IMG/VR virus record: IMGVR_UViG_3300009506_000292
Coordinates: 1-47,978 of that record
Direction: 5' to 3' (one strand)
DNA: 47,978 bases
Source of the DNA: a virus
This document shows positions 1 to 47,978 of this stretch, one piece after another. The notes beneath the pieces are model-generated. The model was given only the letters and a program-made list of their open reading frames with translations, did no database searches and had not been told where the DNA came from. Numbering within the stretch: the first letter of the stretch is position 1; every line of letters begins with the position of its first letter. Both the position numbers and the translations under genes were made by a program.

Positions 1-144
1 GATATTCCAGAACTTCAGGGAATGAAGTCAGCGTTGCTTTCTGGAGACCCAGAGAAGATTGCTACAGCAGCCATGTCGGCAGACGCAAAGAAGGGTTTCA
101 AGATCCACCGCAGCCGCGAGTTCTTCAACCCCGAGTCGAACGAG
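1..144. repeat. Terminal direct repeat, copy 1
   Basis: The first 144 bases are identical to the last 144 (47835-47978). An open reading frame continues in frame across the join, so the contig closes into a circle of 47,834 bp. The repeat may be an assembly overlap of a circular or permuted genome rather than a true short terminal repeat; it lies inside a coding gene, which favours the former. Confidence 0.95.
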
Positions 145-990
145 GTCAAGGATCTTGACTCTCTGCTCGACTACTGGAAGAAGCGCGGTGATCCGATCAC
201 ATCTACCGACGAGTTGCGCGAGAAGCGTGGTCAGTCTCCGCTCGAGATTCGCGGGAAAGATGACCTAGCCGACGTGCTCGACTTCAACCCGGCTTGGGCG
301 AAACAGCACAAGATTACTACGAAGCCGATTGCCGAGAAGAAGGAATTGCTGCGCCCAGCCAAGGAGCTTGAGCGAGAGTACAAGGACAAGTACAGCGATC
401 CCTACGAGGACGACTTCGGGAACATCGTTCAGAAGAACCTGACTACTGGAGAGATCAAGATCAAGCAGAAGAGTGAGGCAGAGGACAGTGGTCCCAAGCT
501 GAATCTCGTCTTGTCTCTGAAGGATCAATTCCAGAAGCAGAGCAAGGATTACGAAGCGATTGAGAAGACATTCGCGAACGCACAGGAAGCTGTGAATCTG
601 TACGCTTCTGGAGGACCCGGGTCTAAGCAGGCGTGGCAGGCATTGAATGTCATGTTCCAAAGGACGATCGATCCTACATCTGTCGTCAGAGAGAGCGAGT
701 TCGCCAGAACGGAAGGGTTCCAGAGTTATCTCGATAGAGTCAAATTGAATATCGAGAGAATGAAAACAGGAGAGGCGACACCCGATCTCGTCCAAGAGGT
801 GTTTGAGAACATTAAGGCACTTAGGAACGCCGCCCAGGACGGCCAAGCCAGAAGAGTCAAGAATTACGAAGCAATTGCAACGGAATACAAGATCAATCCG
901 TGGCTCATAACTGGAGCCGTGAAGCCTCCAGAGACGAAGTATCGAATCAATCCAGAAACCAAGAAGCGCGAAAAATGGGTGCCTGAATAA
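1..990 (+). CDS. Internal/ejection-type virion protein, C-terminal part (split by the contig join)
   Basis: This is the 3' part of a 678-residue protein whose start is at 46788 near the other end of the window; base 1 is the first base of a codon in that frame. The visible part is charged, helical and lysine/glutamate-rich, with no membrane segment or catalytic motif. It stops with TAA at 988-990, and the next gene starts on the last A of that stop. Its place after the tail fibre and a glutamine-rich helical protein, and before another large helical protein, matches where podoviruses keep internal core or DNA-ejection proteins (T7 gp14-gp16 type). That role is inferred from position and composition, not from a recognised domain. 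Confidence 0.75.
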   Translation, partial: DIPELQGMKSALLSGDPEKIATAAMSADAKKGFKIHRSREFFNPESNEVKDLDSLLDYWKKRGDPITSTDELREKRGQSPLEIRGKDDLADVLDFNPAWAKQHKITTKPIAEKKELLRPAKELEREYKDKYSDPYEDDFGNIVQKNLTTGEIKIKQKSEAEDSGPKLNLVLSLKDQFQKQSKDYEAIEKTFANAQEAVNLYASGGPGSKQAWQALNVMFQRTIDPTSVVRESEFARTEGFQSYLDRVKLNIERMKTGEATPDLVQEVFENIKALRNAAQDGQARRVKNYEAIATEYKINPWLITGAVKPPETKYRINPETKKREKWVPE

Positions 991-2870
991 TGCCGTGGGA
1001 AGAGATCACAGAAGACGAGTGGAGAGATGCCGGTCTTCCGGAGATGGATCTCACTACTGGACCCGAGACTGGAGTCGGTGTTCCGCAAGAAGCACTGGAC
1101 ATGCAGAGGGAGGGGTTCACGAAGGAGGATTGGGCCAGGCTCGGGATCGAGGGAGGTCTCGGGATTCTAGCTGTCGCTGCAAGTAGAGGAACCGTTTCTC
1201 CTGCAATCGCATCTAGGATACCTCAAGCAATCCCAATTCTGTCGAAAGCCGCTCCGGCCATTTCGAGGATGATCCCCGCTGCCGTCGGTGAGGCGACCGG
1301 TTCTCTTGTATCCGAAACCTTCGACCCGAGCGAATCTCCGGTTGCGCGAGCAGCCAAGACCGGTGCTGTTGCCGCAGTAGGAGAGGGAGTCATCGGTCCT
1401 GCTATTGGGAAGCTGGCCGAGGGTGCTGGTCATCTAGGGCGTTTGGTAGAAGGCGGGAAAGAATACGTCCAAGAGGCGCTCGGGGCTGGGCTGTCACCGT
1501 CTGTTGGAAGGGCTTCCAAGAATCGCCTATTCGACATTGTGGAGGCAATCGGAGAATCATCATTCTTGGGAGGAGGAAAAATTGCTAAGAACGTAGACAA
1601 CGTGAAGGATTTCTACGAAGGTCTGATTAAAAGCTTTGTCGATACATTCCGAGGTGCAGCTTCTAAAGAGGCGATAGAGGATCTGGCAAGAGAGTCAATC
1701 GAAAAAAGCGCAGATGCCTGGAAGGCAACAGGAAAGTCCCTTTACAACGAGATGGATGAGGCCGTTGCTACTCTGCCTAGCCGGAAAGTAAAGAAAGTTG
1801 TAGGCAAGGAAATTCAGACTGTCGGAGAGATACCAAGGGGAGGGGTTGACATAGAACCTCTCTTGAAGAGGATCGAGGAAGCAAAGAAGCGTGGGCTTGA
1901 TCCTTCCGCTGCGAACAGGATCTCTCGTTTGGTAAAGAACCGAGTTGCGGAATTCGGATTCGAGAACAAGATTCCATTTGCTTTGGCTCACGAAATTCGA
2001 TCTGAGTTTCTTGGTATCGGTAGGCAATCTCAAGCCCTCATCTCAACGAAGGCCCCGGCTCTTGGTAAGGAACTTGCAGGGGTTCTCGACGACGCGATGG
2101 AGAAAGCAGCTAAGGAAGCAGGCGGTGATATTTACGACCTCTGGAGAAAAGCAGACGCATTTTGGAAGGAAGGCGCAGATGTCTACAACTCATCTATTAT
2201 TAAGGCGCTGACAAAGCGCGAGCCGCAATCCGTCTTCAGGGCGTTACAGAGCGCAGATCCCAGGGTAATCAGGAGAGTCAGAAAAACGATCAATGATGAA
2301 AAACTCTGGGAGAACATTCAGGGAGAGTTTCTGTTCGACTTGCTAGAGAAGTCTGCTGGAGAAACGGAGGAATTGGTAGCAAAGAAGCTTGCCAACAGAC
2401 TTCGTAGCATCAAAGATCCAGTGATGAATGAGATGTTCTCTCCTGAGCAGATCCAAAGGCTAAGAACTCTCGTCCGCTCGAACATCATAGCCCAGGGTGA
2501 TATCGGTCAAGGAATTCCTGGACGCATCTTTATCCAGTTGAAACAGGCCGGCGCATGGGGTCAGGCCGGTGCCCTTGTTATCGGACATAGCGCAGGTATG
2601 AGCAAAATGGGGATCGCAGCGATCATTGTCGGACCTGATCTCGCCGCTCGCTTGTTCCAGAACAAGGCGTTCATCAAGTGGGCGACGCTTGGAGGGAAGT
2701 TCAAGCCTGGAACGAAACAGGCGATCAACGCCGTCTCCCAGATGTTCGCCATAGCCATTGCAGAGGGAGCCGGAACCCTCGACGCCAGCGAATACGATTG
2801 GCGTTCTACTCAGCGCCCGAAATCTCTACGGCCGGCCACGTTCTACGGGCCTACCGTCTCGGAACAATAG
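990..2870 (+). CDS. Large helical virion protein, probable internal/DNA-ejection protein
   Basis: A 626-residue protein whose ATG shares one base with the preceding stop, so it is translationally coupled. The N-terminal 50 residues are acidic. Residues about 55-150 are rich in alanine, glycine and isoleucine and could form membrane-active helices. The middle is a long charged helical region, and near residues 525-565 there is another hydrophobic glycine/alanine stretch. Such mixed helical and amphipathic makeup is typical of podovirus internal core proteins that form the ejection channel. No lytic transglycosylase motif is visible. I do not recognise the family; the function is inferred from context. 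Confidence 0.75.
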   Translation: MPWEEITEDEWRDAGLPEMDLTTGPETGVGVPQEALDMQREGFTKEDWARLGIEGGLGILAVAASRGTVSPAIASRIPQAIPILSKAAPAISRMIPAAVGEATGSLVSETFDPSESPVARAAKTGAVAAVGEGVIGPAIGKLAEGAGHLGRLVEGGKEYVQEALGAGLSPSVGRASKNRLFDIVEAIGESSFLGGGKIAKNVDNVKDFYEGLIKSFVDTFRGAASKEAIEDLARESIEKSADAWKATGKSLYNEMDEAVATLPSRKVKKVVGKEIQTVGEIPRGGVDIEPLLKRIEEAKKRGLDPSAANRISRLVKNRVAEFGFENKIPFALAHEIRSEFLGIGRQSQALISTKAPALGKELAGVLDDAMEKAAKEAGGDIYDLWRKADAFWKEGADVYNSSIIKALTKREPQSVFRALQSADPRVIRRVRKTINDEKLWENIQGEFLFDLLEKSAGETEELVAKKLANRLRSIKDPVMNEMFSPEQIQRLRTLVRSNIIAQGDIGQGIPGRIFIQLKQAGAWGQAGALVIGHSAGMSKMGIAAIIVGPDLAARLFQNKAFIKWATLGGKFKPGTKQAINAVSQMFAIAIAEGAGTLDASEYDWRSTQRPKSLRPATFYGPTVSEQ

Positions 2871-2878
2871 GAGCCACC

Positions 2879-4594
2879 ATGCGACGCTTCACAATCCTAC
2901 TCCTCTCTGTAATCTGCTTGGTGTTCTTGCCGAGCTATGTCATCAAGCGCGGGCCCAGCGGAGTGGACGGCGAGAAGGTACTTCAGCAGCTTTACGACCT
3001 GAAGTATTTCGCTGCCGTTCCGAACGAGAATTTCCGCAACCACTACTGGTTCTCGTCGTACAGCGGAAGTGATTCGAACCCATGCACCGAAGACCAGCCG
3101 TGTCAGACTCTCGGGTTCGCCAAGGATGTCTGTCTCGAATACACCCGCTGCACGTTTAAGGCTGGTGAGGTGTGGTCTCCGCTTGTGCTGACGATGGCGG
3201 AGAACTATGGGTATCAGGTAGGAGAAGGCGTAGATTGGAACGCTGGTGCAGATGTAGGTGTCGTAATCGGTGTTGATCCAGAAAACAAAATCATCGTTGT
3301 TAGGGAAGTAAGCGGAGCTGGTACAGACCCAGAAGCAGCGGACGAGGTTATCACGATAGATAATCGGATTACCGGTACTGTTTCGGGAGTGACAGATACC
3401 CTCGGAACCGGCTGGGAAGACCGTATCGACATGGACTGTACGGCTGGGGAGCTGTGCGAACTATGGGAGGGGGAGTCCTACGAGAACCCTCCGATTTTCG
3501 ATTGCAATGAGGCGCGAGAAGCTGCTGGTGCGAACTTGGGAATCTTCTCATGGGGGAATGTTGGAGACCTCGGAGTTGCAGCCCTGCAAAATGTTGTCGT
3601 TCAGTATTGCCCTGGCGATGCATTTATTCAGCAGAACGACGTGGATACCGTCTTTTTGAATGCGAATTGCAACAACGAGCACAATACAGCAGGTACGGCA
3701 TACAACTGCCTGACCAGCCACGTTACAGGGGATGTCATTTACATCAATGGTTCCATGTCTGGCCAACAGAACGGTGCGTCTGGTTCTCCGATAGCGCTTA
3801 CAAGTTCCGGGAATCATACGCTCATAAGCCAAGGGCACTTTCTCAGTCAAGGGAATCTGAATGGTACGGCTACCGTGCTCAGTCAAGACGCCGGATCTAC
3901 CACTATCGTCGGTCCATACATGCAAGTAGTTGCCGCTGCTGCCGAGAGCGAGAGGACCATAACTCTAAGCTCCAGTGGTGCAGCGGAGACGATCAACCTT
4001 ACGACATGCAGGACTACCATTAAGGGAGGATCGAATACTGCAACCTCTGATGCGATATCGACTGTGATTGCGGCAAGCTCTGCGATGAACATAAAACTGT
4101 TCGATACGACAATGGTAGACGGGAGCAGGGGAATCTCATGGTCATCTGATAATGGCACATTCTCGCTATTCGCGAGGGGCTTGCTGGTTTACACGTTCTC
4201 TGTCGCTAGCATCCGTGACACGAGCACCGATGTTACGACTGGTGTGACGGTTGATGTAGAGGGCGTCTATGAAGACGGCACATTCGTCGTTGAGGGAGGT
4301 GCTGCTACAAACAAGGCTGGAGTGGACGCGGGAGATGCTTCTGGATGGACGTTCTTCGATACGAACAGCTACGCATCGGATGGCGCAAACGAGCCGTGGG
4401 ATAACACGGCGGGTACTCTTGCAATGCCTCAGTATTCGATTCATCCAGAGTGCGGTGGGGCAACGGCACCAACATCCTGTTATGACGTATCCATTGGACC
4501 CTATAACTGCCAACTCTCTGCTCCCATTCCGTCATTCGTGACAGGTAACGCGATCTCCAACCTCGTTCTGCAAGGTAAGATCGGAGCCCGCTGA
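2879..4594 (+). CDS. Signal-peptide-bearing parallel beta-helix protein
   Basis: A 571-residue protein starting at ATG 2879, nine bases after the upstream stop and preceded by a GGAG-type site. Residues 1-20 are a basic start followed by a hydrophobic core (LLLSVICLVFLPSYV), which reads as a signal peptide or membrane anchor. From about residue 60 onward the sequence is a long run of short beta strands with N, S, T and G turns, as in right-handed parallel beta-helix proteins (tailspikes, pectate-lyase-like folds), with several cysteines. A beta-helix suits receptor or polysaccharide binding, but an N-terminal export signal is unusual for a virion protein. It could be a secreted depolymerase, a surface protein of the infected cell, or an anchored tailspike. 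No catalytic residues can be assigned. Confidence 0.7.
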   Translation: MRRFTILLLSVICLVFLPSYVIKRGPSGVDGEKVLQQLYDLKYFAAVPNENFRNHYWFSSYSGSDSNPCTEDQPCQTLGFAKDVCLEYTRCTFKAGEVWSPLVLTMAENYGYQVGEGVDWNAGADVGVVIGVDPENKIIVVREVSGAGTDPEAADEVITIDNRITGTVSGVTDTLGTGWEDRIDMDCTAGELCELWEGESYENPPIFDCNEAREAAGANLGIFSWGNVGDLGVAALQNVVVQYCPGDAFIQQNDVDTVFLNANCNNEHNTAGTAYNCLTSHVTGDVIYINGSMSGQQNGASGSPIALTSSGNHTLISQGHFLSQGNLNGTATVLSQDAGSTTIVGPYMQVVAAAAESERTITLSSSGAAETINLTTCRTTIKGGSNTATSDAISTVIAASSAMNIKLFDTTMVDGSRGISWSSDNGTFSLFARGLLVYTFSVASIRDTSTDVTTGVTVDVEGVYEDGTFVVEGGAATNKAGVDAGDASGWTFFDTNSYASDGANEPWDNTAGTLAMPQYSIHPECGGATAPTSCYDVSIGPYNCQLSAPIPSFVTGNAISNLVLQGKIGAR

Positions 4595-4639
4595 TGCACG
4601 ACCTGACTTCCCTCATCGAGACGCTCTATTGGAGAACGA

Positions 4640-5077
4640 ATGCCCAATCCTGACCCGAGCAGCATCCATCAGCACATGGTTCTAGTCGAGCGCGGCCTAG
4701 AGTACCTCGGGCTGTTCTTCGGTGGTCTGTTTGGTCACAAGGGATACCTAGCGATTCGGGAGAAGCGTGCGAACGGAAATGGGAATGGCAAGAACGGCAA
4801 GGCGGCCTTAGCCGATGTCGTGAATGCTGTTCGGAAGCTAGAGAACGCGATCCGGGATGAAGGTGACCAGACGCGCGATGCGATCTTCGAGGACGGCGAC
4901 AGGACTCGGGAATCGCTCATCAAGACTCAGGACGTGATACGCGGTGCCCATGATAAGACTATCGAATCCATCGAGCGGGCATCCGAGAAGCAGCTTTCCA
5001 TCTGCCAGTCTCAGGTACTTCGTGCTGAGGCTGGGCTGAAGGACTTGCAGGAGTTGAGGAGAGAATCAGGGAAATGA
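4640..5077 (+). CDS. Small protein with hydrophobic segment and coiled coil, lysis region
   Basis: A 145-residue protein. A hydrophobic stretch near residues 20-38 (LEYLGLFFGGLFGHKGYLAI) is followed by an N/G/K linker and then a long heptad-like helix to the C-terminus with many E, R, D and I residues. It sits directly upstream of the endolysin group and overlaps the next small gene by four bases (ATGA). It may be a membrane-associated lysis or tail accessory protein; no family is recognised. Confidence 0.65.
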   Translation: MPNPDPSSIHQHMVLVERGLEYLGLFFGGLFGHKGYLAIREKRANGNGNGKNGKAALADVVNAVRKLENAIRDEGDQTRDAIFEDGDRTRESLIKTQDVIRGAHDKTIESIERASEKQLSICQSQVLRAEAGLKDLQELRRESGK

Positions 5078-5223
5078 CCTGGCAGCGCATCGCAGCGGTG
5101 ATCGTGGCCCTCGGGTCAATCGCCACGGCCTGCGCTGAGCTGTCCGATCGGTACTCGGTCGAGATCCACGTCTCCCGCGTCTGGGGCGTGGACGAGGCCC
5201 TGCCTGAGAGGCTGACCCGATGA
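5074..5223 (+). CDS. Small exported or lipoprotein-like peptide
   Basis: A 49-residue product beginning with ATGA overlap on the upstream gene and ending with ATGA overlap on the endolysin gene. It opens with a hydrophobic segment (IAAVIVALGSIATAC) that ends in a cysteine, reminiscent of a lipoprotein signal although the lipobox is imperfect. The remainder is short and polar. The tight coupling on both sides argues that it is real. Function unknown. Confidence 0.55.
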   Translation: MTWQRIAAVIVALGSIATACAELSDRYSVEIHVSRVWGVDEALPERLTR

Positions 5224-5651
5224 GCGATATTCCGTGGCTGGATGTGGCTTGGAGGTATCTCGGGGTGGGCGAGATCCCAGGCCCAGCGGACAGCCCGGAC
5301 GTTCTCCGCTTCCATGCTTCGGTCGATGCCGCTGGGGCCGGCGACGACGTGGCCTGGTGCTCCGCCTTCGTGAACTCCTGCATGGAGGAGGCCGGGCTCG
5401 AGGGCACCGACAGCCGGGCGGCCCGGTCCTGGCTGGCCTGGGGGGTGCCGCTGACGGAGCCCCGGTACGGCTGCGTCTGCGTCCTCTGGAGGGGCAGCCC
5501 GGACTCGTGGAAGGGCCATGTGGGCCTCTGGATCGACGAGGTAGGGGACGAGATCGTCCTGCTGGGCGGGAACCAGGGGAACCGGGTGGGGGTGGCCCGT
5601 TACCCCAAGAGCCGCGTTCTGGGCTATAGGTGGTGTGATGGCGAAGTCTGA
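5220..5651 (+). CDS. Endolysin, NlpC/P60-like (TIGR02594-type) peptidoglycan hydrolase
   Basis: A 143-residue single-domain enzyme. The N-terminus PWLDVAWRYLGVGEIPGP is the usual opening of the TIGR02594 family. The expected catalytic triad is visible: Cys47 in AWCSAFVNSC, His100 in KGHVGLW and Asn118 in LLGGNQGN. Related proteins cut peptide bonds in peptidoglycan, so this is the probable lysis enzyme. There is no signal peptide, so it should need a holin; holin-like genes follow immediately. Its GTG/ATG-rich end overlaps the next gene by 14 bases. Confidence 0.85.
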   Translation: MSDIPWLDVAWRYLGVGEIPGPADSPDVLRFHASVDAAGAGDDVAWCSAFVNSCMEEAGLEGTDSRAARSWLAWGVPLTEPRYGCVCVLWRGSPDSWKGHVGLWIDEVGDEIVLLGGNQGNRVGVARYPKSRVLGYRWCDGEV

Positions 5652-5955
5652 GCTGAAGAAGCAGCTAGGCGATCAGGCCCTTCACGCCCTCTGGGGAGGG
5701 GCCACCGGGGCGCTCCCCTTCGTGGCCGGCTGGGGCCTCGGGAGCACCGGGTTCGCCGTGGCAACGGTCTTCGTGATCGGCAGTCTCGCCGTCTGGATGC
5801 GGCGCGAGTACCGCCAGTGGACCGATCCGGACCACCCTGGCGCGCACCTACTCTGGCCCGGAGCTCCAGAATGGCTAGACCCTGCGCTGGACTCGCTGGT
5901 GTATTTCGTCTCGTTCATCGCGGCCGGCTGGGCGGCGGGCACGTGGATTCCATAG
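5638..5955 (+). CDS. Probable holin-like membrane protein
   Basis: A 105-residue protein with hydrophobic segments at roughly residues 18-33, 37-53 and 86-104, which could be two or three membrane spans. I chose ATG 5638 over the adjacent in-frame GTG 5635. Position straight after the endolysin and before a second small membrane protein fits a holin or antiholin. Holins are too diverse to assign by sequence, so the role is inferred from topology and neighbours. Confidence 0.65.
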   Translation: MAKSELKKQLGDQALHALWGGATGALPFVAGWGLGSTGFAVATVFVIGSLAVWMRREYRQWTDPDHPGAHLLWPGAPEWLDPALDSLVYFVSFIAAGWAAGTWIP

Positions 5956-5965
5956 GAGACTTGGC

Positions 5966-6139
5966 ATGAAGAACAAGTGGACGACGATTGGGGGGCTCGT
6001 AGCGGCTATCGGAGCCATGGCTACGTTGCTCGGGAAGTGGATGAGCGGTGGTGGACTCAGCGGTGAGGAGATGACCGTGGCGATCGGCCTGCTCGGCGCT
6101 GCGATTGCTGGCCTCAAGGGCGCAGACGGATCGCTTTAG
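5966..6139 (+). CDS. Small two-segment membrane protein, holin/antiholin candidate
   Basis: A 57-residue product at ATG 5966 preceded by TAGGAGACTTGGC, a good ribosome site. Two hydrophobic glycine/alanine-rich segments (TTIGGLVAAIGAMATLLG and VAIGLLGAAIAGLKG) surround a short GGGLSGEE turn. It lies between the holin-like gene and the spanin pair. Its stop is followed without a gap by the GTG of the next gene. It is a second candidate holin or a regulator of lysis timing. Confidence 0.65.
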   Translation: MKNKWTTIGGLVAAIGAMATLLGKWMSGGGLSGEEMTVAIGLLGAAIAGLKGADGSL

Positions 6140-6355
6140 GTGACCGCCGCACTAGGCCCGATCGCGATGTGGGTCGTCATCGGCTTGCTGGTAGCCGGGG
6201 GTGCCTACTTCGTCTATCGCAAGCTGGTGAGCGGGGCGGTCGCTAAGGACGATCTGAAAGAGGTCGAGAAGGTGATCCAACGGCAGGAGAAGTTTGATGA
6301 GAAGATGGCTGAGCCTGTTCCTACTGGCGACGATGCTATCGACCGGCTGCCTTAG
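6140..6355 (+). CDS. Inner-membrane spanin-like protein (Rz-like)
   Basis: A 71-residue protein starting at GTG 6140, flush with the upstream stop. One N-terminal membrane segment (IAMWVVIGLLVAGGAYFVY) is followed by a charged helical stretch (KDDLKEVEKVIQRQEKFDEK), the layout of a short i-spanin. The downstream lipoprotein gene starts inside this gene in another frame, as for Rz/Rz1 pairs. The family call rests on topology and architecture rather than on conserved residues. Confidence 0.55.
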   Translation: MTAALGPIAMWVVIGLLVAGGAYFVYRKLVSGAVAKDDLKEVEKVIQRQEKFDEKMAEPVPTGDDAIDRLP

Positions 6356-6503
6356 CATCAACGTCGGGAAGCCTCCACCTTGCCCTCATTGGAGCGATGC
6401 CGCTCGGGAAGAGGCGCGCGACGCGATCAAGGGCCGCCCAGCGCTGGAGCACGAACTTGGTCGCTGGGCTCTTTACTGTGAAGGCATTGACGAGATGCGC
6501 TAG
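6297..6503 (+). CDS. Outer-membrane lipoprotein spanin-like protein (Rz1-like)
   Basis: A 68-residue protein in a different frame from the preceding gene and overlapping its last 59 bases. The start MRRWLSLFLLATMLSTGC is a lipoprotein signal ending at a lipobox-like cysteine, followed by a short region with prolines (GKPPPCPHW), as in many o-spanins. Paired with the membrane protein it overlaps, it would bridge inner and outer membranes at lysis and so implies a Gram-negative host. Its TAG stop shares the four bases CTAG with the stop of the convergent minus-strand gene. Confidence 0.6.
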   Translation: MRRWLSLFLLATMLSTGCLSINVGKPPPCPHWSDAAREEARDAIKGRPALEHELGRWALYCEGIDEMR

Positions 6504-6685
6504 TCCTGCTGCTCCATCCACTCGATCGCGCGGTTGAGCCAGTCACGGAGTCTACGGAGTTCTTTCAGCGTAAGGTAGACCGAGCAGATACGAGCTCCGC
6601 ATCTCAGGTAAGCCAGATCCCCGAACCTTCTCCCGTCAATGGTGAATTCCTTCGGCTTCTTCGGCTTCCTAACCTTCTTCGCCAT
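6500..6685 (-). CDS. Small basic hypothetical protein
   Basis: A 61-residue product starting at the ATG at 6685, seven bases after an AAGGAG site. The N-terminus is very basic (AKKVRKPKKPKEF), then a central CGARIC pair and a C-terminal amphipathic helix (LKELRRLRDWLNRAIEWMEQ). It could bind nucleic acid. It is the last gene of the minus block and converges on the spanin gene with overlapping stops. Confidence 0.6.
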   Translation of the reverse strand: MAKKVRKPKKPKEFTIDGRRFGDLAYLRCGARICSVYLTLKELRRLRDWLNRAIEWMEQQD

Positions 6686-6791
6686 CGCTCGGCTCCTTGT
6701 CGGTCTCAACCATACGCTTAAGCATCCGTATTGAAAACCAGTTGTGTACAAGCAGCAGCATTATGATAATCATCTCTCCGTGTGAAATCAT
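6669..6791 (-). CDS. Single-span membrane mini-protein
   Basis: A 40-residue product. It overlaps the upstream stop as ATGA and has an AAGGAG-type site inside the upstream gene's end. Residues 7-20 (MIIIMLLLVHNWFS) form one hydrophobic span and the tail is charged (ETDKEPSDGEEG). It is one of several tiny one-span proteins in the minus-strand blocks. Function unknown. Confidence 0.6.
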   Translation of the reverse strand: MISHGEMIIIMLLLVHNWFSIRMLKRMVETDKEPSDGEEG

Positions 6792-7321
6792 CTCGGCTCC
6801 TTGAGTGCGGCGCGGAGTTCTGCTGTTGCGTCTTCGCAGAGTGAACAAAGAGGACACGTCATCGCCTTCATGAAGGCCATAACGAGTTTCTCGTTCTGCC
6901 TAAATACCGTATATCTGTTTCGTTCTATATCGGTATCTTTTAAAGCTCTAAAATCTCCAAGCAGCAAACTGTACTGTCCTCCCCACTCCTCTGTCTTGGA
7001 AATACAGGTATCAATACCTATCTCTCGACCGCGCTTCAATGTGAGTTCGAGTTCGTCTGCCCGAATACGAGCCCCGGCATCACGCGCCGCATCCCGCTCG
7101 CCCTCCACCTCGGCGAGGCGGGAGCGGAGAGTGCGGATCTCGTCGGCGGAGTCATCTAGGCGCTCCTGCAATTCCGTTAGATCGCACGCATCACCGTCTC
7201 TGGTCTGCCCATCCTCATCATGCCACCAGATCATTTCCCCGGTTGCCTTATTGAGACACCCATCTTGCGGCAGTCCGCATCTAGGACATTCACGTTTCTC
7301 GTAGTGTTTTACGTCACTCAT
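6788..7321 (-). CDS. Zinc-ribbon and coiled-coil hypothetical protein
   Basis: A 177-residue protein. A CPRCGLPQDGC knot near residues 12-22 looks like an N-terminal zinc-binding element, and a C-terminal MTCPLCSLC gives a second pair. Between them is a long coiled coil (LQERLDDSADEIRTLRSRLA onward). Phages often carry such proteins in early or accessory blocks, but no role is assigned. It overlaps the MazG-like gene upstream by eight bases. Confidence 0.65.
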   Translation of the reverse strand: MSDVKHYEKRECPRCGLPQDGCLNKATGEMIWWHDEDGQTRDGDACDLTELQERLDDSADEIRTLRSRLAEVEGERDAARDAGARIRADELELTLKRGREIGIDTCISKTEEWGGQYSLLLGDFRALKDTDIERNRYTVFRQNEKLVMAFMKAMTCPLCSLCEDATAELRAALKEPR

Positions 7322-7829
7322 GCCGCTCCTTCAGCGCGCGAAGATGTGATGTCTCTGGGTCAGATTTCCAATCTCGCTGCTTTACTTCATTCCAGGTCTT
7401 TTTGAGAATTTCGGCAATATCCCATCCACGCGCTGAGGCGTAGTCGCAGAGGAACACGATTATATCTGCAACAGCATCTTTCGCGTTCTCTTCATGCCCT
7501 TCCAACATCCTAATGCCCTGTTCTTGCTTCAGATGGGAATGAGCAAGTTCTCCAAGTTCCTCGACCGCACCCAATAGCGGATAATAACTTGGTCTATTAC
7601 CGAAATTATGAGCGACCCACGAACGCTGCTCACGCTGAACAGTCCTAAGCACGTCCTCCTCCCGCGCCTTCTCGGCGGCGGCGTGCTCGGCTTGGCGGAT
7701 AGCGTCATCTATCAAGGCGATGAGGAGGGGCACCTCTACAGCCAGCCCTTCAGAATCCTTCGACGCCTCGTAGACAATATCCTCTCCCGTCATAGGCATC
7801 TCCGCGCTCATCGGCTCGCTCATTCGCAT
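7314..7829 (-). CDS. MazG-like nucleotide pyrophosphohydrolase
   Basis: A protein of up to 171 residues. Its C-terminal half carries the all-alpha NTP pyrophosphatase pattern: an EExxE-like helix (LLGAVEELGELAHSHLKQ) and a later acidic helix (NAKDAVADIIVFLCDY) that together would hold magnesium. Such enzymes hydrolyse (d)NTPs or alarmones, and phage versions are thought to tune nucleotide pools or starvation signalling. The in-frame ATG at 7823 has better spacing to GGAGG than the first ATG at 7829, so the true start may be two codons later. The N-terminal third is an acidic helical extension. Confidence 0.75.
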   Translation of the reverse strand: MRMSEPMSAEMPMTGEDIVYEASKDSEGLAVEVPLLIALIDDAIRQAEHAAAEKAREEDVLRTVQREQRSWVAHNFGNRPSYYPLLGAVEELGELAHSHLKQEQGIRMLEGHEENAKDAVADIIVFLCDYASARGWDIAEILKKTWNEVKQRDWKSDPETSHLRALKERHE

Positions 7830-7855
7830 CTCCCTCCGTTCACGCCGAGCGTAGG

Positions 7856-8218
7856 CTACTCACACAAGACCGGGGTTCCCGGCGTAGCCGATACCTCGCT
7901 CCATGGACCGTAATTCTCCTCTCCCCAGCCTCGGCGAGCGCGCACCTTCACGCAGTCATTCGGGCCTGCCGGAAGCGTCACCTCGCAGTCTGGGGTGAGA
8001 GCGAAGAATTCCTTCCACTCGATGCACGGGAAGAGAGAGACGGCCCAGATGTACCCGGTAACGGGCCCGGTGGCAGGAGCGCAGCGCCATTTGTGCTGCG
8101 GAGCGTTTCGGAGGTCGTCGAGGTAGGACTGGGGCCACGCGGGGCGCGCAGCCAGGGCGATGAACCCGAGCAGGAACGCCACGGCGATGGCGAGACCGAG
8201 GTTGACTTTGCGGATCAT
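7856..8218 (-). CDS. Secreted hypothetical protein with signal peptide
   Basis: A 120-residue protein opening with a basic start and a hydrophobic core (MIRKVNLGLAIAVAFLLGFI), probably cleaved near AARPAWPQ. The mature part has six cysteine-containing or aromatic beta segments and a C-terminal VRARRGWGEENYGPWSE stretch like the end strand of a fibronectin-III-type fold. It would be exported to the periplasm or envelope during infection. The role is unknown; superinfection exclusion or envelope modification are possibilities only. Confidence 0.6.
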   Translation of the reverse strand: MIRKVNLGLAIAVAFLLGFIALAARPAWPQSYLDDLRNAPQHKWRCAPATGPVTGYIWAVSLFPCIEWKEFFALTPDCEVTLPAGPNDCVKVRARRGWGEENYGPWSEVSATPGTPVLCE

Positions 8219-8406
8219 GGCATCTCCCTCACGCGCAACTCATCGGCCAGCGCCAATAAGTCATGCTGGAAGTGCGCCCAGGCGAGCAGGTAGTACGCCT
8301 CATGCTTGTCCGCACACGCATCCGCCCTGGCTTCCGAGTTGATTGGCTGCATGGACGCGGCGCGCGTCAGCGTCTTGACGCAGCAGGAATCGTCGGGGTG
8401 ACTCAT
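8215..8406 (-). CDS. Small hypothetical protein
   Basis: A 63-residue protein starting at the ATG that overlaps the stop of the Fis-like gene (ATGA) and ending in an ATGA-type overlap with the next gene. It is mostly helical (HEAYYLLAWAHFQHDLLALA) and contains three cysteines. No family recognised. The overlaps on both sides support expression as part of the operon. Confidence 0.6.
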   Translation of the reverse strand: MSHPDDSCCVKTLTRAASMQPINSEARADACADKHEAYYLLAWAHFQHDLLALADELRVREMP

Positions 8407-8624
8407 CTCATCTGGTCCAGCACCCGCCTCGCAGCGAGCGACTTCTTGCGGTGGTGCGGCTCGAGCCCGAGCCTGATGCACGCTCGATACAGCCCCTCGC
8501 GCCCGATTCCCAGCGCAGCCGCCGTCGCAGCCCGATTCCCGCCATGCTGGAACAGCGTCAGCGCGATGATCTGCCGCTCGACTCGCGCGAGGGCTTGCTT
8601 GAGCGTTTCGCCGGGACCGATCAT
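8403..8624 (-). CDS. Fis-like helix-turn-helix DNA-binding protein
   Basis: A 73-residue protein matching the C-terminal helix-turn-helix shared by Fis and NtrC activators (HTH_8): a lead helix (LKQALARVERQIIALTLFQH), then GGNRAATAAALGIGREGLYR as the DNA-binding unit. Stand-alone copies act as DNA-bending or regulatory proteins. It sits between the annealing-protein-like gene and small unknowns, and is a candidate regulator of early genes. Confidence 0.75.
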   Translation of the reverse strand: MIGPGETLKQALARVERQIIALTLFQHGGNRAATAAALGIGREGLYRACIRLGLEPHHRKKSLAARRVLDQMR

Positions 8625-8625
8625 G

Positions 8626-9513
8626 CTAGAACGCCTTCTCAGGAATCACGGTCTCGCCTTGATCGTCTACCTCAGCCTTTTCGATCGCAGCCTTGAGCGG
8701 GTCGATCTCATCGACCTTGATATCTTCCGACTTCGTACCGACGGAGATCATCGCGTGCTTTCGGATCGACGCTGCGAGGCTGTCCTTGTCCTGATGCTTC
8801 AGCGGGTGCTTCATCTCAGCGCAGATGTCGATCAACTCCTCAGCCCGCTTGTACGATACGGCCTTGAGCATCCTGATCTGGGCATCGGTTGCGAGCTTGC
8901 GTCGAGGCTCCGGTATGGGCTTCTGCGGTCCCGGCTTCTCCAGCGGCATCGGTTCGCTCTCGTCGCGCGGTGGCATCTCCTCGGCGGGAGTCCCGGCATA
9001 CCCGGCGAGCACCGGGATGAAGCGGAGCACTTGCCCGATGGCCTTGGACGTGGCCCGCGTCTGCGCCATGCTGAGAACTGAGTGCTGGATCGGTTTGTCG
9101 TTCTTGACCCACCGCTTGTACCACTCGCGATTGCGGCGGCTGTACTCTTCCTCATCGATGAAGCATCCAGCCTCAGCGGCTCCGATCACCATGCCCGTTG
9201 CAATCTGCACGACTTCCACGCGGGCGATGTAGCCCTCTAGCGGACCTTCCTCGGGGATGCGTCGCGTCCACTGGGTTCGCGGTGAGACGCCGCAAAGAGA
9301 GGCGCAGGCGCACCACGCTTCGACGCGCAGGTGGTCGTTGTCACCGATGCGGACGGCGAGATCCTTCTCGCGGATGATGGAGTCGAGCCGGTTCGCGATG
9401 GCCTTGGCGCGTTCGATGCCAAGCTCATCGCGTCCGAACTCGGTCAACGCATCGGGCGACGGCGCGACGATCAGCTCGCCCGTGGTCGCGTCTATGACTT
9501 CAGGATTCGTCAT
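8626..9513 (-). CDS. Conserved phage protein, possible single-strand annealing (Rad52/Erf-like) protein
   Basis: A 295-residue protein of a type common in phages and prophages. Residues about 60-185 hold the recognisable core: a beta-rich part with GYIARVEVVQIATG and VIGAAEAGC, then a helix with SMAQTRATSKAIGQVLRF and LAGYAGTPAEEMP. The pattern of a small beta sheet followed by an A-T-R-A-x-S-K-A helix resembles single-strand annealing proteins of the Rad52/Erf/RecT group, so a role in recombination is plausible but unproven. The C-terminal third is charged and linker-like. A GAGGAG site precedes the ATG at 9513. Confidence 0.5.
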   Translation of the reverse strand: MTNPEVIDATTGELIVAPSPDALTEFGRDELGIERAKAIANRLDSIIREKDLAVRIGDNDHLRVEAWCACASLCGVSPRTQWTRRIPEEGPLEGYIARVEVVQIATGMVIGAAEAGCFIDEEEYSRRNREWYKRWVKNDKPIQHSVLSMAQTRATSKAIGQVLRFIPVLAGYAGTPAEEMPPRDESEPMPLEKPGPQKPIPEPRRKLATDAQIRMLKAVSYKRAEELIDICAEMKHPLKHQDKDSLAASIRKHAMISVGTKSEDIKVDEIDPLKAAIEKAEVDDQGETVIPEKAF

Positions 9514-9767
9514 CGGATCTCCTCGTTCCGCTCACCGCTCGGGAAACAAAAGGGAGCGCACGGCGAGAAAGAGAAATTAGACACCGTGCGCCCCCTGCCG
9601 GTACTTCCGGCATTGTCGCAGCAACCGCGACCCCAAGCCCGAATGCCGTTGCGCGGAAATGCTGCGAGACAGGGTTGGACGGAGGCCGGACTCGATACCG
9701 GCTCGTGGTTTATCCGAGAACACCCACGTAGCCCCGGACTCAGCGTGACGAAGTTGTCTCGGTTCAT
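9510..9767 (-). CDS. Weak open frame, coding status uncertain
   Basis: An 85-codon frame from the ATG at 9767 whose start overlaps the stop of the next frame upstream and whose stop overlaps the ATG at 9513, both as ATGA. That coupling is what supports it. Against it, the product is rich in C, S, R and P, no ribosome site is evident, and an intrinsic terminator (9544-9595) lies within it. It may instead be an untranslated stretch between operon parts. Confidence 0.3.
   Translation of the reverse strand: MNRDNFVTLSPGLRGCSRINHEPVSSPASVQPCLAAFPRNGIRAWGRGCCDNAGSTGRGRTVSNFSFSPCAPFCFPSGERNEEIR
9544..9595 (-). terminator. Intrinsic terminator or attenuator upstream of the annealing-protein-like gene
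   Basis: Read on the minus strand, a 12-base arm (bases 9584-9595) pairs with an arm at 9552-9563 through GGCGCACGG/CCGTGCGCT with one G-U pair, around a 20-base loop, followed by TTTTGTTT at 9551-9544. It would stop transcription coming from 9.6-11.7 kb just before the gene at 8626-9513, so it may act as an attenuator. Confidence 0.65.
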
Positions 9768-9958
9768 CGCCACTTGCGCATCTTCCGGCAGCATGTGTCC
9801 TTCCACATCGCTCCGTCCATAAAACTGTGACTGGGCCAGGCTCCCACCACCTGGCTCCCACCGATACCGTTCATGGCCGGCATTCTTCCGACCATCGCAG
9901 GATTCTGGCTCTGAGGCTCCCGACCGCTGCGACGGCCCCAGTCACATTTCGAAATCAC
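9764..9958 (-). CDS. Weak open frame overlapping a foldable region
   Basis: A 64-codon frame from GTG 9958 ending in an ATGA overlap with the next frame. The product is basic and has a CCRKMRKWR tail; no family is recognised. The same DNA can fold into a three-helix structure on the minus strand (9826-9946), so it may be RNA-coding rather than protein-coding. Confidence 0.3.
   Translation of the reverse strand: MISKCDWGRRSGREPQSQNPAMVGRMPAMNGIGGSQVVGAWPSHSFMDGAMWKDTCCRKMRKWR
9826..9946 (-). ncRNA. Candidate structured RNA segment
   Basis: On the minus strand the ends TGTGACTGGGGCC (9946-9934) and GGCCCAGTCACA (9837-9826) pair over 12 positions with one bulged base. Inside, TCGCAG pairs with CTGCGA, and ATGGTCGG pairs with CCGGCCAT (one G-U) around a seven-base loop. 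This gives a three-helix junction of 121 bases. Farther downstream CGGCATT...AATGCCG encloses GTCGC...GCGAC, and the stretch ends in the terminator at 9544-9595. No known RNA family is recognised. Confidence 0.4.
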
Positions 9959-9976
9959 CTCGCGTACCTCGCGATC

Positions 9977-10210
9977 TCACTCTTCGAACGACCCGTCTCG
10001 GATTAGCGTGAAGTCTTCCCCTATACAAGGGCATCCGAGACGCAAACTTAGGTGTTCCTCACGTAGCATGGCCTCGGGCTCGGGTAAGTCGGTCGGGTCC
10101 ACTTTTCTCTCACCCCAGACGAAACCGAACCCATCTAGCCAGCTATAGACGATCGTTCCGCGCCGCCCATCAGGGAGTTCGATGATTGCTCCAGGCTTCA
10201 TGTATTTCAT
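9977..10210 (-). CDS. Small hypothetical protein with SH3-like beta start
   Basis: A 77-residue product from the ATG at 10210, which overlaps the upstream stop as ATGA. Residues 5-35 (KPGAIIELPDGRRGTIVYSW and following) look like a small beta barrel with a glycine turn, as in KOW/SH3-like folds; the C-terminal part carries GCPCIGEDF. No specific function can be given. Confidence 0.6.
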   Translation of the reverse strand: MKYMKPGAIIELPDGRRGTIVYSWLDGFGFVWGERKVDPTDLPEPEAMLREEHLSLRLGCPCIGEDFTLIRDGSFEE

Positions 10211-10320
10211 CGTCCATACCTCGCAACCTGCTCTGCCAGCCACGCCGCCACGAGATACTGGCCTAGCAGCCACGGCAGCAGCGTGTACCCGATCGCGGTG
10301 AGGATGAGGGAGAGGCGCAT
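10207..10320 (-). CDS. Single-span membrane mini-protein
   Basis: A 37-residue product. The sequence starts MRLSLILTAIGYTLLPWLLG and is hydrophobic for most of its length, with a short polar end (EQVARYGR). It overlaps both neighbours (one base upstream, ATGA downstream), which supports translation. Function unknown. Confidence 0.55.
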   Translation of the reverse strand: MRLSLILTAIGYTLLPWLLGQYLVAAWLAEQVARYGR

Positions 10321-10517
10321 CACCCCTCCCCTCGCGCTTCCTGGTCATCGTCTTCCCACGCGATCAACTGGCTGCGAATCCGGTTCGCTGCGGCTCGCGC
10401 AGTCGTGAAAGAGTGATAGGTGCTATGACTAAAAGAGTGGTCGATCCGAATGCAGAAACCTGTTTCTCTCACCTGAATCACGCTGATCTCGTGGTGCTTT
10501 TTCTTATCCACGATCAT
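10320..10517 (-). CDS. Small hypothetical protein
   Basis: A 65-residue protein from the ATG at 10517. It has a beta-rich start (HHEISVIQVRETGFCIRID) followed by a basic helix (TTARAAANRIRSQLIAW) and an acidic end. The arrangement resembles small phage proteins that cap host enzymes or bind nucleic acid, but no family is recognised. Confidence 0.6.
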   Translation of the reverse strand: MIVDKKKHHEISVIQVRETGFCIRIDHSFSHSTYHSFTTARAAANRIRSQLIAWEDDDQEARGEG

Positions 10518-10698
10518 CACTGCCTCCACGACTCTCCCGAATCGCCTTCGCGACATCCGCGAGCTGGGCGACGAGTTCGCGGGCGATAGCGATTTCAGTT
10601 AGGCACAGGATGAACGTATTTCGATCAATCCTGTTGTCATCATGGTTTTCGTTCAATCTATTGATAAGGGCGGAGAAATGCTCATCCGGCGTGCTCAT
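10504..10698 (-). CDS. Small helical hypothetical protein
   Basis: A 64-residue protein from the ATG at 10698, itself overlapping the stop of the next gene as ATGA. It is almost wholly helical (HFSALINRLNENHDDN, then TEIAIARELVAQLADVAKAI). It overlaps the following gene by 14 bases. No function recognised. Confidence 0.6.
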   Translation of the reverse strand: MSTPDEHFSALINRLNENHDDNRIDRNTFILCLTEIAIARELVAQLADVAKAIRESRGGSDDRG

Positions 10699-10808
10699 CG
10701 GTCTCCCCTCCCCCGCGTCAGCGATGCCAGCACCCGATCCGCGTGCTGGATCTCTTCGAAGAACGCCCCAATCACCGTGCGCGCGAGCAGCATCCCAGGG
10801 ATGGGCAT
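10695..10808 (-). CDS. Tiny hypothetical protein
   Basis: A 37-residue frame from the ATG at 10808 (MPIPGMLLARTVIGAFFEEI...), lying across the end of the upstream gene in another frame and ending in ATGA with the next start. It has a hydrophobic N-terminal half and a basic end. Support is the overlap pattern only. Confidence 0.45.
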   Translation of the reverse strand: MPIPGMLLARTVIGAFFEEIQHADRVLASLTRGRGDR

Positions 10809-11128
10809 CTTTGTCGGTCCATCCCATCCCAATCGACTACTTTGATCGCGACACGTCGGGTTTCGACGACCTCCATGAGTGCGTGGCAAATCTCTAGCAG
10901 CATTCGCGAGTCTGGAACCATCGTGTCTGCTCCGGCGTGGATGGAGCGTGCGATCGCCACGTAGTCGGTCGGGTTCTCTCGCTCGCGAGCGCGGCGGACA
11001 TCCGACATCGTGCGGGCGAAGTGGGTAGGGCACTCCGCGTCCGTCGTGCAGCCACAAACGTCGGGGTCATCCGGGTCGCGGTCGTCGAGGTCTTCGGGGT
11101 TCCAGTAGGGTCGGATAGGCTTACGCAT
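10772..11128 (-). CDS. Hypothetical protein with CGCxxDxxC motif
   Basis: A 118-residue protein. The N-terminal third is acidic (NPEDLDDRDPDDPDVCGC) and includes a CGCTTDAEC group that may bind metal; the middle is helical (ARSIHAGADTMVPDSRMLLE). The last 15 residues are cysteine- and arginine-rich and overlap another frame. No family recognised. Confidence 0.55.
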   Translation of the reverse strand: MRKPIRPYWNPEDLDDRDPDDPDVCGCTTDAECPTHFARTMSDVRRARERENPTDYVAIARSIHAGADTMVPDSRMLLEICHALMEVVETRRVAIKVVDWDGMDRQRCPSLGCCSRAR

Positions 11129-11465
11129 CGGAGTCTCCTCGGGCTTTGGCGATGGCGGCGCGGATAGACTCCAATCCTTTTAGTGCGCTGTCTAGCATTC
11201 GCGTTCCATCGAGTTGATCGTAGGTCCACGACTCTGCGATACCGAGGGCCTTCTGGCAAGCCTCCAGCAGATCCGGCGACGCCGCGATCAGACGGGCGTT
11301 GGCCTCATGCTCCTCGGCTTCTTCGATGGTGGAGTTGTAAGGCCACCACAGAAGATCCTCTCCGTTGGGGCCTCGGATCTTGAACCACTGGCCTGCACCC
11401 GTGTCGCTGTTGTCATACTCATACGACCACGGGCTAGGCGTCGGCTCTCGTTTCGGGTTCGGCAT
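11121..11465 (-). CDS. Conserved small phage protein (NARLIAASP-type)
   Basis: A 114-residue protein from the ATG at 11465, after an AAGGAG site. Residues about 15-60 are beta-rich (WSYEYDN, GQWFKIRGPNGEDLLWW) and the helix EHEANARLIAASPDLLEACQ is a hallmark of a widespread phage family of unknown role. A second, diverged member of this family is at 20668-21012. Confidence 0.65.
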   Translation of the reverse strand: MPNPKREPTPSPWSYEYDNSDTGAGQWFKIRGPNGEDLLWWPYNSTIEEAEEHEANARLIAASPDLLEACQKALGIAESWTYDQLDGTRMLDSALKGLESIRAAIAKARGDSDA

Positions 11466-11478
11466 GGCGGGCTCCTTC

Positions 11479-11694
11479 CTAACTGGGTCGATTGGCAATC
11501 TCGCGATTGGCGCATTCCTGGCACCCACCAAGATTCACCGGGCGCGGATTGTTTGCGTGAACTCCCGTGAGCGGATCTCCTCCCGGACAAGACCGACCGT
11601 GCTGACATTTGTGCGGATAGCAGAGTTTCCCATAACGAGGCCTTCGATGAACCATCCGACCACAGCATGCGCACGGCTTCTTTCCGTTGGTCAT
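11479..11694 (-). CDS. Small multi-cysteine zinc-binding protein
   Basis: A 71-residue protein from the ATG at 11694 after a GGGGGAA site; it is the first gene of the minus block. Cysteines occur as CACC near residue 9, LCYPHKC, HGRSC and GGCQEC, enough for two zinc knobs. As promoter-proximal gene it may be regulatory. The family is not recognised. Confidence 0.6.
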   Translation of the reverse strand: MTNGKKPCACCGRMVHRRPRYGKLCYPHKCQHGRSCPGGDPLTGVHANNPRPVNLGGCQECANREIANRPS

Positions 11695-11716
11695 TTCGTT
11701 CCCCCTTGCAACGCCA

Positions 11717-11745
11717 ACCTTACAAGACGTTTCAGCTGGGCGCAA
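11717..11745 (-). promoter_or_regulatory. Candidate promoter for the 11.7-6.5 kb minus block
   Basis: On the minus strand TTGCGC (11745-11740) and TAAGGT (11722-11717) are 17 bases apart, upstream of the first gene of the block. A better -35-like TTGACT lies one step upstream (11750-11745) but with long spacing. The match is moderate. Confidence 0.35.
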
Positions 11746-11759
11746 GTCAAACTTTAGGG

Positions 11760-11788
11760 TTGCGGGCGATATTTTTTTTCGGTAAAAG
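11760..11788 (+). promoter_or_regulatory. Candidate divergent promoter for the plus block
   Basis: TTGCGG (11760-11765), a 17-base T-rich spacer and TAAAAG (11783-11788). The predicted start of transcription would fall at or next to the ATG at 11796, which would make the first transcript leaderless, so the true promoter may lie elsewhere. Confidence 0.3.
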
Positions 11789-11795
11789 GATTGGC

Positions 11796-12014
11796 ATGGA
11801 CGCTCAAGCAGCCGAGATCGCAGTTCGGGGAGACGACGGAACCCTGAGGTATTTCACCATCACAGAGAAGCGCGAGTACGCGGGCACGATTTGCTCCTAC
11901 GAGCCATGCTCCAAACGATTCGTATCCCCACGGGGAGAGAAGGCACGCTTCTGCTCGGCTAATTGCCGGTTGCGGGAACACCGCCGTGACCACCCCGAGG
12001 GGGACTCCGCGTGA
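11796..12014 (+). CDS. Small zinc-finger protein
   Basis: A 72-residue protein; ATG 11796 follows AAAGGATTGGC. Residues 30-62 form a CSYEPC ... FCSANCRLREHRR zinc finger, the type seen in small phage and host proteins that read as FCS-C fingers with a basic tail for DNA or RNA. It is the first plus-strand gene beside the divergent promoter region, fitting an early regulator. Similar organisation is seen at 23185. Confidence 0.65.
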   Translation: MDAQAAEIAVRGDDGTLRYFTITEKREYAGTICSYEPCSKRFVSPRGEKARFCSANCRLREHRRDHPEGDSA

Positions 12015-12295
12015 AATACCGCTCCAGCCCGGAGAACAAAATGAGCCCCTGGCGGAATAGAAAGATCCACAAGAGTGCCGAATTCAGGTGGGGTGGATAC
12101 GTCTTCGAGGAATGGCGGCCCTGGTGCGGAATCGCCTCATGGCACCTCGGCTCTCGGTTCTGGCGCGATGTCACCTGCCTGCGCTGCCTGCGGCTGCGAG
12201 ATCGGGCTCGGAAAGCCACTAGAAGGCCCGTCAGACGCTCTAGGATCGCTCAGGACGGGACTTCGGATCGAGCAGGTCAAATCGCCCGTGCCTGA
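12011..12295 (+). CDS. Basic hypothetical protein
   Basis: A 94-residue frame beginning at a GTG that overlaps the previous stop (GTGA) and ending in an overlap with the next GTG. It has many W, R and a TCLRCLR pair; the C-terminal 30 residues are arginine-rich and may be over-read. No family recognised. Confidence 0.5.
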   Translation: MKYRSSPENKMSPWRNRKIHKSAEFRWGGYVFEEWRPWCGIASWHLGSRFWRDVTCLRCLRLRDRARKATRRPVRRSRIAQDGTSDRAGQIARA

Positions 12296-12479
12296 GCCCG
12301 CCCTCTACCCCTGCCCCGCCATGAGCGCCCGCATCAGCGAGGAGCAATGCCGCATCAACCAGCGGGACGCGCGCCGGGGCCGGCCCAAGAAGAAATCCCA
12401 CGGCAAGCGGCCGGCGGAGCGCAACATGACCTGGCTCAAGGTCTGCCTGACCTGCCCGGGGATTCGGAGGCTGCCGTGA
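12288..12479 (+). CDS. Small cysteine-containing basic protein
   Basis: A 63-residue product from GTG 12288. A CPAM...EEQCRINQRDA segment near the N-terminus and VCLTCPG at the C-terminus give four cysteines suited to one zinc site, around a very basic middle (RRGRPKKKSHGKR). Similar SxEQCRxNQ segments occur in phage zinc proteins. It overlaps the XF1762-like gene by GTGA. Confidence 0.55.
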   Translation: MPEPALYPCPAMSARISEEQCRINQRDARRGRPKKKSHGKRPAERNMTWLKVCLTCPGIRRLP

Positions 12480-12979
12480 GGGGTCTTCATGTGATTCCGC
12501 TAACCCTCAAGGCCGCAAACGCATACGTCGATGAGTACCATCGGCATCACGGACAATTTCCTCCTGGTCTCGATTTCTTTCGAATCGGGAGCGTCACGGA
12601 CGAAGGTGATCTCGTCGGCGTGGCGATCGTCGCTCGCCCTCCGAATCGGAATAGCGACGATGGATTTACCTGCGAGGTCGTTCGCTGCGCCACGAACGGG
12701 CACCGCAACGCTTGTTCATTCCTCTATGCAGCCTGCGCGCGAATCGCTCGCGAGATGGGCTTCGAAAGGATCATCACTTACACGCTCGATGACGAATCGG
12801 GCGCTTCGATGCGCGCCCTCGGCTGGGATCTGAAGAAGACCGGAATCCAGAGCTGGTGGAGCAGCCATCAGACTTCTGGCAGAACGGTCAAGGCCCGCGA
12901 GCATTACCAGATGCGAAAATCCGCCTGGGAGAAGCGACTCGTGGGAGAAATGCCTCTCTTTAGGCGGGAGACCCGATGA
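12476..12979 (+). CDS. XF1762-like (GNAT-related) phage protein
   Basis: A 167-residue protein from GTG 12476. It follows the XF1762 family pattern: AANAYVDEYHRHHG near the start, VGVAIVARPPNR, then FTCEVVRCATNGHRNACSFL, a helix with ARIAREMGFERIITYTL, and a final RALGWDLKKTG...SWW segment. The family has a GNAT-like fold and is frequent in phages; its substrate is not known. All family hallmarks are intact. Confidence 0.7.
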   Translation: MRGLHVIPLTLKAANAYVDEYHRHHGQFPPGLDFFRIGSVTDEGDLVGVAIVARPPNRNSDDGFTCEVVRCATNGHRNACSFLYAACARIAREMGFERIITYTLDDESGASMRALGWDLKKTGIQSWWSSHQTSGRTVKAREHYQMRKSAWEKRLVGEMPLFRRETR

Positions 12980-13158
12980 TCGTCCGCGTCCTCGACATCA
13001 GCCTGCCCGAGCCCGAGTGGCAGCGCGAGCTGGCCCGCCTCGAGCGCGACCTGGCAGCCGACGCCGAGAAGGAGCAGCGGGCGCTCCAGCGGCTCGGCGA
13101 GGCGATCCGCGAGGCGAAGCGGCAGCGTCGCGCGCTGTCCTCATGGTTCTGGACATGA
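12976..13158 (+). CDS. Short coiled-coil protein
   Basis: A 60-residue protein overlapping the upstream stop as ATGA. It is a single charged helix (WQRELARLERDLAADAEKEQ onward) with a SSWFWT tail. Unknown function. It precedes a gap that holds the first copies of a G-rich motif. Confidence 0.6.
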   Translation: MIVRVLDISLPEPEWQRELARLERDLAADAEKEQRALQRLGEAIREAKRQRRALSSWFWT

Positions 13159-13278
13159 CCTCGAAATGGACCGGACAGTCTAGGTCAGGTGAGATTGGCA
13201 GGTCGGGGTCTGGTCGGGATTGGCACGGTTTTCACGAAAGAGGGGGGGGGATTCCCCGCAAACAAGAAGGAAGAAAAA

Positions 13279-13926
13279 ATGGCAGCGAAAGCAAGCGAAG
13301 CAAAGACACCTGAGGAGTATCGCAAGGACGAGACGACCGTTCTGATTCGGAAGCTCAGCCTGAAACGGGCTGATGTTCGAATCGAGGGGCTGACGCCCCT
13401 GGTGGTCCATGCCTGGTCTTCGAAGGCGAAGGAGCAGCTTCTCGCCAATCAGCAGGGAGGGAAGCGGCGCATCCGTGAGAAGCGGGAGCCCGAGCAGGAG
13501 TTCGAGGCCGCGCGCTACCGGCTCTCAGACGGAACCGACGGAATCCCGGTCGTCGCCATCAAGGCGTCGATCACCGAGGCGGCGCATAAGGATCTCGGTG
13601 TCTCGAAGGTCTCCGTGCGGCGTGCCCTCTTCATCGAGGGAGACGAGGGTGGTCTGGTGCGGCTAGATGCAGCTCCTCCGCTGATGAGGGAGGACATCGT
13701 TCGCGTCGGGATGGGCTCGGCCGATCTGCGTTACCGGCCGCAATATAACCCGTGGGCTCTCAATCTGCGGCTCACCTACGACGCCGATCTGCTCAACGCC
13801 GAGACGGTCTTCAATCTGATCGAGCGAGCCGGATTCGGTGGCGGACTCGGGGAGTGGAGGCCCGAGAAGGGCGGCGAGTGGGGGCGTTTCCAGGTGGCCC
13901 GCTCTGGAGGAATGAAGGATGCCTGA
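13279..13926 (+). CDS. Conserved phage protein with RAMP/Cas7-like features
   Basis: A 215-residue protein from ATG 13279 after AAGAAGGAAG. It belongs to a common phage family marked by DVRIEGLTPLVVHAWS, DGIPVVAIKASI (88-98), PLMREDIVRVG (134-144), ADLRYRP (148-154) and a C-terminal glycine-rich loop GFGGGLGEWRPEKGGEWGRF (185-204). The order of a beta-alpha start, an IP-x-x-x-K-x helix and a late G-rich loop before a final strand is that of RAMP/Cas7-type RNA-binding folds. That fold link is my inference. The gene pairs with the next one and is flanked on both sides by G-rich repeats. Confidence 0.6.
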   Translation: MAAKASEAKTPEEYRKDETTVLIRKLSLKRADVRIEGLTPLVVHAWSSKAKEQLLANQQGGKRRIREKREPEQEFEAARYRLSDGTDGIPVVAIKASITEAAHKDLGVSKVSVRRALFIEGDEGGLVRLDAAPPLMREDIVRVGMGSADLRYRPQYNPWALNLRLTYDADLLNAETVFNLIERAGFGGGLGEWRPEKGGEWGRFQVARSGGMKDA

Positions 13927-14404
13927 GATCCATTGGAAAGAGAATCTAGCGAAGGTTCACAAGGTCGATCCCGACAAGGCGTGGGAGGAGATCCAGAAGG
14001 TTTGTGCTGCGAACGGCGGACTCGCCTCACCGCAGGCCATCGTCGATCACGCTCGGCCGAAGCGGAACCCGCTGCACAAGGCTTTCGAGTGGGACGATTC
14101 GAAGGCTGCGGAGGCATTCCGTAGGGATCAGGCGCGCAACCTCGTCGCCAACTTCACGCTTGTCTTTGAGGATGGGCGGAGCGCCCCGGCGATGGTGAAC
14201 GTGACGATCAACAAGCAGAGAGGATACAAGCCGACGCAGGAAGCACTCGACGACATGGATCTCCGTCGGCAAGTGCTGAAGCAGGCGCTCTCGCAACTAC
14301 TGAGTCTGGAGGCGCGTTATCGCAGTCTGACGGAGTTGGCTGGGATCTTCTCAGCCGTTCACGAGAAGGCGCGAGAGGTCGGAATCGAGCAAGCAGCCGC
14401 CTGA
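13919..14404 (+). CDS. Conserved partner protein, DNA/RNA-region unknown
   Basis: A 161-residue protein overlapping the RAMP-like gene by eight bases. The N-terminal 55 residues are helical and include a short helix-turn-helix-like unit ending in a PLHKAFEWDDSKAAEAFR signature that is widespread in phages next to the preceding family. The rest is two beta strands (NFTLVFEDGR, MVNVTINKQR) and a C-terminal helix bundle. The pairing suggests a joint role; the activity is unknown. Confidence 0.6.
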   Translation: MPEIHWKENLAKVHKVDPDKAWEEIQKVCAANGGLASPQAIVDHARPKRNPLHKAFEWDDSKAAEAFRRDQARNLVANFTLVFEDGRSAPAMVNVTINKQRGYKPTQEALDDMDLRRQVLKQALSQLLSLEARYRSLTELAGIFSAVHEKAREVGIEQAAA

Positions 14405-15035
14405 TGTCTTAGCTAAAGGGATGTTCGAGGATTGGATTGGCAGGACCGGGAGGGCTGGACGGGGAATCATGCGGCTTGTTCAGGAGCGAACCGGATCGGC
14501 AGGATGGGACGGGCAGTATGAGTCCCGGCGGGGAGTGTCACGCACCGGCAGGCGGGGTATGGCAGCGAATCGCGCGGAGCGGGCAGCAAGGATGTCTTCG
14601 GCGCGGCTGGGCAGGATTGGCACGGAGGCGAACGCCTGGGAAGGTCACGCCGTTTTGGGCGAGGCAGGGCAGGATAGGCTGGAACCGGAAGGACGCGGAA
14701 TCGTGCGAGCGGCTTGGACGGCTTGGCAGGATCGGATCTTCTAGGCATGGGCGGAGCGTTGCGGTGTGGAGCGGCAGCCACTCGCGGATCGGTTTGGATG
14801 GGCCGGAGGGGCTAGGTGTTGCCGGCAGCGGATCTACGGGAAAGGTCGGGCTCGGCAGGAACGGCAAGGCACTTCGTGGCGAGTCGGGGGTTGCGTTGGT
14901 TCTTCATGGTCTGGCAGGAGAGGCTGGGTGCGTGATGGCTGTCGGGTATGGAAAGGCAGGATTGGCGAGCATTGTCCTTACGCGGAGGAGATTGGCGGCG
15001 CATGAGATGGCGGAGCGAGGCACGGCAGGATCGAC
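14405..15035 (+). repeat. G-rich gene-free array of degenerate GGCAGGA motifs
   Basis: No convincing gene in about 630 bases. The plus strand is strongly G-over-C. GGCAGGA occurs at 14439, 14498, 14610, 14668, 14725, 14854, 14913, 14955 and 15024, often as GGCAGGATTGG or GGCAGGATCGG. Intervals are 59, 112, 58, 57, 129, 59, 42 and 69, so many are near 58 or twice it. Related copies lie at 13189-13240 upstream of the RAMP-like gene. Confidence 0.6.
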
Positions 15036-15065
15036 TTGACAAATCACTCCGATCTGCAATGATGG
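15036..15065 (+). promoter_or_regulatory. Strong sigma70-type promoter for replication genes
   Basis: A perfect TTGACA (15036-15041) and TATGAT (15060-15065) are separated by 18 bases. Transcription should start near 15072, just before a leader with two interlocking inverted repeats, and read into the replisome organizer gene. Confidence 0.7.
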
Positions 15066-15073
15066 GGGTCATG

Positions 15074-15158
15074 GGGACGCAGTGCGAAATGTTTGATTCC
15101 GGCCCGGTGAGTGCCTCGCCCTGCGTCCCCAAACGCAAAAGGTGCTCACCGGGCCGTT
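15074..15158 (+). promoter_or_regulatory. Leader with interlocked inverted repeats (possible pseudoknot)
   Basis: Arm A TGGGGACGCAG (15074-15084) pairs with A' CTGCGTCCCCA (15123-15133), 11 perfect pairs. Arm B CGGCCCGGTGAG (15102-15113) pairs with B' CTCACCGGGCCG (15147-15158), 12 perfect pairs. The order A-B-A'-B' allows an H-type pseudoknot or two mutually exclusive hairpins in the leader of the replication operon. A 34-codon frame (15073-15175) also spans it. Confidence 0.65.
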
Positions 15159-15181
15159 GTCGTTTCGGGGCCTAGAACGGG

Positions 15182-16051
15182 GTGGCGACCCAGCGTAAGA
15201 GGTACTTTAAGGTAGCAGATAAGGTGTTGAGAAAAGCGTGGTCTAACGATGAATTAGCGTCACTTGTTAGGCTGATGGCTTACCTCAATCAACGCTGGGC
15301 ACGAGACGATATTCCCCACGATGAGGCCGGCTATGCCGAGATCGGAATCAACGACCTGATGACGATATCGGGCAAACGTCGGCCCGACGTCGCGCGAACG
15401 TCGGCCGAACGTTGGCGAGACATCGCCGAGATGTCCGTCCAACATCGCGGCGACGTTACCGTGATCCTATGGCCTAAGTTCGCGGAATTCCAAGAGTTCC
15501 GTTCCCGAACTAGGGGCGATGACGACCCCTTAACTCCCCCCTCCGCGTCCGCGTCCGAAAACGCGTCCGAAACCAGTAAGAAGAAGAGTGCTCGCGCTCC
15601 GCGCTTCGCCATTTCTCCTGATGCTTATGAATGTGCCGATGTTTTGAAAGCGAGACTGAGAGACGTGCCGGGAGCGACGATCAGCCCCAGGGCTCGCGAG
15701 TCTTGGGCGGCTGAAATCTCTCGGCTGGTTCGCGAGGCTCCGGAACTCCATGCCAATGGCCGCGAGTGGAAAGCCGACATCATCGCAGGAGTCGAGTGGG
15801 CCCTGGGGCCAGAAAACCTCGGCCAGCCTTACGAGGTCGTCATCCGCAGCGGGAAGTCCCTGCGCGAGAAGTGGCCGAAGCTCAGGGCGGCGATGAACCG
15901 CAAGAAGCTGGCCCCTCCGAAATCGTTTGCCCAGCAGCAGGAAGACGAAACCTTCGATTGGCTGAGGAGAGTATCCGATGGAGCAGAAACCCGATCCCTT
16001 GGGGATGGCACTGGCGCTGCTGTTCGTCGCCTTCCCGACCGGGGTGACTGA
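15182..16051 (+). CDS. Phage replisome organizer / replication initiation protein
   Basis: A 289-residue protein from GTG 15182. The N-terminal 100 residues have the winged-helix arrangement of phage replisome organizers (KAWSNDELASLVRLMAYLNQ, then GINDLMTISGKRRPDVAR). A low-complexity linker of S, A, E and K (about 118-135) leads to a helical C-terminal domain with a terminal DETFDWLRR element. Such proteins bind the phage origin and recruit a helicase loader. The next gene starts inside its end in another frame. Confidence 0.65.
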   Translation: MATQRKRYFKVADKVLRKAWSNDELASLVRLMAYLNQRWARDDIPHDEAGYAEIGINDLMTISGKRRPDVARTSAERWRDIAEMSVQHRGDVTVILWPKFAEFQEFRSRTRGDDDPLTPPSASASENASETSKKKSARAPRFAISPDAYECADVLKARLRDVPGATISPRARESWAAEISRLVREAPELHANGREWKADIIAGVEWALGPENLGQPYEVVIRSGKSLREKWPKLRAAMNRKKLAPPKSFAQQQEDETFDWLRRVSDGAETRSLGDGTGAAVRRLPDRGD

Positions 16052-16388
16052 GGCGATCAAGTCGCTTTACTTCGGCGAGGTCAGCCGGCTCGGATTCGAC
16101 GCGGAGACCGTGACTGAGGCGGCCCAGCGCATCCTTCATACACGCGAGCAGCGAACTGTGCCTCCGCTTGCGGTCATCCTCGCTGCCTGTCGGGAGGTCC
16201 GATCGGAACGGATTCAGGAGAACGACGAGGCGCGTGCGATGTCGTATCTCGAGGCGCGCGATCTTGCGGAGCGTCGGCTGCGGCTCATCAATCAGCGGGC
16301 GTGGAAGAAGATTCCGATCACCGAGGAGAACATTGACCTGCACATCCGTCAGATGGAGCGTGAGGAAATGATCCGGGTCGTCGGCTAG
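15978..16388 (+). CDS. Helicase-loader-like replication protein
   Basis: A 136-residue helical protein overlapping the organizer gene by 74 bases. Its layout (LALLFVAFPTGVTEAIKSLY, a middle helix with ETVTEAAQRILHTREQRTVP, PPLAVILAACREV) resembles phage loaders and inhibitors of replicative helicase of the G40P gp39.5/DnaT kind, which read a short alpha bundle with a PTLAEI-like turn. With no phage helicase or polymerase in the genome, it would load the host helicase. The assignment rests on fold pattern and neighbour. Confidence 0.55.
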   Translation: MEQKPDPLGMALALLFVAFPTGVTEAIKSLYFGEVSRLGFDAETVTEAAQRILHTREQRTVPPLAVILAACREVRSERIQENDEARAMSYLEARDLAERRLRLINQRAWKKIPITEENIDLHIRQMEREEMIRVVG

Positions 16389-16420
16389 GCGCGCACCGGC
16401 TGGCGGATTGAGGGGGAGTG

Positions 16421-16702
16421 ATGGAGTTCAAGGTTGGGGATCGAGTGAAGTGGACTTCGCAGTCTGGTGGGTTCACAAGGACTAAGACAGGAGAAATCAT
16501 CTGTGTGGTGCATCCAGGAGAGCGGCCGTGCGGTTGGGCCAGGCGTTGTTTTACAGACGACTTCGCCCACCTGACAGAGCGTGGGTTCAGTCCGTCGAAG
16601 CTTGGCGGCGGTTTTAGCCGGAAGCACGAAAGTTACTTGGTGGCGGTCGGGGCAAAGCTGTACTGGCCGCGAGTGAAGCATTTGCGCTTGATTAACGACT
16701 GA
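16421..16702 (+). CDS. Small SH3/KOW-like hypothetical protein
   Basis: A 93-residue protein; ATG 16421 lies after GGGGGAG, favoured over the adjacent GTG 16418. The start FKVGDRVKWTSQSGG and following KTGEIICVV form a small beta barrel start, then a basic segment. No specific role. Confidence 0.6.
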   Translation: MEFKVGDRVKWTSQSGGFTRTKTGEIICVVHPGERPCGWARRCFTDDFAHLTERGFSPSKLGGGFSRKHESYLVAVGAKLYWPRVKHLRLIND

Positions 16703-16736
16703 CCCCCCGCGCCCTCGCTGCGGGAGAGGAGGAGTG

Positions 16737-16910
16737 ATGAAATCTAGCGAGATACGAGTTAGTGCCGACGGATGGCGCGATTCATGGAGCCGGGAAGGTG
16801 GAGATGTGAATCTCATTGTCTGGAAGTTGTGGGAAGTTACGGCCGAAATCTGCGAGCGCCTCGACCGCATCGAGGCGAGGCTGGCCGAGAGGGAGTTGGA
16901 GCATGAGTGA
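16737..16910 (+). CDS. Small helical hypothetical protein
   Basis: A 57-residue product after a strong GAGGAGGAGTG site. It ends in a charged helix (ICERLDRIEARLAERELEHE). It overlaps the next gene by eight bases. It is too short for a family call. Confidence 0.6.
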   Translation: MKSSEIRVSADGWRDSWSREGGDVNLIVWKLWEVTAEICERLDRIEARLAERELEHE

Positions 16911-17088
16911 AGATTGCCCGGTGTGCGGCACGAAGTTCGTTCACAAGGGTAGCGCACAGATGCGTATTGATGGGCTTCTCCTCGATCTGGCTGCGCTTCT
17001 CGGGCTACGCTGTACCGTAACAACCGAAGGAATCCTGTCGGCTGCCAAAGCGAGGATAGCCTCCGAGCGGGAGGTGGAGCATGGGTAG
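16903..17088 (+). CDS. Small zinc-site protein
   Basis: A 61-residue protein from ATG 16903 preceded by GGAGTTGGAGC. It starts with SEDCPVCGTKF, half a zinc site, and continues as helices (RIDGLLLDLAALLG, LSAAKARIASEREVE). It overlaps the next gene by eight bases. Confidence 0.6.
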   Translation: MSEDCPVCGTKFVHKGSAQMRIDGLLLDLAALLGLRCTVTTEGILSAAKARIASEREVEHG

Positions 17089-17290
17089 ATGGAAGCTGCG
17101 GCTGCGCTACATCAAGCCATGGGATTTCGAGATCGCGACGATCGAGACAGAGGATGGGTACTACCTCTGCGAAGTCCACCAGACGAGCGACGAGGGCAAG
17201 CGGAAGTTTCGGCAACGCGCTCAAGCGTTGAGGCGGTCGCTAGAGATGCATCCGCATCCGCTCGTGACTCTCAGCCCGAAGTGTTGCTAG
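17081..17290 (+). CDS. Small hypothetical protein
   Basis: A 69-residue basic protein after a GGAGGTGGAGC site. Beta-rich centre (FEIATIETEDGYYLCEVHQ), then a basic helix and a terminal SPKCC. Function unknown; part of a tandem of small genes each with its own strong ribosome site. Confidence 0.6.
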   Translation: MGRWKLRLRYIKPWDFEIATIETEDGYYLCEVHQTSDEGKRKFRQRAQALRRSLEMHPHPLVTLSPKCC

Positions 17291-17300
17291 GAGGTGGAGC

Positions 17301-17507
17301 ATGACGGATAGCGACCTTCCCTACATCTGCCCGGATCATCCTGAAGCACAAGTCAGGCATGAATGGAATCGCACTCGCACAACGGCGAGACTTACTGGAG
17401 CGTCCTGGGAGTACGACGAACCGAGCAGCCATCAATATTTCTGTGCGACCTGCGACCGCGAACTCTCCGCCGAGCGGGACACCTCGAGCTGCGGGGAGGA
17501 GAAGTAG
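17301..17507 (+). CDS. Small zinc-ribbon hypothetical protein
   Basis: A 68-residue protein after AGGAGGTGGAGC. It has an ICPDHPEAQVRHEW start and a later QYFCATCDRELSAE, so C, H, C and C could form one zinc ribbon. No function assigned. Confidence 0.6.
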   Translation: MTDSDLPYICPDHPEAQVRHEWNRTRTTARLTGASWEYDEPSSHQYFCATCDRELSAERDTSSCGEEK

Positions 17508-17834
17508 ATGAACTTCCTACGCGGGGTCTATTGGCGGTTGCGAATCGTTTGGATGTCACTCCGATGGATTCCTCGACCGAACCTCAGAGATCGCGTCATC
17601 TACGACGGCCGTGAGTGGACCCTGACGCAAGGTGTCAAGTCTCCGATTTGGACCCTACGGCGCGGCGACTACTCCGCGTTTCCTTCGGACGCCGAGTCTG
17701 CGTTCGTTCACGAGAACGACTTCGAAAAGGTCCGATCGCTCGCCAACTACCTTGGCAGCTTCCGCTCAGGATATCGTTTCTATATGGGCTACTGGTTCGC
17801 GATTTGGCGGCGAGGATGGAGGCTTGGGAAATGA
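17508..17834 (+). CDS. Basic aromatic-rich hypothetical protein
   Basis: A 108-residue protein, adjacent without gap to the previous stop. The N-terminal segment (FLRGVYWRLRIVWMSLRWI) is amphipathic and may contact membrane; the middle has beta strands (DRVIYDGREWTL); the end is W/R-rich. Not recognised. Confidence 0.55.
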   Translation: MNFLRGVYWRLRIVWMSLRWIPRPNLRDRVIYDGREWTLTQGVKSPIWTLRRGDYSAFPSDAESAFVHENDFEKVRSLANYLGSFRSGYRFYMGYWFAIWRRGWRLGK

Positions 17835-18370
17835 GCGAAACAAGCGCGGGGGCTGTGGCGGCGGCACATGGAGTCTATGAGACTTATAAATACGGCGGGC
17901 GGTTCAGCATTGACGAGGTTTCCGAGATCATCCAGCGCCTTGCGGTCGAGCCTGCTATTGCAGAGACGGTTCTGCGAATCGATAAATGGCATGAGAACTC
18001 GGAGGCCGTAAAACAACTGCGCGTCCGCCTCGCCGAGACCGAGGCCAAGCTGCGGGAGTCTCGTGAGGAAACACGAAAGTGGCAGAGAATTCGCACTCCG
18101 ACACATGGCAACTGCTGCACCTGCCAGAAATGTGGGGAGAGCCACGACGAATGCCGCTGCGACCTTGACGACGTTGTTGACGAATTAGAGCAGACGAAGG
18201 CCAAGCTGAGGGCGGCGGAGGAGCGGGAGCGTAAGGCGCGCGAGGCGTTCGATGAGTTCGGCGATCACCTTGCCATGTGCGCGATTTGGGAAGAGGGTCG
18301 CGAACGTGGCTGCACGTGCGGATATAACAAAGCACTAGCCGCCGGGGAGAACAGCGATGGGGAAGGCTGA
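17831..18370 (+). CDS. Coiled-coil protein with cysteine cluster
   Basis: A 179-residue protein from the ATGA overlap at 17831. A first coiled coil (VKQLRVRLAETEAKLRESRE) is followed by a knuckle CCTCQKCGESHDECRC near the middle, then a second coiled coil and a final ERGCTCGYNK. It resembles the Zn/coiled-coil protein at 6788-7321 in plan. Unknown function. Confidence 0.65.
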   Translation: MSETSAGAVAAAHGVYETYKYGGRFSIDEVSEIIQRLAVEPAIAETVLRIDKWHENSEAVKQLRVRLAETEAKLRESREETRKWQRIRTPTHGNCCTCQKCGESHDECRCDLDDVVDELEQTKAKLRAAEERERKAREAFDEFGDHLAMCAIWEEGRERGCTCGYNKALAAGENSDGEG

Positions 18371-18602
18371 GGAGATAGCAAACCATATCGCAAATCAAGC
18401 GTCAGTAGATCAGAAATATCAGATGAAAACTTATCTGCTGACCCTGAATGAAATTCGCGAAGCCCGCGCGGAGGCGTTCGAGGAAGCGGCGCAGCGATGC
18501 GAACTCGCCTCTCGCGCGTCATCGCTGTCTGTAACCAGTTCGGCTTATCAGAGTGCGGCTGAGATGATTCGCGCCTTGGCGCAGGGAGAGCGCGGTGAGT
18601 GA
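18357..18602 (+). CDS. Small helical hypothetical protein
   Basis: An 81-residue, mostly helical protein with EAFEEAAQRCELASR and a C-terminal SAAEMIRALAQGERGE, a pattern often found in phage proteins that carry an A-x-x-C-E helix. It overlaps both neighbours. No function assigned. Confidence 0.6.
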   Translation: MGKAEEIANHIANQASVDQKYQMKTYLLTLNEIREARAEAFEEAAQRCELASRASSLSVTSSAYQSAAEMIRALAQGERGE

Positions 18603-18934
18603 GTACGGCCGTGATCCGATATCTCCATCACGTATTGGATGACGGAGATCCGATTCTTCAGGCGATGTATCGGGTTGCGAACCGCAGCGAGGACGCCCAA
18701 TCCGACGCCCGGCGCTTCCGCCTCGAAGCCGAGAATGCGCTGCGGGACTTGGAGGACTGGAAGCGCGTAACAGAGCCCGTCTCTAAACTCCCTTGGCGCG
18801 AGTGGCATTGGTGCAATCTCGACATCAGAATCAACGGTGAGAATCGGATCGTCGAAGCCGATTGGTTGAAGAATATTGCCTATCTACGAGAGGGAAACCG
18901 ACGCGCTGCCGGGCTAGAAGATGAGCCCGATTGA
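18599..18934 (+). CDS. Hypothetical protein
   Basis: A 111-residue protein from the GTG at 18599 that overlaps the previous stop (GTGAGTGA). It has an acidic helical N-terminal half and a W-rich centre (LPWREWHWCNLDI). Not recognised. The end overlaps a tiny membrane-protein frame. Confidence 0.6.
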   Translation: MSTAVIRYLHHVLDDGDPILQAMYRVANRSEDAQSDARRFRLEAENALRDLEDWKRVTEPVSKLPWREWHWCNLDIRINGENRIVEADWLKNIAYLREGNRRAAGLEDEPD

Positions 18935-19004
18935 CGCGCTCTGGTGCGTGCTCTGGGTCGTCTGCGTGGCGGGGCTGTGGGCGGTGGTGAGGGGGAAGCA
19001 ATGA
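18921..19004 (+). CDS. Tiny one-span membrane peptide
   Basis: A 27-residue frame (MSPIDALWCVLWVVCVAGLW, then AVVRGKQ) overlapping the end of the previous gene and, by ATGA, the start of the next. The composition is a single hydrophobic span. It is supported by the overlaps and by similar tiny proteins elsewhere here. Confidence 0.45.
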   Translation: MSPIDALWCVLWVVCVAGLWAVVRGKQ

Positions 19005-19252
19005 AGTTGATAATCTGCGAAGTATGCCTTGAGATGTTCCGGCTTGGAGACGAGAAACGCTCGTGTCGGTGCGGAGCCTCATGGGGAAACTATATCAGCG
19101 AGACGGATGCGGAATATGGGGGCGAGGCAATCCCAATCGGGATCGACAATCGGGATTTCATGGACGCGATACGATACTTCCCAAACGAACGCCGCATGAT
19201 TCGTTGCTGGGTCATGCCGAAAGACTGCCAAACGATGTTCAAGGTGGGGTGA
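19001..19252 (+). CDS. Zinc-ribbon hypothetical protein
   Basis: An 83-residue protein after GAGGGGGAAGCA. CEVCLEMF and SCRCGASW near the N-terminus form a plausible zinc ribbon; the rest is acidic with aromatic residues. It directly precedes the RusA-like gene and shares its last base with that start. Confidence 0.6.
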   Translation: MKLIICEVCLEMFRLGDEKRSCRCGASWGNYISETDAEYGGEAIPIGIDNRDFMDAIRYFPNERRMIRCWVMPKDCQTMFKVG

Positions 19253-19671
19253 TGGGGTATCGGCTGACGATTCGGAGTGACCATCTGCCCACGCCGACCA
19301 ATATCACCGAGAATTGGCATTGGCGGAAACGGTCGGCCTATCGAAAGACCTGGCGGCTCTGGGTCAAGTACGCGGTGGGGCGGAAGCGTCCCCGTGCTCC
19401 GCTCGAGCGCGCGCGCGTGTTGGTCGATGTGTACGCGACGAAGCGCGCCGACCGGATGAATCTGCGGCACTCGTTCAAGCCGGTGATCGACGGTCTCTGC
19501 CCCGAGCGGGCGTACATGCGCAAGGGTAAGCGCGTGGTCTCGCATGGGGCGGGCGTCATACGCGACGACTCGCCCGACGTGATCGGCGAACCTAGTTTCC
19601 ATTGGCACGAAGCGCAGAAGGGCGCGGAGCACTTCGTGCTGACAGTGGAGGAAGACGGTCCCCATGAGTGA
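19252..19671 (+). CDS. RusA-like Holliday-junction resolvase
   Basis: A 139-residue protein from ATG 19252. The RusA pattern is visible: a basic N-terminal stretch with NWHWRKRSAYRKTWR, a beta strand (ARVLVDVYATKR), the active-site helix RADRMNLRHSFKPVIDGL (D67, N70, D80) and the downstream GVIRDDSPDVIG (D105/D106). RusA enzymes cut four-way junctions as dimers; in a phage this would resolve recombination or packaging intermediates. A cysteine and basic insertion separates the last two motifs. Confidence 0.7.
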   Translation: MGYRLTIRSDHLPTPTNITENWHWRKRSAYRKTWRLWVKYAVGRKRPRAPLERARVLVDVYATKRADRMNLRHSFKPVIDGLCPERAYMRKGKRVVSHGAGVIRDDSPDVIGEPSFHWHEAQKGAEHFVLTVEEDGPHE

Positions 19672-19876
19672 GAAGCTACCCGTAGGGCACCTGTACGATT
19701 GGCATACGCTCTGCTGCGGATGCGGGGGAGACATCCATCAACGCTGGAAGATCCGCAACGGCAAGCGCATGTACCGCTGTCCTGCCTGCGCGGCACGCTT
19801 GTGGGCGCGGGTGTTGGCTTCGCGCGGGAAGCGCCTGCGCGTTCGGTGCAGCGAGGTTACGTTCCCGCTCACCTAG
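19664..19876 (+). CDS. Zinc-ribbon protein
   Basis: A 70-residue protein overlapping the RusA-like gene by eight bases. CCGCGG and YRCPACAARLW make a C4 zinc ribbon, and the C-terminus is basic. It ends the plus block: its TAG and the stop of the opposite gene share the bases CTAG at 19873-19876. Confidence 0.6.
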   Translation: MSEKLPVGHLYDWHTLCCGCGGDIHQRWKIRNGKRMYRCPACAARLWARVLASRGKRLRVRCSEVTFPLT

Positions 19877-20106
19877 CTGTGAACAGCTTCCTCATGACAT
19901 GCAACACAGTGGGGCATACATCCGTCGTCTTCCCATCCAGGGCATCCGCGCACTCCGTCTGTCCATGTATCAGATAGCTTGCCGTTTTCATCGGCCATGA
20001 TGCCTAGTTCTGGGTGTCCACCGGTATCGAAGCTAATCAAGCATCCCGGTGGGTAATAGAACGGATACGGATCGTTTGAAACGTCACAGTTGTTCGGGCA
20101 TCTCAT
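19873..20106 (-). CDS. Cysteine-rich small acidic protein
   Basis: A 77-residue protein with cysteines in CPNNCDV, GCLISFD, RGCPGWEDDGC and PHCVACHEE. This could bind metal. No family recognised. It is the last gene of the minus block and ends in the shared CTAG. AAAAGAAAATGAGATGCCC precedes the gene, with a weak site. Confidence 0.55.
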   Translation of the reverse strand: MRCPNNCDVSNDPYPFYYPPGCLISFDTGGHPELGIMADENGKLSDTWTDGVRGCPGWEDDGCMPHCVACHEEAVHS

Positions 20107-20118
20107 TTTCTTTTCCTT

Positions 20119-20199
20119 TCACGCCAGCCAGCGTAGGGCTAGCTGGACGAGCAGCGAGACTAGGATCGCGGTCCCCATGATGCGGGCTTCAATCGTCAT
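20119..20199 (-). CDS. Tiny one-span membrane peptide
   Basis: A 26-residue frame (MTIEARIMGTAILVSLLVQL, then ALRWLA) overlapping the end of the upstream gene. One hydrophobic span with a basic end. No clear ribosome site; support is composition and position between two genes. Confidence 0.4.
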   Translation of the reverse strand: MTIEARIMGTAILVSLLVQLALRWLA

Positions 20200-20401
20200 C
20201 GGGCCTAGTCCTCAATGCGTCCGCGATAGCGTCCGTCTTTGCGTTCTCCCAACTATCCGCTATTCCGCCGCCGGCATAACACCCCGTCGTATTATCGCAT
20301 GTTGTCCAGCGGAACACACCTCCGCCGGTTTCCCATACGTCTAGGGTGAAATCGTTCAATATCATCCTTTCGCTTCTGGGTAGTGTGTTCCAGTAACCCA
20401 C
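20189..20401 (-). CDS. Small hypothetical protein
   Basis: A 70-residue protein with beta strands (MILNDFTLDVWETGGGVFRW), a TTCDNTTGC pair and a helix ENAKTDAIADAL. A CGGAGG-type site precedes the start. Resembles small phage proteins of unknown role. Confidence 0.6.
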   Translation of the reverse strand: MGYWNTLPRSERMILNDFTLDVWETGGGVFRWTTCDNTTGCYAGGGIADSWENAKTDAIADALRTRPDDD

Positions 20402-20417
20402 GGTATTACCTCCGTTG

Positions 20418-20507
20418 TTAATCGTCGATTCCTAGAGCCTCGAGCGCGATCGCGATGAGGAAGGCTACCGCCGCGACGGCCGAGAATATCATTGCTGCTG
20501 TGGTCAT
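20418..20507 (-). CDS. Tiny one-span membrane peptide
   Basis: A 29-residue frame (MTTAAMIFSAVAAVAFLIAI, then ALEALGIDD) with one clear membrane span. GGGAG lies seven bases before the start, and the start overlaps the upstream stop as ATGA. Function unknown. Confidence 0.55.
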   Translation of the reverse strand: MTTAAMIFSAVAAVAFLIAIALEALGIDD

Positions 20508-20671
20508 ACCGGCTCTCCCGACGTGTTCACGATTCGCGCCGGTTCGCCCCAGCAGATTCGCGAAAGTTCATCGGCGCACCAGTCACAGTAGATGCGCCCG
20601 CTTGCCTTGTCTTGCACGAGGTTTTCCGTCTCCCCGCATCGGCAGCAGTTCAGCGGTGTGGATTGACTCAC
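20504..20671 (-). CDS. Small zinc-ribbon protein
   Basis: A 55-residue frame from GTG 20671, overlapping the upstream stop as GTGA. NCCRCGETENL and YCDWCADELSR give a classic C4 zinc ribbon of about 20-residue spacing. Probably nucleic-acid or protein binding. Confidence 0.6.
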   Translation of the reverse strand: MSQSTPLNCCRCGETENLVQDKASGRIYCDWCADELSRICWGEPARIVNTSGEPV

Positions 20672-21012
20672 TTGTCACCTCGGAGCGCGGCGAGGGCTTC
20701 GCGCGCCCACTCTAGCCCCAGCGTTTCGGGCAAGTCTTCGTGGCACCCGTGCAGGTTCCGTTCCGCCACCAGTTCTTCGAGGGCTTGAATAACCCGAGGG
20801 ATCGCGGCGGGGTTCTCGATTCCCTCGCAGGCGTTGACGCAGGCGACGATTCGTTCGGCGTTTCCGCGCCCGAATACCGTTGGGGAAACGATTGAACCGA
20901 GCCCCTCGGTGACTTCCTCCTCAGCGGCCGAACGGATCGCATGCCCCTCGTATCGGTGAGGGTATTTGACCTCTTCGCAATGTGCCCACGGTGTCGGTGT
21001 GTGCTCGTTCAT
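20668..21012 (-). CDS. Conserved small phage protein (AERIVACVNACEGI-type)
   Basis: A 114-residue protein from the ATG at 21012, after GGAGAGAGAGC. TPTPWAHCEEVKYPHRYEG and NAERIVACVNACEGIENPAA mark a widespread phage family of unknown role, the same broad group as the protein at 11121-11465. The C-terminal helices are acidic. Confidence 0.65.
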   Translation of the reverse strand: MNEHTPTPWAHCEEVKYPHRYEGHAIRSAAEEEVTEGLGSIVSPTVFGRGNAERIVACVNACEGIENPAAIPRVIQALEELVAERNLHGCHEDLPETLGLEWAREALAALRGDK

Positions 21013-21188
21013 GCTCTCTCTCCGTTTCTCCGCTTGCATTCCGCTTCCGCACCCCGTTTTGAGAAGGGTCCGGATGTTGTATCGGCACTCGGCCATCGGT
21101 AGGGATACCAACCAGCTTTTACAGGGCACCTGACTTTCCGATCTGGGGCCAGTTTGATCGGTATCCATTTCGATTTTGTATCGCTCAT
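21009..21188 (-). CDS. Small hypothetical protein
   Basis: A 59-residue frame from the ATG at 21188 after GAGGAGAGAGAGC, ending in an ATGA overlap. It opens MSDTKSKWIPIKLAPDRKVR and includes GWYPYRW and a CKRRNGERA end. Not recognised. Confidence 0.55.
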   Translation of the reverse strand: MSDTKSKWIPIKLAPDRKVRCPVKAGWYPYRWPSADTTSGPFSKRGAEAECKRRNGERA

Positions 21189-21266
21189 GCTCTCTCTCCT
21201 CTGCGCGCTGGGCGCTTTCCGTTAATGGCTCGGGGCTGGCGAGGCCCCGAGGGAATTAGCGGGAAG
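21189..21266 (-). promoter_or_regulatory. Intercistronic hairpin and Shine-Dalgarno leader
   Basis: Minus-strand gap after the gene at 21267-21710. CTCGGGGC/GCCCCGAG (21229-21236 with 21244-21251) form a perfect 8-bp stem with a 7-base loop; a second short GCGC/GCGC stem follows, then GAGGAGAGAGAGC before the next ATG. There is no U-tract, so processing or stability is more likely than termination. Confidence 0.5.
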
Positions 21267-21710
21267 TCAGTCCGTGATAGCTTCCCGCGCCGCGTCTATC
21301 TTCAAGAGGTGTTCGACGATGCCGTTGAACTTCTCGCGGTCCTCTTTCTTCAGCTTCTCCGGCGTTCGGGGGCCGCCGTTCCCGCCACAGTGCTGGCGCT
21401 TGGAAATGCTCCAGTCGTCCGCGATCCAATACACTCCGTTGTCCCCGTTGTCCGTGTCCAGCTGGTCCAGCGGCCCCACTCCGACCGAAGTCAGTTCCGC
21501 GTTCGTCATGATCGTTCCGCGATTGAAATAATCGGCCGTCGTCTGGACAAGACGCGCGAAACAGTAGGTAGGATCGGACCCTGGGGACCGCGCCTTGCGC
21601 TGTTTCGTGGCCTCTATGAACGCGAGAACACTTTCCGGCCCTCCGTTCCAGTGAACGTAGATACCCACCGTGGGCATTGATTCCAGCACGAATACTGCTC
21701 GATTTCCCAT
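21267..21710 (-). CDS. Hypothetical protein
   Basis: A 147-residue protein. I chose the ATG at 21710 because GAGGAGAGAGAC precedes it closely; an upstream in-frame GTG (21734) would place the site inside the gene. It contains RAVFVLESMPTVGIYVHW, NGGPESVLAFIEATK, and a C-terminal coiled helix. It resembles proteins found in many phages near clamp or exonuclease genes; role unknown. Confidence 0.6.
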   Translation of the reverse strand: MGNRAVFVLESMPTVGIYVHWNGGPESVLAFIEATKQRKARSPGSDPTYCFARLVQTTADYFNRGTIMTNAELTSVGVGPLDQLDTDNGDNGVYWIADDWSISKRQHCGGNGGPRTPEKLKKEDREKFNGIVEHLLKIDAAREAITD

Positions 21711-21774
21711 GTCTCTCTCCTCGTGATCGTTCACCTATCCCCGTCGATGTCGAGTCGAGGGGATACGTGAGCGG
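21711..21774 (-). promoter_or_regulatory. Intercistronic hairpin element, copy 1
   Basis: The gap after the clamp gene. On the minus strand CCGCTCACGTATCCCC, 16 bases, GGGGATAGGTGAAC forms a 7-bp TATCCCC/GGGGATA stem (21736-21742 with 21759-21765), then GAGGAGAGAGAC before the next ATG. The same module occurs at 22414-22497 with a different loop. Confidence 0.55.
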
Positions 21775-22413
21775 TCAGACTCGCATCGGCATCAGGATTG
21801 CTTCGAAGTCACCGATGTCGGGATTGTGGACGCTGAGGCGGATCGGGGACATCGGGTCGTCTTGAAGCTCCAGCTTGATCGCTCCATGATGCCCGAACTC
21901 ACTCGCGGCTTTCAGAATCGTCGCGAGATAGCCTGCGTTGACGTGAACCGATCGCGTGAACTTCTCGGGGGCCGGAATGACCTGGTGGTAGTTCGGGAAG
22001 TCTCCCTCCACCTTCCGACCCTCGATCACTTGACCGCTCTCGAGGTCGGTCACGCCGAAGCGGGCCTTCCCGTTGGCGTTCGTGGCCGCTACGTCGAGTG
22101 CGGCATTCGATAGAATCGGCATCGTGCGCGCAGAGCGCGTCTTCTCGTTCGCCTTGACCGCTTTCGCCAGCGAATCCGCTGTGTCCAGGGGGAGCGTGAA
22201 CGGCTCGAGCGTGGCGTCCGACTGTGCCGAGAAGCCATCCCAGGAGGGGTACTCCTCACTGCTCTGGGGCTCGATTCGCGTCCGCATGAGCAGGTGGCCG
22301 TTGGTGGCGACGGTAGATCCGTCTGCCTCGAAGCGGACGCCGTTGAGATTGTAGCGAGACGCATCCTTCGAAGCGCCGTGACGAACTGAAAGGTGACTTT
22401 TCGAAACCAGCAT
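21775..22413 (-). CDS. DnaN-like sliding clamp protein
   Basis: A 212-residue protein from the ATG at 22413 after GAGGAGAGAGAGTC. Beta-clamp signatures are present: an ATNGHLLMR segment (36-44; clamps have ATDGHRLA), GDFPNYHQVIP (about 138-148; clamps have FPDYxxVLP), a late SVHNPDIGDFEA strand and a C-terminal MPMRV end like the DnaN MPMRL tail. It is about half to two thirds of a bacterial clamp (about 366), equal to roughly two domains. It may tether a host polymerase or nuclease to DNA. No polymerase is encoded here. Confidence 0.65.
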   Translation of the reverse strand: MLVSKSHLSVRHGASKDASRYNLNGVRFEADGSTVATNGHLLMRTRIEPQSSEEYPSWDGFSAQSDATLEPFTLPLDTADSLAKAVKANEKTRSARTMPILSNAALDVAATNANGKARFGVTDLESGQVIEGRKVEGDFPNYHQVIPAPEKFTRSVHVNAGYLATILKAASEFGHHGAIKLELQDDPMSPIRLSVHNPDIGDFEAILMPMRV

Positions 22414-22494
22414 GACTCTCTCTCCTCAATTGGGTTTGGTTGACTGTTCCCCTATCCCCCTCCGATACCACCAGCGTTGGGGATACGGGAGCGG
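22414..22494 (-). promoter_or_regulatory. Intercistronic hairpin element, copy 2
   Basis: Second copy of the module at 21711-21774: CCGCTCCCGTATCCCC, a 19-base loop, GGGGATAGGGGAAC (stem 22453-22459 with 22479-22485), followed by GAGGAGAGAGAGTC and the clamp ATG. Stem and flanks are conserved while the loop is not. Confidence 0.55.
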
Positions 22495-22839
22495 TCAGTC
22501 GGCGTATGACTCGCGCAGTATCTCGGAGTAACCCGCTGGCGCGTACGGATATTCGCGCTGGCGCTGATTCCAGTTGATCCAAGCAACTTCCCGGAAAGCG
22601 CTCCAGCGGGCGCGGTCATCCGACATCTCGTAATAGTAGGGGACGTTCTCGAATATCCAGCGGACCAGCTCGCTTGCCGGAGCATCGCGAAGCTCCGCTA
22701 GCTGCTCACACGCTTCGAGCGACGGACCGTTGTAACTGCCTGTTCCCTCGCCGAATCCCCGAGCCCACCACGCCCACGAATACAGGTCGCGCCATGCGCG
22801 GTCCAGCCGTTCTCGTTCGCGCTTGATCTCGTTTGACAT
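22495..22839 (-). CDS. Helical hypothetical protein
   Basis: A 114-residue protein rich in W, Y, R and E (RERERLDRAWRDLYSWAWWA; YYYEMSDDRARWSAF). No domain recognised. It is the second gene of the clamp operon and ends in the conserved TGACCGCTC intercistronic element. Confidence 0.6.
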   Translation of the reverse strand: MSNEIKRERERLDRAWRDLYSWAWWARGFGEGTGSYNGPSLEACEQLAELRDAPASELVRWIFENVPYYYEMSDDRARWSAFREVAWINWNQRQREYPYAPAGYSEILRESYAD

Positions 22840-22848
22840 TGGGGCCCC

Positions 22849-23061
22849 CTACAGACCGAACGATGCGGCGAGGGCGCGATTGTCGGCCTCGCTGCTCGCT
22901 TGGATACATTCGATTGCAGCCTTTACTTCGGCGTCGAATTGGCGCGGAGACAGAGCGTCCAGCGTTCCACTCTCCAGCCGCATCCACGCTTCGATCCACG
23001 CGGGGTCGATACCCGCATAGCCCGCTCGCGCCGCCGATTCCCGAATCGCGTCTCTGTACAT
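22849..23061 (-). CDS. Small helical phage protein, first gene of the clamp operon
   Basis: A 70-residue protein. I prefer the ATG at 23061, since GGAGG lies five bases before it; the upstream ATG at 23073 would contain the site. PAWIEAWMRLESGTLDALSP followed by FDAEVKAAIECI is a motif common in small phage proteins of unknown role. A good promoter lies just upstream. Confidence 0.6.
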   Translation of the reverse strand: MYRDAIRESAARAGYAGIDPAWIEAWMRLESGTLDALSPRQFDAEVKAAIECIQASSEADNRALAASFGL

Positions 23062-23088
23062 TGGGGCCTCCATTGATTGTCAGACTTC

Positions 23089-23116
23089 AGGATACAAGAG
23101 ATCGGACGGCAGTCAA
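23089..23116 (-). promoter_or_regulatory. Sigma70-type promoter for the clamp operon
   Basis: Minus strand: TTGACT (23116-23111), 16 bases, TATCCT (23094-23089). The start of transcription would be near 23082, followed by GGAGG and ATG 23061. It faces the small plus-strand gene at 23185. Confidence 0.6.
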
Positions 23117-23184
23117 GGGGGCTTGAGCGCTTTTTTCGTAGATCGGTCGATTTTTTCTCGGACGTGTGCTAGGAAGATGGGGCC

Positions 23185-23370
23185 ATGAGCGCCGAGACGT
23201 ATCCGCAGCCGATTCTCGAGGCCCGCACAATCGACGTGCGGGTCGGATGGCTGTGCCGCTGCGCGCGATGCGGGGAGCTGTTCGAGAGCAAGAGGCGGGA
23301 TGCGCGAGCCTGCTCGCCGGCTTGCGGTCGGGCGCTCTCGCCCTCTAGGAACCCCGCGCCCCAGAAGTGA
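23185..23370 (+). CDS. Solitary small zinc-finger protein
   Basis: A 61-residue protein, the only plus-strand gene within the 19.9-26.5 kb minus region. CRCARCGELFESKRRDARAC with CSPACGRALSPSR forms a C4 finger like those at 11796, with a basic tail. Placed in a divergent promoter region, it is a candidate regulator of the clamp operon. Confidence 0.55.
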   Translation: MSAETYPQPILEARTIDVRVGWLCRCARCGELFESKRRDARACSPACGRALSPSRNPAPQK

Positions 23371-23371
23371 A

Positions 23372-23418
23372 GCGGGCGGCCCCAGTTGCCTAGAACCGCC
23401 CGCCGAGGCAACGCCCGC
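23372..23418 (+). other. Interlocked inverted repeats after the zinc-finger gene
   Basis: GCGGGCGG (23372-23379) pairs with CCGCCCGC (23396-23403); GTTGCC (23385-23390) pairs with GGCAAC (23407-23412). The order again allows a pseudoknot, and CGCCCGC (23412-23418) is an alternative partner for the first arm. There is no U-tract. It may end or stabilise the upstream transcript. Confidence 0.4.
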
Positions 23419-24558
23419 TATCCTAGACAACCCGGCCGGTGAGGCGTCGCAGCCTTCCAGACCGCATAGCGCGCCTGGAATTGCAGCGAGCCTAGCACAG
23501 CCCTAGATAGACGACAGGCGAACCGCTCAAGACCGATCCCACGGCACCGACCCGAGCAGATCGCAGCGCAGAGAGCATCCTCGAGCGCTGCGTGACTGAG
23601 TTTCTAATCGGATACGAATGTTTCCTATCGTAGGTGGAAGCGGATGGTAGGGTGCTTCCGTACCGAAACCTTGCGAGAAAGTTATCACGCGATCACTTAA
23701 CAGCAGGGAATCAGGATGAACGGATGGATGAGAGGGGGGACCGGTGTTAAGCGAACGTGTTCGCAAACAAATCTTTCTCGAAAGCTACTTTTATGGCACG
23801 TAGCTTGCATAGAGTGCGTCATTTCACGCACCTATCTTGGCTCTTGGGGCACCGACGTGGTTCTAGCGTGGCGAATCGGCTAGATTCTCGCTCGATTTCG
23901 CCGCGTTGTAATCCCTACGATTCTGCAAGTGTGCGTAAACGCTCGTGAAAGCGTTATTCCCGAAAGTTACGTCCGATAAGATTGATTATGACAAGTAGAC
24001 GCGTTCGATTGGGGCGAATCGGCCACGCGCATTGAGAAAGCGTAGGTGTGGCGTTGGGTTAGCGAGCTGGCACGCTGGGCATCGGGTAGGTGCGCATCCT
24101 ACGCAGCGAGCGGGCGCGCATCAGCTCGAGCAGCGACGTGCGTGCGTGTGCGCGACTCGTTGCCATATCACCTCACCACTAGATGTTGCGCTTGTCGCGT
24201 GCGTGACGCACAAGATGTAGCGGTGTGTGGACCGGCACCCACCAGGCACACCCCCCGGTCGGTGGGCATGGGCCAAGGGGTCCCATCGACACATCCGAAT
24301 TCCCAAAAGCGCGTCCGCTAGGAATCGCGGTTGATCTCGGACATTTCGCGGAGATTACTTCCGGTCCCGCGCTTACACCGCAATCTGCAAAGGCGCTGTT
24401 TTCGCGACGGTTTAGTCGGTACGCGGCGAGTTGTTATCGTGCAGGAGTTGTTGTCTGCTAGGCAGCAGTTAGATCGCGCGATTAGCGAGTAGTTCGATGC
24501 TACGCGAAGCTAGTATTATGCGAGATAGTAGGAAGCAGGTTCGTCGTAGATTCTGGAA
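23419..24558. other. Gene-free region rich in palindromes, origin candidate
   Basis: About 1.1 kb without a convincing gene on either strand. It holds several short hairpins or palindromes: TTCCAG/CTGGAA near 23455, GCGAAC/GTTCGC at 23751-23764, GTGCGT/ACGCAC near 23816, GTAGG/CCTAC near 24087, GTGCG/CGCAC near 24200, and GTGCG repeats near 24140. Base composition is less G-skewed than elsewhere. It may be an origin or other cis-acting region. The weak frames here lack ribosome sites and protein-like content. Confidence 0.5.
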
Positions 24559-24768
24559 TCACAAAAGGCGCTTCCCGCAGTCTGGGCAGAAGCGGAACTT
24601 CTTGTCTTCTAAAGGGACTTTGAGGGTGCCATCTTCGTTTTCTGTCCACGTTCCGACAACGTGATCGCACTTCTCCTGCAAGACCGGGCACGGCGTATCT
24701 CCGACGTGGATAACGGATCGGTCGTCGGTGGAGCAGCTCTCGCAGGGTGTGGCGTAGAACTCAGGCAT
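24559..24768 (-). CDS. Zinc-ribbon hypothetical protein
   Basis: A 69-residue protein from the ATG at 24768 after GAGGAGAACC. CESCSTDDRS, PCPVLQEKC and RFCPDCGKRLL give six cysteines; the final FCPDCGKRL is a classic zinc-ribbon end. Last gene of its operon. Confidence 0.6.
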   Translation of the reverse strand: MPEFYATPCESCSTDDRSVIHVGDTPCPVLQEKCDHVVGTWTENEDGTLKVPLEDKKFRFCPDCGKRLL

Positions 24769-24850
24769 GGTTCTCCTCGAGAGAGCGGCCCAGGTGGTCG
24801 GCGGAGGTGAGAGCGAAGACGACACCGCCACCCAGGCCGCCGGGAATCAT
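24761..24850 (-). CDS. Tiny glycine-rich peptide
   Basis: A 29-residue frame (MIPGGLGGGVVFALTSADHL, then GRSLEENHA), overlapping the upstream stop as ATGA and the next start by eight bases. Hydrophobic N-terminal half. Support is the coupling pattern; function unknown. Confidence 0.45.
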   Translation of the reverse strand: MIPGGLGGGVVFALTSADHLGRSLEENHA

Positions 24851-24966
24851 CTCTTGCGGTCTTTCCACTTATACCAGAGGACATACCCGATACCGAACAG
24901 GATCGGGCCTACGGCATACCCGATGACGAATCCGAGCAAGATGTGGAGGATCTGCGTGTCACTCAT
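24847..24966 (-). CDS. Single-span membrane mini-protein
   Basis: A 39-residue product, coupled to the knottin-like gene by an ATGA overlap. ILLGFVIGYAVGPILFGIGY is a membrane span and the end YKWKDRKR is basic. It could help export, hold or confer immunity to the upstream peptide, but that is only suggested by the pairing. Confidence 0.6.
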   Translation of the reverse strand: MSDTQILHILLGFVIGYAVGPILFGIGYVLWYKWKDRKR

Positions 24967-25151
24967 TGAGACCCCGTGCAATGGCCGGTTGCGCTGCCCC
25001 AGGGAATCGCGCAGACGCAGTTGCCTGGGCACTCGCTAGAGCTGCCGCAAAATGTTGCGACGCACCAGTTACATGAGGCGGATCGGGCAGTTAGGACGAC
25101 GAAAGTGAGTGTGAGAATGACGAGTGCGAGCAGAACGATATTCAGGCGCAT
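24963..25151 (-). CDS. Secreted knottin-like cysteine-rich peptide
   Basis: A 62-residue product. AGAGGAG precedes ATG 25151 and a promoter lies just upstream. Residues 1-24 are a signal peptide (MRLNIVLLALVILTLTFVVL). The mature part has seven cysteines at 27, 30, 35, 41, 45, 47 and 58. The run C-x5-C-x3-C-x-C followed by a last C, with CPGNCVC, matches the core spacing of cystine-knot inhibitors such as squash trypsin inhibitors (C-x6-C-x5-C-x3-C-x-C-x5-C), though the first and last loops differ and there is an extra Cys. It would fold in the periplasm or outside. Target unknown. Confidence 0.6.
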   Translation of the reverse strand: MRLNIVLLALVILTLTFVVLTARSASCNWCVATFCGSSSECPGNCVCAIPWGSATGHCTGSQ

Positions 25152-25173
25152 GGCGTGTCTCCTCTAGTCGCGG

Positions 25174-25202
25174 ACCATAGCGGACGAGAGAAATTCAGGC
25201 AA
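25174..25202 (-). promoter_or_regulatory. Promoter for the knottin-like gene
   Basis: Minus strand: TTGCCT (25202-25197), 17 bases, TATGGT (25179-25174). Transcription would start near 25167, leaving a short leader with AGAGGAG before ATG 25151. Confidence 0.5.
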
Positions 25203-25482
25203 GAGAAGATCACCCTCGAAGGCGAGGCGCGTAGGCTGAAAAGCAGCTTCGCGGTGGGTAGCTACTCCCTCCGCTCTGACGCGCCTCGAGCCATCTCGAG
25301 GTCTTCTCGCCTGGCCCCGATCCACGAGGTTGGTTCCCTCGCTGGGGGAGGATGACATCCGGGATCTCGCCCCGGCTCACCCTCTCACGGCGCTCTTCCC
25401 GCTTGTGATCGCGTCGCCGTGAGCCTTGGCGCGTGCTGCCTATTGGGGAGGCCATCAGCACGCTACGACTGGCCTGTGCGGT
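25203..25482. other. Gap without a convincing gene; contains a hairpin
   Basis: About 280 bases. CCTCGAG/CTCGAGG with a four-base loop (25284-25301) is a perfect 7-bp hairpin or operator-like palindrome. Minus-strand frames here are arginine- and proline-rich, have no ribosome site and are not protein-like. Confidence 0.45.
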
Positions 25483-25701
25483 TTATCCCCCAACCCCCTG
25501 GCTCTCCTCGGGTTCCGCCGCCAGAGGAGCACCTTCAAGGTCCGCGCCAGCGTCGGCTACCCGCCCACGGACCTGTTCTCGCAAGCGCCCTAGCCCGCAT
25601 TCGCTCCAAATCGGATTCGCTTCCAGCCAGCAAGTCTGGTTCGCCCAGACTGTGCCATCCGGTGCAAAAAACGGAGGTTCATTCAGGAAGATCACGCTCA
25701 C
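25483..25701 (-). CDS. Small hypothetical protein
   Basis: A 72-residue frame from GTG 25701, overlapping the upstream stop. It begins VSVIFLNEPPFFAPDGTVWA with beta character; the C-terminal third is acidic and helical. Last gene of a four-gene coupled set. Confidence 0.5.
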   Translation of the reverse strand: MSVIFLNEPPFFAPDGTVWANQTCWLEANPIWSECGLGRLREQVRGRVADAGADLEGAPLAAEPEESQGVGG

Positions 25702-25913
25702 ATCACCTCTCCACCAGGAACGCCGTCGAGAGCGTGGCAGACCTCGCAGTCTTCGGAGTGCTCCGGCTCCGCGATCTCCAGCTCCATCCACCCCTCGGGG
25801 ATTGGCAGATCCGCCGGCCAGATGTGGATCATCGGCGCACCGGGGCGGTAGGGCGTCCCGTCCGCGTCGGTCGGGATCTCGTACCCCTTCACCACCACCA
25901 GCCGCACCTTCAT
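25698..25913 (-). CDS. Small acidic protein with CxxC
   Basis: A 71-residue protein from the ATG at 25913 (ATGA overlap with upstream gene). Beta-rich KVRLVVVKGYEIPTDADG, then HIWPADLPIPEGWMELEI, ending near SEDCEVCHALDG. No family recognised. Confidence 0.55.
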   Translation of the reverse strand: MKVRLVVVKGYEIPTDADGTPYRPGAPMIHIWPADLPIPEGWMELEIAEPEHSEDCEVCHALDGVPGGEVM

Positions 25914-26209
25914 CGCTTCTTCTTCCTCTTCTGCTGGCTTTTGATCCTGCGCTTCTGAATCCACTTGTCTGCCGCATTCGGTGGATTTGTTCTCGCGTTT
26001 CTAATATCGGACTTCGGCGTCGTAGTATAAGCTCCAGGCTGTCCCGCCAGCTTTTTCAAAACTGAACCGTAAGGATCGCCCTTGTTCTCTGGTTTCGACC
26101 GTTCTGAGATAACTTTCCATCGATCGTTGTAACTCAGACGTTCCCACGCCGATTCTCCTTGCTGACGCAGCGTAGGTTTCTTCGGAATCTTCTTCTTCGG
26201 ACCCGGCAT
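25910..26209 (-). CDS. Very basic hypothetical protein
   Basis: A 99-residue protein with lysine-rich ends (MPGPKKKIPKKP; RRIKSQQKRKKKR). Its start overlaps the upstream stop (TAATG). Such basic proteins may bind DNA. Not recognised. Confidence 0.6.
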   Translation of the reverse strand: MPGPKKKIPKKPTLRQQGESAWERLSYNDRWKVISERSKPENKGDPYGSVLKKLAGQPGAYTTTPKSDIRNARTNPPNAADKWIQKRRIKSQQKRKKKR

Positions 26210-26382
26210 TAGCGCTTCCTCCGCTTCCCGCTCGGCTTCCAGCCGTGTTCCCCGGCGTTTCGCGCCCGGATCGACGCATTCGCCTTCGCCATCGAGCTAG
26301 AGTGAGCGATCGTCTTCCCGTGCTTCTTGATCGCGACCTTCTTCTTTCCCTTCCCGCCAGTCACCACGGCCGTATACGGCAT
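26209..26382 (-). CDS. Small basic protein
   Basis: A 57-residue protein from the ATG at 26382 (MPYTAVVTGGKGKKKVAIKK onward). Beta-rich and lysine-rich with a SMAKANASIRARNAGEHGWK segment. It could bind nucleic acid. Longer in-frame starts upstream lack a site. Confidence 0.55.
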   Translation of the reverse strand: MPYTAVVTGGKGKKKVAIKKHGKTIAHSSSMAKANASIRARNAGEHGWKPSGKRRKR

Positions 26383-26484
26383 CAGGCATCCTCTCGATTC
26401 GAGGCGGAATCCACCCACCGAACCCGAAACACTGGCTGTTCCAGGCGTCCATCACGAAGCCGCAGCTCGGACATTCGGTGCTCA
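26297..26484 (-). CDS. Possible small zinc-finger frame
   Basis: A 62-codon frame from the ATG at 26484 (STECPSCGFVMDAWNSQCFG). The first 30 residues look like a zinc ribbon, but the last part lies over the next gene in another frame and looks like a shadow. It would be the first gene after the promoter at 26508-26536. Confidence 0.4.
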
Positions 26485-26507
26485 TGGCGGGCGTTTCCCA
26501 TGCCGCC

Positions 26508-26536
26508 CCTGTAGCACGCGGACGCCGGTTTTTCAA
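26508..26536 (-). promoter_or_regulatory. Promoter for the 26.4-25.5 kb minus genes
   Basis: Minus strand: TTGAAA (26536-26531), 17 bases, then TGC followed by TACAGG (26513-26508), an extended -10 form. It is back to back with the terminase side. Confidence 0.45.
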
Positions 26537-26552
26537 GCAACGCCACATCCCC

Positions 26553-26579
26553 TTGCTTTCTTGTGGCATTTTCTGTAAT
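26553..26579 (+). promoter_or_regulatory. Weak candidate promoter upstream of terminase
   Basis: TTGCTT (26553-26558) and TGTAAT (26574-26579) with a 15-base spacer, which is short. It is the only sigma70-like pair I see ahead of the 27 kb late block. Confidence 0.25.
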
Positions 26580-26623
26580 GGCTGTCCTAGAACAGTCTTT
26601 CTAGAACCGGGGGAATCTTCCCA

Positions 26624-27322
26624 TTGGCCGATCTCACCGAGCGCCAGCGCCAGGTCGTCGAGCTACGCGAGTCCCAGACCCCGCCGCTGAGCTTCGACGA
26701 GATTGCTGAGCGTCTGGAAATCAGCCGGGAAACCGTCCGTCGCTACTACCAGGAGGCCAAAGGAGACGACGCGGTGACGGTCGGCTACCGCCGGATCGAG
26801 TCACGCGACCCCGAGAAGGCCGTCGATTACATCGACAAGTGGACCGACCCCTTCCGCCGCATCTGGCAAGCCGTCGAGGAGTCCGGGCTCCCCAAGCAGA
26901 CCGCCCACCAGCTCATGAAGCGGCTCGAGCGCGACTACTCGACCGTCGTCATGGAGGTCGAGCGGGTCAAGACGGAGGTGCTCGTCCGCCAGTTCGAGCA
27001 CCTTGCCCAGGACGCCCTCAAGGCGATTACCCAGAAGAAGCTGGACGATACGAGCGCCTACCAGCTCGCCCTGATCGCCGCCATCGCCACCGACAAGCGC
27101 GAGCTTCTGGACGGCCGCCCGACCGAGCGAATCTCCGTAGAGGACCGCCGGGCGCTCCCCGATCTGATGAAGGCGATGCTGTTCGAGGCGAGACGGCGGG
27201 GCCTCATGCCCCAGACGAACCCGGAGACGGGCCGCACGATTCTCGCGGACTGCCCCGAGGCGGACATCGACGTGCGCTCCGGCAATCAGCGCATGGAGCT
27301 GATCGAGACGGGTCTAGATTGA
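26624..27322 (+). CDS. terS: Terminase small subunit
   Basis: A 232-residue protein, apparently starting at TTG 26624 after CCGGGGGAATC. The N-terminal 45 residues hold a helix-turn-helix (LSFDEIAERLEISRETVRRY) that would bind the packaging site; the rest is helical with a KTEVLVRQFEHLAQDALKAI oligomerisation-type helix. It lies two genes before the large subunit, the usual place. Assigned by context and helix-turn-helix, as terS proteins are diverse. Confidence 0.65.
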   Translation: MADLTERQRQVVELRESQTPPLSFDEIAERLEISRETVRRYYQEAKGDDAVTVGYRRIESRDPEKAVDYIDKWTDPFRRIWQAVEESGLPKQTAHQLMKRLERDYSTVVMEVERVKTEVLVRQFEHLAQDALKAITQKKLDDTSAYQLALIAAIATDKRELLDGRPTERISVEDRRALPDLMKAMLFEARRRGLMPQTNPETGRTILADCPEADIDVRSGNQRMELIETGLD

Positions 27323-27831
27323 TGACGCAGATTCTAGGTGATCTCGCTGCTGCTCTTGGGTTGATGAAGGGAAAACAGGTGGGATCTCTCGGGATCACTC
27401 CGGTTGACCAAAGCGCGGTCGGTCCTACGGGAATGGCTCATAGGGAGCAACAGAGAACACCAGAGAGGACGCAGCAGATCATCGATATTCTGAGAAAGAA
27501 TCAGGACAAGAACTTCGTCCAGAGAATTCTGAAGCCAAGCGGATTTCCGATCATCATGAATCCTAACGGATCATACAGTACGCACTTGATGGCAGCGGAA
27601 ACGGTTGAAGGAAAAAACGGGAGGCTTATGCACATCGTCTTCCCAACGATCATCCAATCGAAAACGGGTCAACTCAAGCAGCTTCCATTGAAAGACGCAA
27701 TCCGACATGCAATGACAACGAAGGAGTATATCCAGTTTCCAAGCCTAGACGACGCAATAGACTTCTCGATAAATTACAAGGCTGGCGCTGGAATCGACGA
27801 AGAGAAGGGCGTAGACAGGACTCTCCGCTGA
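27322..27831 (+). CDS. Virion-associated NFVxRI-domain protein
   Basis: A 169-residue protein. I use ATG 27322, which overlaps the terS stop. From residue about 52 it has a domain often repeated in phage internal proteins: NFVQRILKPSGFPIIMNPNG, SYSTHLMAAETVEG, IVFPTIIQSKTG, and EYIQFPSLDDAIDFS with NYKAG. The domain's activity is unknown to me. Its stop overlaps the terL start by one base. Location between the terminase subunits is unusual for a virion protein. Confidence 0.6.
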   Translation: MTQILGDLAAALGLMKGKQVGSLGITPVDQSAVGPTGMAHREQQRTPERTQQIIDILRKNQDKNFVQRILKPSGFPIIMNPNGSYSTHLMAAETVEGKNGRLMHIVFPTIIQSKTGQLKQLPLKDAIRHAMTTKEYIQFPSLDDAIDFSINYKAGAGIDEEKGVDRTLR

Positions 27832-29507
27832 TGGACATCAAGAAGCTCGACCCCAACAAGATCGCGAAGCTGAACCGGCAGGAGTTCCGGGCTGCGATGC
27901 AGGAGCTTCTGACACTCCAAGAGACCGACCGGCGCGAGCACTCGATTCTCTACTACAAGCCCGTATCCGAGTTCGCCAAGAAGATCCATCTATCGAAGGC
28001 GAAGACGGTAGGTGTAGGTGGCGGAAACGGCAGCTCGAAAACCGAGGCTTGCCTAGCCGAGATGGTCATGTGCATGACCGGTCAGATCCCCGACTCGCTT
28101 CGCGATTGCGTCGATCCGAAGGAGAAGCTGAGAGGACCGATCAACTGCCGTATCGTCTGCGAGTCGCTGACGACCGTCCTCCACCCGATCATCCTCCCGA
28201 AGCTGCAATGGTGGAAGTGGACGGGCGTGGACGCTCCCGGTGGCGAGAAGGGCCACTGGGGATGGATTCCGCGTGACTGCCTTCTAAAGGGCGACTGGGC
28301 GAGATCGTGGTCCGAGAAGTACCGCACGCTGCGTGTGCTCTACCGCGATCCGTTCCGTGGGGACAAGGTGACGGGTGAGTCCACTCTCCAGTGTATGTCG
28401 CGCGACCAGGACGCATCGGACTTCGCATCCGGCGATTATCACTTCATCCTCCACGACGAGCCACCGACCTATTCGATCTGGCGTGAGAACGAGGCGCGGA
28501 CGATGCGCGTATCCGGCCGCATGTTCCTCGCGATGACGTGGCCCGACGATCCCTCCATCCCGGTCGATTGGATCTTCGACGAAATCTACGAGCCGGCTAC
28601 CGGAGCGAACAAGAGCGAGCACATCGACTGGTTCAATCTCTACACGACCGACAACCCGATGCTGGATCAAGACGCCATCGCGATCCAGAGCGAGAAGTGG
28701 AGCGACGAGACGCGCCAGGTCCGAATCTACGGCCAGCCGATTCGCTTCAGCAACCGCGTCCACCGCCTGTTCACGGACCAGACTCTCTGGTGGTGCTTCC
28801 CGTGCGGCAAGACGATCGTCCCCGTAGATGGAAAGTGCTCCCAGTGCTCGTCATCGACCCTCACCACGTTCAACCACGTACAAGACATCTCTCCGAATCC
28901 CTCTTGGCCGACCGTCTGGTTGCTGGACCCCCACCCGCGCAAGCCGCACATGTTCTCGTGGTGGCAGGTGTCTCCCCAGGACGATTTGTTCCAGATCGCG
29001 GAGGGAGAGTGCGAGGGAGACCCGGTAGATGTCGCGCGACTCTGCGAGGCGATGGAGGAGTCGATGGGAGTGCGCGTCACCCATCGCTACATGGACCCGA
29101 ACATGGGTCGCTCCCCAGCCAGCGCAAGGCGCGGCATCACGTGGCAGGACGAATTTCGGGCAGCGGGATTGCTGTGTGATCTGGCAGACGATTCCGATGT
29201 CGGACGGAAACGCATAGACGAATACCTAAAGCCGGACCCGGACACGCTCGTTCCGCGCATCACGATCAGCACCCGCTGCCCGAAAACCATCCAGCAGATG
29301 AAGCGGTTCGTCTGGGACGACTACCGCAAGACCCTGGAGAAGGACTTGAAGCAGAAGCCGAAGGAGAAGAACGACGACTACCCGACGTTGATGAAGTACC
29401 TTCTCAACACGGACCCGACGTTCCGCTTCTTCCGCACGGGAGCGCCATTCATCCGCAGGAATCCTGCCATGCAACAAACCCGAAGTATCGCAGCGAGGAT
29501 GCGCTGA
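27831..29507 (+). CDS. terL: Terminase large subunit
   Basis: A 558-residue packaging motor. The ATPase has a Walker A GVGGGNGSSKT (61-71) and a Walker B HFILHDEPP (D209, E210). A nuclease-type strand WLLDPHPRK (D366) starts the RNase-H-like half, and a later acidic DPNMGRSP segment may contribute metal ligands. Between the domains an inserted CFPCGKTIVPVDGKCSQC (C322, C325, C336, C339) looks like a zinc finger, which is not general in terminases. Packaging uses ATP to fill the head through the portal encoded downstream. Confidence 0.85.
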   Translation: MDIKKLDPNKIAKLNRQEFRAAMQELLTLQETDRREHSILYYKPVSEFAKKIHLSKAKTVGVGGGNGSSKTEACLAEMVMCMTGQIPDSLRDCVDPKEKLRGPINCRIVCESLTTVLHPIILPKLQWWKWTGVDAPGGEKGHWGWIPRDCLLKGDWARSWSEKYRTLRVLYRDPFRGDKVTGESTLQCMSRDQDASDFASGDYHFILHDEPPTYSIWRENEARTMRVSGRMFLAMTWPDDPSIPVDWIFDEIYEPATGANKSEHIDWFNLYTTDNPMLDQDAIAIQSEKWSDETRQVRIYGQPIRFSNRVHRLFTDQTLWWCFPCGKTIVPVDGKCSQCSSSTLTTFNHVQDISPNPSWPTVWLLDPHPRKPHMFSWWQVSPQDDLFQIAEGECEGDPVDVARLCEAMEESMGVRVTHRYMDPNMGRSPASARRGITWQDEFRAAGLLCDLADDSDVGRKRIDEYLKPDPDTLVPRITISTRCPKTIQQMKRFVWDDYRKTLEKDLKQKPKEKNDDYPTLMKYLLNTDPTFRFFRTGAPFIRRNPAMQQTRSIAARMR

Positions 29508-29860
29508 TGCCCGAGAAGTATCCCGTCCGTTCCGCCCAGGTAGCACTCACAGGGAACACCTACGCGACGCTCGTCCCTGCTCCTCCGGCCCAGGTTTCCT
29601 ATTACATCATCAAGGTGTTCGGACAGAACAACGCGGGTGCCGCCAGGACTTTGCAGCTTGCGTTCAACAACGGTGGTACGCGAACGGTCGTCTGGGAGTC
29701 TGCATCGACTGCTGATGCGACGATGTTCGCTGGGTCTCTCGGAGCCGAGAACTTTCCGATCGACCTCGTGCTTGCAAATACCGACGAGTCGCTTGACATG
29801 CGTCTAGATGACACGGGCACGGATACGATCGTCTGTAGCTATGAAGTGAGGGAATCGTGA
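29507..29860 (+). CDS. Small beta-rich virion protein
   Basis: A 117-residue protein with one-base overlaps on both sides. It is all beta (QVALTGNTYATLVPAPPAQV; RTLQLAFNNGGTRTVVWE; TIVCSYEVRES). Its position between terL and the portal suggests a head-completion or decoration role; no family recognised. Confidence 0.6.
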   Translation: MPEKYPVRSAQVALTGNTYATLVPAPPAQVSYYIIKVFGQNNAGAARTLQLAFNNGGTRTVVWESASTADATMFAGSLGAENFPIDLVLANTDESLDMRLDDTGTDTIVCSYEVRES

Positions 29861-32800
29861 TGGCTGAAGAACGAGGCGATTTCACGGAAGACGGACTGAG
29901 AATCCGACGCACGCGGCGCTCCCTGCGAGGAATCGACAAGGCCAAGATCGCAGAGCGTGTTTGCAACTTCGCCACGCAGGATGAAGACGCGCGATCCGAG
30001 GAGCAGGCGCTCCGCCTCCAGCGGTACGCCAAGTTCCGCATGTGGGTTGCGGGAGACTCCGACTGGCCCTGGGCGGGCTCCTGTCTGTCTCTTGATACGG
30101 AAGTTCTTACCGAAACGGGCTGGAAACCAATTGGACAGGTATCAGTTGGAGAAGGTGTCTATTCTAGAAATGGAGCTGGAATAGCTCGGTACGAGCCTGT
30201 TGAAAAACGGACAGGACAGTTCTCTGATACAGCCGTCCATTTTATCGGAAAAAGCATAGACATTCTCGCCACTCCAAATCACAATATGCTTGTGGTAAAC
30301 GATTCTGGTGAGCACGAATTCATACAAGCGGAACGGTTCCTAAACGAGAAGCTAACGAACCGTTGGATTCCGTTGACATCGCTATGGGGCGGATCGAATT
30401 TTACCTCTATACATGGAATGAACCCAAAAGCATACGTGAGACTACTTGGCTGGTATATATCCGAAGGATATTCAAGCGGAGGAGGAACGGGATCGTTCGG
30501 TATCTCGCAATCCGAATCTGTTAATCCTGAAAAATATCGGATATTGGAAGAGGACATCGTAAATTCTGGAATCTCATATAAGACGTATGATAAGTTCATC
30601 ACATTACATGCCAGATCTATGCCGAAGAGTCTATCTGATGAGTTTAGATCATTGGGACGGTGCCACGAAAAGTATATACCTAGTCCCGTCCTTAGGTTTT
30701 CTAAACCTCTTCTAGTTGAGCTTCTTGATACATTGCTTCTTGGTGACGGACATACAACTGTCAGAGGAGCGACGAGTTATTATACAACTTCTGAAAAACT
30801 TGCAGGTCAGATTCAAGAGATAGCTCAAAAGATTGGAATAAGAGCGACGGTAATTGAAAACGCAGCATCTCGTGGTGGATACATCAAGAATCGATTGATT
30901 AGTGGCAAGCTGAAGTCTTACATCGTTCATCTGAACAGAAAGCCATTGTTGCAGGTAAAAAAGCTGAAAGTTGAACGAATAAATTTTACTGAACCTATCG
31001 AGTTTGCTTGCGTCAGTGTACCTCCCGCAAGAACGATCTATGTCAGAAGAAACGGAAAGGCCGTGTGGATTGGTAATTCCGACATCGGGATTCCCGACAT
31101 GATGACGGACGTGCTCGCCGTGGAGGATACGCTCCACAATGCGGTCATGAGCAATCGCCCGGTAGCAAACGCCCGCGCTCTCCAGACACACGATGTCGGG
31201 AAGCAAGACCTGATCGACGACCTTCTCGACACCCAGACGTTCATCGAGCAAAACGGGGAAAAGGCCGTCGAGGAGTCCGCCTCGTGCTTCGTCATGGACG
31301 GATGCTTTACGGCGTTCGTTCCGTGGGTACGGGAAGACAGGAGGATCGTCTCGTTCCGCACCTTCAAGAAGTTCGACGAGAACGAGGTTCCGCTCGTCCG
31401 CTTCGAGAAGATCATCAGGCAGGAGTTCCCGAAGAAGTACCAGACGAAGACGGACGAGCAAGGCTGGGACTGGGAGATCGAAGACCCGGATACCGGAGAG
31501 GTGTTCACGGTCAAGTTCTACACCGCGCGAGACGGCGAGATCGAGATGGTCTCCAAGCAGCGCGTCGAGATGTTCAACGGGCCGAAGATCATCGTCAAGG
31601 ACTTCGAGGATGTTCTGACCCCTCCGCGCACGGCGAACCTCCAGATACCGGGTCCGAGCAACCCAGGCGGTGCGATGCACGTCATCCTGCGCGACTCCGA
31701 CTGCCCGGTGGACGAGATCATTCGTCTCGCCAACTCAGGGTTCTACGACCTTATTTCCGATGACGACATCGAGAAGCTGAAGTCAATCAGCGAGTCGAAG
31801 GACGAGGATACGGAGAAGCGACAGAAGGACACGCTCCAAGGAAAGGAGCAGATCCAGCAGCCTGAAGACCCGATCCATCGAACCGTAACGCGCTACCTCT
31901 GCTTCGACATCTACGAGATGGAGAAGGGTGGAGACGCGCTCGACGTGATGTGGTGGGTGCTGAAGGAGCCGCAGATCCTTCTCAAGGCGAAGCCGTTGAC
32001 CGAGATGTACCCGTGCGAGCCTCCGCGCCGTCCGCTGGCCGAGGCGTCGTTCGTCCCCGTGAAGGGTCGGCGCGAGGGGATCGGGCTCCTCGAGATGATG
32101 GAGTCGATGCACGATCTGAAGAAGCAGATATTCGATCAGATGGTGGACGCAGGGACTCTTGGGAACCTCCCCTTCTGGTTCTACCGTCCGTCATCCAATA
32201 TCCAGCCCGAGACGATGAAGATGTGGCCTGGCGACGGGATGCCGCTAAACGACCCGAAGAACGACGTGTTCTTCCCGAATCTCAACACAGGCCAGGCGCA
32301 GTCGTTTGGGATCAACATCCTCACGCTGGCGGACCAGAAGCAGGAGAAGCTGACGGTGCGAGGGGATCTCCAGCTAGGTCGCGTCCCGATCGGTCGCTCT
32401 GCCGCTCTCCGCACCAGCCAGAACATGCAGAGCTTGATGTCGGCTGGCGAGGCTCGACCCGAGCGCATCCTGCGGCGCTTCATGATGGGATGGATCGAGA
32501 TCATGAAGCAGATGCACGAGCTGAACCAGCACTTCCTGCCCGAGCAGAAGAAGGGCATTCGGGAGCCGGGGGATGACCCCTACCGGGAGATCAGCTCCTC
32601 GGACGACATCGCGGGGCGCTTCAAGTTCGACTTCTCGGTCAACGTGATGAACGCCAGCAAGATCGCGTTGCAAGACTCTCTGGAGCGGCTGCTGGGTGTC
32701 TACGTGAATCCGTTGCTCATCCAGCTTGGAATCACGACGCCCGACACGATCTACCGGCTGGCGCGCGATTGGGGACGCGCCCACGGCCAGAAGCCCGAGC

Positions 32801-33210
32801 AGTACCTCAACAAGCCGTCCCCCGAGGCGATGCTGGCACCGATCCTCGCCGAGGAGGCCATCTCGGAGATCATGGCTGGCGAGCTTCCCGAGGGCCTCCC
32901 GATGGAAGGGGCGCAGGCGCATCTAGACAAGCTGATGACTTTCATGCAGTCGCCGCAGTTCGGATTTCTCGACCATCCCGACAAGGTGGCTCTCTTCCGA
33001 ACCTATCTGAGGAAGGTCTCGGAGCGGGTTCGGCTGGAGAAGCTGGCGTCGGCGGCTGGTCCGGGTGGGATGAACTCGAGGGGGGCATCCCAGACAGGCG
33101 CTCCGGGCCAGCCGCCCATGCTGGGTCCGCCACAGGTCCAGCCTAACGAGTTGCTGGATGAGACGATGCCGACAGCCGGCGGAGGGGCTAATACGGGGGC
33201 GATCCAATGA
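29860..33210 (+). CDS. Portal protein, interrupted by an intein
   Basis: A 1116-residue precursor from ATG 29860 (the adjacent GTG 29857 is in frame). Residues 75-406 are an intein; removal leaves about 784 residues. The junction is WPWAGS / SDIGIPD, a conserved portal-type segment near the N-terminus. The C-terminal part carries the usual SRR-type helices (LLEMMESMHDLKKQIFDQMV; GRSAALRTSQNMQSLMSAGE) of podovirus portals. It is the ring through which DNA is packaged and ejected. Splicing should be needed for assembly because the insert sits in a core segment. Confidence 0.8.
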   Translation: MAEERGDFTEDGLRIRRTRRSLRGIDKAKIAERVCNFATQDEDARSEEQALRLQRYAKFRMWVAGDSDWPWAGSCLSLDTEVLTETGWKPIGQVSVGEGVYSRNGAGIARYEPVEKRTGQFSDTAVHFIGKSIDILATPNHNMLVVNDSGEHEFIQAERFLNEKLTNRWIPLTSLWGGSNFTSIHGMNPKAYVRLLGWYISEGYSSGGGTGSFGISQSESVNPEKYRILEEDIVNSGISYKTYDKFITLHARSMPKSLSDEFRSLGRCHEKYIPSPVLRFSKPLLVELLDTLLLGDGHTTVRGATSYYTTSEKLAGQIQEIAQKIGIRATVIENAASRGGYIKNRLISGKLKSYIVHLNRKPLLQVKKLKVERINFTEPIEFACVSVPPARTIYVRRNGKAVWIGNSDIGIPDMMTDVLAVEDTLHNAVMSNRPVANARALQTHDVGKQDLIDDLLDTQTFIEQNGEKAVEESASCFVMDGCFTAFVPWVREDRRIVSFRTFKKFDENEVPLVRFEKIIRQEFPKKYQTKTDEQGWDWEIEDPDTGEVFTVKFYTARDGEIEMVSKQRVEMFNGPKIIVKDFEDVLTPPRTANLQIPGPSNPGGAMHVILRDSDCPVDEIIRLANSGFYDLISDDDIEKLKSISESKDEDTEKRQKDTLQGKEQIQQPEDPIHRTVTRYLCFDIYEMEKGGDALDVMWWVLKEPQILLKAKPLTEMYPCEPPRRPLAEASFVPVKGRREGIGLLEMMESMHDLKKQIFDQMVDAGTLGNLPFWFYRPSSNIQPETMKMWPGDGMPLNDPKNDVFFPNLNTGQAQSFGINILTLADQKQEKLTVRGDLQLGRVPIGRSAALRTSQNMQSLMSAGEARPERILRRFMMGWIEIMKQMHELNQHFLPEQKKGIREPGDDPYREISSSDDIAGRFKFDFSVNVMNASKIALQDSLERLLGVYVNPLLIQLGITTPDTIYRLARDWGRAHGQKPEQYLNKPSPEAMLAPILAEEAISEIMAGELPEGLPMEGAQAHLDKLMTFMQSPQFGFLDHPDKVALFRTYLRKVSERVRLEKLASAAGPGGMNSRGASQTGAPGQPPMLGPPQVQPNELLDETMPTAGGGANTGAIQ
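30082..31077 (+). mobile_element. Intein with LAGLIDADG homing endonuclease in the portal gene
   Basis: A 332-residue insert starting with Cys (CLSLDTEVLTETGWKPI). Block B is ATPNHNML (about 63-70). Two LAGLIDADG-type motifs are at LLGWYISEGY (from 121) and LLDTLLLGDGH (214-224). The C-terminal splicing block is RTIYVRRNGKAVWIGN with Asn332, followed by Ser as +1 residue. The usual penultimate His is Gly. The insert is visibly AT-richer and uses different codons from the portal, as expected for a recently acquired element. Confidence 0.85.
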
Positions 33211-33587
33211 GTCTGGAGCGGGCGGACTTCCAGAAGACTCTGGAGGAGAGCCGGCGCGAGCGGGTTCGAAGGCGTGCGCGGGAGATCCGGCAGGTGGCCC
33301 AAGCGGCTGCTCCGGCTGAGATCCTCACCGGGAGCCAGGAGTGGGACTACTTCATCACCCTGCTGCAATCCCAGATCGACACGCTCCAGAAGATCCTCAT
33401 GGCTCTGCGGGACTCGGCCGCCTCGGACCTTTCTTTCGAGCACTCCGACCTGGCACGCTACAAGGCCCAGGAGATGCGGATCAGCGCCCAGATCGACACG
33501 CTCCAGCAGATCATCGCGCTTCCCAAGCAGATCATCGAGCAGGGAGAGAAGGCCAAACTTGTCCTCAAACAATATGCCGACGAGTAG
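33207..33587 (+). CDS. Coiled-coil head or connector accessory protein
   Basis: A 126-residue protein overlapping the portal by four bases. It is a long helical coiled coil (RVRRRAREIRQVAQAAAPAE; SQIDTLQKILMAL; AQIDTLQQIIAL). Unknown role between portal and scaffold. Overlaps the zinc-finger gene by 14 bases. Confidence 0.6.
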   Translation: MSLERADFQKTLEESRRERVRRRAREIRQVAQAAAPAEILTGSQEWDYFITLLQSQIDTLQKILMALRDSAASDLSFEHSDLARYKAQEMRISAQIDTLQQIIALPKQIIEQGEKAKLVLKQYADE

Positions 33588-33750
33588 GCTCTGCTGCCCG
33601 ACTTGCGGACGTTTTCTCGTGGAATATCGCGAGGATAGGAGGGTCTATCTAGTCGTGAACTGCAAGCCATGCAAGGGCAAGATCACGCTAGACGGCAAGA
33701 TAGTGCGCTTCGAGAAGCGAGGCGTAGGCTTGACATTGGCTGCATCTTAG
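33574..33750 (+). CDS. Com-like zinc-finger protein
   Basis: A 58-residue protein from ATG 33574. RLCCPTCGRFLVEYREDRRV followed by VVNCKPCKGKITLDG fits the Com pattern (C-x-x-C ... C-x-x-C in small phage proteins that regulate translation of a late gene in Mu). It directly precedes an intrinsic terminator, so regulation of downstream scaffold expression is possible. The call is based on the motif and size. Confidence 0.55.
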   Translation: MPTSRLCCPTCGRFLVEYREDRRVYLVVNCKPCKGKITLDGKIVRFEKRGVGLTLAAS

Positions 33751-33810
33751 GTAATAGGTAAGCCAAATCGAGTGAGTGGGTCACTGTAAGCCCAATGGCG
33801 GGCTTCAAAG

Positions 33811-33839
33811 GGCCGTCGGAGAGATCCGGCGGCCTTTTT
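33811..33839 (+). terminator. Intrinsic terminator before the scaffold gene
   Basis: GGCCGTCGG (33811-33819), loop AGAGAT, CCGGCGGCC (33826-33834) with one G-U pair, then TTTTT (33835-33839). It lies in the 104-base gap between the Com-like and scaffold genes. Confidence 0.75.
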
Positions 33840-33854
33840 GCATCTGGGGGACTT

Positions 33855-34612
33855 GTGACAGATCCGGACACGACACAGGGACAAAGCGATGAGTCCAAGA
33901 AGGTCGAGATCACCGAGGCCGAGCTGAAGGCGCTGCAAGAGAAGGCGAGCGCCTTGGAGACTCGTCTTCAGGCCGCCGAGATCGAGCGGGTTCGGCTTGA
34001 GGAGCGGGCGAAGGCGCAGGAGCCGAAGAAGCCAGAAGGCCCTGTTCGGCTGACCCATGCCCAGCTCCAAGAAGCGGTGGATGAAGGGAAGATCACAGAG
34101 TCCGACATGCAGGCCGAGCTGGCTCGCCAGATGCGCGAAGACCTGAAGACCGAGATCAAGGCCGACATCACGGCTAAGCTGGAGGCGAAGGAGGCGGCCC
34201 GCAAGATCCAGGACCAGTTCGACGGCTACCTCCGCTTGCGCCCCGGAGTGAAGACCGAGGGACATGAGGATCGGATCGCCGTCCAGAAGGAGTTCCAGGA
34301 TCTCGTCGCTCTAGGCTACTCGCCGCAGGAGAAGCGCACGGAAGTCCTCGCCATGCGGAACGTCTTCGGCCCGCTGGATCGGATTCAGGAGACGACCCGC
34401 GAGCGTACCAGGAGACGAGCGGCGGTGGCGGTGGAGGAAGGCGAGAGGCGAGCACGGCGAAGGATTGGCACAAGGGCCTCACGCAGAACCAGATTCGCGA
34501 CTTCGAGACCGACTTGAGCAAAGGCAATTACAAGTCCGAGGACGACAAGATGTTCCTCGGAGTCGTGACGCGCGCCCGCACGAACAACGCCAAGAAGGGG
34601 AAGGCCGCGTGA
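33855..34612 (+). CDS. Scaffold protein with a frame break near 34380
   Basis: I start at GTG 33855, just after the terminator; an earlier in-frame ATG would read through the terminator. The N-terminal part is an acidic then helical coiled-coil protein (AELKALQEKASALETRLQAA), as in scaffolds. The first frame remains open to 34517, but from about 34380 it becomes arginine-rich noise, while the -1 frame reads SGDDPRAYQETS, a glycine run, DWHKGLTQNQIRDFE and KSEDDKMFLGVV, then stops at 34612 in a GTGA overlap with the next gene. So the real product probably changes frame by -1, or one base is missing in the assembly. Confidence 0.6.
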
Positions 34613-34992
34613 GCACGGCTACCGCTCCGCTTCTATACCTACCTAACGGGAATCCCGTTCCTGGGGCAGTTCGTATCAAGCAGAAGAAGCGTCAAAGTTG
34701 GCTCAAGCACATCGAGGCATTCGGAAGAAAGTTCGGGACACCCGCAGGCTCCTACATGGACGATCTTTCCTCTCAGTACAAGACGATCTGGCTCTGCTGG
34801 GAATGCCGGCACAAGTTCAACTACAAGGCCGCGCACTACTTCTACGAAAAGAACATCCGCGTCATCGGTCGCTGCGACGGGTGTCGCGAGCACCGAAGTG
34901 ACTCTCATCTATTCATTCACGAGTCCATGATCTGTGACCAAGGTGGAAAGATCCGCCACGAGCACGTCTGGACACCTCGAAAGGGAGGCTGA
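34609..34992 (+). CDS. Zinc-ribbon protein next to scaffold
   Basis: A 127-residue protein from GTG 34609, overlapping the scaffold's -1-frame stop. It has WLCWECRHKF and GRCDGCREH, a C4 zinc ribbon with a helical insertion, and a final basic segment. Unknown role in head assembly or regulation. Confidence 0.6.
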   Translation: MSTATAPLLYLPNGNPVPGAVRIKQKKRQSWLKHIEAFGRKFGTPAGSYMDDLSSQYKTIWLCWECRHKFNYKAAHYFYEKNIRVIGRCDGCREHRSDSHLFIHESMICDQGGKIRHEHVWTPRKGG

Positions 34993-34994
34993 AC

Positions 34995-35699
34995 ATGGAG
35001 TTCGCATACACAATCGGCGGCGGAGCACCGCACGTCAAGAAGTACATCGTCGATAGCGCGGCTGCGATTATCGCTGGTGTTCCGCTCCAGTCTGATGCGG
35101 AGACGGCAGACAATGATGGCGTAATTGCTGCAACGACTACAGCGTGCGTCGGATGTCTCGGAGTGTCCCTGGATGCTGCCACGACGACCGCTGCGCAGGT
35201 TGCAAGTGGTGACAACGCTGCCTACATCTCGACGATCATCAATCCCGATGCTGTATTTCGTGCGAAGCTCTCCGGATCAGCAACGGAAGACACGGCGATC
35301 ACGCTCATCACACAGGACATCGCCAGCACGACCGGCCTTGGGCCAGGCTCGACATGCACGGACGAGTTCATGGTTTGGGGATATGAGGGGGCAAACGAGG
35401 GAATCTATCGCCGGACAACGGCTGCGGATACCGTCGTGATTGCCTTCCCGTATAACATCGCGGTCGGAGATACGTTCCTCGAGACGAGCACAGTGATCGC
35501 CGAGGCAACCCAGTGGCCCACGTTGTCAACGCTTCTCACACAAGTGAATGCGGCGGCAGCCGTTGCGGCGACGAACGACAACTTTACGGTTGTCGAACAG
35601 CAACTCAGGGGAATCAGCGAGGACGGTCGAACCAACAGCTTCACGTTCCTCATCCCTGCCGCCCATGCGTTCCGACAGGTTGGAACGCTGGCAACGTAA
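34995..35699 (+). CDS. Probable head decoration or capsid accessory protein
   Basis: A 234-residue all-beta and small-residue protein directly before the capsid gene. It has an AYTIGGGAPHVKKYIVDSAA start, a beta sandwich-like middle with T, A and V repeats, and a C-terminal helix and strand. The first 100 residues resemble the trimer-forming decoration proteins in composition. The role is inferred from position. Confidence 0.55.
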   Translation: MEFAYTIGGGAPHVKKYIVDSAAAIIAGVPLQSDAETADNDGVIAATTTACVGCLGVSLDAATTTAAQVASGDNAAYISTIINPDAVFRAKLSGSATEDTAITLITQDIASTTGLGPGSTCTDEFMVWGYEGANEGIYRRTTAADTVVIAFPYNIAVGDTFLETSTVIAEATQWPTLSTLLTQVNAAAAVAATNDNFTVVEQQLRGISEDGRTNSFTFLIPAAHAFRQVGTLAT

Positions 35700-35733
35700 C
35701 CAGGAGTAGAACTCCGAAAGGGAGAAGAACGCC

Positions 35734-36651
35734 ATGGCAGTTCCGCACGTTTCAGTAAACTTTCCCGACACACTCGACCCCAGGTTCGAGCACATCTTCT
35801 GGGAGGAGTACTACGAGCTTCCCGACATGATCCCGATGATCTATTCGATGACAGGAACGAATGGTCGGGATACGATGAGATGGTCTCAGACTGGAACCGT
35901 ACCAGAGTTCTCCGCGTTCACGGGAACCGTTGGATACTCCTCGTTCACGCAGGGGTACGACACGGTGCTTACTCCTGTGGAGTACACGAACGGCGTCCAA
36001 GCTGAGAGGAAGCTGGTGGACGACGACCAGTACAACATCCTCGATGCGCGCCCGAAGGGGCTGGCCGCTGCTGCGTTCCGAACGAGGCAAACTCACGGGG
36101 CGCAGAGGTTCAACAGCGCGTTCAGCACCGCGAATCCGTTCTACGTGAACTCGGAGGGCGTCGCCTTGTGCAGCAACTCGCACACGACGACATCCGGCGC
36201 GTCCACGGCTACCGGGTTCGACAACCTCGGCACGGCGGCTCTCGCGGCTACGGCCGTGGCGGCGGCCCGGATCGCGATGGTGGACTTCCGAGGAGATCAG
36301 GCGGAACGGCTCAGCGTCATCCCGGATGAGCTGATCTTCCCGCCGAATCTCTACGAGGAAGCCTACGAGATCATCAACGCTTCCGGCAAGGTGGACACGG
36401 ACCTCAACAACCCGAACGTCCACAGCGGGAAGTACAAGGCAATCGAGTGGAACTACCTAACGGACACGAACAACTGGTTCATGTGCGATTCGCGTATGCG
36501 GAAGATGATGCTCCACTGGACGGATCGTGTGCCGCTGGAGTTCGCGTCGATCGAGGACTTCGACACGCTCATCCGTAAGTACCGGGCCTATATGCGGTAC
36601 GGAAACGCGCACACCGACTGGCGGTTCGTCTACGGTCATCAGGTGTCGTAG
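35734..36651 (+). CDS. Major capsid protein
   Basis: A 305-residue protein with HK97-like features in order: an N-arm (FEHIFWEEYYELPDMIPMIY), an E-loop-like stretch (AFTGTVGYSSFTQGYDTV), a spine helix (AFRTRQTHGAQRFNSAFS), and an A-domain strand DELIFPPNLYEEAYEI, as in Mu-gpT-type capsids (...LVVPPAL...). Downstream of scaffold and upstream of head-decoration genes, as expected. Good site GGGAGAAGAACGCC before ATG. Confidence 0.75.
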   Translation: MAVPHVSVNFPDTLDPRFEHIFWEEYYELPDMIPMIYSMTGTNGRDTMRWSQTGTVPEFSAFTGTVGYSSFTQGYDTVLTPVEYTNGVQAERKLVDDDQYNILDARPKGLAAAAFRTRQTHGAQRFNSAFSTANPFYVNSEGVALCSNSHTTTSGASTATGFDNLGTAALAATAVAAARIAMVDFRGDQAERLSVIPDELIFPPNLYEEAYEIINASGKVDTDLNNPNVHSGKYKAIEWNYLTDTNNWFMCDSRMRKMMLHWTDRVPLEFASIEDFDTLIRKYRAYMRYGNAHTDWRFVYGHQVS

Positions 36652-36851
36652 TGCAGAACGAGACCACGGTAGTCATCACGATCGAAGGCGTTCGTGCGAA
36701 TCGGATTCCTCGTCTCATGACGGTGGTCAAGAGCAACCTCCAGACTTTCGGTAGGAAGACGACCGTCAAGGAAGTCGAGAGCGGGAAGGAAGCAAGGGAT
36801 GGGAAACAAGCGGTGGCAAAGCCACACGGCAAAGGGAAACCAGACCGGTAA
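36651..36851 (+). CDS. Small basic protein after capsid
   Basis: A 66-residue frame from the GTG that shares one base with the capsid stop. A beta start (ETTVVITIEGVRANRIPRLM) and a lysine-rich tail. It overlaps the next small frame by 53 bases. Function unknown. Confidence 0.5.
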   Translation: MQNETTVVITIEGVRANRIPRLMTVVKSNLQTFGRKTTVKEVESGKEARDGKQAVAKPHGKGKPDR

Positions 36852-36987
36852 GGTCGGACCCAGGCAGGATAGCACCGAGCCGATGAAGACTCGAAAGTGG
36901 CCCGGAGTTCCGGGCCGAACGAATCCGACACGCCGAAACTATGGCATGAAGGAGATGAAGGACGGTCTCGCGCCTGATGGGATCTGA
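36799..36987 (+). CDS. Small basic hypothetical protein
   Basis: A 62-residue frame from ATG 36799 (MGNKRWQSHTAKGNQTGK onward), basic, with RRNYGMKEMKDG near the end. It overlaps the previous gene. It may be a minor head protein; support is limited. Confidence 0.45.
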   Translation: MGNKRWQSHTAKGNQTGKVGPRQDSTEPMKTRKWPGVPGRTNPTRRNYGMKEMKDGLAPDGI

Positions 36988-37057
36988 ATGGGTAGAGGCT
37001 GCACCCGGCCTTGGTCGGTCGGTACCACACGTAGTCTGACCCGAAGGAGAGGAATAA

Positions 37058-37960
37058 ATGGCAATTCAACTCGGTCCCTTCTTGGACGGAATTCCGCCCA
37101 CGACTGGGAAGCGCATCTTCGTGGACTCTGGATCGTCTCGAGCTTCTGATGGGAACAGGGGTGAAGACCCCAATGTGCCGATGGCTACGATCGATGGAGC
37201 GATCAACCGCTGCACGGCGAACAACGGCGACCAGATTATCGTCATGCCGGGTCATACGGAAAGCCTGACGACAGACAACCAGATTTCGATGGATGTTCAG
37301 GGAGTCGGCGTATTCGGTCTTGGAATCGGAGATAACAGGCCGACGCTTGTCTATGACGCTACAGGAACTACAGGGCAGGTATCCATCTCTGCGTGCGATG
37401 TTAGATGGTCAGGAATCGTCCACGTCGCATCGATTGCTGCCGTAGCGAATGCCATCAACATCGGTGGGGCGCTAAACAACATTGAGATCGACCACTGTCT
37501 GTTCACATTCGATGCAACGGGTGTCGAGTTTACCGTGATGCTGGATGTTGGAGACGGAACCTACGCGGACGTGGTGAACTGCTACATCCACGACAACTGG
37601 TTCGAGGCGGAAAACATCGACGGATGTTCTTCTGCAATCCTGATCGACGACTGTCAGTACGTTCGGATCTGCAACAACCTGTTCACTGGTGACTACAACA
37701 GCGTGTGCATCGATGGCGCTGCCGGGTCTAGCTCCTGCAAGGACTACGTGATTACTGGAAACATCATCAGCAACTACGACGATGGCTATACCGTCGATCT
37801 CGACGATGCAGCGACGGGTATCGTGGCCCACAATACCGTTGCTGGGGGTGGTGCATACGACGCCATCGTGGACTGGGGAGCTTGTCTTACGGTTGAAAAC
37901 TACATCTGCGACCTCGCAGATACGCACGGAGTCGTCGTTCCGATCACGGCATCCAGCTAG
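37058..37960 (+). CDS. Right-handed beta-helix virion protein
   Basis: A 300-residue protein after GGAGAGGAATAA. The start GKRIFVDSGSSRASDGNRG and MATIDGAINRCTANNGDQII, MPGHTES are hallmarks of a common phage protein placed after the capsid. The rest reads as parallel beta-helix coils with cysteines and asparagines (GNIISNYDDGY; CNNLFTGDYN). It may decorate the head or bind glycans. Confidence 0.65.
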   Translation: MAIQLGPFLDGIPPTTGKRIFVDSGSSRASDGNRGEDPNVPMATIDGAINRCTANNGDQIIVMPGHTESLTTDNQISMDVQGVGVFGLGIGDNRPTLVYDATGTTGQVSISACDVRWSGIVHVASIAAVANAINIGGALNNIEIDHCLFTFDATGVEFTVMLDVGDGTYADVVNCYIHDNWFEAENIDGCSSAILIDDCQYVRICNNLFTGDYNSVCIDGAAGSSSCKDYVITGNIISNYDDGYTVDLDDAATGIVAHNTVAGGGAYDAIVDWGACLTVENYICDLADTHGVVVPITASS

Positions 37961-37973
37961 GAATGGGGGGTTC

Positions 37974-38516
37974 ATGCACAATGCTCCTTATAGATTCTGC
38001 GGTGTCGCGATGGCGAGGCCCTGGGTAGACGTTCAAACGATAGAGCATTTTCTCAGTGAGAAATGGCCCGTAACTGTCATTGAGCTTGGAACCGGAACAG
38101 GTGCGTTTTCCGTCTATCTAGCTACCTATTGCTGGTTCAACGGGTTCTCATTCCATACGTTCGACACGCACAAGCTCAGCGATCTCCCTTTCCATGAGAT
38201 GAACGGTCGCTGCGTCGAGGCTGTATCTCGTCTAGATGGGAATTACCACCGCGAAGATGTCTTTTCTACGGAAATCTCCGATTTCATTAGAGACATCGTT
38301 CGAGCATCTGATGGTCCTGCACTACTGTACTGCGACAACGGGGACAAGCCGCGAGAAATCAAGGAATACAAGGACGCGCTGAGAATCGGTGACTTTCTCG
38401 GAGTTCATGACTTCGGATTCGAAGTTACGGAGGAGGATGTTCCGGACAACTTCTCTCATCCGTCTCTGTTCGAAGATCTTGGATCGACGAACAGAATCTT
38501 GGAGCGTGTCTCATGA
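37974..38516 (+). CDS. Class I SAM-dependent methyltransferase-like protein
   Basis: A 180-residue protein from ATG 37974 after a G-run site. The SAM-binding motif I is VIELGTGTGAFSVYLA; later FHTFDTHKL, LLYCDNGDKPREIKEYKD and GDFLGVHDFGF follow the pattern of CmcI/macrocin-type methyltransferases. The substrate is unknown. It forms a three-gene overlapping cassette with a glycosyltransferase and a sulfotransferase-like gene. Confidence 0.65.
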   Translation: MHNAPYRFCGVAMARPWVDVQTIEHFLSEKWPVTVIELGTGTGAFSVYLATYCWFNGFSFHTFDTHKLSDLPFHEMNGRCVEAVSRLDGNYHREDVFSTEISDFIRDIVRASDGPALLYCDNGDKPREIKEYKDALRIGDFLGVHDFGFEVTEEDVPDNFSHPSLFEDLGSTNRILERVS

Positions 38517-39202
38517 GAAAGCTTGCAGTCTGCTATCCCGGAGATACCTCGTTCGTATTCATGCAAGCGTTCGAGAGCATCATCGCGATCGATCCGCCCG
38601 AACAATGCGAGGTGCGATGGTTTCGTGGCGTTGGATGGTGCCAGGCCCGAAGGCGGACCCATGCGGCCGAGCAGGCGCTCGAATGGGGCGCTGACCTCAT
38701 CGCCTGTCTGGACATCGATCAGGTCTACGAGTCAGACATCCTGAGCCGTCTGGTCAAGAGGCATGACGAGGGGTGCCGGATCGTGGCCGCGATGGTCCCC
38801 ATGCGCGGATACGTCCGCATGTCGAACACGGCCCCGTTCCAGCGGCTCGCGTGGAAGATTGAGAACAACCAGTTCGTCCCGATCGACCCGGCAGACGGGA
38901 ATCTCCAGAAATGCGAGTTCCCTACATCGGCCGCGATCCTCTTCAGCGCCGAGGATCTAAGGCGTCTCAAGAAGCCCTGGTACTTCTTCACCTACAAGCC
39001 GGACACCTGGAAGCAGGTTCGTGGAGAGGACGCCACCTTCGCGCTTCGGATGATGTCCGAGCTTGGAATCCAGTCCTGGGTTGATACGACGATCAAGGTG
39101 AAGCACATCCACCCGTTTCCAATCGATGAGACGTTCCCTGATCGGTTCTCAGATTGGTCAGAGAAAGGAGTTGGCGAAAGCGCCATCTGCAACTACGAAT
39201 GA
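38513..39202 (+). CDS. GT-A fold glycosyltransferase
   Basis: A 229-residue protein coupled to the previous gene by ATGA. The nucleotide-sugar/metal site is ADLIACLDIDQVYESDI (DxD-type). RGEDATFALRMMSELG is a typical late acidic motif of family-2-like enzymes. It would transfer sugar to a phage or host acceptor. Residues before 70 are the usual beta-alpha start. Confidence 0.7.
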   Translation: MRKLAVCYPGDTSFVFMQAFESIIAIDPPEQCEVRWFRGVGWCQARRRTHAAEQALEWGADLIACLDIDQVYESDILSRLVKRHDEGCRIVAAMVPMRGYVRMSNTAPFQRLAWKIENNQFVPIDPADGNLQKCEFPTSAAILFSAEDLRRLKKPWYFFTYKPDTWKQVRGEDATFALRMMSELGIQSWVDTTIKVKHIHPFPIDETFPDRFSDWSEKGVGESAICNYE

Positions 39203-39711
39203 TCTTCGGACTCGGTACAGCACGCTGCGGGACATACAACCTGTCAGTTCTATTGAAGGTTCCGCATGAACGAATCTGGCTTCCCTGGGATGTAAACGAA
39301 AACGTCCTCTCGTGGAATCTGAAGTCGTTCAAACGAGATGGAGGCAATGTAGGTCTCTCCATCCTCAACTATGTCGGTCTCCTGCATGACGAGTTCCCGA
39401 ATGCTCACTTCATCTGTCTCCAGAGAGACATGGCTCTGACTGTTCGCAGCTTCGTGAGACGCTTGAAGGGAAGAAACCCGTGGTGCAGCGAGAAGGATGC
39501 AGCCGGGTATCACTACTCATTCCCTAGATATGAGAACTTGAGCGTAGCAGACGCAGCGGCTCGCTACTGGAGAGAGTATTACAAGAGAGCGCACGATTGG
39601 CAGATCGCTCTACCGGACCACTTCAGGATATTCACCACGGCATACGGTCTAGGAGAAGGAATTGACGATCTTCTTGGCTTTGCCGGATACGAAAGGACGA
39701 AAGCAGCATGA
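39199..39711 (+). CDS. Sulfotransferase-like protein
   Basis: A 170-residue protein from ATG 39199 (ATGA overlap). The start GLGTARCGTYNLSVLLKVPH resembles the PAPS 5'-phosphosulfate loop and FICLQRDMALTVRSFVRRL the 3'-phosphate motif of sulfotransferases. It is shorter than most family members (about 250). The end helices are typical. The function is inferred; the substrate is unknown. Confidence 0.55.
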   Translation: MIFGLGTARCGTYNLSVLLKVPHERIWLPWDVNENVLSWNLKSFKRDGGNVGLSILNYVGLLHDEFPNAHFICLQRDMALTVRSFVRRLKGRNPWCSEKDAAGYHYSFPRYENLSVADAAARYWREYYKRAHDWQIALPDHFRIFTTAYGLGEGIDDLLGFAGYERTKAA

Positions 39712-40508
39712 GCGCCGCGACCGATGACCCGACCGGGGTTCCGATTCCTAAGAACACGACCTATATCACTGAGCGCCAGGTACAGGACTGGAAAGGCGAG
39801 GTGGCAAACCTCGAGCGGATGCTGAACGACCCGAAATCTCGCATCGAAGACCGAGGCGAGGTGAACCGACAGTATCGAAAGCTGAAGTTCGATCTGGAGG
39901 CATCTGCTCCTCCTGACACGACTCCCGACCAGCGTGACAGGCTCGCGAGAGAGGAGCGAGAGCTTCGAGAGAAGATCCAAGAGCGCATGTGCTCCTACGA
40001 GGAGATGCGAAAGTCTCCTCCCGGAGCGGTAGGGAAATACCGGAGAGGCGAGGCGTCGGCCGAAGGGAAGGAGATGATCCTTCGCTGGAAGAACATCCGA
40101 AGGATTCTGCACAAGGGGGATGACGACCCGGATGTGTCGAATATCGAGCTGTTCCGACCGCGCACGTCAACTCTCAACATGGATAATGCTCTCATTCCCG
40201 GAAAGGAATACTTCATCCCTCCGGCCACTCCTGAGTACAAGGAGGGATGGGATCGCACATTCGGAAAGGACAAGGAAGCGGACCCTCAAGAGGTGGCTGC
40301 GCTCCAGGCGCGTCTGGATGAACTCACCAAGAAGCTGGATCTTCTCTCGCAACAGGCAGAATCTCCCGAGAAGAAGAGTAGAAAGACGAATTTCGTAGAG
40401 ACAGCGGCTCCATGCGGCGTGATTTGCAAGAGCAAAGCCGGAGCGGCTGCCCATGCGAGAAGCTGCCGTAAGTGCAAAGACAAGGAAAGCCAGGAGGTAG
40501 CGGCATGA
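39708..40508 (+). CDS. Coiled-coil protein with C-terminal C2H2-like finger
   Basis: A 266-residue charged helical protein (DQRDRLAREERELREKIQER; RLDELTKKLDLLSQQAE) ending in CGVICKSKAGAAAHARSCRK and C, a possible zinc finger. ATGA overlaps on both sides. Unknown; perhaps a structural accessory protein between head and tail genes. Confidence 0.6.
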   Translation: MSAATDDPTGVPIPKNTTYITERQVQDWKGEVANLERMLNDPKSRIEDRGEVNRQYRKLKFDLEASAPPDTTPDQRDRLAREERELREKIQERMCSYEEMRKSPPGAVGKYRRGEASAEGKEMILRWKNIRRILHKGDDDPDVSNIELFRPRTSTLNMDNALIPGKEYFIPPATPEYKEGWDRTFGKDKEADPQEVAALQARLDELTKKLDLLSQQAESPEKKSRKTNFVETAAPCGVICKSKAGAAAHARSCRKCKDKESQEVAA

Positions 40509-40936
40509 AGACCCTACTCGTGATCTTGATCGTTCTGTTCCCGCTCGCCTCGTTGGCAGGGAATTGGGGTAGCTGTACCCCTACGATCGACCAGACAGCC
40601 AATCCACATCTTCGTCCAGACAGCTCGATCTGCTTCGAGCCGGATGCTACCAGCCTGGATTCACCGATTCTCAGGACTAACGAGTGCTCCGATTTCGATG
40701 TGATCTATGAGCCGGACCAAAGTGGAGCAGGTGTCGCAATCAGTTGCGATGTCATGAGCTGCGTAAGATGCGATGCGGCAAGCACGAACTACTGCGATGC
40801 AATCGGAGGGGTCACGCTAGCTGGGGTTCCACCGAATACGGAGCTGTATGGAGCTGCGGCAGAGTGCATCTACTTGGATTGCAGCGGAACGATCGGATCG
40901 GAGACACCTCGGGTTCTCGTTCATTGCAATAACTAG
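40505..40936 (+). CDS. Exported cysteine-rich protein in the virion module
   Basis: A 143-residue protein from ATG 40505. MKTLLVILIVLFPLASLAG is a signal peptide. The mature part has ten cysteines (24, 43, 61, 81, 86, 89, 97, 121, 126, 141), which could give five disulfides. Exported, disulfide-rich proteins are not expected between head and tail genes of a short-tailed phage. Function unknown. Confidence 0.6.
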   Translation: MKTLLVILIVLFPLASLAGNWGSCTPTIDQTANPHLRPDSSICFEPDATSLDSPILRTNECSDFDVIYEPDQSGAGVAISCDVMSCVRCDAASTNYCDAIGGVTLAGVPPNTELYGAAAECIYLDCSGTIGSETPRVLVHCNN

Positions 40937-40945
40937 GATGAGTAC

Positions 40946-42166
40946 GTGAGCAGCACGAGCCAGGTAACGACGTTCAGCGACCTTTATACGGACATGATGA
41001 ACCGTGCCCGCGAGGATACGGGCCAGTCCGCCACGGTGACGCAGGCGAAGCGGTACATCAACATCGCTCTCCATGACATTCATCTCGGGCAGGGAGAGAA
41101 GTATCCGTGGGCCGAGCGGATCGCTGTTCTCGTTACCCAGCCGCAGTACACGACCGGGACTGTTACCGTAACTCAAGGGGACACGGCTCTCACTGGAACC
41201 GGTACAGCGTGGGATACGGCGAACGCTTTCGGTCTAGCCAACATGCGGTCGGGCGGGAAGATCGTCATCAACGGAGGGAACGAAGTCTATGAGATCGACG
41301 CTGTTACATCTGACACGACAGCAACGCTCACAAGCGACTTCGTTCAGGACGACGTTACGGATGGAACCTACGTCTACTTCGAAGACGAGTACACGCTCGC
41401 TACAGACTTCCTTCGTCCGATCGACCAGCAGAAGTTCGACTCTGAGGCGAGCATCGATTTGATCGGCAGGACGGAGTTCCGCCGTCGGTATCCATCAAAC
41501 AAGGTAACTGGAAAGCCTGTTATCGCGACGCTCACATACCGACCGATCAAGACATCGGACTCCGGGACCATCACGAGCACTACTTCCGTCGGTGGCGGAA
41601 CAACCGTCTGGACGAACAATACGCTCGCAGATGGAGACCATGTAACGATCGCTGGAACGACTAGCTACAACGGGACGTGGACAATCACGCTTGTCACTGG
41701 TCTGAAATTCGTCATCACGGCGACGTATGTAGCCGACGAGACCGGAACATGGACGACTCCACAGACGGACGTTAGGCGCGTTCGTTTTCATCCTCCTCCG
41801 AGTGAAGCGACGATGGTTCGATACAGCTACGTCACGTCTAACCTCGCGCGGACGAATCTCGGAGTCGAGCAGGCCAGCATGTCTTCTGACAGCGACGAGC
41901 CGATCATGCCGCTCCAGTATCGGCACGCGATCGTCTTCCATGCTCTAGCCCACTGGTATCGAGACAAGCATGACGATGCGCGCTCCCAGGAAGCGATGAA
42001 CGAGTATTCGAAGATCATGCTCCGCATCATCGGGGATCAGGAAATTGGAGGCGCGAAGCCTCGGTTCGTTCCCAGGGTTGGAACCTATCGCAGACGCGCG
42101 AAAAGCCCGTGGTCTGGTGGCTTCGGGCGATACGACTTGAACGGGCGTTTCGACAGAATGGAGTGA
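40946..42166 (+). CDS. Head-tail connector / tail accessory protein (P22 gp4-like type)
   Basis: A 406-residue protein from GTG 40946 after AGGATGAG. The N-terminus FSDLYTDMMNRAREDTGQSA, then a helix with QAKRYINIALHDIH, is that of connectors. A beta-rich insertion (about 70-150 and 200-290) separates it from a C-terminal helical end. It should sit between portal and nozzle. The insertion domains appear larger than in P22. Confidence 0.65.
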   Translation: MSSTSQVTTFSDLYTDMMNRAREDTGQSATVTQAKRYINIALHDIHLGQGEKYPWAERIAVLVTQPQYTTGTVTVTQGDTALTGTGTAWDTANAFGLANMRSGGKIVINGGNEVYEIDAVTSDTTATLTSDFVQDDVTDGTYVYFEDEYTLATDFLRPIDQQKFDSEASIDLIGRTEFRRRYPSNKVTGKPVIATLTYRPIKTSDSGTITSTTSVGGGTTVWTNNTLADGDHVTIAGTTSYNGTWTITLVTGLKFVITATYVADETGTWTTPQTDVRRVRFHPPPSEATMVRYSYVTSNLARTNLGVEQASMSSDSDEPIMPLQYRHAIVFHALAHWYRDKHDDARSQEAMNEYSKIMLRIIGDQEIGGAKPRFVPRVGTYRRRAKSPWSGGFGRYDLNGRFDRME

Positions 42167-42169
42167 TTG

Positions 42170-43753
42170 GTGCCGTCGAAAGCGCAAATGATCCATCACG
42201 TCTTTGGAGGTGGCTGGGCTACGGATTACGGCCATATCGCTGACGTTGGTGTCGATGCTGCGAATCGTGTGGTTGTGCCGTTCCTCAAGGAGAACCGGAA
42301 CAACTACTTCGAGATGGACGGAGGTACGCACAAGATCGGCGGAACAGTCCGCATGAACGCGACCCAAGCTGCCAGCGGTGCGGAGATCATCGGGCTGTCC
42401 GATTACTGGAAGGGTGCTGGAGGATCCGCGTCGCAGAAGATCGTAATGAACGCAGGAACAGCGATCTATGCAGCCAACCTTGACGGGAACTTTTCTGATA
42501 TCAGTACGGCCGTCACTGGTGCACTTACTGACGATTCTGTCTGCTCGTACAACACGTTCGACGACTGGCTCATTATCGGTTCCGTTAGCAACGTCCCGAT
42601 GAAGTACAACCAGACAGCTCTGTCCGTGCTTCATGCGAGCGCACCAAACTTCGCGTTCTCCTGCACGCACAAGAATCGCGTCTGGGCGGCTGGAGTTACG
42701 GCAACTCCTTCACGGCTCTATTACAGCGCGTATGTCGATCCTGAGGACTGGACGAGTCTTGGAACAGGGTACATCGACATCGACCCGCAGGATGGAGATG
42801 CAATTACAGGTCTTGCGTCCTACAAGGATGACCTGTGGGTTTTCAAGGGTCCGTATAAGGGAAGCATCCACCGAATCGTCGGGTCTGCTCCTACTGGCTC
42901 TGACTCGTTTGGCAAGCCGTTTCCTTACGTTCGTGGTCTGGGTGCCGTGTGGCACAACACGATCTTTCAGTTCATGGACGACATCGGGTTCATGTGGTCT
43001 GACGGAAGTGTTCACTCCCTGCGGGCCACGGCTGCCTATGGTGACTTCAACGAGTCCGCTCTCTCTAGGCCGATCAACGGATGGCTCAGGCAGCACATCA
43101 ACGGAACTCGCCTAAGATACGCATGGGCCGCGAATGACTCCGTTCGTGGGTACGTGTTGTTCACGATTCCAACGGACGCATCGACTACGAACAACATCCA
43201 CTTGATGATGGACTATAGGTTCAATCCTGTGCGCTGGTCGAAGTGGGATGCGTTCACTTCTGGCTCTCTTGCGACAATCGTGGACGGTGGAATTCCTACG
43301 ATCTTTGGTGGGTCGAATGATGGGTATGTTCGGAGACTTCAGCAATCTACGCGCAACATAGACGGAACGACAAACATCCATTCGATCACTAAGTTTCCGT
43401 ATCTAGACTATGGCGCTCCTGAGAACATGAAGGTGATGCACAGAGCAGGACTTGGAATCAGCCCGAAGGGATCAGAATCTACAGCGTTCTTTACGTGGCA
43501 GAGGGACAACGCCTCTGAGCAGAGTCAGGAGTTTACTCAAGGAGCGACTGGCGTCCCGCTCGGTACGTTCGTTCTTGGAACTGATACGCTAGCCGGTTCT
43601 ACTTTCAAGTACAGATTCTTGTCACTGGAAGAGGGCGGACAGTTCCGATCCGTTAGCCTCGGAGTGATGAACTCGAAGAAGAACGAAGACCTTGAAGTCC
43701 ACTCGATCTCGGCGCTGATCGATCGCGGCTCGAATGCGTGGGAGAACGACTGA
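42170..43753 (+). CDS. Tail nozzle/hub beta-propeller-like protein
   Basis: A 527-residue protein; GTG 42170 is preferred over the TTG at 42167 because GGAG is six bases before it. It is beta-rich with repeated blades (LIIGSVSNVPMKYN; DLWVFKGPYKGSIHRIV; GYVLFTIPTDAS; SLATIVDGGIPTIFGGSNDG), as in T7 gp12/P22 gp10-like nozzles. It would form the tail tip between connector and fibre. Confidence 0.65.
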   Translation: MPSKAQMIHHVFGGGWATDYGHIADVGVDAANRVVVPFLKENRNNYFEMDGGTHKIGGTVRMNATQAASGAEIIGLSDYWKGAGGSASQKIVMNAGTAIYAANLDGNFSDISTAVTGALTDDSVCSYNTFDDWLIIGSVSNVPMKYNQTALSVLHASAPNFAFSCTHKNRVWAAGVTATPSRLYYSAYVDPEDWTSLGTGYIDIDPQDGDAITGLASYKDDLWVFKGPYKGSIHRIVGSAPTGSDSFGKPFPYVRGLGAVWHNTIFQFMDDIGFMWSDGSVHSLRATAAYGDFNESALSRPINGWLRQHINGTRLRYAWAANDSVRGYVLFTIPTDASTTNNIHLMMDYRFNPVRWSKWDAFTSGSLATIVDGGIPTIFGGSNDGYVRRLQQSTRNIDGTTNIHSITKFPYLDYGAPENMKVMHRAGLGISPKGSESTAFFTWQRDNASEQSQEFTQGATGVPLGTFVLGTDTLAGSTFKYRFLSLEEGGQFRSVSLGVMNSKKNEDLEVHSISALIDRGSNAWEND

Positions 43754-45459
43754 TGGCTCTCGCTAGAGTAAAAGTATGGATCGACGGAGAGATTCTAGAA
43801 GCCTCTGATCTCAACACGGAGTTCAACAACATCCTCAACACTCCGATGTCTCTGATCTCTCCGCTTACTGGGACGCTAGCAGTAGCAGCGAACGTCATTA
43901 CGCTAGATACAGATGCCGACACGACGATCACGGCCGACACGGATGATAGGATCGACTTTGCTGCCGGAGGTGTTGACGTACTGAGGATCGACGGTACGAC
44001 CGCGAGCACGGTAAACTGTCTCGACATCATCGGTACGGTTACTGCGAATCCCGTTCGGATCATGGTTCGTGGTACGGCAGACAAGGGAATTCGGTTCGAC
44101 GCCGCAGACGCCGAGGAGATGCTGATTCTCGCGGCCACTACGGACGCCGTGAACGAGATCACGATCACCAGCGCGGCTACTGGTCTCTATCCGACGATCT
44201 CTTGCACCGGGGAGGCGGATACCGGGATCGACTTCGAAAATAGCGAGGGTGAGGAGATCCTTATCCTCAACGCGGTCGCGACGGCCGTCAATGAGATTAC
44301 GATCTCCAACGCTGCTACTGGTGCCAACCCGACGATTGCCTGCACGGGTGAGTCTGACATCGGAATCACGCTCCAGAACCAGGACGCAGAGCCGATGCTG
44401 GTTCTGGATTCCGTGGCGACCTCGACAAACTGGGTGACGATCACGAGCGCGGCTGCGGCGGCTGACGCGACGATTACCGGTGGGGCGGCTGGCGCAGATG
44501 CAGGTCTGACGATCGCTGGGAAAGGTGCTGGAACCCTAAAGCTCGGAGATGTTCCTCTCGTATTTCCCGATGCAGACGGAGCAGCCGGTAACTACGTCAT
44601 GGTCACGGACGGTGGCGGTACGCTCTCTCTCGCGTCGAATGTGATCGGTGCTGGAAATACGACAACAACCGTCTTCCCTCTTCCGCGCGCATATCTTGCT
44701 GGTCTACAGATGACCAGAACAGACGCGAACACGATCACAATCGCTGCTGGAGAATGCAGAAGCGCGGCGAATGATGCAAATATCGTCTTGGCAGCTAGTC
44801 TCGCGAAGGATATTGATACAACATGGGCGGCTGGAGCCGGCGGAGGTCTCAACGCTACGGACTTTGCCACTGGCGGAGGAGACTGCGAGGCGAGCACCTG
44901 GTATCACGTATTCGTCATAGAGAACGGTTCAGGAACATGCGACGCAGGCTTCGACAAGGACATCAGTGCGACAAACCTGCTTGCTGATTCTTCCTACACA
45001 TCGTACAGACGAATCGGATCTGTTCTTACCAGTGCAACAAAAGATATCATTTCGTTTTCTCAACATGGAGATGAATTTCTCTGGAATGACTCTCCACTAG
45101 ACATAAATCTAACAAATGTTGCGCCTGGAGCGCGCTCATTGAACGCCTTGTCAACTCCACCAGGCGTCAAGACTCGCGCGCATTTGAATGCGTATGCTTT
45201 CGATTTGAGCACTACTGATTGGTACGTGTATATATCTTCTCCAGATGCGAATGATGAGGTTCCGACTAACTCAGCCGCACCGCTTGCGACGTTGACAGGA
45301 GTTGCTGAGGGAGGGGAGCAGCATCCTCAAATGAACACGCTTTATGTTCGCACCGATACATCTTCTCAAGTAGGTGTTCGCGTCGATGCTTCTATCACCG
45401 TCGATAATATAAGGGCAGCAACATTGGGATGGATAGATACGAGAGGACGAGACGACTGA
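43753..45459 (+). CDS. Tail fibre with tandem beta repeats
   Basis: A 568-residue protein from ATG 43753 (overlap with preceding stop). After a short conserved start (RVKVWIDGEILEASDLNTEF), residues about 95-240 contain about four repeats of roughly 40 residues built on EEILILNAVATAVNEITISN, AATGANPTIACTGESDIGI. The end is a beta domain with signal to trimerise. It is likely the host-recognition fibre. Confidence 0.7.
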   Translation: MALARVKVWIDGEILEASDLNTEFNNILNTPMSLISPLTGTLAVAANVITLDTDADTTITADTDDRIDFAAGGVDVLRIDGTTASTVNCLDIIGTVTANPVRIMVRGTADKGIRFDAADAEEMLILAATTDAVNEITITSAATGLYPTISCTGEADTGIDFENSEGEEILILNAVATAVNEITISNAATGANPTIACTGESDIGITLQNQDAEPMLVLDSVATSTNWVTITSAAAAADATITGGAAGADAGLTIAGKGAGTLKLGDVPLVFPDADGAAGNYVMVTDGGGTLSLASNVIGAGNTTTTVFPLPRAYLAGLQMTRTDANTITIAAGECRSAANDANIVLAASLAKDIDTTWAAGAGGGLNATDFATGGGDCEASTWYHVFVIENGSGTCDAGFDKDISATNLLADSSYTSYRRIGSVLTSATKDIISFSQHGDEFLWNDSPLDINLTNVAPGARSLNALSTPPGVKTRAHLNAYAFDLSTTDWYVYISSPDANDEVPTNSAAPLATLTGVAEGGEQHPQMNTLYVRTDTSSQVGVRVDASITVDNIRAATLGWIDTRGRDD

Positions 45460-45884
45460 TGGGCCACCGGGACGTTACGATCAGGATGGCGAAGAACGAC
45501 GATGGTGACGCCGTGGCAGAGTTGATGCGCAAGAACGACTTCTTTCAATGGGATGGATTCGAAATCGACTGGTCGGATCTAGAGCCGAATTGGATGGTGG
45601 CAGAAGACTGCGGGAAAATCATTGGGTGCATTCAAGTCGTACCGGCCAAGCCGATCGGTCGTATCGAAATCCTGTCCGTAGATCCGTCTCTGAAATTCAT
45701 CCATAGGGGAATCGTCGTCAAGAAGCTAGTAGAACACGCCACGGCCATTATCTGGATGTTCGGATCTCAGGCTGTTTCGTCGATGATCCCATACGAACTT
45801 GAGTCCTATTTCGAATGCGCTGCCGATCGAGGTTGGATTCCGATATCAGAAGGGCACATGGTTTTTCGAGGTCTAAGGCAATGA
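45459..45884 (+). CDS. GNAT-type acetyltransferase-like protein
   Basis: A 141-residue protein from ATG 45459 that overlaps the fibre stop. The GNAT core is seen as VTIRMAKNDDGDAVAELM, NWMVAEDCGKIIGCIQVV, GRIEILSVDPSLKFIHRGIV and a C-terminal ESYFECAADRGWIPISE. The acetyl-CoA loop R/Q-x-x-G-x-A region is atypical (FIHRGIV), so activity is uncertain. Such genes are common between fibre and ejection proteins. Confidence 0.6.
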   Translation: MGHRDVTIRMAKNDDGDAVAELMRKNDFFQWDGFEIDWSDLEPNWMVAEDCGKIIGCIQVVPAKPIGRIEILSVDPSLKFIHRGIVVKKLVEHATAIIWMFGSQAVSSMIPYELESYFECAADRGWIPISEGHMVFRGLRQ

Positions 45885-46771
45885 GTGGAAGCTCTACGAA
45901 ACAAAAAAGCATGTCTCGAACATACCAAATGAAGTTCAGCGATTTGGAAAAGGAACTTCAGGGAATCAACCTAGATATAGTAAAGAAGCAGTTCGAGACG
46001 CTGGTGAACCAAGCTGATTTTCAACAGCGTGCGTTCCAGGTAATCGAGCCGGTTCTTGCGAATATGCTTCAGCAGCAGCAAGTGGAAGCCGGACTTTTCA
46101 CTCCTGAGCAGCAGCGCCAGAGAATGCTCGACCAGATCGCTCGGGAAGATCAGATGTACGCGGCCCAGGATGAGCTGCTTCAGACGGAGCTTGCGCGAAT
46201 TCGAGGTGGAACCGGTGCGACTGACGAGCAGAAGGCTCTCATCAACGCAGCAACGGAAGCGCAGATCCAGCGAGGAGAGTCTGACATCAAGGCGTTCGGG
46301 CAGGATGCCTTGCAGATGATCGCTCAGGAGCTTGCCCCGTCTCGTGGTCTACGTCCTACGGACACGCCGATTCAGGACCGTGGGTTTCAGGTAGGAAAAG
46401 AGATGGCTCGCCAGTACGGACAACTCGTCACTGGATTGCGCGGTGAGCAGGCTCAGGCCGAGTTGAACTTCCCGCTTGCTGCTAACCAAAGCCAGGCAGC
46501 CCTGTCTCAGTACCAGCAGCAACTCAACCAGTCTGCGTTGCAGTTCAACCAGCAACTTCAGCAACAGGCGCAGCAGAATCGTCTTAACCTGTTCGGTCAG
46601 ACAGGTCAGCTCGGATTGAATCTCTACGGAGTCGGGCAGCCGTTCGCGAATCTCCAGCAGGCGTTCAAGCCGCAAATCGGACAGTTCAGTACGTCGTCTG
46701 GATCTAGCTCGAGCGGAGGCGTGTCGATGGGAGATGTGGGAACTGGATTGGCGGCCATAGCCGCTATTTGA
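45881..46771 (+). CDS. Glutamine-rich internal/ejection-type protein
   Basis: A 296-residue protein from ATG 45881 (ATGA overlap with the GNAT gene). It is helical and rich in glutamine (LANMLQQQQVEAG; QLNQSALQFNQQLQQQAQQN), with a serine/glycine C-terminal tail ending in GDVGTGLAAIAAI. T7 gp14-like internal proteins are similar in composition and genomic place. Role inferred. Confidence 0.6.
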   Translation: MSGSSTKQKSMSRTYQMKFSDLEKELQGINLDIVKKQFETLVNQADFQQRAFQVIEPVLANMLQQQQVEAGLFTPEQQRQRMLDQIAREDQMYAAQDELLQTELARIRGGTGATDEQKALINAATEAQIQRGESDIKAFGQDALQMIAQELAPSRGLRPTDTPIQDRGFQVGKEMARQYGQLVTGLRGEQAQAELNFPLAANQSQAALSQYQQQLNQSALQFNQQLQQQAQQNRLNLFGQTGQLGLNLYGVGQPFANLQQAFKPQIGQFSTSSGSSSSGGVSMGDVGTGLAAIAAI

Positions 46772-46787
46772 GGATGGGTAATCCACA

Positions 46788-47978
46788 ATGGCAGAGGAAA
46801 GCAGTCTCTTCGGTGACCTTTGGAAGTGGTATGTAACTCCTGGAGAAAGCGGTTACGCTCCTAACGATTACGTGTCTAATCTCGGAAAAACCGGTCCTCC
46901 GGCTCAATCTGCTACATTGCCTCCTCTTTCCCAGCCTCCGCAATTCACTCCGCAGCAAGCAGGTTTGGGGTTGCAGGCGGAACCAGAGATACCGAGCGAA
47001 TTGGTTCTTCTCGCTTCATCCAACATCTTGGATGCCCAGCGCAGGAAAACTCCCACCCCTATCGGAGTAGACGCTCCGCAGCTAGCCCTGTCCAGCAAGG
47101 GAGAGTCTTCCTCGCCCCAGATTGCTCCTCCAAGTGGTTCGAACAAGGATCTCGGAGACGAGGGTTCGATTACTCCTGTCATGCAGCCGGAGCCCCAAGG
47201 AGAGGCGACTCGCCAGATGCCCGCTACTACCCAGCGCAGGAGCACCGATGAGATCCTGCGAGAGGTAGAGAAGTCTCAGGATCTCGTAAAAGAAAAGTTG
47301 GTGGAGCTTGAGTTGAGCCGTGGCCGTCTGGAGGAGTTGAAGGCTCGGCAGGCCCAGCAGCAGGCTACTCCTTCTGTACCCCAGCAGCAGCCTCAGAAGT
47401 CTCCCTATGCCGATTGGAGCACGAAGGAGAGAATGGTTGGTGGCAAGGACGTTCCTTACCTCGTCAGATTCATGACAATGAACACGATGTTCAATCCTCC
47501 TGGAAGCAACCTCGCCCTCCAGAACTACATGGCGACGACGCCAGAGGGCATCGAAGCGAAGAGGATGGCCGACGCGAAAGCCAAGATGGACATGCTGAAG
47601 GACACATTGGAAACCGTGTCTGTTATCGGCCAGAGAGCGAACATCAAACAGCTTGAGATCGACTCTGAAACAGACCCGGATAGACGCGAGGTGAGACTTC
47701 AAAACGAGGTTCGTGAATTCGCAGATTCGATCGGTCTTGACATAGACGCTCCGATAGTCCGTGCCTACGAAGACAATCTCAGAACTCCAGGTGAAGCATA
47801 CGGCGGGATGCTTGGTCCTGAGATTGTTGCATCCGATATTCCAGAACTTCAGGGAATGAAGTCAGCGTTGCTTTCTGGAGACCCAGAGAAGATTGCTACA
47901 GCAGCCATGTCGGCAGACGCAAAGAAGGGTTTCAAGATCCACCGCAGCCGCGAGTTCTTCAACCCCGAGTCGAACGAG
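46788..47978 (+). CDS. Internal/ejection-type virion protein, N-terminal part (continues at base 1)
   Basis: The 5' part of a 678-residue protein from ATG 46788; the frame is open to the last base and continues at position 1 to the stop at 990 after circle closure. The first 200 residues are proline- and glutamine-rich and low-complexity; a coiled-coil segment (DEILREVEKSQDLVKEKLVE) follows. It precedes another large helical virion protein. The split is an artefact of linearisation. Confidence 0.8.
   Translation, partial: MAEESSLFGDLWKWYVTPGESGYAPNDYVSNLGKTGPPAQSATLPPLSQPPQFTPQQAGLGLQAEPEIPSELVLLASSNILDAQRRKTPTPIGVDAPQLALSSKGESSSPQIAPPSGSNKDLGDEGSITPVMQPEPQGEATRQMPATTQRRSTDEILREVEKSQDLVKEKLVELELSRGRLEELKARQAQQQATPSVPQQQPQKSPYADWSTKERMVGGKDVPYLVRFMTMNTMFNPPGSNLALQNYMATTPEGIEAKRMADAKAKMDMLKDTLETVSVIGQRANIKQLEIDSETDPDRREVRLQNEVREFADSIGLDIDAPIVRAYEDNLRTPGEAYGGMLGPEIVASDIPELQGMKSALLSGDPEKIATAAMSADAKKGFKIHRSREFFNPESNE
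47835..47978. repeat. Terminal direct repeat, copy 2
   Basis: Identical to bases 1-144. See copy 1. The repeat lies within the coding gene that crosses the join. Confidence 0.95.

Follow-up and report, generated by a model that had tools for sequence, protein, structure and literature searches.

Interlocked inverted repeats in a phage replication-gene leader: a candidate 5'-terminal pseudoknot

A pair of interlocked inverted repeats, arranged A-B-A'-B', occupies 85 bases (15072-15156) shortly before a replication gene in an uncultivated phage. We tentatively read them as a cis-acting 5'-terminal pseudoknot, or as a hairpin switch, that would limit translation of the replication gene. The window, that is, the whole stretch of DNA analyzed, is the whole of virus record IMGVR_UViG_3300009506_000292, 47,978 bases long. 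Its terminase has weak similarity to actinophage terminases, and an SU10-type portal and other structural genes are present. The features of the leader are as follows, all on the + strand.

15036-15063, +: predicted sigma-70-type promoter (TTGACA, 16-nt spacer, AATGAT, extended -10 TGC), with 10/12 consensus matches and TG before the second hexamer
~15070-15071, +: predicted transcription start, judged by its spacing from the -10 hexamer; same place as an ATG
15071-15175, +: 34-codon open frame across the arms, considered non-coding by codon usage
15072-15087, +: arm A, 5' strand of stem 1 (stem A), TGGGGACGCAG T GCGA
15088-15099, +: loop L1, 12 nt, predicted from sequence and geometry to cross the deep groove of stem 2
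15100-15116, +: arm B, 5' strand of stem 2 (stem B), CGGCCCGGTGAG TG CCT
15116-15131, +: arm A', 3' strand of stem 1, with no spacer after arm B
15132-15139, +: loop L3, 8 nt, AACGCAAA, predicted from sequence and geometry to cross the shallow groove of stem 1
15140-15156, +: arm B', 3' strand of stem 2, AGG TG CTCACCGGGCCG
15157-15165, +: moderately T-rich stretch TTGTCGTTT 3' of stem 2, a weak terminator-like tail by its sequence
15157-15188, +: possible third hairpin over the GTG start (15157-15167 / 15178-15188), with many G-U pairs; predicted, and absent from some folds
15182-16051, +: replisome-organizer/DnaD-like replication gene, 289 aa, GTG start, weak Shine-Dalgarno

Promoter, interlocked arms and replication gene

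The promoter hexamers are TTGACA (15036-15041) and AATGAT (15058-15063). The original prediction had described TTGACA-18-TATGAT; there is no TATGAT at 18-bp spacing, and what stands there is TTGACA-16-AATGAT, its -10 extended by TG. Two promoter-like sites occur in the region, against 0.4 expected. A start at ~15070-15071 would place arm A at the extreme 5' end of the mRNA, 1-2 bases after the start. On the - strand, a scan of 14300-16500 for promoters of the sigma-70 type found no such site. Directly 5' of the promoter is a 630-bp G-rich non-coding stretch (14405-15035; 44% G on the + strand) with a quasi-period of ~4.85 nt (autocorrelation peaks at 5, 10, 19, 24, 29, 34, 39, 44 and 58) and nine copies of GGCAGGA; a search for a relative of this stretch found none. 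The entire interval 14405-15181 looks non-coding from its sequence.

The open frame across the arms had been put forward as a possible leader peptide at 15073-15175. It begins at 15071, and its codon usage, -0.45 bits per codon, is not coding-like, real 34-codon pieces scoring 0.05 +/- 0.25 and wrong frames -0.29 +/- 0.23. Coding of this frame had also been named as a competing explanation of the arms; since its score falls below the wrong-frame average of real genes, coding constraint does not explain them. The frame stops at TAG (15173-15175), 6 nt 5' of the GTG at 15182 and in frame with the replication gene. Fusion of the small frame with the gene by read-through of this TAG was rejected, TAG being the ordinary stop of many genes here.

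The arms themselves, with their A-B-A'-B' order and 11 and 12 perfect pairs, were confirmed from the sequence, and both stems proved longer than claimed. Stem A has 11 perfect pairs (15072-15082 / 15121-15131), one U-C mismatch and then 4 pairs; stem B has 12 perfect pairs (15100-15111 / 15145-15156), two G-U pairs and then 3 pairs. Arm B abuts arm A', and together with the 12 nt of L1 and the 8 nt of L3 this is classic H-type anatomy. Such pairs are rare. Of 7009 second-order Markov genomes, 5 (about 1 in 1,400) held an interlocked pair with a total of 23 bp or more, and 6 held one in which both stems had at least 11 bp; none of a separate 250 simulated genomes had an interlocked pair totalling 23 perfect pairs. 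The sole other such pair in the window is a weaker 9+11 that shares arm A. By stacking energy, the leader pair (-70.9 kcal/mol) is the strongest interlocked pair in ~0.7 Mb of fetched related phage DNA, both strands included, the runner-up elsewhere reaching -54.9 kcal/mol. On the - strand the same locus gives -61.8, weaker because stem B has A-C where the + strand has G-U. The + strand is thus favored because stem B carries G-U pairs, pointing to an RNA rather than a DNA structure.

The original prediction placed the leader just before the start of a replisome organizer, and so it lies: the GTG is at 15182. To judge by its sequence, this is a rare replisome-organizer/DnaD-like gene. The C-terminal part of its 289-aa product matches a DnaD-like helicase-loader family, phrog_2514 (9.4e-05), and the product has no significant Pfam family. 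Its Shine-Dalgarno interaction is -5.0 kcal/mol at 10-nt spacing, many operon neighbors having -8 to -11.6. Elsewhere in the record, 12347-12979 encodes a Mom-like DNA modification protein (phrog_1384, E 1.7e-27). The portal gene (29857-33210) has a LAGLIDADG domain at residues 288-349, before its SU10-portal match (406-990), and by sequence this insert is probably an intein; G+C is low at 30001-31000, in the portal-gene region.

Folding of the leader RNA

The original prediction offered either an H-type pseudoknot or two exclusive hairpins. This is a fair reading of the arms, with stack sums and loop lengths favoring the pseudoknot. We assessed the pseudoknot by stacking-energy sums and an A-form geometry model. 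The stacks sum to -34.5 kcal/mol for stem A and -39.2 kcal/mol for stem B; set against the best nested fold (-42.9), a pseudoknot with both stems would be ~30 kcal/mol better before loop costs. In the A-form model L3 must span 38-40 Angstrom and L1 50-53 Angstrom, distances within reach of 8-9 nt and 12-13 nt, respectively, so that a coaxial H-type pseudoknot is sterically allowed. By stacking energy, then, the pseudoknot is predicted to outcompete either hairpin alone, and in this model A and B are not strictly exclusive but can coexist. Pseudoknots with stems longer than one turn form slowly. Both stems exceed one turn, and the hairpins may for this reason dominate. The nested fold surpasses shuffled sequences only mildly (z -1.96).

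Stepwise folding of the growing transcript gives hairpin A (-31.6) once 15131 is transcribed. When B' is complete, the nested optimum becomes hairpin B (-42.9, fold to 15157), which has an inner TGCGT/ACGCA stem; within it the TGCGT of arm A' takes ACGCA (15133-15137) as an alternative partner. In the mechanism that we propose, RNA polymerase would start at ~15070-15071, making the element the 5' end of the replication-operon mRNA, and hairpin A-A' would form first, as soon as 15131 emerged. Once it emerged, B' would either pair with B, which lies in the hairpin A loop, so that a coaxial H-type pseudoknot results, or displace A and leave the larger hairpin B. Either way the folded 5' end would stop 25 nt before a GTG with a weak Shine-Dalgarno, and translation could be limited or gated there, possibly with feedback by the replication protein or by another phage or host RNA-binding protein. 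We infer that the leader could serve as a riboswitch, attenuator or autoregulatory site.

The rarity of the interlocked arms, their placement in a non-coding stretch directly at the predicted +1, the extension of both stems beyond their perfect cores and the greater strength of the + strand all support a 5'-terminal RNA structure. Translational gating is supported by a ribosome site weaker than those of many neighbors and by the tendency of the GTG to be paired, its bases being 8-15% unpaired when 15157-15300 is folded. A bolder form of the proposal seems unlikely: that the first ~86 nt are a giant H-type pseudoknot that switches replisome assembly, either autogenously or by sensing the host. 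It would be the second phage pseudoknot operator after that of T4 gene 32, would have evolved independently, and its stems would be long enough for folding-time switching.

The same folds could instead describe a transcription attenuator, which we think rather unlikely. Hairpin B (17 pairs) followed by TTGTCGTTT would be a conditional terminator, delayed or prevented by the earlier hairpin A, which shares A' and the B loop; a trans factor or ribosome would set the balance. Hairpin B is strong and G+C-rich, 6 of the next 9 bases are T, and completion of B' does shift the growing-transcript folds from A to B. However, the TTGTCGTTT tail is broken by G, C and G, the loop of hairpin B is 23 nt, and stems A and B can coexist as a pseudoknot and so would not be strictly exclusive. 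A scan for terminators around the leader, restricted to loops of 3-8 nt, found none, which counts against attenuation only for such short loops.

Sequence relatives and alternative explanations

Inside the replication gene, AACGTYGGC occurs three times and CGCGTCCGAAAA twice (15368-15416 and 15550-15572). We infer that these repeats may be candidate iterons of a lambda-O-like origin within the gene. Copies of them were looked for in the leader and none was found; their placement within the gene speaks against the leader being the DNA site of the replication protein. The leader partly resembles the gene start (score 17), but not significantly (p 0.17), and this was set aside. A further alternative, which we regard as doubtful, is that the arms act as DNA, as part of an origin or as a protein-binding site. 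They would form hairpins extruded from single-stranded DNA, or be bound as dyads by a dimer, in an origin that includes the upstream G-rich stretch and the iterons in the gene. The location at a replication gene, the 630-bp quasi-periodic G-rich stretch upstream and the iterons fit this proposal, and hairpin B is stable as DNA too. Two different interlocked dyads with arms ~4.5 turns apart would nevertheless be an unusual operator, the leader lacks iteron copies, and the G-U pairs of stem B are useful only in + strand RNA.

Less probably, the element could be a 5'-terminal stabilizer against mRNA decay, or its first ~95 nt a separate, trans-acting phage small RNA. Arm A runs from nucleotide 2 of the predicted transcript, so that the 5' end would be buried in a helix, and a possible weak terminator comes next. 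Against this reading, exact matches to the rest of the phage genome, on both strands, never exceed 10 nt, and the Rfam covariance models gave no gathering-level match in the window; at a relaxed threshold, only unrelated chance matches to microRNAs and snoRNAs appeared.

Relatives of the replication protein were found only in viral contigs, where there are five (31-50% identity), and none was found in genomes. In all five the gene start is preceded by coding or unrelated sequence without such arms. Near and distant searches with the leader DNA against phages and plasmids gave no match or chance matches only. Neither the replication gene nor the leader was found in 42 terminase relatives, many of them fragments, and the leader was found in none of the relatives reached through the upstream gene or through the downstream gene. 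Of three short leader matches in terminase relatives, the two that were read both lie in unrelated coding-looking sequence and were discarded. For stem A, pattern scans of viral contigs returned nothing but unrelated chance stems; for stem B, seven loci fitted at the level of the pattern. An interlocked-stem match of similar geometry (L092) lies within a coding gene and was rejected as homology, and two other interlocked-stem leads (L088 and L077) showed nothing resembling a replication leader when read. None of the related records scanned showed this stem architecture in a replication leader.

Three side observations came from these records. One (L115:2471-2520) has two in-frame copies of the replication-gene start (GTGGCGACG ... 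GTGGCGACA) around a run of 10 G, either a duplication or an assembly flaw. In another (L054:3001-5124), the terminase covers 2124 nt for ~527 matched residues, its length suggesting an inserted element, possibly an intein. A third, a terminase relative (L082:7130-7233), carries several direct and inverted copies of TGATGCAGT.

Several of these results count against a 5'-terminal RNA structure: the collections searched contain no homologous leader and hence no covariation, the five gene relatives lack the arms, the nested fold has a z of only -1.96, the presumed iterons lie in the gene (15375-15416) and not in the leader, and long stems knot slowly. Another alternative is chance, or a mutational by-product such as template-switch palindromes, with no function. 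The pair is missing from all detectable relatives, a similar pair arises in ~1 in 1,400 simulated genomes, and many genomes are scanned. We nevertheless hold this very unlikely, given two separate near-perfect interlocked stems that extend past their cores and lie exactly in a non-coding operon leader. Least probable of all is a leader peptide with translational coupling, with a leaderless start at the 5' AUG (15071), a stop at the TAG and a restart at the GTG, as in plasmid repY/repZ leaders: the ATG coincides with the predicted +1, and 6 nt separate the end of the frame from the GTG, with which it is in frame, but codon usage is below even wrong-frame averages, the frame is missing upstream of the gene relatives and a 15-pair helix has its base at the AUG.

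Comparison with known leaders

If the preferred reading, a 5'-terminal pseudoknot or hairpin switch limiting translation, is true, a far larger and independently arisen 5' pseudoknot would mean that phage DNA-replication genes repeatedly gain such switches, and the leader would be a testable model for the co-transcriptional choice between hairpins and pseudoknot. Attenuator and antiterminator leaders likewise place alternative hairpins at an operon start; here, in contrast, no standard terminator was found among loops of 3-8 nt, and a pseudoknot can hold both stems at once.

In the rep leaders of IncI-alpha, IncL-M and IncB plasmids, the pseudoknot is a short long-range loop contact. The arms here are local and long. 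These repY-repZ leaders have a pseudoknot and a small frame before a replication initiator, an arrangement resembling the one predicted here; studies of them are listed among the references of PMC10724649. The small frame here lacks a coding signal, though its spacing would allow coupling, and no antisense sigma-70-like site was found at 14300-16500.

The leader pseudoknot of T4 gene 32, a translational operator for a replication protein, is a precedent that supports a 5'-terminal RNA structure here (PMC535899, PMC3014915). The T4 element has a diverged version in RB69 and none in RB49 (PMC535899, PMC3014915), and absence from relatives is therefore compatible with function. Common to both is the A-B-A'-B' pseudoknot arrangement 5' of the start of a phage replication gene, here predicted from the arms. 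The T4 operator, however, is ~28 nt with short stems, whereas this element is 85 nt with stems of 15-17 pairs. In T4 an unstructured A+U-rich start region with UUAAA/UAAA repeats lies 3' of the pseudoknot; here 15157-15190 is G+C-rich and predicted to be structured. Moreover, the T4 operator controls a single-strand binding protein and not a replisome-organizer/DnaD-like (helicase-loader-like) product. By analogy, the leader quite possibly works like the T4 gene 32 operator, but it is not a member of that family, because it lacks an unstructured, A+U-rich start region and its gene does not encode the single-strand binding protein.
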